From Coriobacteriia bacterium (lineage in GTDB: Bacteria > Actinomycetota > Coriobacteriia > Anaerosomatales > Anaerosomataceae), in the NCBI GenBank assembly GCA_026416035.1, contig JAOAFY010000007.1, positions 1 through 44,456 on the forward strand: a stretch of 44,456 bases of DNA, read 5' to 3'. Below are positions 1 to 44,456 of the stretch, in pieces. Each line of letters starts with the position of its first letter. The first letter of the stretch is position 1. The notes under the pieces are model-generated. The model saw nothing but the letters and a program-made list of their open reading frames with translations. It was not told where the DNA came from and did no database searches. A program made the translations under genes and the position numbers.

Positions 1-346
1 GACACTCGCGATATCGCCCACCAAACCAGACGGAACTCCCGCCGTCATATGCGCCAAGTGCCACGACCTGAACGGGCCGACCGGCTCGTGGTCGAACTCG
101 GTCCATCAAAATCACCAGGGAAGCAGCCGGGGCAGATGTGCGTACTGTCACATCAAGATCCCGCACGGGTGGAAGCGGCCGCGCCTGCTCGTCGACGTTG
201 ACTCAGACGGCATCTACTCTGGATCGACCAGCGGCGTGACAGCGATTGCCGCGACCAGTACTACCCCAGCCAACTGGCGGAGGGAGTACTGCCAGACCAA
301 CTGCGCATCGCAGCACAGCACCGCCCCCGCCTCTTGGTGGCCGTGA
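1..346 (+). CDS. Multiheme c-type cytochrome, C-terminal fragment
   Basis: This open frame enters from the left edge in phase 2 and stops at TGA 344-346, so only about 114 C-terminal residues are visible. The fragment has two CXXCH haem c attachment motifs, CAKCH encoded at 50-64 and CAYCH further on. Additional histidines between them (SVHQNH) could be distal haem ligands. After the last motif comes a short Ser/Thr-rich stretch with two more cysteines (CQTNC) that do not form a haem site. Proteins with this layout are exported electron-transfer cytochromes of anaerobic respiration, with haem added outside the membrane. The total haem count and the partner reductase cannot be judged because the start is missing. 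Confidence 0.75.
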   Translation, partial: TLAISPTKPDGTPAVICAKCHDLNGPTGSWSNSVHQNHQGSSRGRCAYCHIKIPHGWKRPRLLVDVDSDGIYSGSTSGVTAIAATSTTPANWRREYCQTNCASQHSTAPASWWP

Positions 347-382
347 TCGTACCCTCGCCGAGAACGCCCGCAGGAGAACCCT

Positions 383-416
383 CGCAGGAGCCGGGTCTCC
401 GCGCCCGGCTCCTGCG
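383..416 (+). terminator. Strong inverted repeat after the cytochrome gene, probable terminator
   Basis: A perfect 13-bp inverted repeat (CGCAGGAGCCGGG / CCCGGCTCCTGCG) with an 8-base loop lies 37 bases after the cytochrome stop and 28 bases before the next gene. There is no T-run after it, so it would be a hairpin-only terminator of the kind common in GC-rich genomes. It could alternatively sit in the leader of the NlpC gene. Confidence 0.5.
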
Positions 417-443
417 GGGCGTCGGTGGCACGGAGCGTGCTAG

Positions 444-1577
444 GTGCGTGACGCCATGATCTCGCAGCGCACATACCCGCGCGTGGCTGCTGCGCTCGTC
501 GCATCTGCCCTGGCGCTGGGACTCTTCGCGCCAGCATCGGCGCTGCCCGCGACGCCGGCCGCTCCCGTCGACGCCGAGCGCCTCGCGTCCCTGCAGTCGC
601 GCGTCGATGCGCTCACGGCCGAACTCGACGCGCTCGACCGCGACCTCGGCATCGCCGCCGAGGAATGGAACGCCGCCCGCGAGCAGCTCGCGCTTGCCCG
701 CGCCCGTGCCGATGCCGCGGTCATCGACCTCGCGCAAGCCGAAGTGGCGCTTCGGGAGCAGCAGCGCCTGCTGGAGGAGCGCGCAGCGGCGATCTACCGC
801 AACGGAGCCGAGCACCCGCTCGCCACCCTGCTCGGGGCCTCTTCGCTTTCAGACCTCATCGCCCGGCTGCGGTTCTTGAACGCGCTCGGCGAGGCGGATG
901 CCCGGACGGTAGCGTCGCTCTCCTCCCAGCGAGACTATGCACGCCGCACGGCCGAAGAGGCCGAAGCCGCAGCCAAGCGCGCCGAGGAGCTCGAGTTCGA
1001 GCTCGCCGCCCGCAAGATCGAGATCGAACTGCGGATCCAGGAGCGCCAGGAGCTCCTCGCAAACGCGCAGGCCGAGGTGCTCGCGCTGCTCGCCGAGCAG
1101 TCGGCAGCGCGGCAGGCAGAAGAAGCGGCGTTCCTGCGGCGCCTGCTCGCCGGCTCGCAGGACGGGACCGTCTCCGTGCAGCCCGGCTCGCCCGTCGAGA
1201 CCGCGCTGGCGTACCTCGGCGTCCCCTACGTGTGGGGCGGCGAGAGCCCGACCGCGGGCTTCGACTGCTCCGGCCTCGTCATGTACGTGTTCCGCCAGCA
1301 CGGCGTGCAGTTGCCGCACTACTCTCGCGCGCAGTTCGCGCTCGGCGAGCGCGTGACGCCGGCCGATCTCAAGCCCGGCGACGTGGTCTTCTTCGGCAGT
1401 CCCGTGTACCATGTCGGCATCTACGTCGGCGGCGGTTGGTTCGTGCACGCACCGCGAACGGGGGACGTGGTGCGCCTGGCACGGCTGGCAGACCGCCGCG
1501 ACTACGCGGGCGCGCGGCGCTACGAGTGGTCGATGCGGACGGCGCCGCCCGCGGGTGCCCGCTCGACCGCAGACTGA
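444..1577 (+). CDS. Secreted NlpC/P60 peptidoglycan endopeptidase with coiled-coil N-terminus
   Basis: A 377-residue secreted cell-wall hydrolase. Residues 1-35 are a signal peptide with an Ala-Leu-rich core ending near ASA. Residues 45-235 are almost pure heptad coiled coil rich in Ala, Glu and Arg. The last about 120 residues are an NlpC/P60 domain, which cleaves peptide stems of peptidoglycan. The catalytic Cys275 is in FDCSGLV, His323 in YHVGIYVG and the third polar residue His335 in FVHAP. The GTG at 444 has GGAG 8 bases upstream; an in-frame ATG at 456 is the alternative start and has a weaker ribosome site. The coiled coil resembles division-associated hydrolases whose helical part regulates activity, though that role here is inferred. 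It is followed 13 bases later by tldD. Confidence 0.9.
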   Translation: MRDAMISQRTYPRVAAALVASALALGLFAPASALPATPAAPVDAERLASLQSRVDALTAELDALDRDLGIAAEEWNAAREQLALARARADAAVIDLAQAEVALREQQRLLEERAAAIYRNGAEHPLATLLGASSLSDLIARLRFLNALGEADARTVASLSSQRDYARRTAEEAEAAAKRAEELEFELAARKIEIELRIQERQELLANAQAEVLALLAEQSAARQAEEAAFLRRLLAGSQDGTVSVQPGSPVETALAYLGVPYVWGGESPTAGFDCSGLVMYVFRQHGVQLPHYSRAQFALGERVTPADLKPGDVVFFGSPVYHVGIYVGGGWFVHAPRTGDVVRLARLADRRDYAGARRYEWSMRTAPPAGARSTAD

Positions 1578-1590
1578 CAGGAGGGGGAGC

Positions 1591-3033
1591 ATGCGCGACA
1601 TCGCTGCGGCGGCGCTTGACGCCGCCGAGCTTGCAGGCGCGTCGTACGCGGACGTCCGCGTCGTCGAGGAGCGCTCCGAGAGCATCACCGTGCGTACCGG
1701 ACGCGTCGAGGGCGTCGCGTCGTCTGAGACGATGGGGCTCGGGATCCGCGTGATCGCAGACGGCGCGTGGGGATTCGCCGCCACCGCCGAGGCCACCGAG
1801 GAAGCCATCCGCGCCGCAGCGCACGAAGCGGTCGCGCTCGCTCGCGCCGCCGCACGCACCTGGCGCTTCCCCGTCCGGCTCGCCGACGCGCCGGCGGTGC
1901 GCGACCGGTGGCGCGGGCCGTGCGAGACGGACCCGTTCGCCGTGCCGATCGAGGAGAAGATCTCGCTCCTCCTGACGGCAGACGAAGCGATGCGGGCCGA
2001 GCCGCTGGTGAGCGTCACCGAAGCGTCGCTCGATTCGCTTGCACTGACGAAGGTCTTCGCCTCGACTGACGGCGCCTTCATCGAGCAGTCCTACACCGAG
2101 GTGGGCGCCGGCATCGCGGCGCGCGCGATCACCGACGGCGAGGTGCTCACGCGCTCGTACCCGAACTCGCACGGCGGCCAGCACCTGCAGGGCGGGTGGG
2201 AGGCCATCGTGGCGATGGACCTTCCTGGGAACGCGCCGCGGATAGCCGAGCAGGCCGCTGCGTTGACGCGGGCCGCCCTTTGCCCGAGCGGCACCACGAC
2301 CGTCATCCTGGACGGCAGCCAGGTGGCGCTGCAGGTGCACGAGTCCATCGGACATCCCACCGAGCTCGACCGCGTTCTCGGCGACGAGGCCGCGTTCGCG
2401 GGGACCTCGTGGGTGCGCGCCGCCGACCTCGGGACGCTGAAGTACGGCTCCGATCGTGTGAACGTCGTGGCCGACGCCACGACGCCTGGTTCTCTCGGCT
2501 CGTTCGCCTACGACGACGAAGGCGTGCCCGCGCAGCGGTTCGACGTGGTGCGAGAAGGCGTGCTCGTCGGCTTCCTCTCCTCGCGGGAGTCCGCCGCGGC
2601 CATCGGGCGGGCGAGCACGGGCTGCGCCCGGGCGAGCGGCTGGAACCGGATCCCGCTCGTCAGGATGACGACCGTCTCGCTGGAGCCTGGCGAATGGGAC
2701 CTCGACGCGCTCATCGCCGACACCGACGAGGGGCTTCTCATGGAGACCAACAGCTCCTGGTCGATCGACGACAGGCGGCTGAACTTCCAGTTCGCCTGCG
2801 AGGTCGGCTGGGAGATAAAGGGCGGCAAGCTCGGCAGGATGGTCAAGAACCCGAACTACACCGGCATCACGCCGCAGTTCTGGGCGTCGTGCGACGCCGT
2901 CTGCTCGGCCAGGCACTGGCAGGTCTGGGGCGTGCCGAACTGCGGCAAGGGCGAGCCGATGCAGGTCGCCCACGTCGCGCACGGCGCCGCGCCTGCACGC
3001 TTCCGCGACGTCCAGGTGGGGGTGGCCCGATGA
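1591..3033 (+). CDS. tldD: TldD metalloprotease subunit
   Basis: A 480-residue member of the TldD half of the TldD/TldE peptidase, a zinc enzyme that degrades unfolded or linear peptides and matures some peptide natural products. The family's metal motif HExxxH is seen as HESIGH with H250, E251 and H255. The ATG at 1591 is preceded by a strong GGAGGGGG ribosome site. The same frame is open further upstream, but there it overlaps the NlpC gene. The stop TGA overlaps the next ATG (ATGA), so tldD and tldE are translationally coupled and very probably form the usual heterodimer. Length is normal for the family. Confidence 0.95.
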   Translation: MRDIAAAALDAAELAGASYADVRVVEERSESITVRTGRVEGVASSETMGLGIRVIADGAWGFAATAEATEEAIRAAAHEAVALARAAARTWRFPVRLADAPAVRDRWRGPCETDPFAVPIEEKISLLLTADEAMRAEPLVSVTEASLDSLALTKVFASTDGAFIEQSYTEVGAGIAARAITDGEVLTRSYPNSHGGQHLQGGWEAIVAMDLPGNAPRIAEQAAALTRAALCPSGTTTVILDGSQVALQVHESIGHPTELDRVLGDEAAFAGTSWVRAADLGTLKYGSDRVNVVADATTPGSLGSFAYDDEGVPAQRFDVVREGVLVGFLSSRESAAAIGRASTGCARASGWNRIPLVRMTTVSLEPGEWDLDALIADTDEGLLMETNSSWSIDDRRLNFQFACEVGWEIKGGKLGRMVKNPNYTGITPQFWASCDAVCSARHWQVWGVPNCGKGEPMQVAHVAHGAAPARFRDVQVGVAR

Positions 3034-4385
3034 GCGCGCACGAAGCCGCCGCAGAACTCGCACGCCGCGCCCTCGCGCTCGCTGACGGCGACGAGGTCGA
3101 GGCGCTCGCTTCGTTCGAGCACGCCGCGCTCACCCGTTTCGCGAACAACCGCATCCACCAGAACGTGGTCGAGCGCGCGCACAGCGTGTCGGTGCGCGTG
3201 GTGGTCGGCGGCCGCCAGGGCGTCGCGTCGACCGACCGCACCGACAACGAGGCGCTCGTGCGCTGCTGCGCCCGCGCACGCGAGGCGGCCGTCCATGCCC
3301 CCGACGACCCTTCGTTCCCGGGCCTGCCCGACCCGGGCCTGCCCGATGCGTCTTTCGTACCAGCAGCCCCCGACGGCCCCTCCCTCCTCGATGCCTTCGA
3401 CGCCGATGCGCGCGCAGCTGCTGCCGTTGCCATCATCGCCCAGTCCTCTGAACGCGGCCTTACCGCCGCCGGAACCGTCTCGGCGAGCGTGACGGGCATC
3501 GCAGTCGCGAACTCTCGCGGCATCGACGCCGCCGCCACCCGCTCCGCTGCCCGCGCGACCGTGCTTTCGATGCACGAGACCGGCGCGAGCGGCTGGGCGG
3601 CGTGGCTGGGTCCGGATGCCGCCTCGCTTCCCGCCGACTCCCTCGGTGACCGCGCTGCGCTGCTCGCTGCACGCGCCGTCGGGGCGGGGCCCCTCGAACC
3701 GGGCACCTACCCCGTCGTGCTCGCCCCCGACGCCGTCGCCGACGTCGTCGACTTCCTCGGCTACACCTCGTTTGGTGCACGCGCCTACCACGAACGCCGC
3801 TCGTTCGTCGCGCTCCACGAAGGCGAGCAGCTCTTCCCGGAGTCCTTCTCGCTTCTCGACGACGCGCTCGACCCCGCCACGGTCGGCCTGCCGTTCGACT
3901 TCGAGGGCGTGCCGAAGCGCCGCGTCCCGCTCGTCGACCGGGGCCGTCCGGTCGGCGTCGTCACCGACTCGTACTGGGCCGCCCGGCTCGCGCGCCCGAA
4001 CACGGGACACGCGCTGCCCGCGCCGAACCCCTACGGGCCGCTGCCGCTGAACCTCGCCGTCGAGCCGGGCACCGCCTCGATCGACGAGATGATCTCAGGC
4101 ATCGAGCGCGGCGTGTACGTCACGCGCTTCCACTACGTCAACATCGAAGACCCGGTAAGCGTGCTCCTGACGGGCATGACGCGCGATGGCACCTTCCTGA
4201 TAGAGGACGGCCGCCTCACGAAGCCGCTTCGCAACGCGCGGTTCACGCAAAGCGTCGTCGAAGCGCTCAAGGGGCTTCGGGCCACCGGCCGCGACCGCGA
4301 GCTCGTGGGCACCGAAGACGGCGGCGCGACGCTCGTGCCGCCGCTCGCGCTGGAAAGATGGCGATTCACGGGCTCGACCGGCTAG
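3030..4385 (+). CDS. tldE: TldE/PmbA protease subunit
   Basis: A 451-residue TldE (PmbA) homologue, the partner of TldD. It has the PmbA-like N-terminus with FANNRIHQN and the C-terminal core ending in GVYVTRFHYVN...LTGMTRDGTFLIEDG, and it lacks the HExxxH zinc motif, as TldE normally does. The start ATG at 3030 overlaps the tldD stop and has GGTGGGGGTGG just upstream. The gene ends 22 bases before the convergent V-type ATPase operon, and no clear terminator is visible in that gap. Confidence 0.93.
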   Translation: MSAHEAAAELARRALALADGDEVEALASFEHAALTRFANNRIHQNVVERAHSVSVRVVVGGRQGVASTDRTDNEALVRCCARAREAAVHAPDDPSFPGLPDPGLPDASFVPAAPDGPSLLDAFDADARAAAAVAIIAQSSERGLTAAGTVSASVTGIAVANSRGIDAAATRSAARATVLSMHETGASGWAAWLGPDAASLPADSLGDRAALLAARAVGAGPLEPGTYPVVLAPDAVADVVDFLGYTSFGARAYHERRSFVALHEGEQLFPESFSLLDDALDPATVGLPFDFEGVPKRRVPLVDRGRPVGVVTDSYWAARLARPNTGHALPAPNPYGPLPLNLAVEPGTASIDEMISGIERGVYVTRFHYVNIEDPVSVLLTGMTRDGTFLIEDGRLTKPLRNARFTQSVVEALKGLRATGRDRELVGTEDGGATLVPPLALERWRFTGSTG

Positions 4386-4406
4386 GAGCCGGACGCCTGA
4401 GGGAAG

Positions 4407-5060
4407 CTACGCGTCCTGGCTGCCCTCGGCTGCCGCACGCTGCTGCTCGAGCATGTCTTTGACCTTCATCAGCCGCGTCAGGTTGCCGCGCTCGGCCTCG
4501 TCGAGCTTCATCTGGACGCTCTTGATGGTCTCGACGATCGAGGGGATGAGCACGTGCTCGAGCGCGTTCACGCGACGCCGCGTGCGCTCGATCTCGGCAG
4601 CGAGCAGCTCGATCGCCTTCTCGCGCTCGGCGAGCTCGATCATCAGCGGCAGGGTCTCGGCCAGCGCCTCGAGGGCCTCGTCGAGCACCGCAGGCATCGT
4701 CCCGAGCGAGTACCCGCCCGGTTGCGGGACCTCCCGGATCTCGATCTTCGGCACGCGGACGCTCATCACGTTGCGCTCCGCCGTGGACACGAGCGGCGCG
4801 GGCTCGCCTGCGAGCAGCGCCTGTGCTATGTCGGTGCGCCCCGCCTCCGCACGCGCCACTGCGAGCAGCCCGTAGGCGTGCGCGAGACGCGCCTCGACCT
4901 CGCGCCTGAGCCGCCTGCTGTCGGCGATGCGGGCCAAAAACTCCTTCAGGAGCTCGTCGAACTTGTCCTTGAGCAGCTTGTGCCCGCGCTTTGCGACGTC
5001 GCGCCTGCGCTTGAGCTTCAGAAGCTCCATCCGGTTGGGATTGACGCGCATGACCGACAT
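4407..5060 (-). CDS. V-type ATP synthase subunit D
   Basis: A 217-residue central-stalk subunit of the V-type (A/V) rotary ATPase, homologous to AtpD/NtpD. The N-terminus MSVMRVNPNRMELLKLKRR and the long C-terminal helix, ending with a stretch about handling LKVKDMLEQQ, are typical of the family. D forms the rotating antiparallel coiled-coil shaft inside the A3B3 ring. It is the last gene of the operon, starts 4 bases after the small membrane protein stop, and has GAGG before the ATG. Length matches the family (about 200-220). Confidence 0.95.
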   Translation of the reverse strand: MSVMRVNPNRMELLKLKRRRDVAKRGHKLLKDKFDELLKEFLARIADSRRLRREVEARLAHAYGLLAVARAEAGRTDIAQALLAGEPAPLVSTAERNVMSVRVPKIEIREVPQPGGYSLGTMPAVLDEALEALAETLPLMIELAEREKAIELLAAEIERTRRRVNALEHVLIPSIVETIKSVQMKLDEAERGNLTRLMKVKDMLEQQRAAAEGSQDA

Positions 5061-5064
5061 CGGG

Positions 5065-5286
5065 CTACCTCTTCGCCAACGCCGACACGACGATCGCGCC
5101 GGCAGCCAACAGCAGGATCGCGTTGATGACGCGGATCACGACGACCGCCGTCGGCATCACGGCGCCCTGCGCGCGCTTCTTGTAGGTGCGCACCATGTAG
5201 ACGTTGAAGCCGATGAGCGCCGCGAAGAACAGCGCCATCGCGACTGTCAGCGCCACGCGCAGCGACTCGACGAACGACGGATCCAC
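5065..5286 (-). CDS. Small two-helix membrane protein inside the V-ATPase operon
   Basis: A 73-residue hydrophobic protein. The start is a GTG with GGGGGAGG 7 bases upstream. Two predicted membrane helices (about residues 10-33 and 44-68) are separated by a short basic turn, YKKRAQ, so the loop should lie in the cytoplasm. It sits between subunits B and D with an 18-base gap to B and a 4-base gap to D, so it is almost certainly co-transcribed and translated. I do not recognise it as a standard V-ATPase subunit. It could be an assembly or accessory factor, comparable in position only to the small AtpI-like proteins of F-type operons. Function unknown. Confidence 0.75.
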   Translation of the reverse strand: MDPSFVESLRVALTVAMALFFAALIGFNVYMVRTYKKRAQGAVMPTAVVVIRVINAILLLAAGAIVVSALAKR

Positions 5287-5304
5287 GCCTCGACCTCCCC
5301 CGCG

Positions 5305-6712
5305 CTACTCGTCCCGCCCGGGCAGGTACTTCTCGACGTACGCGTCCTTGATACGCTTCAGCTCGCTTCTCGGCAGCATCGCCGCGAGATCCCAGCCGAT
5401 CGCGAGCGTCTCGGCCACCGAACGCTCCTCGTGCTTGCCCTGGCGGATGAAGCGGTCCTCGAACGCGTCCGCGAACGCCACGAACGCCTTGTCGGTGTCC
5501 GAGAGCGCAGCTTCGCCGAGGATCACCGCGAGCTCCTTGGCCTGCAGACCCCGTGCGTACGCGCCGAAGAGCTGGTTCGACAGGTCCGCGTGGTCCTCGC
5601 GGGTCTTGCCCGGGCCGATGCCCTTCTGCTTGAGCCGCGAGAGCGACGGCAGCACGGCGACCGGCGGATAGACGCCGCGACGGTGCAGGTTGCGGTCCAA
5701 GATGATCTGGCCTTCGGTGATGTAGCCGGTGAGGTCCGGAATCGGGTGCGTCTTGTCGTCGTCGGGCATCGACAGGATGGGCACCTGCGTGATCGAGCCG
5801 TGCTTGCCCTTGATGCGGCCTGCGCGCTCGTAGATGGTGGCGAGGTCGGTGTACAGGTAGCCCGGGTAGCCGCGTCTGCCCGGCACCTCCTTGCGCGCCG
5901 CCGACACCTCGCGCAGCGCCTCGCAGTAGTAGGTCATGTCGGTGAGGATGACGAGCACGTGCATGTCGCACTCGTACGCGAGGTGCTCGGCCGCGGTCAG
6001 CGCCATGCGCGGCGTGGCGATGCGCTCAACCGCCGGGTCGTCAGCGAGGTTCAAGAACAGCACAGCCCGCTCGATCGCCGCCGTCGAGCGGAACTCGGAT
6101 GAAGAACTCCGCGTCCTCGAAGGTGATGCCCATGGCCGCGAAGACCACCGCGAACTCGCCTTCCATCTTCTCGCCGACCTCGTCGGGCCGCTCGCTGCGG
6201 ACCAAGACGGCGCTCTGGCGCGCGATCTGGGCGGCGAGCTCGTTGTGCGGCAGGCCCGAGCCGGAGAAGATCGGGAGCTTCTGACCGCGCACGAGCGGGT
6301 TGAGGCCGTCGATCGCAGAGATGCCCGTCTGGATGAAGTCGTCGGGGAAGTCGCGCGCGGTCGGGTTGATCGGAGAGCCGTGGATCGGCAGACGCCGCTC
6401 CGGAATGATCTCTGGACCACCGTCGATGGGCCGCCCGAGACCGTCGAACACCCGGCCGAGCATGTCGCGGCTCACTCCGAGCTCGAGCGGCCGTCCGAGG
6501 AACTTCGCCTTCGTGCCCGCCGGATTCGAGCCCCGGGTGCCCTCGAACGCCTGGACGAGCGCCACCGAGCCGTTGACCTCGAGCACGTTGCCAAGCGAGC
6601 GCGTGCCGTCCGGGTACTCCAACTCGACGAGCTCGCCGTAGGTGACGTCGACGACGCTGTCGATGAGCAGGAGCGGGCCGACGATCTCGCGCGTGGTCAT
6701 GTACTCGCGCAT
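5305..6712 (-). pseudogene. V-type ATP synthase subunit B, reading frame broken by one frameshift
   Basis: This region encodes a full-length (about 469-residue) non-catalytic nucleotide-binding subunit B, but in two frames. The first 205 codons, from ATG 6712, run to AEFFIR. The second frame picks up at [14 protein letters not shown] and continues to the normal end LPGRDE. The break is at 6096-6097, where the family sequence predicts CGCGAG but only CGAG is present, so a CG dinucleotide appears lost. Everything on both sides is well conserved ([32 protein letters not shown]). The ATG overlaps the subunit A stop (ATGA) and has GGGAGGTGA upstream. Because the rest is intact, a sequencing or assembly error or a very recent mutation is more likely than old decay. 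Confidence 0.85.
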
Positions 6713-8503
6713 CAGCGCTCACCTCCCGCATACATCGCAGCCGGCTCTTCGTCCTCGCCGCCGACGAGTTGCGTCTCGATGTCCGAGGCGATGGCGTCGA
6801 ACTCCGCGAGGTCCTCCGCGCTCAGGTACTTCGCACGCGCGATGCGCTCGCGCACGGGTGCCGCGAAGATCGCATCCAGCGACGCGCCGCGCGAGAGCGC
6901 TTCTAGCGCCTTGTCGCGGAACAGCAGGATGACGCCCAGAAGCGCGTCTTGCTCCTTGAGCGACGAGAATTGGTCGTCGTCGCGGAAGGCGTTCTGCTGC
7001 AAGAAGTCCTCCCGGATCGACTTGGCCGTCTCCATGAGCACCCGCTCCTCCGGCGAGAGCGCCTCGACGCCGACGAGGCGCACGATCTCGGCGAGCTCGG
7101 CTTCCCGCTGGAGGATGGCCATCGCCTCGTCGCGCCGGCTGCGGAACTCCGGCGAGACCTGCTCCGACCAGTGCGGCGTCACCTTGTCCAGGTACAGCGA
7201 GTACGACGTCAGCCAGTCGATCGCCGGGAAGTGGCGTTGGAACGCGAGCTGGTCCTGCAGCGCCCAGAACACCTTCACGACGCGCAGCGTGTTCTGCACG
7301 ACGGGCTCAGACAGGTCGCCGCCCGGAGGCGACACTGAGCCGACGACGGTGACGGAACCCTCCCGGCCGTCGCTGCCGAGCGCCCGGACCTTCCCTGCCC
7401 GCTCGTAGAACGACGCGAGCCTCGTGCCGAGGTACGCCGGGAAGCCCTCGTCGCCCGGCATCTCCTCCAGACGGCCCGAGATCTCGCGCATCGCCTCGGC
7501 CCACCGGCTCGTCGAGTCGGCCTGAAGCACCACGTTGTAGCCCATGTCGCGGAAGTACTCCGCCATCGTGATGCCTGTGTAGACGCTCGCCTCGCGCGCC
7601 GCGACCGGCATGTTCGAGGTGTTGGCCACGAGCACCGTGCGCTTCATGAGCGGCTGGCCCGAGTACGGGTCGGTGAGCTCCGGGAACTCCATCAGCACGT
7701 CGGTCATCTCATTCCCGCGCTCGCCGCACCCGATGAACACGACGATCTCGGCGTTCGACCACTTCGCGATCTGGTGCTGCGTGACGGTCTTGCCTGCCCC
7801 GAACGGTCCCGGGATGCACGCGACTCCGCCCTTGACGACCGGGAAGAAGGTGTCGATGACGCGCGTGCCGGTCACGAGCGGCTCGGTGGCCGAGACCTTC
7901 TCGTGGTACGGCCGCGGCACGCGCACCGGCCAGACCTGCATCATCGTGAGGTCGTGCAGCGCGCCGCTCGCGTCGCGCAGCCGTGCCACGGCATCCGTGA
8001 CGGTGTGCTCGCCCGCGAAGACCTCCACGACCTCGCCGGCGAGGTGCGGCGGCACCATGATGCGGTGCTCGACGACGACGTTCTCCTGCACCACGCCAAT
8101 GACGTCGCCCCCGACGACAGGTGTCGCCTGGCGCCACGCGGGGCTCGAACGCCCACACGCGCTCGCGATCGAGCGCCGGTGCAGAGAGCCCGCGCGCGAT
8201 GAACGCGCCTGCCTGCGCCTGGAGCACGTCGAGCGGCCGCTGGACGCCGTCGTATACCTGCTCCAGCATCCCTGGCCCCAGCTCCACCGACAGCGGCGCG
8301 CCCGTCGAGACGACCGGGTCGCCCGGCCCGAGCCCTTCGGTCTCCTCGTATACCTGGATCGAAGCACGGTCGCCGCGCATCTCGATGATCTCGCCCATCA
8401 GCCCCTCGTCGCCGACCTTGACCAGGTCGTACATCTTCGATTCGACGAGGCCCTCGGCCACCACCAGAGGCCCGGCGACCTTGATGATCCGCCCTTGCTC
8501 CAT
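6712..8503 (-). pseudogene. V-type ATP synthase catalytic subunit A, reading frame broken by one frameshift
   Basis: This encodes the catalytic ATP-hydrolysing/synthesising subunit A (about 597 residues) in two frames. The first 128 codons run from ATG 8503 to [10 protein letters not shown]. The second frame resumes at [19 protein letters not shown] and continues to the end. One extra base (A8119 on the plus strand, T in the coding strand) between the ACC and GTC codons explains the break. The Walker A motif [38 protein letters not shown] and SVSPPGGD are all intact in the second frame. The start overlaps the subunit F stop (TGATG). The GTG one codon earlier (8506) is a less likely start. Like subunit B, the gene is otherwise perfect, so an error or recent mutation is likely. 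Confidence 0.85.
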
Positions 8504-8832
8504 CACGCTTCCTCTTCCCGGATCAGTGCGCTCGTGCCGACCGCACGCTCGATCGCGCGGGCCAGCTTGGCTTCTCCGACTCCCCCGGCGCTGCCTGCGC
8601 CGGGCACCACCGTCACGGCGGGCACAGGCCGATCTGCGAGCGTCGCAATCTCGTCAGCGAGCACCGCATACACGGCCTCGGTCACGAACACGATGCCGTA
8701 TCCACCTGCCGCTGCCGTGTCCCAGGCCGCTCGGATGGCGACCTCGTCCTCGGCAGGGAACACGGCGACTCCGAGCGGGCGGAATCCCGCCACGCTCGTC
8801 GAGTCGCCGATGAACGCGATCCTCTCAGCCAC
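8503..8832 (-). CDS. V-type ATP synthase subunit F
   Basis: A 109-residue subunit F of the central stalk. It has the Rossmann-like N-terminus [21 protein letters not shown], with the GD and F(R)PLG positions conserved in the family, and a mid-protein GIVFVTE segment. F binds D in the rotor and links catalysis to rotation. The start GTG lies inside the end of subunit C (8-base overlap), and its stop overlaps the start of subunit A, so C, F and A are translationally coupled. Length is typical (about 100-110). Confidence 0.93.
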
Positions 8833-9877
8833 GGCTCACGTACACCTTCCTGAGACGGGCACGCAATTCCTCGGCTCCGAGCCCCGCGAGCTTGCCGATG
8901 AGGAGCACGCGGAGCTGCCGCACCTCCGCTTCCCGAGCAAGCACGTACGCGACCACCGGCTCCGCTCCGAGGGGCACGGCGCGCCCCTCGCGCATCATGC
9001 GCACCGCCAGCGCGTCTGCAGCGACGTCGAGGCGGTCGAGCGCGAGCAGCTCCTCGACGGCCACGCCGCGCAACGCGCGCTCGGACGCCAGCCGCTCCGC
9101 AAGCTCCTCGAGCGGCAGCTGGTACGCCGCAGCGAGCCGCGCGCGCGAGATGCGCCCGCCTTCGAGCAGCCTCGGCTCGACCTCTGCGAGCGGCTCCGCA
9201 CGCCTGCGCGAACGCAGCACGCGCTTCACGTTCGCGAGATCCACCTGAAGCGAGACGTACTCGCGCAAGAACTCGCTCCCCGACGCCTTCGCCAGCGAGG
9301 CGAGCTCGGCGTAGGCCGCACGCTCGACGATGCCGTCCACCACCTCGAGCTTCGCGAGCGACCCGGCCACGGCACCGCCGTCACGCTCGGACCGCTCGTC
9401 CAGCTCGGCAAGAGCTTCGAGCACCTCCTGCGCGACGCGCCGCAGGTGCTCGGGGAGCGCCTCTACCGGCCCCGCCACGACCTCAGGCGGCACCGTCCCG
9501 AGCGACGAGAGGTCGGACTGCGCATCTGCGCCCAGCACCTCGGCCTTCAGCCGCGCGCGGAGGTTCGCGAAGTCGTGCCGGACGCGGAAGAACCGCACGA
9601 TAGGCTCAGGAAGGCCGAGGTCGGACACGAGCCCGTAGACCTCGTGCATCGCCGCTTCGAGCCCGCGCTCCACGCCGTCTGCGGTCTGCACGCCCTCCAG
9701 GTGCGGCCCGTACGCGGTGTCCGACAAGATGCGCTTCTGCTCGGCGAACGACGGCGCGTCGACGAGCCGCTCGTACGTCGCGTCGCGCAGCACGCGCACC
9801 TCCAGCGCACGGACGCGCCCGACGGCGTACCCGTACCTGAGCGAGTCACGCACGGCTTTCAGCAGCGGCGGCCGCAT
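8825..9877 (-). CDS. V-type ATP synthase subunit C
   Basis: A 350-residue subunit C (V0 d-like), the funnel-shaped adaptor that joins the central stalk to the membrane ring of K subunits. The sequence is mainly helical, with the typical N-terminus RYGYAVGRVRALEVRVLRDATYERLVDA and internal repeats of the DFANLRARLKA and DLANVKRVLRS type, reflecting the three-fold repeat of this family. The ATG is preceded by GGGGGGGAAGGG. It starts 3 bases after subunit E and overlaps subunit F. Confidence 0.93.
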   Translation of the reverse strand: MRPPLLKAVRDSLRYGYAVGRVRALEVRVLRDATYERLVDAPSFAEQKRILSDTAYGPHLEGVQTADGVERGLEAAMHEVYGLVSDLGLPEPIVRFFRVRHDFANLRARLKAEVLGADAQSDLSSLGTVPPEVVAGPVEALPEHLRRVAQEVLEALAELDERSERDGGAVAGSLAKLEVVDGIVERAAYAELASLAKASGSEFLREYVSLQVDLANVKRVLRSRRRAEPLAEVEPRLLEGGRISRARLAAAYQLPLEELAERLASERALRGVAVEELLALDRLDVAADALAVRMMREGRAVPLGAEPVVAYVLAREAEVRQLRVLLIGKLAGLGAEELRARLRKVYVSRG

Positions 9878-9880
9878 CCG

Positions 9881-10489
9881 CTACCCTTCCCCCCCGCCCA
9901 AGAACAGCGCACAGGCCAGCCGCTCCACCAGCCGGTCGCGCTCCGCGTCGATCAGACCCGCTACCGACAAGTCGACCGAATCACGCGTGCCGCGCAGCAC
10001 CACGCCGTGCTCCACGGGCGCCGGGTCGTCCGACGGCCGAAGCACGAGGCCCTCGCGCCCGGCCTCACGGGCCGCCTCCATCAGCGCCGCCTCCAACCCG
10101 GCCAGCCGCTCACGGTCCGCTTCGGCGACGAGCAGCTCCTCGCCGCCGCGCGCCGCGCGCACGACACGCTGGGCGATGAAGCGCGCGTAGCGATCGGGCT
10201 CGAGCGCCGCCAGGCCCGCGGCCACCCGTTCGAGCGCCTCTGAGATGAGCGCTTGCTTCGCTGCGAGCGCTTCATCCCGAGCCCGCAGCCGGGCCGCGGC
10301 GAGCAGGGCATCGGCCTCACGGCGTGCCTCCGCCTGGGTCTCCGCGACGATCCGCTCGGCACGCGCACGGGCGCGCTCCTCAGCGTCGCGCCGAAGCTCC
10401 GCCGCCTCCGCCTCGGCCTGCGCGAGGATCGCGCGCACCTCCGCCTCGGCGTCAGACGCTATTTGCTCGAGGATGTCCGCGAGAGCCAC
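9881..10489 (-). CDS. V-type ATP synthase subunit E
   Basis: A 202-residue peripheral-stalk subunit E. The first about 95 residues form a long charged right-handed coiled coil (EIASDAEAEVRAILAQAEAE...), followed by a globular C-terminal domain with the family's DxSV...GLIDAERDRLVERLACALF end. E pairs with subunit H/G to hold the A3B3 head still. The start is GTG with GGGGAG 4 bases upstream. The gene lies 10 bases after subunit K. Composition is very rich in Ala, Glu and Arg, as expected from a GC-rich coiled coil. Confidence 0.93.
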   Translation of the reverse strand: MALADILEQIASDAEAEVRAILAQAEAEAAELRRDAEERARARAERIVAETQAEARREADALLAAARLRARDEALAAKQALISEALERVAAGLAALEPDRYARFIAQRVVRAARGGEELLVAEADRERLAGLEAALMEAAREAGREGLVLRPSDDPAPVEHGVVLRGTRDSVDLSVAGLIDAERDRLVERLACALFLGGGEG

Positions 10490-10499
10490 GGCTCCCCCT

Positions 10500-11000
10500 C
10501 TACTGCAGCGCCTGCGCAGCGGTCTGCAGACCGAGCAGCATGAGGATCGTCACGATGAGCGAGAGCACCGCGTAGGTCTCGACCAGCGCCGGGAAGATGA
10601 GCGCCGGGGCGGGCTGGTCGGCCGCCACGATGCCTGCGGCCGCCGCGCCGGTCATGCCCTGGTAGATGGCGCTCACGAGGCACAGGAACCCCACCGGCAG
10701 GCAGGCCAGGAACACCTTGAACCCGATGGCTGCCGGCAGGTCGACCTTGCCGCCGAGCACGTTGAAGAAGATGACGACCAACACCGCGGCGATGAAGCCG
10801 TAGATGCCCTGCGTGCCAGGCATCGCCGCGAGCGGCAGCAGCTTGCCGAACTTGCTGCCGTCCTCCGACAGGATGCCCGACGCGGTGCTCGACGCGATGG
10901 TGATGCCGATCGCCGACCCGATTCCGCCGAGGATCGCAGCCACGCCGGCCCCGAGCAGCGCCCAGTCCGTGCCCGACATCCCGAGAATGACGTCCTTCAC
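10500..11000 (-). CDS. V-type ATP synthase subunit K (16-kDa proteolipid), Na+-type ligand set
   Basis: A 166-residue proteolipid with four membrane helices, made of two fused hairpins, that forms the rotating ion-carrying ring. Only the second hairpin has the ion-binding acid, E141 in ALVETYAV. T63-Q64 in helix 2 and Q114 in helix 3 line up by motif and almost by number with the Na+ ligands T64, Q65, Q110 and E139 of the Enterococcus hirae NtpK ring. This supports Na+ as coupling ion, though H+ is not excluded. The GTG start has GGAGG 9 bases upstream and overlaps the subunit I stop (GTGA). The same frame is open far upstream within subunit I, but that extension is not coding. Confidence 0.93.
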   Translation of the reverse strand: MKDVILGMSGTDWALLGAGVAAILGGIGSAIGITIASSTASGILSEDGSKFGKLLPLAAMPGTQGIYGFIAAVLVVIFFNVLGGKVDLPAAIGFKVFLACLPVGFLCLVSAIYQGMTGAAAAGIVAADQPAPALIFPALVETYAVLSLIVTILMLLGLQTAAQALQ

Positions 11001-13186
11001 GATCGCACGCCTCCTTCCCGCTGCGCCCCGGCGGGGTGCAGCACGACTGCCTTGGTCTTGTACGCGAACGGCGCGAACGGCGTACCGCCGTTGCCGTAGA
11101 ACTTGCCGAAGAACTCCACGAACTGCAGGCGCGCCGGGTGCACGAACGCGCCGAGCAAGTTGATGACGACGTTGAACACGTGTCCGCCCACGAACACGGC
11201 TGCCGCGAGCAGCGCGACGACGGCGCCGGCGACGATGCCGACGGGGCCCCTCGAGAACAGGCCAGACGCACCGCTCCACACGAGGTTGGCCAGGATGTTG
11301 AACACCATGCCCACGAGCGTGCCGGACAACCCGAGCGCGGCAAGCCGCGTGTAGCTCAAGATGTCTCCCATGAACGACGTCATCCCGTACACCGCGTATG
11401 CGCCGCCCAGAAGCCCCGCCACGGCGCGGCGCACGCTCTTCGAGACGGCGAGCCCGACGGCGGTGCAGGCGAGCAGGATCCAGCCCGCGACGGCCGGGCC
11501 GTCGAACGCGAGCACCATCACCCACGCGATGAACAGCACGACCCAGCCGACGCCGATCGCGCGGTCCCAGGCCGCGACCTGCTCGTCCTTCGCGAGCGCC
11601 GCCTCGATGGCGTGCCCCTTGAGCAGCATCGCTCCGCCGAGGCCGAGCGCCAGCGCCCAACCTGTGGCTGCCGGCACGGCCGCAGCCACTCCGATCAGCG
11701 CAGCAAGCAGGATGGTCGATAGCTGGTCGCCGATGGCCGACGAGTAGTCTTGCTGCCGGGCGGCGTCGTACGCGGCTACCAGCACGCCGAAGAACACCTG
11801 CACCATCCCGATGACGACGGTGAACAGCAAGAAGGTGGTCAGCTGACCGAGCGGGTCGAGCAGCCGCGGCACCGGCACGACGGCGCGCACCGCTTCGTAG
11901 TCGAGCGCGAAGTACGACCCGAAGGCGACGCCTGCTACCATGGCGCCCACGCCGCCGAGCATCATCAGGTCGCAGAACCGCTTGACCCCCCAAGCGACGT
12001 CGATCCGGTGCTTGATGAACCAGAAGCCCGCGATCAGCATGAGTCCGTACCCGACGTCGCCGATGCAGATCGAGAAGAACAGCAAGAAGAACGGGGCGAT
12101 GAGCGGGGTCGGATCGATGTCGCGGTACCGGGGCCGGCCATACAGGTCTGTGAGCAGCTCGAACGGCTTGAGCAGCCTCGGATTGTCGAGCTCCACCGGA
12201 GGCTCCTCGTCTGGAAGCGGCTCGCGAAGCTCGTAGTCGACGAGGTGTCCGGCGGCCGCGAGCGACGCCTCCAGTTCCGCGCGCCGCTTCGCGGGCACCC
12301 ACCCGGTGATCACCACCGTGCGGTCGGTCGCGCCCATCGACTCCCGCGCGAGCACCGCCTCGCGCTCGGACAGCAGCGCCTCGAGCAGCGCCACGACGTC
12401 GCGGTACCGCCGGGCCGCGAGCTCGCGGAGACGCTCCTCGTAGCGGTCCCGCTCCTCCTCGATCCGCGCGATTGCGTCGCGGGCGAGCTCGATCTCCTCG
12501 GCGGGATACCCCGCCACGCCCGACGGGAACGCCACGTCACGGTAGGAAGTGAGCGCGAGCGTCGCCCTCGCCTCGTCCACGACCGACCTGTGCGCGAGCA
12601 CCACCCACGCCGCCCGGGAACCGACGGGGCCGAGCTCCTCGACCGAGATGAGAGGCGAAACCTCGCGCAGCCGCTGCCTGATCGCCGCACCTTGCGCGGC
12701 GGGCACCGTGCCCGTGAGCAACCGCACCTGCTCGGTGTCGCGCAGACGCTGCACCTCGATGCGCAGGTCGCGCCACGGCTCCAGCTCGGCGATCAGGTGC
12801 CGGAGCCGCTCTCGCTCCCGTTCGCCCGAGGCGATACGGTCCGTGAGCGTCAGGCACTCTTGGTACAGCGTCTGGAACGCGGCGTCCGGTTCGAGCGCCT
12901 CGAAGCTCCCGGCATCGAGGTGGATCTTCTCCGAGACGAACGCCGCGAATGGGCGGTCGTCCTCGCGACGCTTCCCGAGCACCTCGACCACGAACTTCGC
13001 GTCCGCAATCTGCTCGTCCAGCCACCGCAACCGCGCCTCGTCGTCGCTGGAGACCGCGCGTCCCGGCAGCTCGTAGGGCACCGCTTCAAGATCGAGCGCG
13101 CCGGCTGACTGGAGCCGGTCTACCACGTCGTCCACGGCCGCCTTGTGCACCACCACCGTGGCTCTGAGCATGCGCGCGACGGCCAT
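10997..13186 (-). CDS. V-type ATP synthase subunit I (stator a-subunit)
   Basis: A 729-residue subunit I. The N-terminal about 370 residues are a soluble alpha/beta plus coiled-coil arm that binds the peripheral stalks. The C-terminal half has about seven or eight membrane helices beginning near IAPFFLLFFSICIGDVGYGLML, shortly after the typical NPRLLKPFELLTDLYGRPRYRDIDPTP segment. This subunit provides the ion half-channels next to the K ring. It starts 2 bases after subunit H and overlaps the K start. Several plus-strand frames stay open opposite it but carry no recognisable protein. Confidence 0.95.
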   Translation of the reverse strand: MAVARMLRATVVVHKAAVDDVVDRLQSAGALDLEAVPYELPGRAVSSDDEARLRWLDEQIADAKFVVEVLGKRREDDRPFAAFVSEKIHLDAGSFEALEPDAAFQTLYQECLTLTDRIASGERERERLRHLIAELEPWRDLRIEVQRLRDTEQVRLLTGTVPAAQGAAIRQRLREVSPLISVEELGPVGSRAAWVVLAHRSVVDEARATLALTSYRDVAFPSGVAGYPAEEIELARDAIARIEEERDRYEERLRELAARRYRDVVALLEALLSEREAVLARESMGATDRTVVITGWVPAKRRAELEASLAAAGHLVDYELREPLPDEEPPVELDNPRLLKPFELLTDLYGRPRYRDIDPTPLIAPFFLLFFSICIGDVGYGLMLIAGFWFIKHRIDVAWGVKRFCDLMMLGGVGAMVAGVAFGSYFALDYEAVRAVVPVPRLLDPLGQLTTFLLFTVVIGMVQVFFGVLVAAYDAARQQDYSSAIGDQLSTILLAALIGVAAAVPAATGWALALGLGGAMLLKGHAIEAALAKDEQVAAWDRAIGVGWVVLFIAWVMVLAFDGPAVAGWILLACTAVGLAVSKSVRRAVAGLLGGAYAVYGMTSFMGDILSYTRLAALGLSGTLVGMVFNILANLVWSGASGLFSRGPVGIVAGAVVALLAAAVFVGGHVFNVVINLLGAFVHPARLQFVEFFGKFYGNGGTPFAPFAYKTKAVVLHPAGAQREGGVRS

Positions 13187-13188
13187 CG

Positions 13189-13494
13189 TCAGCCCGCCAG
13201 CTCCTCGACGACCTCTTTCGCAGCCGCGCTCAAACGCCGGCGCGCCGCGGACACCGCGGCGTCCGTACGCTCGCGTGCCTGCGCGACGACGGCCTCCGCC
13301 TCAGCCTGCGCCTGAGCCACGATGGCAGCCGACAGCTCAGCGGCACGCGCGCGCGCTGCCTCTTCCGCCTCACGAACGAGACGCTCCGCGTCCTGCTTCG
13401 CCTGCACCTTGAGCCGCTTCGCCTCTTCGCGTGCCGCCTGGATGCGGGCGCGTGCTTCGTCTTCTGCGCGCAAGACGCTCTCGAGCCGCTCCAT
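13189..13494 (-). CDS. V-type ATP synthase subunit H (G-like peripheral-stalk coiled coil)
   Basis: A 101-residue, almost entirely helical protein (MERLESVLRAEDEARARIQ then repeating Ala/Glu/Arg heptads). It matches the H (also called G) subunit that pairs with E in the peripheral stalk of A/V-type ATPases. It is the first gene of the operon, 2 bases before subunit I. ATG 13494 is preferred because AAGGGG lies just upstream and the coiled coil begins there. The frame also allows an upstream start at 13542, which would add 16 unlike residues. Confidence 0.8.
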   Translation of the reverse strand: MERLESVLRAEDEARARIQAAREEAKRLKVQAKQDAERLVREAEEAARARAAELSAAIVAQAQAEAEAVVAQARERTDAAVSAARRRLSAAAKEVVEELAG

Positions 13495-13532
13495 CTCAGC
13501 CCCTTCTGGGATCTCGGGCACCGTGCCGCACG

Positions 13533-13538
13533 ATTCTA
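13533..13538 (-). promoter_or_regulatory. Probable -10 box of the V-ATPase operon
   Basis: On the minus strand TAGAAT lies about 39 bases upstream of the subunit H start codon, in the only gap before the ten-gene operon. No good -35 is visible at 17 bases. It is the best candidate promoter because all later genes overlap or abut. Confidence 0.4.
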
Positions 13539-13657
13539 GCACTGCCGCGGTATTCGGGAGCGCATCTTGGTACCCTACGTGCTATGAGCATCAGCGTGAA
13601 CAGCAACGACACTTCCGCGCTTGGCGCGGCGGACTGCACGGCGAAGGCGGCTTCGTG

Positions 13658-14494
13658 ATGCCGGACCGTCGGATCACGCTGCGCCCACGGCGATACCGCC
13701 GTCGGCGCTCTGCCCTTCCCGCAGGCGTCTACGGGCTTGCCGGCGCTGCCCTGGTGCTCTCAGCAGCAGCCGCCGGGTTGCTCTCAGGGGCTCGGCACGT
13801 GCCAGCTTCGGCCGTCGTCGAGCGGCTCTCGCGACCCGCCGCGGCAGCGGCGGCGCTCCGCGACCCCACGCCGTTGCTCGCCCGGCACGGCTCGCTCTAC
13901 CTCCGTCTGCCGGTCGACCCGCAGGCCGCCACCCAGGTGGCGTTCCACCAGGCATCAGGCGACAGGGCCGTCCACCTCGACGCGCTCGTCCCTGACGCGA
14001 GCGTCAAGGATGCGGCCCGGATGAAGGCCGTGGTCCCGGCCGACGGTCCTGCCGCGACGGACGCTGAGGAGGCCGCGACGATCTGGCACGGCTCGGTCAT
14101 CCGGCTGTGGCGCAGCAACCGCCGCGGCGCGCCCGACACGGCCATCGACTGCGGCGCCGAGCCGGGAGCCGGGGTGTTCGCGCCCGTGTCCGGCACCGTC
14201 GTGGCGGTCCGCCCTTACAAGCTGTACGGGCGTTTCGACGACTTCGAGATCCACATCAGGCCCGAGGGGTTCGACCACCTCGACCTGGTGCTCATACACG
14301 TCGACGACGTGAGCGTGAAGGCCGGGGACCGGGTCGAAGGTGGAGTCACGCGCATCGCGCGCGTACGCAAGATGTCAGACAAGACCGACCTGCAGCTCGC
14401 CGCCTACACCCGCAACGGCGGAGACCACGTGCACGTTCAGCTCAACCGCACAGAACCTTCGCAGCCGCCCTCGGCGCTTGACGGCGGGTCCTGA
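13658..14494 (+). CDS. Exported M23/LytM-fold protein, probably degenerate
   Basis: A 278-residue protein with a basic N-terminus and one hydrophobic segment (about residues 24-45), so it is secreted or membrane-anchored. The C-terminal about 110 residues resemble a LytM (M23) fold, with PGAGVFAPVSGTVVAVRPYK and an HxH motif, H257-V-H259 in GDHVHVQ. The first zinc ligand pair of M23 enzymes (HxxxD) is not seen where expected: the sequence there reads TAIDCG, with no His. It may be inactive or a binding domain. ATG 13658 has GAAGG upstream and overlaps the stop of a possible 24-codon frame (13584-13658). Its 3' end overlaps the convergent DUF951 gene by 58 bases. Confidence 0.75.
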   Translation: MPDRRITLRPRRYRRRRSALPAGVYGLAGAALVLSAAAAGLLSGARHVPASAVVERLSRPAAAAAALRDPTPLLARHGSLYLRLPVDPQAATQVAFHQASGDRAVHLDALVPDASVKDAARMKAVVPADGPAATDAEEAATIWHGSVIRLWRSNRRGAPDTAIDCGAEPGAGVFAPVSGTVVAVRPYKLYGRFDDFEIHIRPEGFDHLDLVLIHVDDVSVKAGDRVEGGVTRIARVRKMSDKTDLQLAAYTRNGGDHVHVQLNRTEPSQPPSALDGGS

Positions 14495-14709
14495 GGCCCC
14501 TCCTCGGTGACGGCGGCCTGCTCGATGAAGCCCCGGAAGCGGCGGTCGAAGTCGTAGCGCAGCAGGCGCACCGCCCGGCCGCAGCCGCGGCACTTCAGCC
14601 CGATGTCCATTCCGAGCTTCGTCACTTCCCACTCGTTCGCGCCGCACGGGTGCGGCTTCTTCAGGCGCACCACGTCGCCGACGCGTACCGGGACGATGGG
14701 TATCGGCAT
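14437..14709 (-). CDS. DUF951 family protein
   Basis: A 90-residue DUF951 protein. The core (VRVGDVVRLKKPHPCGANEWEVTKLGMDIG, then LKCRGCGR) is the family signature, including a CxxC pair that could bind metal. Members are usually about 65 residues and of unknown function, often next to core genes in Gram-positive bacteria. This one has a polar C-terminal tail of about 25 residues that runs antisense into the 3' end of the M23-like gene. The ATG at 14709 has GAGGAGG 7 bases upstream. Confidence 0.85.
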   Translation of the reverse strand: MPIPIVPVRVGDVVRLKKPHPCGANEWEVTKLGMDIGLKCRGCGRAVRLLRYDFDRRFRGFIEQAAVTEEGPQDPPSSAEGGCEGSVRLS

Positions 14710-14792
14710 ACCGGTCCTCCTCGCCTCGGCTCGACGTCCCGCCGTGCAGTCGCGCACGGCCGGCTGGGGCAGCGCAGGCGCGCGCCGCACGG

Positions 14793-14819
14793 TTGCACGC
14801 CCGACGCAGCGAGTATACC
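14793..14819 (+). promoter_or_regulatory. Possible promoter of the ACT-domain/UPF0210 pair
   Basis: TTGCAC (14793-14798) and TATACC (14814-14819) are separated by 15 bases, shorter than ideal, and lie 36 bases before the GTG of the ACT-domain gene. The same site read on the minus strand gives TATACT (14812-14817), which could instead serve the divergent DUF951 gene. Confidence 0.35.
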
Positions 14820-14854
14820 GTGAAGCGGCACGCATCCGAGAGGAAGGGACGCCT

Positions 14855-15130
14855 GTGAAGACGCGCGCCATCCTGTCCGTGCTCGGCGAAGACCGGGTCG
14901 GCATCGTTGCGGCAGTGTCCGGGACGCTCGCCCAGTGCGGCGTCAACATCGAGGACATCCGGCAGACCATCCTGTCGGGCGTGTTCTCCATGACCATGCT
15001 GGTGACCGTCGACGAGGAGGCCTGCCCGTTCGACCGCGTGCAGGCGCGTCTGGCCGAGGTGGCGAACGACCTCGGGTTGCAGATCACCCTGCAGCGCGAG
15101 GACGTCTTCCGCTTCATGCACCGCATCTGA
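14855..15130 (+). CDS. ACT domain protein, UPF0237 family
   Basis: A 91-residue single ACT domain of the UPF0237 family: KTRAILSVLGEDRVGIVAAVS, then NIEDIRQTILSGVFSMTMLV and the diagnostic C-terminus REDVFRFMHRI. ACT domains bind small ligands such as amino acids. This family has no proven reaction. The start is a GTG with AGGAAGGG upstream. The next gene, UPF0210, follows after 12 bases. This two-gene arrangement is widespread, so the ACT protein is probably the regulatory partner of UPF0210. Confidence 0.93.
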   Translation: MKTRAILSVLGEDRVGIVAAVSGTLAQCGVNIEDIRQTILSGVFSMTMLVTVDEEACPFDRVQARLAEVANDLGLQITLQREDVFRFMHRI

Positions 15131-15142
15131 GGGGAGGCTTCG

Positions 15143-16507
15143 ATGCTCCAACTCTCGCCTGAGGAGATCGCCGAGACCCTCACGATGATCACCCAGCAGC
15201 ACTTCGACATCCGGACGGTGACGCTCTCGCTCTCGCTCACCGGCTGTGCGGCCGACACCGTCGAAGGGGTGGCCGAGCGCATCTACGAGCGGGTGACGCA
15301 AAGCGCAGAGAAGCTCGTCGAGACCTGCGAGCGGCTGGCGCGCGAGTTCGGGGTGCCGATCGTCAACACGCGTGTGGCGGTCACGCCCGTGGCGGAGGTG
15401 GCACCCGCAGGGGCGGCCGACCTCACCCCCATCGCCCACGCCCTCGAGCGCGCCGCACAGGCCGTCGGCATCGACTTCATCGGTGGGTTCTCGGCACTGA
15501 TGCACAAGGGCATCGGGGCCGCGGACCGTGCGCTCGTCGCATCGCTGCCCGGATCGCTCTCGACGACCGAGCGCGTCTGCGCGTCTGTCAGCGTGGCGTC
15601 CACGCGCGCGGGCATCAACATGGATGCGATCCTGCTGACGGCGGACGCGATCGTCGAGACCGCCCAGGCGACTGCCCACCGCGACGGAGTGGGATGCGCG
15701 AAGCTCGTGGCCTTCTGCAACGTGGTCGAGGACAACCCTTTCATGGCCGGCGCCATGCACGGCGCGGGCGAGCCCGACGCGTGCGTGAACGTGGGCATCT
15801 CGGGCCCGGGCGTCGTTCGCGCCGTCGTCCGTTCGCTGCCCGACGATGCCGACCTGACCGCGGTTGCGGAGGCGATCAAGGCCACCGCCTTCAAGATCAC
15901 CCGGGCGGGCGAGCTCATCGCCCGCGAAGCGGCGTCGCGCCTGGGCGTGCAGATGGGTATCGTGGACCTGTCGCTTGCACCTACACCGGCCGAGGGCGAC
16001 AGCGTCGCGGAGGTGATTGAGGCAATCGGAGTCGAGCGATGCGGGGGACCCGGCACCACCACGGCGCTCGCGCTGCTGAATGACGCCGTCAAGAAGGGCG
16101 GGGCGATGGGCACCTCGAGCACGGGCGGGCTGTCAGGTGCGTTCATCCCCGTGTCCGAAGACGCCGGCATGGCGCGGGCGGCGGCAACCGGGGCCCTCTC
16201 GCTCGAGAAGCTCGAGGCGATGACCTCCGTGTGTTCCGTCGGGCTCGACATGATCGCCGTCCCAGGAGACACCCCCGTCGAGACCCTAGCGGCAATCATC
16301 TCCGACGCGTGCGCGATCGGCGTGGTGAACAACAAGACGACCGCGGCCCGGATCGTGCCTGTGCCACACAAAGGGCCAGGAGAGACCGCGTACTTCGGCG
16401 GGCTTCTTGGATCCGCTCCCGTCATGAGCGTCAACGAGTGGGCCGGCGTGCGGCTCGTACGGCGCGGAGGGCGGATGCCCGCGCCCCTGTCGGCGCTCCG
16501 GAACTGA
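15143..16507 (+). CDS. UPF0210 (DUF711) family protein
   Basis: A 454-residue UPF0210/DUF711 protein, full length for the family. Recognisable blocks include DIRTVTLSLSLTGCA, a central GIDFIGGFSALMHKG and INMDAI region, and GGPGTTTALALLNDAVKKGG. The fold is related to glycyl-radical enzyme-like and ACT-linked proteins by some classifications, but no reaction is established. It is cytoplasmic, with no signal peptide. The ribosome site GGGGAGG is 5 bases before ATG 15143. Pairing with the UPF0237 gene supports a shared role. Confidence 0.93.
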   Translation: MLQLSPEEIAETLTMITQQHFDIRTVTLSLSLTGCAADTVEGVAERIYERVTQSAEKLVETCERLAREFGVPIVNTRVAVTPVAEVAPAGAADLTPIAHALERAAQAVGIDFIGGFSALMHKGIGAADRALVASLPGSLSTTERVCASVSVASTRAGINMDAILLTADAIVETAQATAHRDGVGCAKLVAFCNVVEDNPFMAGAMHGAGEPDACVNVGISGPGVVRAVVRSLPDDADLTAVAEAIKATAFKITRAGELIAREAASRLGVQMGIVDLSLAPTPAEGDSVAEVIEAIGVERCGGPGTTTALALLNDAVKKGGAMGTSSTGGLSGAFIPVSEDAGMARAAATGALSLEKLEAMTSVCSVGLDMIAVPGDTPVETLAAIISDACAIGVVNNKTTAARIVPVPHKGPGETAYFGGLLGSAPVMSVNEWAGVRLVRRGGRMPAPLSALRN

Positions 16508-16527
16508 GACCGCTTAGGCGACGAGCG

Positions 16528-16614
16528 GCCGCCGTGCAGAGTTTGTGTGCCGCTCGTCACACTATTGCGACATTCGGCAGAAAGTCCTGGCCTCGGCCTA
16601 CGCGCGTACCGATA
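16528..16614 (+). promoter_or_regulatory. LytTR-like box and conserved upstream block of the 889-residue surface protein
   Basis: The gap 16508-16661 has the block TGTGTGCCGCTCGTCAC (16544-16560), TATT (16563), CGGCAGA (16575) and CCGATA (16609). The same elements recur at identical offsets before the gene at 19541 (19387, 19406, 19418, 19452). GCCGCTCGT (16549-16557) fits 7 of 9 positions of the LytTR half-site consensus as I recall it. A poor second copy (GCCGCCGTG) lies 21 bases upstream. GACGAGCGGC (16520-16529) also pairs with GCCGCTCGTC, so part of this could be a terminator of the UPF0210 gene. Whether the block acts as promoter, operator or leader RNA cannot be settled by eye. Confidence 0.5.
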
Positions 16615-16661
16615 TATGGGGCGACTGCCGCACACGGCAGCAACGACAGCAAGAGGCCGCC

Positions 16662-19331
16662 ATGATCAGCCCAGCATCGAAGACGCGCACGGGGCGCGGC
16701 GGCGCACGCCGCCGCTTCTCTGCGCTCGCCGCACTGCTGGTAGCAGCCCTGCTGGCGCCCGCCATCCCTGGCGTAGCCTTGGTACGCACCACCATCACCA
16801 TCGACGGCGCGTTCGCAGACTGGGCGCGCGTGTTCGAGGATCCAGCGAACTGCACCTACGACGCCACGGGCGACTGCAGCAGCACCAACGCAGACCTCAC
16901 CGTCGTCGCCGCCACCTACGACGGCTCCTACCTGTACCACTACGTCCGCCGCGCAGCCACAGGCGGCGGCTCGGCCGCACCAGACTACACCGTGTACCTC
17001 GACCTCGACGGCGACGGCCGGCTCCGGAACACCGACATGGCCGTCGTCTACAACCTCACCGGCGGCAACACCTTCTCGTCTGCCGCCCTGTACCGCTACG
17101 TCCCTGCCGATGCGACGAACGGCGATCCGATGCCCGGTGACGCATCTGCGCCTGCCGGATCGCTCGGCGCGCAGGTGCCCGCGTCCATCCAGGGCGCCGG
17201 CGCCCCTGGCGGCGTGGAGCTCGAGACGCGCATCCCCCTAAGCGCCCTTGGCGTGGCAGCCGACGCGCCGATCGGGATGCAGTTCACCTCGAGGCAGGGA
17301 AGCGCGTGGGACAGCGCGGCAGTCGTGGCGCTGCGCCGCTACGGCGTCAGCGTCGAGCCGGACCGCGCCTCGGGCGCCTCGGCTGACACGACGGTCACCT
17401 ACGTGCACACGGTGAAGAACCTCGGCAACACGCCCGCGACGTTCGCGCTGACGGCATCGTCGTCCAAGAAGTGGAGCGTGACGATCGCCTTGGCCGCCAC
17501 CGGAGCGCAGGTCGCTACTGTCACGCTGGCACCCGGCGCCTCGGTCGACATCGCCGTGTCGCTCAAGGTGCCGGCCAACACCCCAGACGGCACGAGGGAC
17601 ACGCTGACCGTGACGGCGACGCACACGACCGTCGCGGGCGTCTCAGGCGCCGCCACCGACATCACCACCGTCGGCCCGGTCCTGGTCATTCCCGACCAGT
17701 ACGGATCGATGGCGCCTGGCCAGACGATCGTCTACCGGAACACGGTCACGAACAACACCGACGAGACCCGCACCATCGCCCTTTCTGCGGACTCGGACAA
17801 GGGTTGGCCCGCCGAGATCCGTGACGCCGCGGGTGCTTCGGTGGTGACCTCGCTGACGCTCGCGCCGCGCGCAAGCGCAGTCGTCTCCGTGCTCGTGCAG
17901 GTCCCAGCGGGCGCTGCGCTCGGCACTGTCAACGTCACCGCAATCCAAGGGCAGGTCGTCGGGGCCCCCAACCTCAAGGGCAAGGGCTACGACACCACCA
18001 CTGCGCGAGGCGCCCTGAGCGTCACGCCCGCCGCCGCTTCCGCTCCTGCAGGCGCAGGCACGTCCGTCTCGTACCGCCACACCGTCGTCAACAGCTGGCC
18101 CACGACGAGGACGGTCTCGCTTTCGGCTGCGTCTTCGCGTGGCTGGACCGTGCAGGTGCTGGCCTCCGATGGCGTCACGCCCATCTCGTCGCTCACCCTC
18201 GGGCCGAACGGTGCCGGCGCGGACGTGGTCGTCCGCGTCCGCGTGCCGGCAGGCGCCGCCTCTGGCACCGTCGATGACACGACGCTCACCTGCACAGCGA
18301 GCCCTCACACGGCGGCCGCCGTCGACCGCACCACCGTGAGTTCGCTCGCCACCTTCGGAGTGGGTGGCTTCGGCTCCCCGCAAGACGCCTTCCAGCTCGG
18401 CGACGTCGTGTACGCACGCGGCATGGGCCTGACGGCTGGCACGCAGGTCCGCTTCCGCTGGGCGGATCCGGCCGGAACGGTCGTGCGGACGTCGAACCTG
18501 ATCAACGCCGACTCCACGGGCATCGCGCAAGACGCCTACACCCTGGGCGCGACCGCTCCTGTGGGGACCTGGACGGTCACGCTCCTTAACAGCACCGGCG
18601 GCATCATCGCGACCGTCCCGTTCTTCGTCGGATACCGGGCGCGGATCTCAGCACTATCCGTGACCGGTGGCGATGCAGTCGAATCCACGCTGACCGTCTC
18701 GACAACGCTCGCCAACCAGGGCGCCGTGACGCTATCGGGCACCACCGTGCGCTGGGTCATCTGGCGCGATGAAGACTCGAACGGGGCGTTCGGAGCAGGC
18801 GACGGCTACCTCGCCCCGGATGGCTCGTGGCAGACCTATGGCAGCGGCCCGGGATACACCCGTGAGACGACCGGCACGACGCTCGGAGCAGGCGCTCAGA
18901 CCACGATCGTGTGGACGGCTGCGACGATGAGCCTGCCCGCCGCAGGCGAGTACCGCGTCAGCGCCACTTGGACCGCAAGCTCAGGCCTTGTCATCGCGCA
19001 GGCCCAGACGGCCTTCTCCGCCGTGCCCGGCGTGCCGTGGCTCGAGCTCACCGTCTCGGAGACCGCAGTCGACTTCGGCAGCGTCGTTCCGGGCGTGCTG
19101 TACGAGCGGCCGAACCTGGGCATCCTCGTCCGGGCGAACGTCGCCTTCGACCTCGTGAAGTCCACCTCGGGAGCAGCGTCGTCGCTCGGGCTGTCGACGG
19201 CGCTCACCGCGCAGCTCGGCCAGCCGAGCGGAGAGCGGACCTACACCGATGCGATCCGCATCGAGGTGCCGTGGGACACCGAGCCCGGCACGTACTCGGC
19301 CGCCGTCATCTACACGGTGATCGCACGATGA
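16662..19331 (+). CDS. Large secreted modular surface protein (CBM9-like, NEW3-like repeats, WxL-like C-terminus)
   Basis: An 889-residue exported protein. Residues 1-40 are a twin-basic signal peptide. Residues 43-230 resemble CBM9/DOMON-type sugar or haem-binding sandwiches (TITIDGAFADW) and include a calcium-loop-like DLDGDGRLRNTD. Three about 105-residue repeats follow (about 228-335, 338-450, 451-560), each with an aromatic-x-x-T-V-x-N strand, a Ser-x-Gly/Lys-W turn and VPAGxxxGT; they resemble NEW3/COG1470 adhesion modules. Residues 560-790 hold two more beta domains with another calcium-like loop (DEDSNGAFGAGD). Residues 793-889 match the 136-residue neighbour at LELTV, VDFGSVVP and W-x-x-E-x-GT...IYTV. 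There is no LPXTG or membrane anchor. ATG 16662 has only a weak AAGAGG ribosome site. Role in attachment or S-layer-like coat is inferred. Confidence 0.8.
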   Translation: MISPASKTRTGRGGARRRFSALAALLVAALLAPAIPGVALVRTTITIDGAFADWARVFEDPANCTYDATGDCSSTNADLTVVAATYDGSYLYHYVRRAATGGGSAAPDYTVYLDLDGDGRLRNTDMAVVYNLTGGNTFSSAALYRYVPADATNGDPMPGDASAPAGSLGAQVPASIQGAGAPGGVELETRIPLSALGVAADAPIGMQFTSRQGSAWDSAAVVALRRYGVSVEPDRASGASADTTVTYVHTVKNLGNTPATFALTASSSKKWSVTIALAATGAQVATVTLAPGASVDIAVSLKVPANTPDGTRDTLTVTATHTTVAGVSGAATDITTVGPVLVIPDQYGSMAPGQTIVYRNTVTNNTDETRTIALSADSDKGWPAEIRDAAGASVVTSLTLAPRASAVVSVLVQVPAGAALGTVNVTAIQGQVVGAPNLKGKGYDTTTARGALSVTPAAASAPAGAGTSVSYRHTVVNSWPTTRTVSLSAASSRGWTVQVLASDGVTPISSLTLGPNGAGADVVVRVRVPAGAASGTVDDTTLTCTASPHTAAAVDRTTVSSLATFGVGGFGSPQDAFQLGDVVYARGMGLTAGTQVRFRWADPAGTVVRTSNLINADSTGIAQDAYTLGATAPVGTWTVTLLNSTGGIIATVPFFVGYRARISALSVTGGDAVESTLTVSTTLANQGAVTLSGTTVRWVIWRDEDSNGAFGAGDGYLAPDGSWQTYGSGPGYTRETTGTTLGAGAQTTIVWTAATMSLPAAGEYRVSATWTASSGLVIAQAQTAFSAVPGVPWLELTVSETAVDFGSVVPGVLYERPNLGILVRANVAFDLVKSTSGAASSLGLSTALTAQLGQPSGERTYTDAIRIEVPWDTEPGTYSAAVIYTVIAR

Positions 19332-19371
19332 GACGCCGCTCCGCACAGGCCTTCCACCTGCCTCGCGATGC

Positions 19372-19457
19372 ACCGCTCATCTGCCCTGTGTGCCGTTTGT
19401 CACGGTATTTCGCCGCGCGGCAGACGAGCGTCAAGCGAGGTGGTGCGTAGGCCGATA
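19372..19457 (+). promoter_or_regulatory. Paired LytTR-like boxes and conserved block before the 136-residue protein
   Basis: ACCGCTCAT (19372-19380) and GCCGTTTGT (19392-19400) each match 8 of 9 positions of the LytTR half-site [TA][AC][CA]GTTN[AG][TG] and are direct repeats separated by 11 bases (12-13 is usual). The second is inside TGTGTGCCGTTTGTCAC (19387-19403), followed by TATT (19406), CGGCAGA (19418) and CCGATA (19452) with the same offsets as before the 889-residue gene. This supports a shared regulator. Confidence 0.55.
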
Positions 19458-19485
19458 CCCGCACCAGGAAGGTCGGACGACCTTC
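19442..19485 (+). promoter_or_regulatory. Two consecutive leader hairpins
   Basis: GGTGCG (19442-19447) pairs with CGCACC (19460-19465), leaving CCGATA in its 12-base loop. Three bases later GAAGGTCG (19468-19475) pairs perfectly with CGACCTTC (19478-19485). Both lie in the likely 5' leader of the 136-residue surface protein. They may stabilise an abundant mRNA or form an RNA switch. I could not match them to a known riboswitch class. Confidence 0.4.
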
Positions 19486-19540
19486 GACGATGGAAGAAAG
19501 CCCGGGCAGGGCGACCGGTTCGAAGAGAAAGGAACCAACC

Positions 19541-19951
19541 ATGAAGAGGACGATCCTGATCGCAGCTGCGGTCGCGGCGCTCGTGTTCGGCGTCGTGGCC
19601 TACGCGAACGCCGCTACCAGCGGCACGGTCACGGTGAGCGCCACCGTGCAGCCCCAGATGGAGATCACCGTCCCGGCGAGCGTGAACCTCGGCAACGTCG
19701 ACCCGTACACGCCGGCCACCGGCACCGTGACGGTCACCGGCAAGTCGAACAAGAACGCGACGCTCTCGGCATCTGTGAACAAGGGCACGTTCACCACGCT
19801 GTCGAGCACTGTCGCTCCGCTGTCGCCCTACAGCTGGGGCAAGGGCGGCAACCTGAGCTACAACGACAGTGTCACCGGCACGGTGGACTGGAGCATCGAC
19901 GCCGGCACCGTCGTGAGCGGTACGATCACCTACACGATCGCGCAGCCGTAA
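19541..19951 (+). CDS. Small secreted WxL-like surface protein
   Basis: A 136-residue exported protein. Residues 1-26 are a signal peptide (KRTILIAAAVAALVFGVVAYANA). The mature part is a single beta-sandwich-like domain rich in Thr, Ser, Val and Asn, beginning SGTVTVSATVQPQMEITV, with VNLGNVDP and ending VDWSIDAGTVVSGTITYTI. These three blocks match the C-terminal domain of the 889-residue neighbour. The W-S-I segment sits where WxL domains carry their second motif. It has no anchor, so it probably binds the wall or assembles on the surface. ATG 19541 has AAAGGAACC upstream. A strong terminator follows, so it can be expressed as a single-gene unit. Confidence 0.8.
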   Translation: MKRTILIAAAVAALVFGVVAYANAATSGTVTVSATVQPQMEITVPASVNLGNVDPYTPATGTVTVTGKSNKNATLSASVNKGTFTTLSSTVAPLSPYSWGKGGNLSYNDSVTGTVDWSIDAGTVVSGTITYTIAQP

Positions 19952-19971
19952 GCAGCGCAGCATAGCATCCC

Positions 19972-20001
19972 AAGAAGCCCCCGCGCATGCGGGGGCTTCT
20001 T
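19972..20001 (+). terminator. Strong intrinsic terminator
   Basis: AAGAAGCCCCCGC (19972-19984) and GCGGGGGCTTCTT (19989-20001) form a perfect 13-bp stem with a four-base loop, 20 bases after the stop of the 136-residue protein gene. The right arm ends in a T-rich stretch. The A-tract of the left arm would also let it work on the minus strand. Confidence 0.9.
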
Positions 20002-20060
20002 CGTCATTGCACCGGATCTTCGTGCTCGAACCGCTCGACGGCAGACCGTGTGCCCGCTCC

Positions 20061-20136
20061 CGAACGGTACCGTTCGTCAGATAAGCGGCTTGTGATGCCG
20101 TTCGTCCCTCATATTCTGCCGCTCAGTGCCGATATA
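20061..20136 (+). promoter_or_regulatory. Palindrome and LytTR-like boxes before the 98-residue protein
   Basis: CGAACGGTACCGTTCG (20061-20076) is a perfect 16-bp palindrome that includes ACCGTTCGT (20069-20077), a 9 of 9 match to the LytTR half-site consensus. GCCGTTCGT (20097-20105, 8 of 9) and GCCGCTCAG (20118-20126, 7 of 9) follow as direct repeats with the canonical 12-base gap. TATT (20112) and CCGATATA (20129) repeat elements found before the other two surface genes, but closer together. Confidence 0.55.
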
Positions 20137-20164
20137 GGTACCAGAAGCAGAGGAGGCGAGAACG

Positions 20165-20461
20165 GTGAAGCGGACGAAGATCGGTGCGGCGGCTCTGGCA
20201 GGGCTCCTGGCGGCGCTGCTGCTCGCGTGCTCTGCATCCGCAGGCACGAGCGGCACCAGCACCGTGACGGCCCGCGTCCGTGCATTCGCTGCCGTGACGC
20301 AGACCGATGCCTCCCACGTGCGCGTGCAAGCCAACACCCCGTGGACGCTCGAGATCGCGACGACCCACGGCGAGACCCTCCGCATCGAGGGCGCGAAGAC
20401 GAGCGGCTACGAAGTCGCCCTCCCCGACGACACCCAGTCGTACTCCCTGGCTTGGGACTAG
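20165..20461 (+). CDS. Small secreted WxL-motif protein
   Basis: A 98-residue exported protein with a signal peptide (residues 1-27; a Cys in LACSASA could alternatively be a lipobox, but the context is weak). The mature 70 residues start SGTSTVTARV, like the 136-residue neighbour, and contain VRVQANTPWTLEI, a good match to the W-x-L motif and its surrounding strand. It is short compared with usual WxL domains and lacks the second motif. It starts at GTG 20165 with AGGAGGCGAG upstream. Its stop overlaps the stop of the convergent DUF916-like gene through the shared tetranucleotide CTAG. Confidence 0.75.
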   Translation: MKRTKIGAAALAGLLAALLLACSASAGTSGTSTVTARVRAFAAVTQTDASHVRVQANTPWTLEIATTHGETLRIEGAKTSGYEVALPDDTQSYSLAWD

Positions 20462-21528
20462 CGCCCTGCTGAGGCGTCCGTCCCGTCGACGTCGTCCCCG
20501 TCCTCCCGCTCGGCCATGCGCACGCGAGCTTCTCTGCGGCGCCCCTCGCGCCGCTCGCGCTCGATCCTGCGAGCGGCCGCCCGCACGCTTGCACGCCACG
20601 AGAGCCACATCGCGATCGCGCCGGCGACCACGATCACGCCGATCGCGAGCCACAACGGGACGACCCACACCGTGCGCTGCTCGGTCAGACGCTCGGGGAT
20701 GTCGGTCTGCGCGCCCTCGCGCGGATACTCGACCTCCAACCGCACGGAGTATCGGCCGAGCATGGTGCCCGCCGGTCGCACAATGCCTGAGTTCTCAGCC
20801 ATCGCGCCCGCGTACACGGTCGTCTCGGTGGCCTCCTGGGTCACGAGCTCGGCACCGCTGGCCGCCTGAAGCGTGACGCGCGCTCGTACGACCTTGTCGA
20901 TGTTGCCCTCGTTGCGGATCGCGTACGAGTACGGGACGCGATCGCCGATGATGAAGGAGCGGACGACGAACGGCTTGATGAGCAGACGCTCGACGATCTC
21001 GCCCTTCACGCGGATGCGGATGCGGGCGGCGAGCCGGCCCGACACCAACGCGTGCGCCTCGTCCGTCGCCACGTCCTTGGGCGGCGCCATCTCGAAGAAC
21101 AGCAGGATCTGGTGGTCCCCAGGCGGCACGCCGTCCGGCACTTGGAAGGTGAAGTCGACCTGCTTGCGCTCGTTCGGCCTAAGCTCGATGTACGGGACGT
21201 TGCCACGCGACTTCATGTCGCTCGACATGGTGACCTGCAGCCACGAGGCCGGGTTGCCGATGCCGCCCACGTCGCCGGGCTTGGGGATCTCGAACGAGAC
21301 CTGGCCCTTCTCGTCGACCACCTGGTTTCCCGCGTAGATGTAGACCTCGATGGGCTCCTTGCTCGGGTTCATCACGATGACCGAGCCCTTGCCGGACTGT
21401 CCCGCAGCCACCTGGAAGTCGAACGACCCCGTGGAAAGCGCGAGCGTCCGCTCGGCCGCCGCCGAGCCAGGCACGAAGAGCGCTGCTGCAAGCGCCACGC
21501 AGGCGAGCAGCGTTGCCCGCCGCCTCAC
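20458..21528 (-). CDS. DUF916-like membrane-anchored partner of WxL proteins
   Basis: A 356-residue protein with a signal peptide (1-25), two extracellular beta domains, one membrane helix near residues 288-312 (VPLWLAIGVIVVAGAIAMWL) and a highly basic cytoplasmic tail. The first domain (FDFQVAAGQSGKGSVIVMNPSKEPIEVYIYA...ASWLQV...YIELRPNERKQVDFTFQVPDGVPPGDHQILL) has the strand order and the VP-x-G pattern of the DUF916 domain that accompanies WxL proteins in Bacillota. The second (about 165-270) resembles the DUF3324 region. The GTG start overlaps the response regulator stop (GTGA), so regulator and anchor are co-transcribed. It probably tethers or presents the three secreted neighbours. Confidence 0.75.
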   Translation of the reverse strand: MRRRATLLACVALAAALFVPGSAAAERTLALSTGSFDFQVAAGQSGKGSVIVMNPSKEPIEVYIYAGNQVVDEKGQVSFEIPKPGDVGGIGNPASWLQVTMSSDMKSRGNVPYIELRPNERKQVDFTFQVPDGVPPGDHQILLFFEMAPPKDVATDEAHALVSGRLAARIRIRVKGEIVERLLIKPFVVRSFIIGDRVPYSYAIRNEGNIDKVVRARVTLQAASGAELVTQEATETTVYAGAMAENSGIVRPAGTMLGRYSVRLEVEYPREGAQTDIPERLTEQRTVWVVPLWLAIGVIVVAGAIAMWLSWRASVRAAARRIERERREGRRREARVRMAEREDGDDVDGTDASAGR

Positions 21529-22268
21529 AAGCCCACCGCCTCTTTGAACTGCCTGACGTGCCGGCGGGCCACTGGGATCTGCGTCTCGTCGCGGTCGGTC
21601 ACCACGATCACGTAGGAGCCGTCCACGCGCAGGATCTCCTTGATGCGCTCGAGGTTGACCATGAAGCTTCGATGCACCCGCTCGAAGCGTTCCTTGCCGA
21701 GCCGCTCCTCGAGCTCGGTGAGCGTGAGATCGACGAGGTACTGGTTCTCGTAGGTGTGCACGTACGTCGACTTGTTCTTCGCAGAGATGTACACGATGTC
21801 GTCGATGCTCAGCAGCACAGTGCGTCCGCCCTTGCGGACCGCGAGCTTGCGGAACTCGCTCTCGCCGTCCCTCACGCGCGCACCCGCGCGCGGCCGGTTG
21901 CGCACCAGGCTTTGCACACGCGCCGAGAGCTCCATCAAGTTGAACGGCTTGGTCACGTACTGCTGGACGCCTTGCTTGAACGCGAGGATCTTTGCCAAGT
22001 CCTGCGTCTTTGCCGTGAGCATGATGACGGGGATGTCGGCGGTCTCGGGATTGTTGCGGATCTCCATGAGCGCCATCCAGCCGTCGACGCGCGGCATCAT
22101 GATGTCGAGCAGGATCACGTCGACCGCTTCTTTGGCGAGCACGTCCAGCGCCTCACCGCCGTCGTTCGCGGACAGCACCCTCATGCCGTCCGCCTCGAGG
22201 CCCATCTTGATCATGTCGACGATGGCCTGATCGTCGTCGACCACGAGCACCGAGATCGGCTCGTCCAT
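21525..22268 (-). CDS. Response regulator, receiver plus LytTR DNA-binding domain
   Basis: A 247-residue transcription factor. The receiver domain spans residues 1-120, with the acidic cluster D11-D13, phospho-acceptor D55 in VILLDIMMP and K107 in VTKPF. After a basic linker, residues 135-247 form a LytTR domain (IDDIVYISAKNKSTYVHTYE...ELEERLGKERFERVHRSFMVNLERIKEI...). LytTR regulators (AgrA, LytR, AlgR) bind paired 9-bp repeats. ATG 22268 has GGAAGGGA upstream. No sensor kinase lies in the window. Boxes fitting the LytTR consensus are found before all three surface genes and in this gene's own leader. Confidence 0.92.
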   Translation of the reverse strand: MDEPISVLVVDDDQAIVDMIKMGLEADGMRVLSANDGGEALDVLAKEAVDVILLDIMMPRVDGWMALMEIRNNPETADIPVIMLTAKTQDLAKILAFKQGVQQYVTKPFNLMELSARVQSLVRNRPRAGARVRDGESEFRKLAVRKGGRTVLLSIDDIVYISAKNKSTYVHTYENQYLVDLTLTELEERLGKERFERVHRSFMVNLERIKEILRVDGSYVIVVTDRDETQIPVARRHVRQFKEAVGL

Positions 22269-22302
22269 CCACGTCCCTTCCGACGACCGGAGCGGCATTC
22301 GC

Positions 22303-22374
22303 GCCGCTCGTCCCCCAAGAGGCGCCAGTAGGCACGCACCTCGCGACGAGTATACCCCAGGTAGGCCGTTCGTC
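22303..22374 (-). promoter_or_regulatory. Promoter and possible autoregulatory site of the LytTR regulator
   Basis: On the minus strand TATACT (22349-22354) is a good -10 box about 80 bases before the regulator start. GCCGTTCGT (22365-22373) and GCCGCTCGT (22303-22311), both read on the plus strand, resemble the boxes before the surface genes. The latter also forms an inverted repeat with GAGCGGC (22290-22296), so it may act as a leader hairpin. Autoregulation is inferred. Confidence 0.4.
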
Positions 22375-22375
22375 T

Positions 22376-23803
22376 CTAGGAGGAGTCGCGGAGGTAGCGG
22401 TCGATCGCGCGTGCCGCGCGCTTGCCGGCGCCCATCGCGAGGATGACGGTCGCCGCGCCCGTGACGATGTCGCCCCCTGCAAACACGCCCGGGATGCTCG
22501 TCGCTCCATCTTCGTCGGTAAGGATGTAACCGCGAGACGAGACTTCCAGCCCCGGTGTCGCCGTCGTCAGCAGCGGGTTGGCGCGCGTGCCGACCGCCAC
22601 GACGACCGTGTCGCACTCGATGGTGTGCTCCGATCCGACGACGCACACCGGCGCCCTGCGGCCGCTCTCGTCAGGTTCGCCGAGCTCCATGCGGGTCACC
22701 ACCATGCCGGTGACCCAGCCGTCGCGCCCGAGCACCTCCTGCGGCGAGCACAGCATCTTGAACTCGATGCCCTCTTCGCGAGCGTGGTGCACCTCCTCGC
22801 GGCGTGCCGGCATCTCGTCCTCCGAGCGGCGGTACACGAGGAAGACCTGCTCGGCGCCGAGCCGCTTTGCAGTGCGCGCGGCGTCCATGGCCACGTTGCC
22901 CCCGCCGACCACGGCCACCTTCCGGCCCCGCCACACCGGCGTGTCCGCCTTCGGGAACTCGTACGCCCGCATCAGGTTCACCCGCGTGAGGAACTCGTTC
23001 GCGGAGTACACGCCGTTCAGGTTCTCGCCTGGCACGCCGAGGAAGATCGGAAGCCCCGCGCCGACGCCGATGAACGCCGCGTCGTACCCGTGGACGCTCA
23101 TCAGCTCCTGAAGGGTGTACGTCGCGCCGACGACGGCATCGGTGACGATCTCGACGCCGGTGGCCTGGAGCATCTCGATCTCGGCCTGCACGATGGACTT
23201 GGGAAGCCGGAACTCCGGGATGCCGTAGGTAAGCACCCCTCCCGGCGCGTGCAGCGACTCGAAGACCGTCACTGCGTGGCCGAACCGGCGCAGCTCTCCT
23301 GCGCACGCGAGGCCTGCCGGCCCCGAACCGATCACTGCGACCTTGCGTCCGCTGTCCTGGCCGACTTCCACCCGGCACCGGTGCTCGAGGTCGCACGCGA
23401 GGTCGTAGTCCCCCAAGAAGCGTTCGAGCCGGCCGATCGCCACGGGTTCGCCTTTGCGCGAGAGCACGCACGCCGCCTCGCACTGCTCTTCCTGCGGGCA
23501 TACGCGACCGCACACCGCCGGAAGCGCGTTTCGCTCCTTGATGACCGCGACGCCACCCGCGTAGTCGCGCTCCAGGATGCGCGCGATGAACGCCTTGATG
23601 TCGATGTTCACCGGACACCCGGCGATGCAGGTGGGGTTCGCGCACTGGATGCAGCGGTCCGCCTCCGCGAGCGCCTGCTCCTCGGTGTACCCGAGCGCCA
23701 CCTCGTCGAAGTCCTGCGCCCGCTCGACCGGGTCGCGCTCAGGCATCGGCGTGCGAGGCGCACGCGACGGGCGTCTGCGCCCCGTCTCATCTACAGGCGG
23801 CAT
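22376..23803 (-). CDS. nfnB: NfnB/GltA-type flavoprotein (NADPH-dependent glutamate synthase small-subunit family)
   Basis: A 475-residue FAD/NAD(P)-binding oxidoreductase with N-terminal iron-sulfur cysteines (CIQCANPTCIAGCP and CGRVCPQEEQCEAAC). It has an FAD Rossmann motif (AVIGSGPAGLACAGEL), an NADPH motif (VAVVGGGNVAMDAART) and the C-terminal GVFAGGDIVTGAATVILAMGAGK. It overlaps the FNR-like gene just upstream, giving the NfnA/NfnB pair that performs electron-bifurcating ferredoxin:NAD+:NADPH exchange; sulfide dehydrogenase SudAB is the alternative. No large glutamate synthase subunit is present, which argues against GltBD. ATG 23803 with GGAG 5 bases upstream is preferred over GTG 23809. 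Confidence 0.88.
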   Translation of the reverse strand: MPPVDETGRRRPSRAPRTPMPERDPVERAQDFDEVALGYTEEQALAEADRCIQCANPTCIAGCPVNIDIKAFIARILERDYAGGVAVIKERNALPAVCGRVCPQEEQCEAACVLSRKGEPVAIGRLERFLGDYDLACDLEHRCRVEVGQDSGRKVAVIGSGPAGLACAGELRRFGHAVTVFESLHAPGGVLTYGIPEFRLPKSIVQAEIEMLQATGVEIVTDAVVGATYTLQELMSVHGYDAAFIGVGAGLPIFLGVPGENLNGVYSANEFLTRVNLMRAYEFPKADTPVWRGRKVAVVGGGNVAMDAARTAKRLGAEQVFLVYRRSEDEMPARREEVHHAREEGIEFKMLCSPQEVLGRDGWVTGMVVTRMELGEPDESGRRAPVCVVGSEHTIECDTVVVAVGTRANPLLTTATPGLEVSSRGYILTDEDGATSIPGVFAGGDIVTGAATVILAMGAGKRAARAIDRYLRDSS

Positions 23804-24630
23804 GAGCACTCCTTGCTGAACTCCGCGTCCGCCTCACGCTCCAGGTCCGCGTACACGCGCTGGCGGCTCATCAGCTCCTCGAAGTCCACGAGGTGGCCGT
23901 CGAAGTCGGGGCCATCCACGCAGCCGAACTTGGTCTCGCCGCCGACCGTCACGCGGCACGCTCCGCACATGCCGGTCCCATCCACCATGATCGGATTGAG
24001 CGACACGGTGCACGGGACGCCGCGCTCCTTGGTGGTCTGTGCGCAGAACTTCATCATGATCGCGGGGCCGATCGCCATCGCGTGGTCGATCGCGCCGGCG
24101 TCGCACAGGCGAGCAAGCGGAGCCGTCACGAGACCTTTCTCTCCCGCCGACCCATCGTCCGTCACGACCATGAGCTTGGCGAGGGGCAGCGCCTCGAACT
24201 CTTCGATCAGGATGAGCAGGTCCTTCGTGCGGGCACCCACGATCGCCGTGACCTCGTTGCCCGCTTCGAGCATCGCGCGGGCGACGGGGTACGCGACCGC
24301 CGTCCCGACGCCTCCGCCGACAACCGCCACGCGGCCGAGCCCTTCGGTGTGCGTCGGCACGCCCAGCGGGCCGACCACGTCGGCAAGCGCATCGCCCACC
24401 TCGAGGTGCGACAGCAGGTGCGTGGTCTTGCCCACCCGCATGAAGATGAAGCGGATCCACCCCTCGTCGGCCGACCAGTCGCTGAACGTGAGCGGGATGC
24501 GCTCGCCGCGTTCGTTCACCCGCAGCATGAGGAACTGTCCCGCGCGGACCTTCCGCGCGATCTGCGGCGCGTGGACGCCCATCTCGAAGACGGACTCGGA
24601 CAGCTGCCGCTTGTGCACGATCGCAAACAT
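23791..24630 (-). CDS. nfnA: NfnA-type FAD/2Fe-2S reductase subunit
   Basis: A 279-residue ferredoxin-NADP+ reductase-like subunit. An N-terminal FAD beta-barrel (VRAGQFLMLRV, then RIPLTFSDW) is followed by an NAD-binding domain (GPLGVPTHTEGLGRVAVVGGGVGTAVAYP). A C-terminal 2Fe-2S site is formed by the cysteines of GMCGACRV and FGCVDGP. The organisation is that of NfnA and dihydroorotate dehydrogenase electron-transfer subunits, and the adjacent NfnB-like gene decides in favour of Nfn/Sud. The ATG at 24630 is the start of the domain; a longer frame upstream is not conserved. Its 3' end overlaps nfnB by 13 bases. Confidence 0.88.
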   Translation of the reverse strand: MFAIVHKRQLSESVFEMGVHAPQIARKVRAGQFLMLRVNERGERIPLTFSDWSADEGWIRFIFMRVGKTTHLLSHLEVGDALADVVGPLGVPTHTEGLGRVAVVGGGVGTAVAYPVARAMLEAGNEVTAIVGARTKDLLILIEEFEALPLAKLMVVTDDGSAGEKGLVTAPLARLCDAGAIDHAMAIGPAIMMKFCAQTTKERGVPCTVSLNPIMVDGTGMCGACRVTVGGETKFGCVDGPDFDGHLVDFEELMSRQRVYADLEREADAEFSKECSCRL

Positions 24631-24664
24631 CGTCTCGCATCCAATCAGCCGGGTGGTGCTGCCC

Positions 24665-24674
24665 AGTATATACT
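24665..24674. promoter_or_regulatory. Palindromic double -10 between nfnA and apbE
   Basis: AGTATATACT is a perfect palindrome that reads TATACT on both strands (24669-24674 plus, 24665-24670 minus). It lies 35 bases before the nfnA start and 33 bases before the apbE start. One site would thus serve both divergent genes. No convincing -35 is visible on either side. Confidence 0.5.
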
Positions 24675-24706
24675 CGCACCCGTCGGCCGGAAGGAGGCTC
24701 GCGGGC

Positions 24707-25756
24707 GTGGACATCGCTCGGCGCACGACCGTAGCAGTCGCTGCGATCGCCCTTGCGGTGGCGGCAAGCGCGTGCTCAGCGCGCCGCGAGCCGGTACGCG
24801 AGAGCAGACCGGCACTCGGCACGGTCGTCACGATCGAGGCGTACGGCAGCGACGAGCGCGCGCTTCGGGGCGCGATCGCGGACGCATTCGACGAGATCGC
24901 CGCGGTCGAGCGTGCGCTCGACGCCTACAGCACGACCTCGTCCGTCGCGGCCATCAACGCCGATCCCTACGCGGAGCACGCGCTCCCGCCAGAAGCCGCC
25001 GTCGTGCTGGACGAAGTCGAGCGGCTCGGGGTCTCAGCCGAGTTCTCCCCGGCCCTGCGTGCCGTGGTACGGCTGTATGGCTTCGACGGCACGCCAACCG
25101 TGCCTGCCCCGGGAGACCTTGCGCTCGCTCTGGCGGCCTCCCGCACCTTCTCGCGCCCTACGACCGCAACCGGCGTCTTCCAGCGCCTCGGAGTGCACGA
25201 ACCTCGTCTCGCGCCCGGCGGACTCCTCGCACCGGGCCTCGATCTGGGAGGCGCCGCCAAGGGCCTTGCGCTCGACCGCGCTCGTGAGGCCTTGCGCGCA
25301 CGCGGCGTCACGGCCGCCATCGTCTCTGCCGGGAGCACGACCGTCACGCTCGGCACGAAGCCCGGGGGACGGCCGTGGCGGATCGGCATCGAGCATCCGC
25401 GCGACACGGGCAGGGTCATGGCCGTCGCGGAGTGGACGGGCGAGGCGGCGCTGTCGACTTCCGGGGACTACCAGCAGTCTTTCGTGCGCGATGGCATCCG
25501 CTACCACCACATCATCGACCCGGCCACAGGCGAGCCAGCACGCGGCGTGCAGTCGCTCACCGTAGCGGGCAGGATTTCAGGGCTTGCAAGCGACATCCTG
25601 TCCACGGCGCTCTTCGTCCGAGGAGCGGACAGAGCGCTCGCGTACGCACGCGAACGCTCCGTCTCGGTCTGGCTCGTCGACGGCGAGGGACACATCCGGA
25701 CCGCGAACGCAGCCGCGGACGCCGGTGTGCGGATCGCCCCCGCCGATGAGCGCTAG
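24707..25756 (+). CDS. apbE: ApbE-like FMN transferase lipoprotein
   Basis: A 349-residue ApbE family protein, which attaches FMN covalently to Thr of exported flavoproteins, using FAD and Mg2+. Residues 1-23 form a lipoprotein signal with the lipobox ending AASAC. Family blocks are seen in order: ALGTVVTIEAYG, DLGGAAKGLALD, SAGSTTVTLG, WRIGIEHPRD, ALSTSGDYQQSF...YHHIIDPATGEPA and the Asp-containing ASDILSTALFV. GTG 24707 is used, with AAGGAGG 9 bases upstream. A huge open frame continues upstream opposite nfnAB but is not coding. The divergent promoter shared with nfnA suggests co-regulation. Stop shared with the convergent gene through CTAG. Confidence 0.93.
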   Translation: MDIARRTTVAVAAIALAVAASACSARREPVRESRPALGTVVTIEAYGSDERALRGAIADAFDEIAAVERALDAYSTTSSVAAINADPYAEHALPPEAAVVLDEVERLGVSAEFSPALRAVVRLYGFDGTPTVPAPGDLALALAASRTFSRPTTATGVFQRLGVHEPRLAPGGLLAPGLDLGGAAKGLALDRAREALRARGVTAAIVSAGSTTVTLGTKPGGRPWRIGIEHPRDTGRVMAVAEWTGEAALSTSGDYQQSFVRDGIRYHHIIDPATGEPARGVQSLTVAGRISGLASDILSTALFVRGADRALAYARERSVSVWLVDGEGHIRTANAAADAGVRIAPADER

Positions 25757-26118
25757 ACGAACTGCTTCACGAGATCGTAGACGACCGGCATCTGGTAGTA
25801 CTCGCCCTGCAGCGCCTTGACGATGCCGATGATGGCGAACACGAGCACGGCGACACCGACGATGGGTCCCGCGATCCACCCGAGGACCGGGATCGACACC
25901 AGGAACGACCCCACCATGCCGGCGACAGCGAGCGCGAGCGCCTGGACGGCGTGCAGCCTGACGAACTTCTCGTTCTTGTACGGCTCGATCAACAGGGCGA
26001 TGAGCGCGACGATGCCGGTCAGGTAGCCCAGCACCGCAAGGATCTTGCTCGTGTCGCTCTCCGGACCTGGCGTTTCCTGCGAAGACTGCGGTGGAATCTG
26101 GTTGACCTCGTCGGACAT
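25753..26118 (-). CDS. DUF4870-like small membrane protein
   Basis: A 121-residue protein with a polar N-terminus of 25 residues and about three membrane helices: ILAVLGYLTGIVALIALLIE, then AVQALALAVAGMVGSFLV and AGPIVGVAVLVFAIIGIVKALQGEYYQMPV. This matches the DUF4870/Tic20-like family of small integral membrane proteins, including the charged EPYKNEKFVRLHAVQA turn. No function is established. ATG 26118 has GGGGAG upstream. A TATACT box on the minus strand (26169-26174) may be its promoter. Confidence 0.85.
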   Translation of the reverse strand: MSDEVNQIPPQSSQETPGPESDTSKILAVLGYLTGIVALIALLIEPYKNEKFVRLHAVQALALAVAGMVGSFLVSIPVLGWIAGPIVGVAVLVFAIIGIVKALQGEYYQMPVVYDLVKQFV

Positions 26119-26164
26119 GGCTGCTCCCCTTCCGTCCGTGCCCTTCCAGGCACTCTGGCTTCGA

Positions 26165-26193
26165 TTGCAGTATATGCCCCACGCTGCTAGAAT
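26165..26193 (+). promoter_or_regulatory. Sigma70-type promoter of the EnvC-like gene
   Basis: TTGCAG (26165-26170) and TAGAAT (26188-26193) are separated by exactly 17 bases, 57 bases before the ATG. This is the best-matching -35/-10 pair in the window. The TATACT box of the divergent small membrane protein overlaps its -35 end. Confidence 0.7.
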
Positions 26194-26250
26194 CCGTTGC
26201 GGAGCGCCTTCCGGCGGACGGACACGACCTCCCCCCGGAGGACATGCAGC

Positions 26251-27477
26251 ATGAGACACAGACGCGCTTTCCTTTCCCTCATCGCCTTCTCCCTCATCGC
26301 CGCCATCGCGTCGACTCCGCTGGCACACGCCTACACGCGCGCCGACCTCGAGGCGCACGAGAAGGCTGCATCCGACGCCCGCGAGGCAGCCGAGAAGGCC
26401 GAAGAACGGGCGAAGGCACTCGCCGGCCAGATCGAGACCCTTGAGGACCGCATGGCCGAGATCGAGTCCGCCATCGCAGGGCTTGCTGACGACATCGCCA
26501 AGGCCACCGAGCGCACGCGACGCCTGAACGACGAGGTCGCCGACTTGAGGCGCCAGGTGGCCGTCAAGGAGTCCGAGATCGCGTCGGTGCAGGCCGAGTA
26601 CGACGCGCAGACCGCGCTGCTCGCACAGCGGCTCCAGGAGGCGTACAAGCAGGGCGACCTGTTCTTCGTGCAGTTCCTTCTCGACGCGCAAAGCATCGAG
26701 GACCTCATCGCCAGGACGTCGCTCGTCGAGCGCGTCATCCGCGACAACCAAAGGACGGCAGCGATCCTCGAAGACACCCAGCGGCGTCTGGAGGCCGCGA
26801 GGACCGAGCTCGCTCGCACGCTCGAAGCGGTCGACCTGAAGCGCAAGGAGGCAGCCGCCGAGGAGAAGCGCCTGCGCAACCTAAGAGCGCAGCATCGCTC
26901 GCGTCTCGCCGAACAGGAGGCCTTGAAGCGGCAGAAGGCCGACCTGATGGCCAAGAACAAGGCCGACGCCGAGCGGCTACGCAAGCTCGCCGAGGAGGAA
27001 GAGGAGGAGTCCCGCCGCATCGCCGCTGAGCTGTTCGGACACGGGTCGGGATACTTCGCCGGGGTGATGGCATGGCCGGTCCCGGGCTTCTACCGCGTCT
27101 CCTCGCCGTTCGGGTACCGCATCCACCCGATACTCGGCGTCCGCAAGCTCCACACCGGGATCGACATCGGTCGCGACCTCGACCCGCCTCGCTCGATCGA
27201 CGGCGCCACGATCGTCTCCGCCGGAGCGGGGACCGTCATCTACGCTGGGTATCGCGGCGGCTACGGCAACACCATCATCATCGATCACGGCAACGGCGTC
27301 GCGACCCTGTACGCGCACCAGCGCAGCGGCTCCTTCCGGGTCGGCGTGGGCGAGCACGTGGGCAAGGGCGAACCGATCGGAGCCGTGGGAAGCACGGGGC
27401 TCTCCACCGGTCCGCACCTCCACTTCGAGGTGCGGATCAACGGCACGCCGACAGACCCGATGCCGTACCTGCGGTAA
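26251..27477 (+). CDS. EnvC-like M23 family peptidoglycan hydrolase
   Basis: A 408-residue secreted protein: signal peptide 1-27, a long coiled coil about 30-255 and a C-terminal M23 (LytM) endopeptidase domain from about residue 270. The zinc ligands are all present: H301 and D305 in HTGIDIG, and H389-L-H391 in HLHFEV. The overall layout is that of EnvC and of Gram-positive septal hydrolases. Since its catalytic residues are intact it should cut cross-bridges itself. ATG 26251 has GGAGG 10 bases upstream. It contrasts with the degenerate M23 protein at 13658. Confidence 0.92.
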   Translation: MRHRRAFLSLIAFSLIAAIASTPLAHAYTRADLEAHEKAASDAREAAEKAEERAKALAGQIETLEDRMAEIESAIAGLADDIAKATERTRRLNDEVADLRRQVAVKESEIASVQAEYDAQTALLAQRLQEAYKQGDLFFVQFLLDAQSIEDLIARTSLVERVIRDNQRTAAILEDTQRRLEAARTELARTLEAVDLKRKEAAAEEKRLRNLRAQHRSRLAEQEALKRQKADLMAKNKADAERLRKLAEEEEEESRRIAAELFGHGSGYFAGVMAWPVPGFYRVSSPFGYRIHPILGVRKLHTGIDIGRDLDPPRSIDGATIVSAGAGTVIYAGYRGGYGNTIIIDHGNGVATLYAHQRSGSFRVGVGEHVGKGEPIGAVGSTGLSTGPHLHFEVRINGTPTDPMPYLR

Positions 27478-27483
27478 GGGTAT

Positions 27484-28050
27484 CTACGCGCCGTTGAACT
27501 CCCGCATGGCGGCCTCTACGCCGTGCTCGACAACGTGCATCACCGCCGCGGCCGCGTGCGGCACCGCGCTCTCGATCCTCTCGGCGACCTCTCCCCGGAC
27601 CGGCTCCAGGACGTAGTCTGCGGGGTCTTGCCGGCCGGGAGGCCGCCCGATTCCGAGGCGCACCCGGACGAAGTCGCCCGAACCGAGCGACTCGACCAGG
27701 GAGCGCAGGCCGTTGTGACCTCCATGGCCGCCACCGCGCTTGACGCGCACGACTGCCTCGGGCAGATCGAGGTCGTCGTGCACCACGACAAGACCGCTCA
27801 GCGGCACCTCGTAGCGCTCCAGAAGACGCTTCACCGCCGCTCCGGACCGGGTCATGTAGGTCTGCGGCTTGGCGAGCACGAAGTCGTCGGCTCCCACGCG
27901 CACCACCCCGACGCGAGCACCCGCCTCCTCACGCCAGTACGAGACGCCGAGGTTGTCCGCCAGCAGGTCGACGACCATGAACCCGGCGTTGTGGCGGGTG
28001 CGTGCGTACTCCTCGCCAGGGTTGCCGAGCCCCACGATCAAGTGCGCCAT
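27484..28050 (-). CDS. pth: Peptidyl-tRNA hydrolase
   Basis: A 188-residue Pth that recycles peptidyl-tRNA by cutting the ester bond. Signature blocks include LIVGLGNPGEEYARTRHNAGF with the catalytic His in TRHNAGF, KPQTYMTRSG, VVHDDLDLP and GGGHGGHNGLRS. The length is typical. It is the last gene of a long minus-strand run and ends 6 bases from the convergent EnvC-like gene. It follows rplY, as spoVC follows ctc in Bacillus. Confidence 0.97.
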   Translation of the reverse strand: MAHLIVGLGNPGEEYARTRHNAGFMVVDLLADNLGVSYWREEAGARVGVVRVGADDFVLAKPQTYMTRSGAAVKRLLERYEVPLSGLVVVHDDLDLPEAVVRVKRGGGHGGHNGLRSLVESLGSGDFVRVRLGIGRPPGRQDPADYVLEPVRGEVAERIESAVPHAAAAVMHVVEHGVEAAMREFNGA

Positions 28051-28059
28051 ACGACCGGG

Positions 28060-28695
28060 CTACTCCTCCGCCGTCTGCTTGCCGATGACCTCCGGCTCGG
28101 CACCCTCCTCCGCAGCTGCGGCTTCGGCCTCGATGCCCTTCTGCGGCGGCGTCACAGAGCAGACGATGGTATCCGGGTCGTCGAGGATCGTCACACCCTG
28201 CGGCGGCGTGATGTCGCGCACGTGCAACGAGTCGCCGACCTGCAGCGCAGACGTGTCGACGTCCACGTGCTCGGGCAGGTCGGAAGGAAGCGCCTCGATG
28301 TGCACCTCTCGCATCTCGTGCAAGAGCACGCCTCCGGCCTTCTCGCCTGCGGACGGGCCGAGGTAGTTCAGCGGAACCACCGTGGTGACGGGCTGGTTCA
28401 TCTTGATGGCCCAGAAGTCGACGTGCACAAGCGTGCCCCTCACGCGATCGTGCGCGAGCTCCTTGATCATCGCGTTGACCGGCTTGTGGCCGTCGACAGA
28501 TACCTTGAACAGCATCGCGGTGACGCCTTCGCGCGCCGCGATCTGCTCGAACTCGTGTCGATCGAGCTGGATCGGCTTCGATCCAACGCCTGCGCCGTAC
28601 AGCACCGCCGGAAGCTTGCCCTCGCGAGCCAACGCCTTTGCGCTCTTGCCGATCTTCGTCCGCGATTCTGCAGCGATCTCGATGGTCTCTGTCAT
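28060..28695 (-). CDS. rplY: 50S ribosomal protein L25/general stress protein Ctc
   Basis: A 211-residue L25 of the long CTC type. The N-terminal 95 residues bind 5S rRNA (RTKIGKSAKALAREGKLPAVLYGAG). The C-terminal TL5-like domain (VHIEALPSDLPEHVDVDTSALQVGDSLHVRDI) is followed by an acidic tail. Ends 9 bases upstream of pth and lies 32 bases after prs, the Bacillus order prs-ctc-spoVC. GAGG lies before the ATG. Confidence 0.95.
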   Translation of the reverse strand: MTETIEIAAESRTKIGKSAKALAREGKLPAVLYGAGVGSKPIQLDRHEFEQIAAREGVTAMLFKVSVDGHKPVNAMIKELAHDRVRGTLVHVDFWAIKMNQPVTTVVPLNYLGPSAGEKAGGVLLHEMREVHIEALPSDLPEHVDVDTSALQVGDSLHVRDITPPQGVTILDDPDTIVCSVTPPQKGIEAEAAAAEEGAEPEVIGKQTAEE

Positions 28696-28727
28696 GCGTC
28701 AGACAACCTCCTCAGTCGTCCGTCCTC

Positions 28728-29690
28728 TTACAGCTGGAAATCCGGATCGAACAGCTCGGACACGGATTCGTCGTTGTAGACGTTCTCGATCGCGTGCGCG
28801 AACAGCGGCGCGACCGACAGCACACGTATCTTCCCGTGCCGACGCTCCTCCGGGACCGGCAGCGTGTTGGTCACGACGACCTCCTCGATGGGGGCGGAAT
28901 CGATCCGCTCGTACGCCGGCGGCGAGAAGATGCCGTGCGTCGCAGCCACGTACACCGCCCGAGCGCCGTTGTTGATGAGCGCCCTGGCGCCTTCCGTCAC
29001 GGAACCCGCCGTGTCGATCATGTCGTCCGCCACGATGCAGGTCTTCCCGTCCACCTCGCCGATCACGTGCGTGATCTCGGCCACGTTGTGCTCCGGCCGA
29101 CCCTTGTGCATGATCGCCAGCGAGGCGCCGAGCATGTCCGCCAGCTTCTTGCAGACCTTCACGCGGCCCACGTCTGGGGATACCACGACGAGGTCTTCCA
29201 GCTTCAGGCTCTCGAAGTAGTCAGCGAGGATGGGCAGCGCGGTGAGGTGGTTCACCGGCTGGTTGAAGAATCCTTGGATCTGCCCCTGGTGCAGATCCAT
29301 CGCGATGACCCGGTCGACGCCGGCGACCGTGAGCAGGTCGGCAAGAAGCTTCGCGGTGATGGGCTCACGAGCGGCCGACTTCTTGTCCTGCCGGGCGTAG
29401 GCGTAGTGAGGGATCACCGCGGTGATGGTCCGGGCGCTCGCGCGCTTCGCAGCATCGACCATGATCAGCAGCTCCATGATCGATGCGTTGACCGGTTGGC
29501 ACATCGACTGCACCAAGAACACATCGGCGCCTCGGACGCTTTCGAGGTAGCGGACGTAGATCTCGCCGTTCGCGAACTTCGAGATCTTGATGTTGCCGAG
29601 CTCGATGCCCATGTGCCTGACGATGCCCTCCGCGAGCTCCCGGTTGTGGGTGCCGGAGAACACCATCAGCCGCTTTCCGCTTTCGCCCAT
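28728..29690 (-). CDS. prs: Ribose-phosphate pyrophosphokinase
   Basis: A 320-residue PRPP synthetase that makes PRPP from ribose 5-phosphate and ATP for nucleotide, His and Trp synthesis. Visible motifs are LMVFSGTHNRELAEGI, DLHQGQIQGFFN, VVSPDVGRVKVCKKLA and the PRPP loop CIVADDMIDTAGSV. ATG 29690 has AGGAG 9 bases upstream and is preferred to GTG 29696. It lies 12 bases after glmU. Confidence 0.96.
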   Translation of the reverse strand: MGESGKRLMVFSGTHNRELAEGIVRHMGIELGNIKISKFANGEIYVRYLESVRGADVFLVQSMCQPVNASIMELLIMVDAAKRASARTITAVIPHYAYARQDKKSAAREPITAKLLADLLTVAGVDRVIAMDLHQGQIQGFFNQPVNHLTALPILADYFESLKLEDLVVVSPDVGRVKVCKKLADMLGASLAIMHKGRPEHNVAEITHVIGEVDGKTCIVADDMIDTAGSVTEGARALINNGARAVYVAATHGIFSPPAYERIDSAPIEEVVVTNTLPVPEERRHGKIRVLSVAPLFAHAIENVYNDESVSELFDPDFQL

Positions 29691-29702
29691 CAGCACCAGC
29701 TC

Positions 29703-31079
29703 CTACTCCTCTTCGTCCTGCTCGCGCCTGCGCCGTGCCCATCCTTCGACGATGCGCTGCTCCGCACGCTCCACCGCCAACGCGTCTGCCGGCACATCGC
29801 GCGTGATCGCGCTGCCGGCTCCCGTGATGGCGCCAGCCCCTATCCGTACCGGGGCCACCAGCATCGTGTCGGACCCGATGAACGCACCGTCCTCGACGAC
29901 CGTCTTGTGCTTCGAACGTCCGTCGTAGTTACAGGTGATGGTACCCGCGCCGACGTTCACGCCGACGCCGATCTCCGCGTCGCCGATGTACGACAGGTGC
30001 GGCACCTTGCTCCCCTCGCCGATGATGGAGTTCTTCACCTCGACGCTCGTCCCGACCTTGGCATTCGGCCTGACGACTGTCCCGGGCCGCAGGTACGCGC
30101 GTGGGCCGACAGACGCGCCCTCGCACACGCACGACTCGACGACGATGGAGGAGTCGATGACCGCGTCGGGGCCGACCACGGAGTCCACCACGCGCGCATC
30201 CGGACCTATCACGCAGCCGTCGGCCACGCTCGTTTCGCCGAGCAGGAAGGTCATCGGGGCGAGCGTCACGTCACGTCCCAGCGTCACGCTCGGGCCGATC
30301 CACACCAGGTCGGGGTCGTTCATCGTCACGCCAGCGAGCATGTGCCGCTCGTTGATGCGGCGCTGCAGGACCTTGGCCGCCTCGGCGAGCTGGACGCGGT
30401 TGTTCACTCCTGCCGCCTCGCGTGCGTCGCGGGCAGTGGCGGTGACCACTGCGAGCCCTTCGCGACGGAACACGTCGACGACGTCGGTCAGGTAGAACTC
30501 GCCTTGCGCATTCGCGTTGTCCAGCGCGTGCAGGTGCGCGAAGAGCGTCTGCGCGTCGAAGCAGTAGAACCCTGTGTTCACCTCGCGTACGGCGCGGATC
30601 TCCTCGGGTGCGTCGCGCTCCTCGACGATCTGCACGAGACGCCCGGCATCGTCGCGCACGATACGTCCATAGCCTCGAGGATCATCAGGCACGGCCGTCA
30701 GCACGGCCGCGGAGGCCCCGGCGGCCTCGCGCTCCTCCACCAACGCACGCAGCGTATCGGCTGAGATCAGCGGAGAGTCGCCCGAGAGCACGAGCAGCGA
30801 TCCGTCGAATCCTTCGAACGCCTGCTGGGCGCACTGGACCGCGTGGCCGGTGCCGAGCTGTACTTCCTGCCGCACCGTCGCCACGTCCGGAAGCGCGGCC
30901 TCGACGACTTCGGCTCCGTGACCCGTCACGACGACGACCGGGTCGCACCCGGCTGCGCGGGCTGCCTCGACGACGTACCGCACCATCGGGACGCCGAGGA
31001 TCTCGTGCATGACTTTCGGGAGACGGGACCGCATCCTCGTCCCCTCACCGGCGGCGAGGATCAGTGCCGACGCGCCCAT
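29703..31079 (-). CDS. glmU: Bifunctional GlmU, UDP-GlcNAc synthesis
   Basis: A 458-residue bifunctional enzyme. The N-terminal uridylyltransferase has LAAGEGTRMRSRLPKVMHEI. From about residue 245 a left-handed beta-helix acetyltransferase follows with many hexapeptide repeats (GPDARVVDSVVGPDAVI...). It converts glucosamine-1-phosphate to UDP-GlcNAc for peptidoglycan. ATG 31079 has GGAGGG 5 bases upstream and is preferred to GTG 31085. It is the gcaD position in the Bacillus-like order. Confidence 0.96.
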   Translation of the reverse strand: MGASALILAAGEGTRMRSRLPKVMHEILGVPMVRYVVEAARAAGCDPVVVVTGHGAEVVEAALPDVATVRQEVQLGTGHAVQCAQQAFEGFDGSLLVLSGDSPLISADTLRALVEEREAAGASAAVLTAVPDDPRGYGRIVRDDAGRLVQIVEERDAPEEIRAVREVNTGFYCFDAQTLFAHLHALDNANAQGEFYLTDVVDVFRREGLAVVTATARDAREAAGVNNRVQLAEAAKVLQRRINERHMLAGVTMNDPDLVWIGPSVTLGRDVTLAPMTFLLGETSVADGCVIGPDARVVDSVVGPDAVIDSSIVVESCVCEGASVGPRAYLRPGTVVRPNAKVGTSVEVKNSIIGEGSKVPHLSYIGDAEIGVGVNVGAGTITCNYDGRSKHKTVVEDGAFIGSDTMLVAPVRIGAGAITGAGSAITRDVPADALAVERAEQRIVEGWARRRREQDEEE

Positions 31080-31115
31080 CCGCACCCTCCACGTGGGTCA
31101 GACGACCAGGCATGC

Positions 31116-31189
31116 TGGCTGGGGCGGTAGGATTCGAACCTACGATCGAGGATCCAAAGTCCCCTGCCTTGCCGCTTGGCTACGCCCCA
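31116..31189 (-). tRNA. tRNA-Gln (anticodon TTG)
   Basis: A complete cloverleaf: acceptor TGGGGCG/CGCCCCA, D-stem GCC/GGC, anticodon stem GGGGA/TCCTC with loop CTTTGGA (anticodon TTG, reads CAA/CAG), T-stem GTAGG/CCTAC with TTCGAAT, discriminator G and an encoded CCA tail (31116-31118). It lies between spoVG and glmU and is transcribed in the same direction. Confidence 0.96.
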
Positions 31190-31234
31190 GCGCCTCCGCG
31201 AGCGCGCTCGGACGCGCGCATGGCGAGCGCACGG

Positions 31235-31240
31235 AGTATA
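31235..31240 (-). promoter_or_regulatory. Probable -10 box of tRNA-Gln and glmU
   Basis: TATACT on the minus strand lies 45 bases upstream of the tRNA-Gln 5' end, in the spoVG-tRNA gap (31190-31266). No clear -35 is present. It could drive the tRNA and the downstream glmU-prs-rplY-pth run. Confidence 0.45.
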
Positions 31241-31266
31241 CCACACGGCCAGGGGAAAGACGCTGC

Positions 31267-31566
31267 TCAGCTCGCCGTTTCGAGGGTCTGGGCGGCAGCC
31301 CTGAATGCCTCCAGGCCGCCTTCGGCCGCGAACTCCTGCAACACGGCGTCCTGGATCATCTGACGCGTCTCGGTGTTGATCGGGTGACAGATGTCGCGGA
31401 ACTCCCCGCTCGGCAGCTTCCGAGACGGCATGGCGACGAACAGCCCCTTGTCGCCGTTGACGACCCGCAGGTCGTGGATGACGAACTCGTCGTCGATGAC
31501 GATGCTGGCGATAGCGCACACCTTGTTCATCGCGACCGGACGCAGCGTGACCTTCGTGACTTTCAT
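31267..31566 (-). CDS. spoVG: SpoVG family RNA/DNA-binding regulator
   Basis: A 99-residue SpoVG homologue ([11 protein letters not shown], then [50 protein letters not shown]), nearly the consensus of the family. SpoVG proteins bind nucleic acid and affect cell division, wall and sporulation genes; presence does not prove sporulation. The ATG has AAGGGGG upstream. It lies between ispE and glmU as in Bacillus. Confidence 0.97.
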
Positions 31567-31640
31567 GCGACCCCCTTGTGCGGCCCTCATCGTGTGGTTT
31601 CGCCGCAACCCCGGGAATCCCTGCACGCCGAACGGCTCGT

Positions 31641-32531
31641 CTACTCCGTCGCCACGATGCGCACGCCGTGTGGCGAGGTCGAGCACGCCTGCGCCCACCA
31701 GCCGCGGTCGCGCGCCGCCTCTGCTGCGGCATCTGCAGCCGCTTCGGAGACGCACACGGCGAACACGCACGAGCCGCTGCCCGTGACCGACGCTCCTACC
31801 ACGCCCTCGGCGTGAGCGAGCCAGGACTCGACTTCTGCGACGCTGGGGACGAGCGCTTTCGCGACCGGTGCCAGGTCGTTGTGAAGAGCAGCGCCGATCC
31901 CGGAGGCGTCTTTCGCGATCAGCGCTTCAAAGAGGCGCTCCGGCCTGGGGGCCGGCGGTCGCGGCATGCGGTCGAGCAGCGCGTACGCGGCACCCGTCGG
32001 CACGGGTTCTCCGGCCGTCGCAACCACCAGCGGGATCTCAGGCGTCGGAAAGTCGCGCTCGCGGACGTCGCCGCGACCCCCGTACAGCGCGGTGCCGCCC
32101 GCAAGGAAGAACGCCACGTCCGCGCCGAGGCGACGCGCGATGCCCAAGACCTGCTCGCTCGAAGGGTCCAACCCCCACAGCGCGCATGCGCCGACGAGCA
32201 CGGCGGCCGCGTCAGCGCTCGCACCTCCGAGCCCTCCGCCAGCAGGGATCCGCTTCTCGATGAAGACCTCGAGACCGTCTGCTACCCCAGCTTCGCGCGC
32301 GATGGACACGGCCGCCCTGAAGGCGAGGTTCTCGGTCTCAGGCACTCCGACGTCGGGGCTCATTGAGACGCTGAATCCCGTAGCCGGCGAGAGGCGAACC
32401 ACGTCGGAGAGCCGGTCGTCGAGCGCCTGGAAGACGGTCGACAGCCGGTGGTACCCGTCGCTCGTCCGCTCGTGGACGGCGAGGTACAGGTTGACCTTCG
32501 CCGGAGCGGCGAGGACGACTTGGCTTGGCAC
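31641..32531 (-). CDS. ispE: 4-diphosphocytidyl-2-C-methyl-D-erythritol kinase
   Basis: A 296-residue GHMP-family kinase of the MEP isoprenoid pathway. It has the N-terminal [11 protein letters not shown], the ATP-binding [18 protein letters not shown] and the C-terminal GSGSCVFAV. The start is a GTG at 32531 with a modest GAGG-like ribosome site. It follows veg by 45 bases. Confidence 0.95.
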
Positions 32532-32576
32532 GTTCGCCTCGCAGAGCGCGCCGCGGGCCTCAGCCGGCAGCGGCCA

Positions 32577-32858
32577 TCAGTTCATCCACGGGAACAGGCA
32601 CTCGCCCGTCTCGCAGTGCGTCAGTTCGACGGTGCCCGTGAGGATGTCGACGTAGCTGTACGAGACCCGTGCGGTACGCCCGCGCTTCTCATCGATCCGC
32701 AGGACGAACAGGCTCGGATGCGTCTGCTCGAGAGTGGCCTCGCGCTCGAACACCTTCGAACGACCCATGTTCGCTTTCAGACGGACGCGCGTACCAGTGA
32801 GGTTCTCGAGGTCGCTCCTGATGCGTCCCACGACCTCGAGCTGGTTCATCGACTCCAT
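32577..32858 (-). CDS. veg: Veg family protein
   Basis: A 93-residue Veg (DUF1021) protein: RIRSDLENLTGTRVRLKANMGRSKV is the family signature, followed by a short beta-rich part ending in GECLFPWMN. In Bacillus subtilis Veg stimulates biofilm formation and is strongly expressed in growth. It sits between rsmA and ispE as in Bacillus. The start ATG 32858 has GAGGAGG 5-6 bases upstream; a second ATG three codons later is possible. Confidence 0.93.
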   Translation of the reverse strand: MESMNQLEVVGRIRSDLENLTGTRVRLKANMGRSKVFEREATLEQTHPSLFVLRIDEKRGRTARVSYSYVDILTGTVELTHCETGECLFPWMN

Positions 32859-32907
32859 GAGACTCCTCCTCAGGTGGACGCAAGAGTAGCACAACCGGCT
32901 GGAAAAC

Positions 32908-33774
32908 TCAAGGTAAGATGCCGTATCCGGCCAGCACGCGACCGAGCACGACGAAGTCCTCGACCCCGAGATCCTCGGCGCGAGCTGACGGATCGAGTCC
33001 TGCAGCCCGGAGCGCGTGCTCCACCTCGCCCGCTGCAGCACCCGCTGCGGACGCTATCGCGTTGCGTATGGTCTTGCGCCGCTGCGAGAACGCCGCGTCT
33101 GCCGCTGCGCTGGCTCGGGCGACGTCGGCGTCGGGCCTTGCCTCGATGCGCTCGAGCCGCACCACCGCGGAGTCCACCCGGGGCGGCGGAAGGAAGCAGG
33201 TGCGTGGGACGGCGAAACGGTCGACGCACCTCGCGCGGAGGGCGAGCTTGACCGTGTATGCTCCATACTGCTTCGTCCCCGGATCGGCCGCCATGCGGTC
33301 CGCTACCTCGGCCTGCACCATCACCGTCGCCGACCTCAGCCCCGGCAGGCGCTCGAAGAACCGCAGGACGACCGTCGCGGCGACCGAGTACGGCAGGTTG
33401 GCGACCATCGTGCACGGCAACGAGCCGTCATCGGCCCGGAGGTCGTCCGGCGTCACGTGAAGCGCATCCTCGTACACCACGGTGACGTTTGGGCACGCGG
33501 CGATGAGCTCGTCGAGCGCGGCCTTCAGGCGGTCGTCCCGTTCGACCGCTACGACCGAGCGGGCCGCTTGGGCGAGCGCGTAGGTGAGGGTGCCGATCCC
33601 AGGACCCACTTCGAGGACGTGCTCCGTCCCGGACAGACACGCGAGTCCGAGGATACGGCCCACCACGTTGTCGTCGACGAGGAAGTGCTGGCCGAGCCGC
33701 TTGCGCGTATACAGGCCGTGCCGCACAAGCACGTCGATGGTCGCCGAAGGCGAGGCCAGCGAAGAGAACGGCAT
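32908..33774 (-). CDS. rsmA: 16S rRNA dimethyladenosine transferase RsmA (KsgA)
   Basis: A 288-residue SAM-dependent enzyme that dimethylates two adjacent adenines in the 3' hairpin of 16S rRNA. Motifs: KRLGQHFLVDD, the SAM loop LEVGPGIGTLTYAL, the catalytic NLPYSVA and the C-terminal FSQRRKTIRNAI. It ends 49 bases before veg and begins 4 bases after the yabE-like gene. Confidence 0.96.
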   Translation of the reverse strand: MPFSSLASPSATIDVLVRHGLYTRKRLGQHFLVDDNVVGRILGLACLSGTEHVLEVGPGIGTLTYALAQAARSVVAVERDDRLKAALDELIAACPNVTVVYEDALHVTPDDLRADDGSLPCTMVANLPYSVAATVVLRFFERLPGLRSATVMVQAEVADRMAADPGTKQYGAYTVKLALRARCVDRFAVPRTCFLPPPRVDSAVVRLERIEARPDADVARASAAADAAFSQRRKTIRNAIASAAGAAAGEVEHALRAAGLDPSARAEDLGVEDFVVLGRVLAGYGILP

Positions 33775-33778
33775 CCGG

Positions 33779-34855
33779 CTACTTGACGATGACTACGGCC
33801 ACTGTGCGACGGCCCCACGCCCGGGCTGCCTCCAAGGCGGCGCCTTGGCCGCCCTTCCAGAAGCACACGTCGATGCGCGCTCCCTTGATTGCGCCACCGG
33901 TGTCGGCCGCCACCGCGTATCCGTATCCAGGAACGTACAGCTTCGTCCCGAGCGGGATCACCTTGGGATCGACCGCCACGATCCCCCATCCATCTGGGAT
34001 GTCGTAGATCCGCAACCTCCGCTCGATGACACGGAGACCCCCGCACCCCGCGTCCCAAGGAGTGTATGCAGTGGAGACGACTGTGAGCTTCGTGCCGCTC
34101 GCGGGCGGCTGGGCGCTGCGGGTCGCAGGCGCCACCGGCGCGATTGCCGCACCCGGCGATCGCCGTGCGACCTTCTTGGTGCCGACCAGCACCACACGCG
34201 CCTTGGGCTCGACGAGCACCGTCTCGCTGCGGACGTACCTCGCCCGTTCGATGCCTCCGACGACCAGGACCTCGTAGAGGCGGACGGCCTTGCCGGGAAC
34301 CCCTTCGGCGACGACCTTCCGTGTACCCTCCCGCAGAGACGGGTCGGGACGCTCGAGGATGTCAAACGGCACGACCGCCTCCTCCTGGAGCAGCCGGACG
34401 AAGACGTCCCGGGCAGTGATGATCATGCCGTCCGCAAGCGGGGTGTCCACTTCAGGAGAGACATCCAGGCCCATCGACGGATCGAGCCCGGCCGCCACCA
34501 GCGCGTCTGCGACCGTGTTCCCCACCACGTCAAGAGCGAGCCGCTCGCCGTTGCAGTCGATCGTGACGGAGCGAGCGTGGCGGACGATCACGGTGATGCC
34601 GTCTGTGACAGGATCGCTGAGGCCGGGGGAGACGATGTCGTTCGCATCCACGCGGACCGAGGCCTCGTCGAGCAGCTCCGCAACGGTCGAAGCGCCGGTA
34701 CGCACGAAGACTGGATCGCCGTCGACGAAGACGGTCGCTCCGCGCCTGGCCCAGGCAAACCCGGTTGTGATGAGCGGTACGACGAGTGCTGCGATGAGTG
34801 CTATGGCGACTAACGGGGTCTTCGGGTGATGGGCCGGTGTGTCCGGCTTGCCCAT
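33779..34855 (-). CDS. YabE/RpfB-like wall protein with DUF348, G5 and 3D domains
   Basis: A 358-residue exported protein. One N-terminal hydrophobic segment is followed by two DUF348 repeats (TVFVDGDPVFVRTGASTVAELL and VTIDCNGERLALDVVGNTVADAL), a G5 domain (about 145-225) and a C-terminal 3D domain. The 3D domain's three aspartates are visible in VDPKVIPLG, AADTGGAI and IDVCF, so it is probably a lytic transglycosylase-like hydrolase acting on peptidoglycan. ATG 34855 with AAGGG 5 bases upstream is preferred over ATG 34879. It occupies the yabE position between tatD and rsmA; rnmV, found next to yabE in Bacillus, is absent. Confidence 0.9.
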   Translation of the reverse strand: MGKPDTPAHHPKTPLVAIALIAALVVPLITTGFAWARRGATVFVDGDPVFVRTGASTVAELLDEASVRVDANDIVSPGLSDPVTDGITVIVRHARSVTIDCNGERLALDVVGNTVADALVAAGLDPSMGLDVSPEVDTPLADGMIITARDVFVRLLQEEAVVPFDILERPDPSLREGTRKVVAEGVPGKAVRLYEVLVVGGIERARYVRSETVLVEPKARVVLVGTKKVARRSPGAAIAPVAPATRSAQPPASGTKLTVVSTAYTPWDAGCGGLRVIERRLRIYDIPDGWGIVAVDPKVIPLGTKLYVPGYGYAVAADTGGAIKGARIDVCFWKGGQGAALEAARAWGRRTVAVVIVK

Positions 34856-34910
34856 AGAACCCTTTCGTATCGGCTGCATGACGTCCCGTCAACGAGACGG
34901 AGACTTGGAC

Positions 34911-34916
34911 ATTATA
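34911..34916 (-). promoter_or_regulatory. Consensus -10 box of the yabE-like gene
   Basis: A perfect TATAAT on the minus strand, 56 bases before ATG 34855, in the gap between the FMN reductase and yabE-like genes. TTGCCG at 19 bases upstream is a weak -35. Confidence 0.55.
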
Positions 34917-34983
34917 GCGGAAGCCGCCGAACCGTCGGCAACCGGAGCCCTCTCCTTCAGCCTTTCCGACGAACGGCATCCGA

Positions 34984-35580
34984 TCATCTTCGGGCGGCAC
35001 CTTCGAGCACGCCAGCGGCGAAGTCAGCCCCCATCGCACGCACGCGTGCACGCAGGTCGGCGTCACGTCGAGCATCGTCCGGGCCGTCGAGACCCACGAA
35101 CCGACCCGCAACGTCCACGGAGAACCCGCATACCTGCATGGCGCTGGAAAGCGTGGCCTCCGCGCCGGCGGTGCCGAATGGATCGCCTCCGGCTCCCACG
35201 AGGAGGTAGGCGCCGGGCCGTTTCGGCCGGCGCGGCTGCCCGAGCCGGTAGGTCCGCGCCCAGCACGGCTGCATCCTGTCGAGGACCGCCTTGAGCACTG
35301 CGGGCACGCCCGCAAAGTACACTGGGCTTGCGACGACCAGCCCATCCGCTGCGTCGAGGCGCTCCAGGAACGCATCGGCATCGTCCCGGTGCACGCATCG
35401 TCCGCTCGTGAAGCACCCACCGCAGCCGTCGCACGCGGCGAACACCAGATCGCGCGCAGCGACCAGGTCCGCATCCGCTCCCGCATCGCGCACGCCAGCA
35501 ACGAACTCTTCGAGCAGGCAGTCGCTGTTGCCACCCGGCCGCGGGCTTCCGGCAAGAGCGATGACCAGCGGACGCCTCAC
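34984..35580 (-). CDS. NADPH-dependent FMN reductase/flavodoxin-like protein
   Basis: A 198-residue flavoprotein of the iron-sulfur flavoprotein/NADPH-FMN reductase group. It has the FMN phosphate loop AGSPRPGGNS, a cysteine-rich CDGCGGCFTSGRCVHRDD that could hold a 4Fe-4S cluster, and the SPVYFAGVPAVLK and VGAGGDPFGT segments. GTG 35580 has GGAG 8 bases upstream and overlaps the tatD stop (GTGA). It is the only gene that interrupts the otherwise Bacillus-like tatD-yabE order. Confidence 0.88.
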   Translation of the reverse strand: MRRPLVIALAGSPRPGGNSDCLLEEFVAGVRDAGADADLVAARDLVFAACDGCGGCFTSGRCVHRDDADAFLERLDAADGLVVASPVYFAGVPAVLKAVLDRMQPCWARTYRLGQPRRPKRPGAYLLVGAGGDPFGTAGAEATLSSAMQVCGFSVDVAGRFVGLDGPDDARRDADLRARVRAMGADFAAGVLEGAARR

Positions 35581-36437
35581 GATCTCGCTCCGCCGCAAAA
35601 CAGGCGCCGTGCGTTCTCGAACGCAGCGCTGGCCGCGACCGACGGATCGACGCCGTGCGCCGCTGCCACCGCGCGGACGACCTGCGTCACGAGCGCCGGC
35701 TCGTTCGTCGCACCCCTGAACGGCTCAGGAGCCAGGAACGGGCAGTCTGTCTCGGTGAGCAGACGGTCGAGCGGCACCGCGGCCGCCGCGCTCCGAACGG
35801 CGTCGGCCTTCTTGAAGGTCGTCACTCCGCCGAACGACACGAAGCAACCCAGTTCGAGGAAGCGCTGCGCCGTCTGCGCGTCTTCGGTGAAGCAGTGGAC
35901 GACGCACCCGGCAGCAGGTACGCCGATGCGCGACAGCACCTCGTAGCCCTCGTCGTGCGCTTCTCTCAAGTGGACGATCGCCGGCAGCCCGGCCTCGTGC
36001 GCGATGCTGAGGTGACGCTCGAACGCCGTCCGTTGCACCGCTCGGGGAGAGTGCTCGTAGTGATAGTCCAAGCCGCACTCACCGATCGCCGCGACAAGCC
36101 CGCTCGACGCCAGATCGGCGAGGTTCTGCTCGACGGTCGCCGCGTCCTTCGCGTTGTGAGGATGCACCCCCGCGACGATGCGCACCTCCGGTGCCGCACG
36201 GTCCTCGAAGCCGTGTGCGCGCAGCCAAGATGCAGCCTCGACGCGCCAGGCCTCGGATTCGACGATCGTCCGCGTGTCCTCGCTCAAGTCGACCGCCGTG
36301 GCGACCAGTTGCACCCCCGCGAGCGCCGCGTGCGCGAGGGCCTGCGCCGGATCGTCGAGCATGTCCAGGTGCGCGTGCGCATCGGCGACGGGCGCGCCCA
36401 GTGCGAGGCCCGCGAAGTCGATGGGGCGCGCCATCAT
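35577..36437 (-). CDS. tatD: TatD family metal-dependent deoxyribonuclease
   Basis: A 286-residue TatD-like hydrolase. Metal ligands are in VADAHAHLDM, then VHPHNAK, GECGLDYHYE, IVHLREAHDEG, VHCFTEDA and LTETDCPFLAPEPFRG. It corresponds to YabD of Bacillus. ATG 36437 has GAGGAG 6 bases upstream, and it starts 3 bases after metG. Confidence 0.95.
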   Translation of the reverse strand: MMARPIDFAGLALGAPVADAHAHLDMLDDPAQALAHAALAGVQLVATAVDLSEDTRTIVESEAWRVEAASWLRAHGFEDRAAPEVRIVAGVHPHNAKDAATVEQNLADLASSGLVAAIGECGLDYHYEHSPRAVQRTAFERHLSIAHEAGLPAIVHLREAHDEGYEVLSRIGVPAAGCVVHCFTEDAQTAQRFLELGCFVSFGGVTTFKKADAVRSAAAAVPLDRLLTETDCPFLAPEPFRGATNEPALVTQVVRAVAAAHGVDPSVAASAAFENARRLFCGGARS

Positions 36438-36440
36438 GCC

Positions 36441-37997
36441 CTACTCCTCGTAGATGCGCGGGAACAGCGGCTCGCCCTTCGTGACGGCAAGACCGGCAGG
36501 AAGCCTGCCCCACCGCGCCTCGGAACCGAGGTCCGTCACCGAGCCGATGTCGCCGAGACCGAGCCGACGCCACACCTCGGCCGAGGTTCGAGGCATCACC
36601 GGAGCGCAGAACAGCGCCGCGATCCGTGCAGCCTCGAGCGCGTTGTACAGGACCGCCGCCACGCGCTCGTCCTCACCGGCCTTGGCGGCGCTCCACGGCG
36701 CCTGCGTCTCGACGTACCGGTTCGCGGCCTTGATGAGGTCCCACACAGACTCGAGCGCCGCAGCGTAGTCGAGCCGCTCCATGGCCCGCTCGTAGCGTCC
36801 GGGCAGCGCCCGCGCGATGGAAGGGAGCTCGGCGTCCGCCTCGGTGGCCGCAAGCGGCTGCGACGGAGTCAGCCCGCCCAGGTACTTCTCGGTCATGTTC
36901 AGCAGCCGCGACACGAGGTTGCCCCAGTCGTTGGCGAGGTCGCCGTTGTAGCGCTGCACCATCGACTCCATCGAGATCGAGCCGTCCTGCCCGAAGACGA
37001 CGTCGCGGAGGAAGTAGTAGCGGTACGCATCCACGCCGAACTTGGCCACGAGAGAGGCGGGCGTCTGCACGTTGCCCTTCGACTTGCTCATCTTCTCGCC
37101 CTTGGCAAGCAGGAAGCCGTGGGCGAACACGGTCCTCGGCGGCTCGATCCCTGCGGCCATGAGCATCGCGGGCCATATCACGCAGTGGAACCGGATGATG
37201 TCCTTGCCTACGAAGTGGTAGTCCGCTGGCCAGAAGCGCTCGAACTTCGACAGGTCGTCGCTGCCGTACCCCAGGGCCGTGATGTAGTTGAGCAACGCGT
37301 CGATCCACACGTACGTGACGTGGTCTGGAGCGAAGGGCAACGGCACGCCCCACGAGAACGTCGTACGTGAGATCGACAGGTCCTTCAACCCGCCTCTGAC
37401 GAAGGACACGACCTCGTTGCGGCGCGTCTCCGGCTGGATGAACGGTCGCCCCTCGGCCTCACGGCGCTCGTAGAACTCGAGCAAGCGCTCCTGGTAGGCC
37501 GACAGACGGAAGAACCAGTTGTCCTCCCTGACGAATTGGACCTCACGACCGCACTGGGGGCACATGCCGTCTGCGAGGTCCTCTTCGCTCCAGTAGGTCT
37601 CGTCGGGCACGCAGTACCAGCCCTCGTAGTGGCCCTGGTAGATCTCTCCCCTGCGATACAGCTCGTCCCAGAACGCCTGCACGCCCCGCGTGTGGCGTTC
37701 CTCCGTCGTACGGATGAAGTCGTCGTTGCTCACGTCGAGCATCCGCCACGTCTCGAGGAACTTCGGGGCGATGGAATCCACCCACGACTGCGGATCCATG
37801 CCTGCCGCCTCGGCTGCCTGTGCAATCTTCTGGCCGTGCTCGTCAAGTCCCGTGAGGAAGAACACCTCGTAGCCGGTCATCCGTCGGTACCTGGCGAGCG
37901 CGTCGGCCGCGATGGTGGTGTACGCCGTGCCGAGATGCGGCTCTGCGTTGACGTAGTAGATCGGCGTGGTGATGTAGAAGCGTGGTCTGTCGTCCAT
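36441..37997 (-). CDS. metG: Methionyl-tRNA synthetase
   Basis: A 518-residue class I synthetase. HIGH-like PHLGTAY and KMSKS (GEKMSKSKGN) are present, with a single zinc knot: YCVPDETYWSEE and MCPQCG. It ends shortly after the anticodon-binding helical domain and lacks the C-terminal EMAP-type tRNA-binding domain found in many homologues. It is divergent from abrB, in the abrB-metS-tatD order of Bacillus. Confidence 0.96.
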   Translation of the reverse strand: MDDRPRFYITTPIYYVNAEPHLGTAYTTIAADALARYRRMTGYEVFFLTGLDEHGQKIAQAAEAAGMDPQSWVDSIAPKFLETWRMLDVSNDDFIRTTEERHTRGVQAFWDELYRRGEIYQGHYEGWYCVPDETYWSEEDLADGMCPQCGREVQFVREDNWFFRLSAYQERLLEFYERREAEGRPFIQPETRRNEVVSFVRGGLKDLSISRTTFSWGVPLPFAPDHVTYVWIDALLNYITALGYGSDDLSKFERFWPADYHFVGKDIIRFHCVIWPAMLMAAGIEPPRTVFAHGFLLAKGEKMSKSKGNVQTPASLVAKFGVDAYRYYFLRDVVFGQDGSISMESMVQRYNGDLANDWGNLVSRLLNMTEKYLGGLTPSQPLAATEADAELPSIARALPGRYERAMERLDYAAALESVWDLIKAANRYVETQAPWSAAKAGEDERVAAVLYNALEAARIAALFCAPVMPRTSAEVWRRLGLGDIGSVTDLGSEARWGRLPAGLAVTKGEPLFPRIYEE

Positions 37998-38156
37998 GGC
38001 CTGCCCGTCGTCCCGGTGCTCGTTCCGTTCGGGCGCATCGCGCCTGCTGATGTTATCCCTGCGCTATGCTTGGGCATTCATGGAAGTGCAGGGCTCTTCC
38101 GAGTCACCAATGATAGCGCACACCGGCAAGACGGCCGCGAGCAGGAAGGTGAGCAG

Positions 38157-38399
38157 ATGAGCGAGACCGGCATCGTCCGCAGGGTCGACGACCTCGGACG
38201 CATCGTCATTCCGATGGAGATGCGGCGCGTGCTCGGCATCAACGTGAAGGACCCCCTCTCGATATCCCTCGAGGGCGAGCGCATCGTCCTGACGAAGCAC
38301 AAGGATTCGTGCGTCATCTGCGGGAGCCAGAAGGACATCGTCGTCGTGAAGGGACGCGCCGTCTGCTCCTCTTGCATCGCGGAGGTCAAGCGGCTCTAG
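38157..38399 (+). CDS. abrB: AbrB/SpoVT family transition-state regulator with zinc-ribbon tail
   Basis: An 80-residue AbrB-type protein. Residues 3-50 are the swapped-hairpin DNA-binding domain (TGIVRRVDDLGRIVIPMEMRRVLGI). The tail carries two CxxC pairs (CVICG and CSSC), as in clostridial AbrB homologues. AbrB-like proteins repress stationary-phase genes. ATG 38157 has AGGAAGGTGAG upstream. The 159-base gap to metG is the divergent regulatory region; I see no certain promoter in it. The stop overlaps the rsmI stop at CTAG. Confidence 0.93.
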   Translation: MSETGIVRRVDDLGRIVIPMEMRRVLGINVKDPLSISLEGERIVLTKHKDSCVICGSQKDIVVVKGRAVCSSCIAEVKRL

Positions 38400-39259
38400 G
38401 AGCCGTCGCCTCTTTGCGTCCGCCGATCGGCGTGCGCCGCCGCATACACTCGCGAGCGCGGCACTCCGCGCGTGCGCGCGACCTCCCGTACCGCTTCGCT
38501 TCGGGTCACCCCGCCGCGCACGAGCGTTTCGACGTCGCGTGCAAGCTCGTCGTCGTCGACGGCGGCTGCTCGCTGCTCAGGCGGTCCGACGAGCACGACC
38601 ACCTCTCCTTTGACCTCGCGGTCTGAGAGCTGCCGTGCGAGATCCTCGACGCTCCCGCGCAGCACCTCCGCGTGAACCTTGGTGAGCTCGCGGGCAACGG
38701 CCCCCTGCCGCCCTGGCAACACATCTGCGATCGCACGAAGCGTGCGTGCGACCCGCTTCGGCGACTCGAAGAACACGAGGGTGGCATCGAGGTCCGCGAC
38801 CGATGCCAGCAGGCGTTCGCGCTCCCCGGCCTTGCGTGGCAGGAAGCCACCGAAGAAGAACGAGCGCGTCGGCAGCCCGCTGGCGACGAGCGCGGTCACG
38901 ACCGCGGATGGCCCCGGGAGGACCTCGACCTCGATGCCGGCATCGAGGCACGCGGCGATCAGCCGGTGCCCCGGGTCGGAGATGCCCGGCGTGCCTGCGT
39001 CGGAGACGAGCGCCACGGTCTCGCCTGACGCGATGCGCTCGAGGACACGAGGGGTCTTGGCCGCTGCGGTCACCTCGTCGAAGCGCTCCAACGGCGTCTC
39101 GATGCCGTAACGTGCGAACAGCCGCGCCGTCACCCGAGTGTCTTCGGCGAGCGTCACGTCAGCGAAGCGCAGCGCGTCGAGGACCCGGAGCGTGACGTCT
39201 CCGAGGTTCCCGATAGGAGTCGCACAGACCAGCAGGCGGCCGGGGCTACTGCGTGCCAT
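38396..39259 (-). CDS. rsmI: 16S rRNA (cytidine-2'-O)-methyltransferase RsmI
   Basis: A 287-residue SAM-dependent methyltransferase of the YraL/RsmI type that modifies C1402 of 16S rRNA. The sequence begins LLVCATPIGNLGDVTLRVLDAL and has AEDTRVTARLF, SDAGTPGISDPG and the conserved GPSAVVTALVASGLP. The start ATG 39259 has no clear ribosome site, and it overlaps the upstream membrane protein gene by 14 bases, so coupling is likely. This is the yabC position in the Bacillus order. Confidence 0.94.
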   Translation of the reverse strand: MARSSPGRLLVCATPIGNLGDVTLRVLDALRFADVTLAEDTRVTARLFARYGIETPLERFDEVTAAAKTPRVLERIASGETVALVSDAGTPGISDPGHRLIAACLDAGIEVEVLPGPSAVVTALVASGLPTRSFFFGGFLPRKAGERERLLASVADLDATLVFFESPKRVARTLRAIADVLPGRQGAVARELTKVHAEVLRGSVEDLARQLSDREVKGEVVVLVGPPEQRAAAVDDDELARDVETLVRGGVTRSEAVREVARTRGVPRSRVYAAAHADRRTQRGDGS

Positions 39260-40346
39260 CGTCGGGCGGCGCTGCCCCATCGCCCGGCGGCTGAGGAGCG
39301 GGCGGAGGTGGGGGCGGAGGTGGGGGCGGAACTTGTGTCGCCTGAGCTGGTGGCGTCTGTGGCGGCGGAGGGATCTCGAAAGGTCGAGGCGGGACGGCTT
39401 CGGACGGCCGCGCGGGAACAGCGGCTGCCGCAACCGCGGGTTGCGGTTGCTCCCTGCCCGTCATGCGCCTGAAGAAGACTGTCCATGCAGACGAGACGAA
39501 CGTAAAGAACGCTGCTTGCGGAACGGTAAGCACCAGGCCGGCGAGGAAGAGGATGCCAACGGCGGCCGCCAGCTCGCCCGAGTAGATCGCGAACGCTGCG
39601 GGGGCCGCGAGCAGCAGCCCCACCACGCCGAACACCGCGCCGAACGCCAACCCTGGCAGGAGCATGACGAGCCACATCATCCATACGCCTCGCTTGCCCC
39701 ACACGTCGCTCCACGCTGCCCGTATCGACGCGCCGAAGCCCCGGTCCTCGAGCACTCCGTGACGCAACGCGAGGTTGAACAGCAAGCCGACCAGGACGCC
39801 GCCTGCCACAACCAGGGCGATCAGGATCGGAAAGCCGCAGCAAAGCGTGCCGAACACTCCGCTGGCGGCAGCGTCCGAGCCCGATTCGCTGACTACGCTC
39901 ACGATCGGCGCAAAGGCCGCGATGAACGCGCCGACGGCGACGGCGGCAAGCGGCACGAACAGGCATGCCCCGATCATGAACGTCCGTCCCCAGCGCCGGA
40001 AGCCCGCGCTCCATGCGTCCTTGAGCCGCACGGGGCGGCCTTCGGCGGCTTCGTCCGCCGCCCACACCAATGCCCCGTGGGCAGCGACCGAAAGCACGAA
40101 CATCAGGAGACTGACGAACACGAGCGCCGCCACGAGCATCGCGAAGAGCCCCAGGTTGGAATCGATCCAGCGCACCAACTCCTCGGCTTGGGCGGCGAGT
40201 TCGGATTGCTGCTCGGTCCAAGTCAAGGTTCGCGTGTACGGATTCGGGGCGCTCGCCATGCCGGCGACGAAGAAGCCGAGCACCCACAGCCGCTTGTTCT
40301 CCCAGGCGATCTTCAGTCCCCGCCTGAGCACGTCGAAGTAGTCCAC
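39246..40346 (-). CDS. Polytopic membrane protein with polyproline tail
   Basis: A 366-residue membrane protein with a short amphipathic N-terminus (DYFDVLRRGLKIAWENKRLWVLGFF), about six membrane helices and a cytoplasmic C-terminus. The general form resembles the DUF7544/YIP1-like families of actinobacteria, function unknown. The tail is very rich in proline with ten in a row (codons at 39300-39329), then PAPQPP and a charged end. The GTG start has GGGGAGAGAT upstream. Overlaps rsmI. The proline run should depend on elongation factor P. Confidence 0.8.
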   Translation of the reverse strand: MDYFDVLRRGLKIAWENKRLWVLGFFVAGMASAPNPYTRTLTWTEQQSELAAQAEELVRWIDSNLGLFAMLVAALVFVSLLMFVLSVAAHGALVWAADEAAEGRPVRLKDAWSAGFRRWGRTFMIGACLFVPLAAVAVGAFIAAFAPIVSVVSESGSDAAASGVFGTLCCGFPILIALVVAGGVLVGLLFNLALRHGVLEDRGFGASIRAAWSDVWGKRGVWMMWLVMLLPGLAFGAVFGVVGLLLAAPAAFAIYSGELAAAVGILFLAGLVLTVPQAAFFTFVSSAWTVFFRRMTGREQPQPAVAAAAVPARPSEAVPPRPFEIPPPPQTPPAQATQVPPPPPPPPPPAPQPPGDGAAPPDDGTQ

Positions 40347-40396
40347 ATCTCTCCCCTCGGCGTCGACCGGTCCGTCTGTCCCAGGCTAGCCCATCG

Positions 40397-41506
40397 TCAC
40401 CCGACCGTCACGAGTTCGTAGTCCCTCGTTCCCAGACCGATCTGCTCCGCGTAGCGCATGACGTGCGTCCCGTCGATGCCGGTGATGCGGGCGAACTTGT
40501 CTTCGCCCGCTTCCGTCCCGCCCCCGCGAGTTCCCGCGAGGCCGGGTGCCGCAGCAACGAGGTCGTACGCGGCCTGATCGATGGCGACGATGTCGTCAGA
40601 GGCGAGCACGCCGATGTCGGGCACGACGCTGGCGTCGGAAAAGTGCCAGCAGTCGCAGTCTGGAGACACGTTCATCACGAACGAGACGTAGACGACCTTG
40701 CCTTGCTTGCCGACGAGCGCCCCGAGCGCGTGCTCCGCGATCTTCTCCTGCAACGCTTCGGGCGTCGTCTTCCACTGCGTCGCGATCGCGCCGTAGGGGC
40801 ACGCTGCGACGCACTCGCCGCATCCGTAGCACACGCCGTGGTCCACCACGGCCACCCGGTCCGGCCCGAGCACGATCGCCTGGACGGGACACCAGCGGAC
40901 GCACCGCCCGCACGACCGGCACTTCGAAGCCTCGACCTCGGGGCGGAAGTCCGCGTGCATCCGCTGCTTCGCCGAGCGGCACCCCAGCCCCATCCCGACG
41001 TTCTTGAGCGCACCTCCGAAACCGGCCGCCTCGTGCCCCTTCACGTGCGTGAGAACGACCATCGCATCCGCGTGGACGCCAGCCGAACCGATCCGCACCG
41101 CATCGAAGTGCTTGCCCTGGATCAGCACGTCCACGGCGTCTCTGCCGTCCAGGCCGTCCGCGATGACGATCGGCGCTTCGACGGTCGCGTACGAGAACCC
41201 GTTGTGGAGCGCACACTCGATGTGGTCCACCGCGTTCGATCGCTCGCCGCGGTACAGGGTGTTGGCATCCGTCAAGAACGGCTTCCCGCCGAGCGCCTTG
41301 ATGCGGCGGACGACTTCGCGGACGAAGACCGGGTGAACGAATCCCGTGTTGCCCGCCTCTCCGAAGTGGAGCTTGACCGCAACCAGGTCGCCCTCTGAGA
41401 CCGCAGCCTGCAGCCCGGCCTTCTCCAGCAGCGCGCCTGCCCTCGCAACGAGGCTCCGCTTCATCTCCGTCCTGACTGGAGCGAAGTAGACCGTCGCCCG
41501 GCTCAT
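40397..41506 (-). CDS. DUF362 domain 4Fe-4S ferredoxin-like protein
   Basis: A 369-residue DUF362 protein. The N-terminal part binds an unknown substrate (VAVKLHFGEAGNTGFVHPVFVREVVRRI...). Two 4Fe-4S motifs lie in the middle: CRSCGRCVRWCP and CYGCGECVAACP. DUF362 proteins are common in anaerobes, and a redox role is likely but unproven. It has no signal peptide. Its start overlaps the ROK kinase stop (ATGA), so the two are co-expressed. Confidence 0.9.
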   Translation of the reverse strand: MSRATVYFAPVRTEMKRSLVARAGALLEKAGLQAAVSEGDLVAVKLHFGEAGNTGFVHPVFVREVVRRIKALGGKPFLTDANTLYRGERSNAVDHIECALHNGFSYATVEAPIVIADGLDGRDAVDVLIQGKHFDAVRIGSAGVHADAMVVLTHVKGHEAAGFGGALKNVGMGLGCRSAKQRMHADFRPEVEASKCRSCGRCVRWCPVQAIVLGPDRVAVVDHGVCYGCGECVAACPYGAIATQWKTTPEALQEKIAEHALGALVGKQGKVVYVSFVMNVSPDCDCWHFSDASVVPDIGVLASDDIVAIDQAAYDLVAAAPGLAGTRGGGTEAGEDKFARITGIDGTHVMRYAEQIGLGTRDYELVTVG

Positions 41507-42477
41507 CGATGCAGCGCCTCCCTGCTGTCGTGCTCGTCGAACGCGAGCGCCGCCGCCCCGAGCACGCCTGCGTCGTTGCCCAGGGCGGCACGAACGATCG
41601 TGACGTCCCGCCGTCCGGCGAGCGCCTCTTCCGCGATCACCTTCGACGCCTGCTCGATGACCAGAGGCGCCGACTCGCCGATGCCTCCGCCGACGACGAT
41701 CGCCTTCGGGTTCAGCAGGTTCACGATGCCGACGAGCGCCTGGCCCAGCACGTGTCCGGCCTCGTACAGGATCTCGCGAGCGTTCTCGTCGCCACGCTTC
41801 GCCGCCTCGACCACGTGCTCTGCGGTCACTGCGTCAGGGTCGCCCCCCGCAAGCTCGCGCAGCGTACGAGCCGCGAACGACCGGGCGGCCTCCCTGCCGC
41901 GCGCGGCAAGCGCGGGACGGCCGAGGTAGGCCTCGAGGTGGCCGTAGCCTCCGCACGGACACTGCGGCCCGTCCAGGCGGACCACCATGTGACCGATCTC
42001 GCCACCGAGCCCTCGCGCGCCGCGGTAGGGCTCTCCGGACAGGAACAGCGCACCCCCCACGCCGGTCCCGAGCGTGACCATCACGAAGTCGCGAACGCCT
42101 TTGGCCGCACCGAACCTCGACTCGCCGATGCCAGCGCAATGGCCGTCGTTGTCGAGCACCACGTCGTGTTTGACCCGCGACATGACCAGAGAACGCACGT
42201 CCACGCCAGCAAGCGGCAGGTTGGTGCAGAACTCGATCGTCTGCTTCGCGAAGTCGATCTGCGCCGGCAGACCGATCCCGATGCCTGCAAGCTCCGACCG
42301 CTGGATCCCGCCCGAGACCTCTTCTATCAGGTCGATGATGGAATCCGCGATCGCGAACGGGCCGTTCTTCGGTGTGAGCGCCCGGGCCTCCTTGACGATG
42401 CGGCCCTTGCGCTCGACGAGCCCGGCGGCTATCCGCGTGCCGCCGACGTCGACACCGACCGCGTACGACGCTCTCAT
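41503..42477 (-). CDS. ROK family sugar kinase (glucokinase-like)
   Basis: A 324-residue ROK kinase. It has the N-terminal phosphate loop GVDVGGTRIAAGLVE, the catalytic Asp in NDGHCAGIGES, GTGVGGALF, and the zinc-site region GHMVVRLDGPQCPCGGYGHLEAYLG. The zinc motif CxCGxxGCxE reads C-P-C-G-G-Y-G-H-L-E, so the third Cys is a His. Glucose is the likely substrate, but mannose or N-acetylglucosamine is possible. ATG 42477 has AGGAGG 5 bases upstream; the frame allows an unsupported longer start. A TATCAT box at 42520-42525 may be its -10. Confidence 0.92.
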   Translation of the reverse strand: MRASYAVGVDVGGTRIAAGLVERKGRIVKEARALTPKNGPFAIADSIIDLIEEVSGGIQRSELAGIGIGLPAQIDFAKQTIEFCTNLPLAGVDVRSLVMSRVKHDVVLDNDGHCAGIGESRFGAAKGVRDFVMVTLGTGVGGALFLSGEPYRGARGLGGEIGHMVVRLDGPQCPCGGYGHLEAYLGRPALAARGREAARSFAARTLRELAGGDPDAVTAEHVVEAAKRGDENAREILYEAGHVLGQALVGIVNLLNPKAIVVGGGIGESAPLVIEQASKVIAEEALAGRRDVTIVRAALGNDAGVLGAAALAFDEHDSREALHR

Positions 42478-42552
42478 GAGACCTCCTGCCATCCCGTGGG
42501 AAGCGAGGCTGACCGGCTGATGATACCGCACCTGCACACGGAGGCCGGGGCG

Positions 42553-43047
42553 CTAGTAGTCCCACAGGATCCCACGGAGCTTGATCAGCCCGAGGGCCTG
42601 CATCTTCTCAAGCATGCGCTTCTCGCTCACGCCGAAGAGCCTGGCGAGGTAGCGGTAGTCGTTGAACCACTTCGCGGCCTGCTCGATGACCATGAATCCG
42701 GGGACGACGAGCTCATCGGCCACGACGTCTGCTGCACGGTGGCCCTCGAGATCGTCACGCGGATAGCGTTCCGCCGCGTCGTCGAGCAGGATCAGGATGT
42801 GGCCGAGCAGGTGAGCCACCGCCTGGTCCTGGATCGTCCTGTCCTTCACGGCGTTCAAGACGATCAGCGGCATCCCGTCTTCGTGCACGAGCATGCCCGT
42901 GAACCACAGCGGGAACGCCACGCGGAAGATCGGGACTCCCATGAGCTCGGCGATCGCCGCCACCGGCACCGGAGGCTCCTCGATGCCGGCGTCGCGGACC
43001 GCCTGTTCAGCGAGCTGCCGGTAGTATGCGTCGGTGCGGAGGGCCAC
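42553..43047 (-). CDS. ImmA/IrrE-like protein lacking the catalytic Glu
   Basis: A 164-residue protein resembling the ImmA/IrrE (COG2856) metallopeptidases that cleave phage or stress repressors. The family motif HExxH appears here as H79-L-L-G-H83: both His zinc ligands remain but the catalytic Glu is Leu. The downstream third-ligand segment (VVADELVVPGF) is kept. The protein could bind zinc without cutting, or act as a scaffold. GTG 43047 has GGAGG 6 bases upstream. No repressor gene is next to it. The divergent HEAT-like gene is 152 bases away. Confidence 0.75.
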   Translation of the reverse strand: MALRTDAYYRQLAEQAVRDAGIEEPPVPVAAIAELMGVPIFRVAFPLWFTGMLVHEDGMPLIVLNAVKDRTIQDQAVAHLLGHILILLDDAAERYPRDDLEGHRAADVVADELVVPGFMVIEQAAKWFNDYRYLARLFGVSEKRMLEKMQALGLIKLRGILWDY

Positions 43048-43199
43048 GCCTATCCTCCGGGTACGAACGGAGCATCCGAGGTTTACTATGTTCGTATCGG
43101 CATGGGTAGTCCAGTGCACGAGCGCCGCGATGTGACGCAGGTCGCACAGCGCGGACGGATGAGCGCCGATACTCGGTGAAGACCACCGTCGGAGGCCGC

Positions 43200-44456
43200 A
43201 TGGCTCGGTCGTCTGAGAGCGACAGGATCGCCGTCGTCGAGGAGGCGCTTCGCGCCCTTGCGTCCGCGTCGGGCGCGGTCCGGCTCTACCCTCCCTCGTC
43301 GCCCATCCGCGACGACGCGGTCCGCCGTGCGGCGGAAGCCATGCTCGCGATGGTCGTCGAAGGCCCCGTCCGACTGGTCGTGGACCGGGAACGCTTCCTG
43401 CTTGACGGGGTCCCCGTGGGCGCCGGCCGACCCGCTACGGCCGCGCTCGCAGAGGCGCTTCACGCTCTGCAGATCGGACAGGTCATCGTCGCGCCAGGAC
43501 TCACGCAGGGAGAGGTCGGCGCGTTGCTCGACGTCCTGTCCCGCGACGCCCGAGAAGTCCGCGCGACCGGCGGCGCGCGGGCGGCGCTGGTGGAGGCCGG
43601 CGCACAGAACCTCGCGGTCGTCGAAGTCTCTCTGCGCACGAGCGACCAACAGGGGCTGGCTGGCGTCGACCTCGTGACCGCCCCGCTCGGCGACATCGCA
43701 CAGCACCTTCCCGCCGCGGCAGAACGATGGCGCTCGTCGTCGGAGGACGGCGACGGGCTCGACGAGATCGCCTCCGCAGTCGACGGGATCGAGCCGGCCA
43801 TGCGCGACCTCGCACTCACCCGCATCGCGCAGTCGTTGCTGCACCTCGACGAGCGCTCCCGAATCGCGCTCGTCGAAGCCGCTCTGACGCGCACGGCGAA
43901 CGGTCGCCCGATGGAAGGCATGCTCGCCGCCCTCGCCAAGATGCCTCCGGCGGCGCTCGCTCGACTGCTCCGCCTGGTCGCCGAGCAGCGCGAAACCGGG
44001 GCCGACTCCCTCCTGCAGGAGATACCTCTGCCGACGCAGATGCTCCGCGAGGTGCGCGCGCTCGTCCAGCCGGTTCCAGCGGCTGACCCTGCTCGCGGCG
44101 TGCCCGAGACCGTCGATGTGCTCACGCTCGCCGCAGAGGCCAGCCCAGACGAGAGCGACCAGCTCGTGGTCGAATCGCTCGTCCGGCAGGCCACCCCCGC
44201 CGCAGCCGCCGAACGAGCATTGGTCGCGTGCCTCGAGGTCTTCGGACGGAAGAGAGACGCCGAGTCCCTCAAGGCGGTTGCCGAGGCAGCAGTCCGCTCC
44301 TTGCGCGCCGGCTCCGTCGAGCACCTCCGCGAAGCGATCGTAGCCGCATCGGCCGCCGTCGCGGCCCCGGATCTCGCTCCACAGGCGTCAGCCGCCGTCC
44401 GCGACTTGGCCCGCGAGGTCCTCGATGCCGCGGTCCGGTTCGACGCGGAACAGCGG
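43200..44456 (+). CDS. HEAT-like repeat protein, N-terminal part
   Basis: An open frame from ATG 43200 (GGAGG 5 bases upstream) to the right edge, 419 residues so far. The N-terminal 110 residues match a domain found in bacterial repeat proteins (ALRALASASGAVRLYPPSSPIRDDAV, then RFLLDGVPV and a QIGQVIVAPGLTQGEVGALLDVLSRD segment). The rest is helical, Ala- and Leu-rich, with HEAT-like pairs (ALTRIAQSLLHLDERSRIALVEAAL). There is no signal peptide or catalytic motif. Such proteins are scaffolds; a role here is unknown. The C-terminus lies outside the window. Confidence 0.7.
   Translation, partial: MARSSESDRIAVVEEALRALASASGAVRLYPPSSPIRDDAVRRAAEAMLAMVVEGPVRLVVDRERFLLDGVPVGAGRPATAALAEALHALQIGQVIVAPGLTQGEVGALLDVLSRDAREVRATGGARAALVEAGAQNLAVVEVSLRTSDQQGLAGVDLVTAPLGDIAQHLPAAAERWRSSSEDGDGLDEIASAVDGIEPAMRDLALTRIAQSLLHLDERSRIALVEAALTRTANGRPMEGMLAALAKMPPAALARLLRLVAEQRETGADSLLQEIPLPTQMLREVRALVQPVPAADPARGVPETVDVLTLAAEASPDESDQLVVESLVRQATPAAAAERALVACLEVFGRKRDAESLKAVAEAAVRSLRAGSVEHLREAIVAASAAVAAPDLAPQASAAVRDLAREVLDAAVRFDAEQR

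Follow-up and report, generated by a model that had tools for sequence, protein, structure and literature searches.

Does this locus of an uncultured member of the Coriobacteriia encode a WxL-type surface system, and if so, how are its secreted proteins held at the cell surface and what controls them? WxL systems have been described as belonging almost wholly to Bacilli, and there is no settled view of how they work. The window analyzed here is a stretch of DNA of 44,456 nucleotides (GCA_026416035.1 JAOAFY010000007.1:1-44456) whose host lineage belongs to the Coriobacteriia, in or close to the Anaerosomatales; the nearest named records are Coriobacteriaceae bacterium EMTCatB1 and MAG Tomsk_69_21. 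The five genes of the original prediction, which had been made from the sequence alone, are all present at unchanged coordinates:

16662-19331, + strand: gene of the large secreted protein, 889 aa
19541-19951, + strand: gene of the small secreted protein, 136 aa
20165-20461, + strand: gene of the smallest secreted protein, 98 aa
20458-21528, - strand: gene of the WxLIP (DUF916-type) membrane-anchored protein, 356 aa
21525-22268, - strand: gene of the response regulator, receiver and LytTR domains (Pfam), 247 aa

The three secreted-protein genes converge on the WxLIP and response regulator genes, and at their 3′ ends the 98-aa gene and the WxLIP gene share positions 20458-20461. A 4-bp overlap between the regulator gene and the WxLIP gene (21525-21528) suggests that their translation is coupled. 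Pfam finds Response_reg and LytTR domains in the 247-aa protein, each at E about 1e-26. The gene set lacks an LPXTG protein, as had been predicted.

The 356-aa protein matches PF06030 (WxLIP_PGBD, formerly DUF916) at 30.8 bits, above the Pfam cut-off of 27.3, and 27 of 32 WxLIP relatives match the same family at E 0.1 or better. When profiles of these 32 relatives and of six annotated Bacilli WxLIP proteins were compared by hhalign, they aligned across both domains (95%, E 2e-8, 233 columns). With its 356 residues, hydrophobic N-terminus and C-terminal TM helix, the protein has the expected layout (signal peptide, 320-380 aa). The published WxLIP architecture consists of two Ig-like domains and a C-terminal helix (PMC10599100), and an AlphaFold2 model of the protein (pLDDT 85) reproduces it, with a long helix at the C-terminus:

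Residues about 31-147: first Ig domain of the WxLIP (AlphaFold2 model)
Residues about 165-290: second Ig domain of the WxLIP (AlphaFold2 model)
Within residues 292-344: TM helix of the WxLIP (AlphaFold2 model)

The Pfam match above cut-off, the Bacilli profile match and the predicted fold together confirm that the protein is the DUF916-like membrane anchor first proposed. Pfam HBD (DUF3324, the second domain) has no match in the WxLIP family, though both hhalign and the AlphaFold2 model cover the second Ig domain. The Bacilli-cluster motif NQIDKxxxYFDLK does not occur in the family, which carries ERTxALSTGxFxF instead, with the YFDL-like half alone similar. Because NQIDKxxxYFDLK was described from clusters of human symbionts, we treat it as a sub-family mark that does not exclude WxLIP membership.

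The top Foldseek match of the WxLIP model is the class-5 fimbrial chaperone CfaA (E 5e-10; TM-score 0.64 to the target and 0.41 to the query). The Enterococcus faecium WxLIP structures 9i1y and 9i25 are among the best matches (9i25, with the long WxL bound, E 3e-9), CsuC and PapD are also among the nearest PDB folds, and the model has the two-Ig chaperone fold of the PapD type. Since these TM-scores are moderate (0.41 to the query, 0.51-0.64 to the target), we use the likeness as fold-level evidence; PDB sequence searches with the WxLIP and small-protein families gave nothing significant, with 9i1y and 9i25 at E 0.3 for the WxLIP. The conserved residues include R165 (32/32) and, as K or R in 100% of sequences, R173 and R27. 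A low-confidence loop at residues 149-162 runs into a conserved strand, G164-R165...R169-I-x-I-R173-V-x-G176. In the modeled WxLIP, a pair of chaperone-like Ig domains is followed by a membrane helix.

The secreted partners are composed of the following parts:

889-aa protein: signal peptide, N-terminal region of ~200 aa, NEW3/FixG_C-like Ig domains, MG2-like domain, C-terminal WxLIP-partner domain (Pfam, hhalign)
19029-19328, + strand: C-terminal WxLIP-partner domain of the 889-aa protein, 100 aa
136-aa protein: signal peptide, donor-strand-like N-terminal strand TVTVSATV, Ig-like partner domain

Pfam assigns FixG_C, Ig_VWA7 and NEW3-type Ig domains and an MG2 Ig domain to the 889-aa protein; of the modular giant originally described, the NEW3-type domains stand, whereas the 'CBM9-like' N-terminus has no such Pfam match up to E 1. 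The 136-aa family profile matches the C-terminus of the 889-aa protein (hhalign 99.6%, E 9.5e-25, 99 columns) and, within the host genome, finds two places only, the 136-aa protein and this C-terminus. The 98-aa family matches the 136-aa family in its N-terminal half, signal peptide included (97.2%, E 4.5e-11). The beta-strand patterns that had been noticed among the secreted proteins are therefore common to them beyond chance. Profile comparison places the 136-aa protein and the 889-aa tail in one domain family, with the 98-aa protein as a shorter relative.

Are these partners WxL proteins? By definition, a WxL domain has two WxL motifs and is 160-190 aa long (PMC9772566). The 136- and 889-aa partner domains contain no WxL motif, and the 98-aa family has one, PWTL, in which W60 is invariant and L62 nearly so. 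PF13731 (WxL) matches no tested member of the three partner families, and by hhalign the partner profiles have no direct match to eight real WxL proteins; these two negative results rule out direct WxL membership. The placement of the partner domain is WxL-like, being C-terminal in a large protein whose gene, with those of the small partners, lies beside a WxLIP gene. The WxL-like character first ascribed to the partners thus holds for their position and C-terminal hairpin and fails for the WxL domain itself, by PF13731, by profile and by motifs.

A survey of related genomes had been proposed with the original prediction, and the gene set does co-occur there: 44 of the 99 relatives searched have a WxLIP match, all in one order, compared with 0/30 genomes from other orders of the class at the sensitivity used. 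We read 32 WxLIP loci; every one whose DUF711 border was covered contains small partners, one to three in number, and most contain a large partner too. The LytTR gene is more widely distributed (60/99 relatives). In 18 inspected loci both the WxLIP and the partners are missing; there the LytTR gene directly adjoins the DUF711 gene or the one preceding DUF711, and these loci are a natural empty site. On a tree of the LytTR+GltA locus there are at least eight gains or losses of the cassette, whose genes come and go as a block beside an older LytTR gene. WxLIP distances track those of its neighbors (r about 0.4-0.6), with faster evolution of the WxLIP (median distance 0.62 vs 0.24), a pattern that fits mainly vertical descent with repeated cassette loss. 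Two genomes show isolated peculiarities: one (G037) has a WxLIP fragment sited away from its LytTR locus, and another, cassette-less (G009), has a single weak match to the 136-aa profile (L180:2334-3449, E 9.5e-4) among secreted haem-motif (CxxCH) proteins.

PF06030 loci were also read in scattered families from other orders of Actinomycetota (L165-L179). A secreted-partner gene lies immediately upstream of the PF06030 gene, on the same strand, in 14/14 loci, and all 14 upstream proteins end in L.L.VP....GxYxATLTxT (background 4/98 and 8/785), counts that are descriptive, as the motif was written after viewing the loci. PF13731 is matched by 8/14 of these partners. As judged from such sequence matches, WxL/WxLIP pairs are not confined to Bacilli. 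An intermediate Actinomycetota partner profile matches Bacilli WxL (97%, E 1e-11) and matches the cassette partners over their last 34-38 columns only (67-71%, E 4-5e-5). The link between the cassette partners and WxL is indirect, a weak bridge by way of this intermediate.

These distributions bear on whether the partners are unrelated Ig-like surface proteins that merely adjoin a DUF916-like gene. Such neighbors might be expected, as Ig-like folds are common and the partners fail the WxL profiles, but the cassette genes are gained and lost jointly, one domain family is common to the partners, and the same WxLIP-partner pairing recurs across the phylum. Chance adjacency is extremely improbable, and co-occurrence has largely refuted it. 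The locus is a true four-gene surface-protein cassette, consisting of a WxLIP with small and large secreted partners, and this cassette of uncultured Coriobacteriia is an order-wide variant of the WxL/WxLIP system whose partners form a family as yet unnamed.

We now consider how the partners are held. The model of the 136-aa protein is Ig-like (pLDDT 88). In the PDB, the folds closest to it belong mostly to subunits of donor-strand pili (PapG pilin domain, CfaB, CsuE, FimG), together with the TasA fibre; these Foldseek matches are weak (best E 0.0065, TM 0.46), and generic Ig proteins are mixed in. The mature N-terminus alternates as V-x-V-x-A-x-V. Ala34 is found in 28/28 sequences, and across the family positions 32 and 34 are hydrophobic in 100% and position 36 in 93%, with polar residues in between. 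Residues 21-39 lie outside any strand in the monomer model, and the large proteins have a preceding domain where the small ones have this segment. These are the features expected of a donor or exchange strand. Donor-strand complementation is known for fimbrial chaperones, and on our reading of the chaperone family WxLIP strand 164-176 presumably sits where CfaA/PapD-type chaperones carry their donor strand.

In the mechanism that we prefer, the cassette would make a surface complex with the WxLIP as its base. The secreted partners would bind to the two extracellular Ig domains of the WxLIP, whose strand GRxxxRIxIRVxG (residues 164-176) would complete the partner Ig fold by donor-strand complementation, a role read from the strand's pattern and not from coordinates. 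The WxLIP would hold the partners at the membrane or wall, and the large protein would display its Ig domains outward. Because the small proteins have a free V-x-V-x-A-x-V strand and the WxLIP has a conserved strand after its loop, we consider donor-strand complementation the probable means of holding the partners.

Strand donation would be unneeded if the WxLIP and its partners bound peptidoglycan side by side, as a wall platform that displays the large protein. This is the published model for Bacilli WxL/DUF916 clusters (PMC9772566, PMC10599100), and PF06030 carries the name of a peptidoglycan-binding domain; yet the model's own authors predict, for WxLIP-WxL of Enterococcus, that a WxLIP strand inserts into WxL. 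Mere wall binding also leaves the chaperone-like fold and the conserved unpaired strand unexplained, and we regard it as unlikely. The wall-module idea of the original prediction holds in outline; where it had inferred a complete wall-attachment module, the modeled folds point rather to a chaperone/donor-strand pairing.

Alternatively, the small proteins might polymerize into a fibre by donor-strand exchange through their N-terminal strand, with the large protein as the tip and the WxLIP as a membrane-tethered chaperone or base. The pilus-subunit and TasA folds nearest to the 136-aa model are consistent with a fibre, as are the presence of the alternating strand in small and not in large proteins, the small copies per cassette, which reach three (L058), and the Gram-positive precedent of TasA/TapA (PMC10151520). 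The C-terminal 30-45 aa of the partners also match NCBIfam CPR_Pam_pilin_C weakly (E 0.004-0.013, far under the cut-off), in the window at 19029-19328 and at L035, L037, L045 and L053. However, the fold matches are weak, an usher is not expected in a monoderm, and no fimbrial or fibre family in Pfam, NCBIfam or the PDB sequences gives the partners a match that passes its cut-off. Polymerization is a doubtful prospect on this evidence. It is similarly improbable that monoderm Actinomycetota possess an usher-less, chaperone-pilus-like system, in which a tethered WxLIP would serve subunits polymerizing by donor-strand exchange both as their CfaA-type chaperone and as their base; if true, WxL/WxLIP clusters and chaperone-usher fimbriae would share one assembly principle. 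The fibre and the preferred donor-strand complementation overlap, as a fibre would also use the chaperone-like WxLIP.

What, then, controls the cassette? A signature of CCGYTYGTC, exactly 50 bp and CCGATA precedes all three secreted genes:

16550-16614, + strand: before the 889-aa gene, box CCGCTCGTC and CCGATA with 50 bp between them
19373-19457, + strand: before the 136-aa gene, direct repeat CCGCTCATC/CCGTTTGTC, 20 bp apart, the second box 59 bp from CCGATA
20070-20134, + strand: before the 98-aa gene, CCGTTCGTC boxes, 28 bp apart, the first box 59 bp from CCGATA

A search tolerating one mismatch finds the signature at no other place in the 1.58-Mb genome and not at all in the control. In relatives, a box with CCGATA lies <=200 bp upstream of 21/50 cassette genes vs 3/728 other genes, counts drawn from related, non-independent sequences. 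The boxes are often direct repeats 20-21 bp apart (for example 19373/19393), which we take to fit the known LytTR consensus, and CCGATA resembles a sigma28 -10 element. Rfam found tRNA only in the window, and a known riboswitch as the source of the promoter repeats is thereby ruled out.

Because the boxes lie upstream of the secreted genes, the neighboring LytTR protein is likely their regulator. It would bind CCGYTYRTC boxes and switch on the secreted genes and other surface proteins, with transcription probably from sigma28/WhiG-type promoters (CCGATA). Paired boxes also precede other secreted proteins in relatives, so the LytTR protein most likely runs a wider surface regulon. Paired LytTR-like boxes are found before an M23-peptidase-like secreted gene in three genomes (L136, L138, L139), including a cassette-less one (G005).

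The LytTR gene could instead be a positional neighbor only, the boxes being read by a second LytTR-domain protein of the host genome (G000:C59:24176-24463) or by another regulator. The existence of that protein and the retention of the LytTR gene where the cassette is missing both speak for such an arrangement, against which stand the tight LytTR-WxLIP coupling kept across the order (a 4-bp overlap or near), the fit of the repeats to the consensus and the boxes before other secreted and M23-like genes, as expected of a wider surface regulon; we judge it possible though rather less probable than control by the neighbor. The cassette's 'own LytTR regulator' of the original prediction is an adjoining gene that overlaps the anchor gene by 4 bp; it is not the cassette's own, because it is kept in the 18 cassette-less loci. 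A FliA/WhiG-type sigma (285 bits; L128:12190-12984, G002) is encoded in the genus beside rpsB-tsf and a CheY-like gene, and it may act on the CCGATA promoters. No flagellin was found in four genomes of the genus, so the sigma28-type promoters do not indicate motility.

A WxLIP system occurs widely in one mostly uncultured order of Coriobacteriia, its partner domains are named by no family library, and PF06030-partner pairs extend across Actinomycetota. The chaperone-like fold and the free strand make WxLIP holding and fibre formation directly testable, while the promoter signature, unique in the genome, and the loci that naturally lack the cassette open its regulation and function to testing.

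Within the library searched, we found no description of a WxLIP cassette of such make-up; we compare it to three known systems. The TasA/TapA fibres of Bacillus share the monoderm donor-strand principle and one Foldseek match (8aur), but there is no sequence match and the TasA-type gene context is missing from the locus. Among chaperone-usher pili, of class 5 (CfaA/CfaB) and the archaic type (CsuC/CsuA-B), CfaA is nearest to the WxLIP model in the PDB, the PapG pilin domain and CfaB are weakly nearest to the 136-aa model, and the alternating-hydrophobic N-terminal strand is similar; in contrast, sequence homology was not found, the chaperone-like protein of the cassette is membrane-anchored and an usher is not expected. 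Unlike Bacilli WxL/WxLIP clusters, the cassette has partners without two WxL motifs (a single WxL in the 98-aa protein) and without a PF13731 match, a partner domain of about 100 aa rather than 160-190, no LPXTG protein, and a WxLIP gene that converges with the partner genes and is coupled to LytTR. Like those clusters, it combines a WxLIP of two Ig domains and a C-terminal TM helix with secreted partners both small and large, and in the large one the partner domain comes last; it also shares with them, by way of the Actinomycetota intermediate, a similar form of the C-terminus L.VP....Y.[AT]TLTxT.

Follow-up and report, generated by a model that had tools for sequence, protein, structure and literature searches.

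Predicted LytTR Operators with a 21-bp Period Precede WhiG-Type Promoters of Surface-Protein Genes and a Structured RNA in Anaerosomatales

Results

The Surface-Protein Locus and Its LytTR-Type Boxes

The stretch of DNA analyzed here (the window, 44,456 nucleotides) is contig C92 from a metagenome-assembled genome of 1.58 Mb (G000, below "own genome"), whose relatives belong to the Coriobacteriia, order Anaerosomatales. The genes and sequence elements of interest are collected in Table 1. The products of P1, P2 and P3 carry signal-peptide-like N-termini, and the start codon of P4 overlaps the stop codon of P5. P5 is kept in nearly all of 60 relatives, P4 adjoins it in all but one of the 20 neighborhoods fetched, and the P5-P4 synteny holds across the order. 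The three surface genes had been labeled WxL-like, which Pfam does not support: no WxL domain was matched at the cut-offs in P1–P3, and among P1–P4 the WxL-interacting-protein domain (WxLIP_PGBD) is present in P4 only. The structural model of P2 (pLDDT 86) is an Ig/PapD-like β-sandwich that weakly resembles chaperone-usher pilins and TasA; with Z of about 8 to many unrelated families, the fold is too generic to assign a function. One relative contains three tandem P2 homologues (L049 6899-8866), two of which have their own CCGATA far upstream.

Table 1. Genes, predicted operators and promoters of the locus, and related elements elsewhere (window coordinates unless a contig is given)
Feature	Position	Strand	Description
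P1	16662..19331	+	889 aa, secreted; FixG_C/VWA7 Ig-like and MG2 domains
P2	19541..19951	+	136 aa, secreted; predicted Ig-like β-sandwich
P3	20165..20461	+	98 aa, secreted
P4	20458..21528	-	membrane protein, WxLIP_PGBD type (DUF916-like)
P5	21525..22268	-	response regulator, receiver + LytTR; presumed box binder
P1 inverted half-site	16520..16529	-	GCCGCTCGTC, reads GACGAGCGGC on +; changes parallel those of 16549 in genus
P1 operator	16547..16579	+	half-sites 16549 GCCGCTCGT and 16570 GACATTCGG, 21-bp direct repeat; R1 E 8.5e-15
P1 -10 core CCGATA	16609..16614	+	σ28/WhiG type, exactly 29 nt past operator
P2 outer (third) half-site	19372..19380	+	precedes 19392 by 20 bp; family members have a similar element
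P2 operator	19390..19422	+	half-sites 19392 and 19413 (weak); R1 E 5.1e-14
P2 promoter	19431..19457	+	σ28/WhiG type, TCAA-N16-GCCGATA
P3 box A region	20058..20090		palindrome CGAACGGTACCGTTCG; 20069 ACCGTTCGT on +, 21-bp-spaced half-sites on -
P3 boxes B (20097) and C (20118)	20097..20126	+	21-bp direct repeat; C between -35 and -10
P3 promoter	20109..20134	+	σ28/WhiG type, TCAT-N15-GCCGATA (TAAA-N15-GCCGATA in L035)
P5 leader half-site	22303..22311	+	about 35 nt upstream of start codon, antisense; kept in genus and most family members
Second half-site upstream of P5	22365..22373	+	not conserved in genus
LytTR#2 response regulator	G000:C59:24170-24871		behind the end of a histidine-kinase-like gene
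Structured RNA copies, own genome	G000:C36:9001-9190; G000:C55:7930-8110		L192, L193
Structured RNA, further loci			L195-L256

The original prediction listed LytTR-type 9-mers (consensus [TA][AC][CA]GTTN[AG][TG]) upstream of P1, P2 and P3, and all of its positions and match counts were verified against the sequence: ACCGTTCGT at 20069 (9 of 9), GCCGTTCGT at 20097, ACCGCTCAT at 19372 and GCCGTTTGT at 19392 (8 of 9 each), and GCCGCTCGT at 16549 and GCCGCTCAG at 20118 (7 of 9 each). The direct-repeat gaps of 11 (19381-19391) and 12 bases (20106-20117) given there are likewise correct, and the boxes of all three genes are embedded in conserved blocks in three congeneric genomes (L033, L034, L035). 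The box at 16549 is real but had wrongly been taken as unpaired, since it has a 21-bp direct-repeat partner, GACATTCGG, at 16570; at P2, a third, weaker unit (19413) was absent from the earlier list. Both copies reported for the P5 leader, at 22303 and 22365, are present, but only the former is conserved in the genus. The LytTR-type nature assigned to the sites is supported by their 21-bp direct repeats and by a half-site identical to the published core of AlgR, CCGTTCGTC (PMC4064291), so that the operator appears to be of a known kind.

Nine of the 19 strict boxes in the window fall in 683 bp, i.e., in four intergenic gaps that were picked post hoc (0.16 expected, Poisson P ~1e-13). Over the whole genome the picture is different. 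With one mismatch or none, GCCGTTCGTC has 618 matches vs. 509 for the reversed pattern, and a loose 21-bp pair (up to three mismatches) has 484 vs. 417 for the control; neither is enriched. A direct prediction of the regulon from the box, as claimed, is thus not supported: half-sites and loose pairs do not stand out from the controls, and the genome-wide motif scan proposed with it gave no useful enrichment over the reversed pattern. Specificity resides only in the composite operator-promoter or in a ladder of 3–4 units. Those of the other one-mismatch 21-bp pairs in the own genome that were examined sit in long open frames, except for C36:13518 (L260 ~519), where the pair is followed by TTGTTG-N17-TATCGT and by a short stretch with a strong GC-rich terminal hairpin; this element might be another small RNA. 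A further target is possibly an HD_5 HD-domain gene (G000:C17:12065; L109 ~1500-1587), which has a promoter of the form TAAC-N16-GCCGATAA and a half-site, GTGCCGTCTGTC.

P1 and P2 Share an Operator-Promoter Module

A 68-bp module is common to the regions upstream of P1 and P2. It consists of a 33-bp operator, made of two half-sites in a 21-bp direct repeat, followed by 29 nt and CCGATA. As GTGCCGYTYGTCACACTATTSCGCCGTACGGCA, 29 nt and CCGATA, the same arrangement is found in orthologues of several genera; the exceptions are L046 and L048, in which the -10 element is degenerate and lies one base nearer to the operator. Over 400 kb of sequence from a second-order Markov model, no module score exceeded 27/40, vs. 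30–39 for nearly all real sites. The P2 promoter is unchanged in four congeners save for one spacer base. The sequence TGTGCCGCTCGTCACA at 16545-16560 could be read as a CRP-like site, a reading that was discarded, as P3 is without it.

A sequence-only model, R1, was built from 21 sites, which are themselves among its matches. Its only two strong matches in the own genome are both at this locus, with the next at E 0.026, and in relatives it matches the orthologous locus. In the non-training genomes G006, G018, G019 and G060, the matches are closely followed by P1 or P2 homologues; those in G048 and G057 lie near contig ends.

The Surface Genes Have Predicted WhiG-Type Promoters

The -10 sequences of P1, P2, P3 and most orthologues are close to GCCGATAA: CCGATA follows G, C or A, and this element is a predicted σ28/WhiG-type -10. 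The -35 elements, expected to read TAAA with a spacer of 14–16 nt, are TCAA-N16 at P2 and TCAT-N15 at P3 (TAAA-N15 in L035), and no recognizable -35 is present at P1. A single WhiG/FliA-type σ gene over the family cut-off was found in 58 of the 60 relatives; the WhiG-like gene is split across the contig ends C63/C70 in the own genome and is intact in G001–G003. Within the genus, TMAA-N14-16-GCCGATA sites are located upstream of two genes resembling prepilin genes, of two kinase genes (one for a 5TMR_LYT histidine kinase, the other for a PAS-containing kinase) and of a small ORF. The count for the reversed-pattern control is much lower, though codon bias may favor the forward pattern. Two cultured Anaerosomatales species are non-motile and carry pili-like appendages (PMC9686372), and the type IV pili of Rubrobacter are under WhiG control (PMC8325347). 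WhiG RNA polymerase is therefore likely to transcribe P1–P3.

Several genes behind such promoters deserve mention in their own right. The prepilin-like genes, conserved in the genus, are at L171, L172, L175 and L176 and, in the own genome, at C41:14739-16196 (L169/L173). An 85-aa ORF stands directly behind a WhiG-type promoter at positions 1539-1793 of each of L165, L167 and L168; its own-genome version matches FlgM below the threshold (E 5e-4), so that a FlgM-like anti-σ factor for WhiG is possible. The 5TMR_LYT protein, a sensor that also has HisKA and HATPase domains (L166:34-1452, minus strand; also L190), may be the kinase partner of P5, an orphan regulator.

Box Ladders Precede a Structured RNA

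The pair scan retrieved three-unit ladders with 21-bp steps at C36:8894/8915/8936 and C55:7823/7844/7865. Both are intergenic; downstream come a σ70-type promoter and a stretch, homologous between the two places, with a closing helix at its end. The sequence is a structured RNA of about 170 nt, present usually in 1–3 copies per genome across Anaerosomatales. A model of its first 79 nt (R2) detects it in 39 of 40 genomes and then in 8 of 9 genomes of a second, partly overlapping set. In the alignment of 51 full-length copies (about 162–175 nt), 95.9% of cells are paired, and 182 cells are changed on both sides, vs. 63.9 in shuffles and 25–45 in slid controls. Rfam, including 6S RNA and all other families, gave no gathering-score match for five RNA loci, and no match up to E 5 over the RNA in L192/L193.

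Ladders of 3–4 tandem half-sites precede the RNA at a fixed distance from its σ70 promoter. Scored along 59 RNA promoters, the LytTR consensus from the literature has its maxima at exactly -39, -60 and -81 from the -35 element, with 7.0, 6.7 and 6.7 of 9, the average over all offsets being 4.1. When the 177 boxes of these promoters are compared with [TA][AC][CA]GTTN[AG][TG], positions 2, 3 and 8 match in 96–99%, positions 4–6 in 67–84% and position 9 in 83%, whereas position 1 matches in 61% and frequently has a G. The RNA ladders are independent of the window, and by all appearances the box, in the form of a ladder, functions in gene regulation in this order. The earlier list of targets, three surface genes, is incomplete: the largest predicted target class is the structured RNA, which had gone unseen, as had the σ28/WhiG element.

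The boxes are thus found at two promoter classes, those of P1–P3 (σ28/WhiG type) and that of the structured RNA elsewhere in the genome (σ70 type), and half-sites of the form [AG]CCGTTC[AG][GT] recur every 21 bp (gap of about 12 bp) in both: at 16549/16570 (P1), 19392/19413 (P2), 20097/20118 (P3) and in the RNA ladders. Measured from the -35 element, or its equivalent, the start of one half-site lies 39 bp upstream at P1, P2 and the RNA promoters and 40 bp upstream at P3; P1 and P2 have an additional half-site with its start at 18 bp. Given the 21-bp period, a multimer bound to such repeats would run along a single face of the DNA helix.

Discussion

The boxes probably serve a LytTR response regulator as operators at these two promoter classes; the neighboring P5 is the most likely candidate, and it would activate P1, P2 and the RNA. 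Binding of phosphorylated P5 to the boxes would be cooperative, would place the regulator directly on the upstream side of RNA polymerase and would activate the polymerase. At P1 and P2, both WhiG RNA polymerase and P5 would be required, and their surface proteins would thereby be tied to the WhiG regulon, which also covers type IV prepilin genes; the structured RNA would require only P5 and the housekeeping σ. The least certain elements of this explanation are the sign of regulation (at P1, P2 and the RNA we infer activation) and the choice between two LytTR proteins as the binder. Against the explanation count the missing -35 element at P1, a P3 box geometry that differs between the genus and the family, and the precedent of AlgR, whose sites are not always 12-bp-gapped repeats.

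As to the sign, P3 and possibly P5 may instead be repressed through their boxes, which would create a switch between P1/P2 and P3. This is compatible with activation at the other promoters, and we regard it as quite possible, if somewhat short of an even chance. Boxes B and C of P3 overlap the -35/-10 region and lie astride the core promoter, so that either repression or fine tuning can be envisaged there, and the P5 leader box, whose antisense placement suggests autoregulation, is located downstream of the P5 -10 element. However, in the genus one P3 box is also at the activating distance, and LytTR proteins are able to activate from unusual positions.

As to the binder, the original prediction named the adjacent regulator. 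The operators do track the P5 locus across the family, but there are two LytTR genes in the own genome, the second of which (LytTR#2) encodes a regulator with its own LytS-type kinase. It is conceivable, though we think it rather unlikely, that the boxes are LytTR operators bound mainly by LytTR#2 or by both regulators. Most genomes of the order encode LytTR#2, whose LytTR domain shares with that of P5 the RVHR and RR motifs; such motifs are typical of LytTR domains. In G016 and G042, which have LytTR#2, the RNA-promoter boxes are kept and no P5 orthologue was detected, and binding or cross-binding by LytTR#2 is therefore possible. Conversely, G029 and G048 have P5 and no detected LytTR#2 and also keep the RNA-promoter boxes, and the surface operators co-occur with P5. 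In G059, boxes are present and no LytTR domain was found in an assembly that is 90% complete. An assignment through genomes with one LytTR gene was not decisive, as boxes persist in every class. P5 is favored because its leader has kept a box and none was seen near the LytTR#2 gene.

That the conserved blocks are RNA structures of mRNA leaders rather than protein-binding DNA is very improbable. The stretch 16520-16529 is a perfect inverted copy of 16549-16558, with matching changes in the genus. The operators, however, are upstream of the predicted transcription starts and hence outside the transcripts, the same half-sites occur upstream of unrelated σ70 promoters, and the leaders of P1–P3 have no Rfam match except for a rho-independent-like hairpin at ~19971-20002; a leader RNA or riboswitch was rejected on this ground. 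Chance GC-rich 9-mers can practically be dismissed: half-sites and loose pairs are indeed common genome-wide, but the spacing is kept across genera, the composite module is specific to a single locus and 21-bp ladders occur in dozens of genomes.

A wider reading, which we favor with slightly less confidence than operators of P5, is an order-wide circuit of the Anaerosomatales: a single 21-bp-ladder LytTR operator would drive the ~170-nt RNA family with σ70 and, with the WhiG-type σ, the surface locus, forming a two-input promoter that joins a two-component signal to a regulon that covers prepilins.

Parts of this arrangement have counterparts elsewhere. AlgR of Pseudomonas aeruginosa has the same half-site core, the same receiver and LytTR architecture and a link to surface structures, and it is not always found on 12-bp-gapped repeats (PMC4064291). 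Unlike here, AlgR sites are often single and scattered; the boxes described above form 21-bp direct repeats or ladders, in Actinobacteria, at WhiG-type promoters. VirR/VR-RNA and AgrA/RNAIII are cases of LytTR regulators that drive regulatory RNAs, also with LytTR direct repeats in front of the RNA promoter. The RNA considered here differs from theirs and has no Rfam match, and its 3–4 tandem units are in one fixed register throughout an order of free-living anaerobes. To our knowledge, activator-dependent σ28 promoters have rarely been documented. Those of E. coli aer and trg, activated by CRP (PMC2859248), resemble P1 and P2, for which we infer activator dependence, and differ from them in activator family, site spacing and regulated genes. 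In the Rubrobacter WhiG regulon, with its RsiG-c-di-GMP-WhiG switch, WhiG-type promoters also precede type IV pilus genes in a non-flagellated actinobacterial lineage (PMC8325347); in contrast, some WhiG-type promoters here bear a LytTR operator, and in the own genome a FlgM-like ORF stands behind one. As far as the open-access literature shows, a LytTR operator combined with WhiG-type promoters and with an RNA family not listed in Rfam is new.

For a widespread and barely cultivated order, these data would amount to a promoter code, in which a LytTR operator and a σ28-type promoter serve surface proteins and the same operator serves a structured RNA. The cells of this order carry pili-like appendages (PMC9686372). 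Both the RNA, with its strong covariation and conserved operator, and the putative activator-dependent σ28 promoters are now directly testable.
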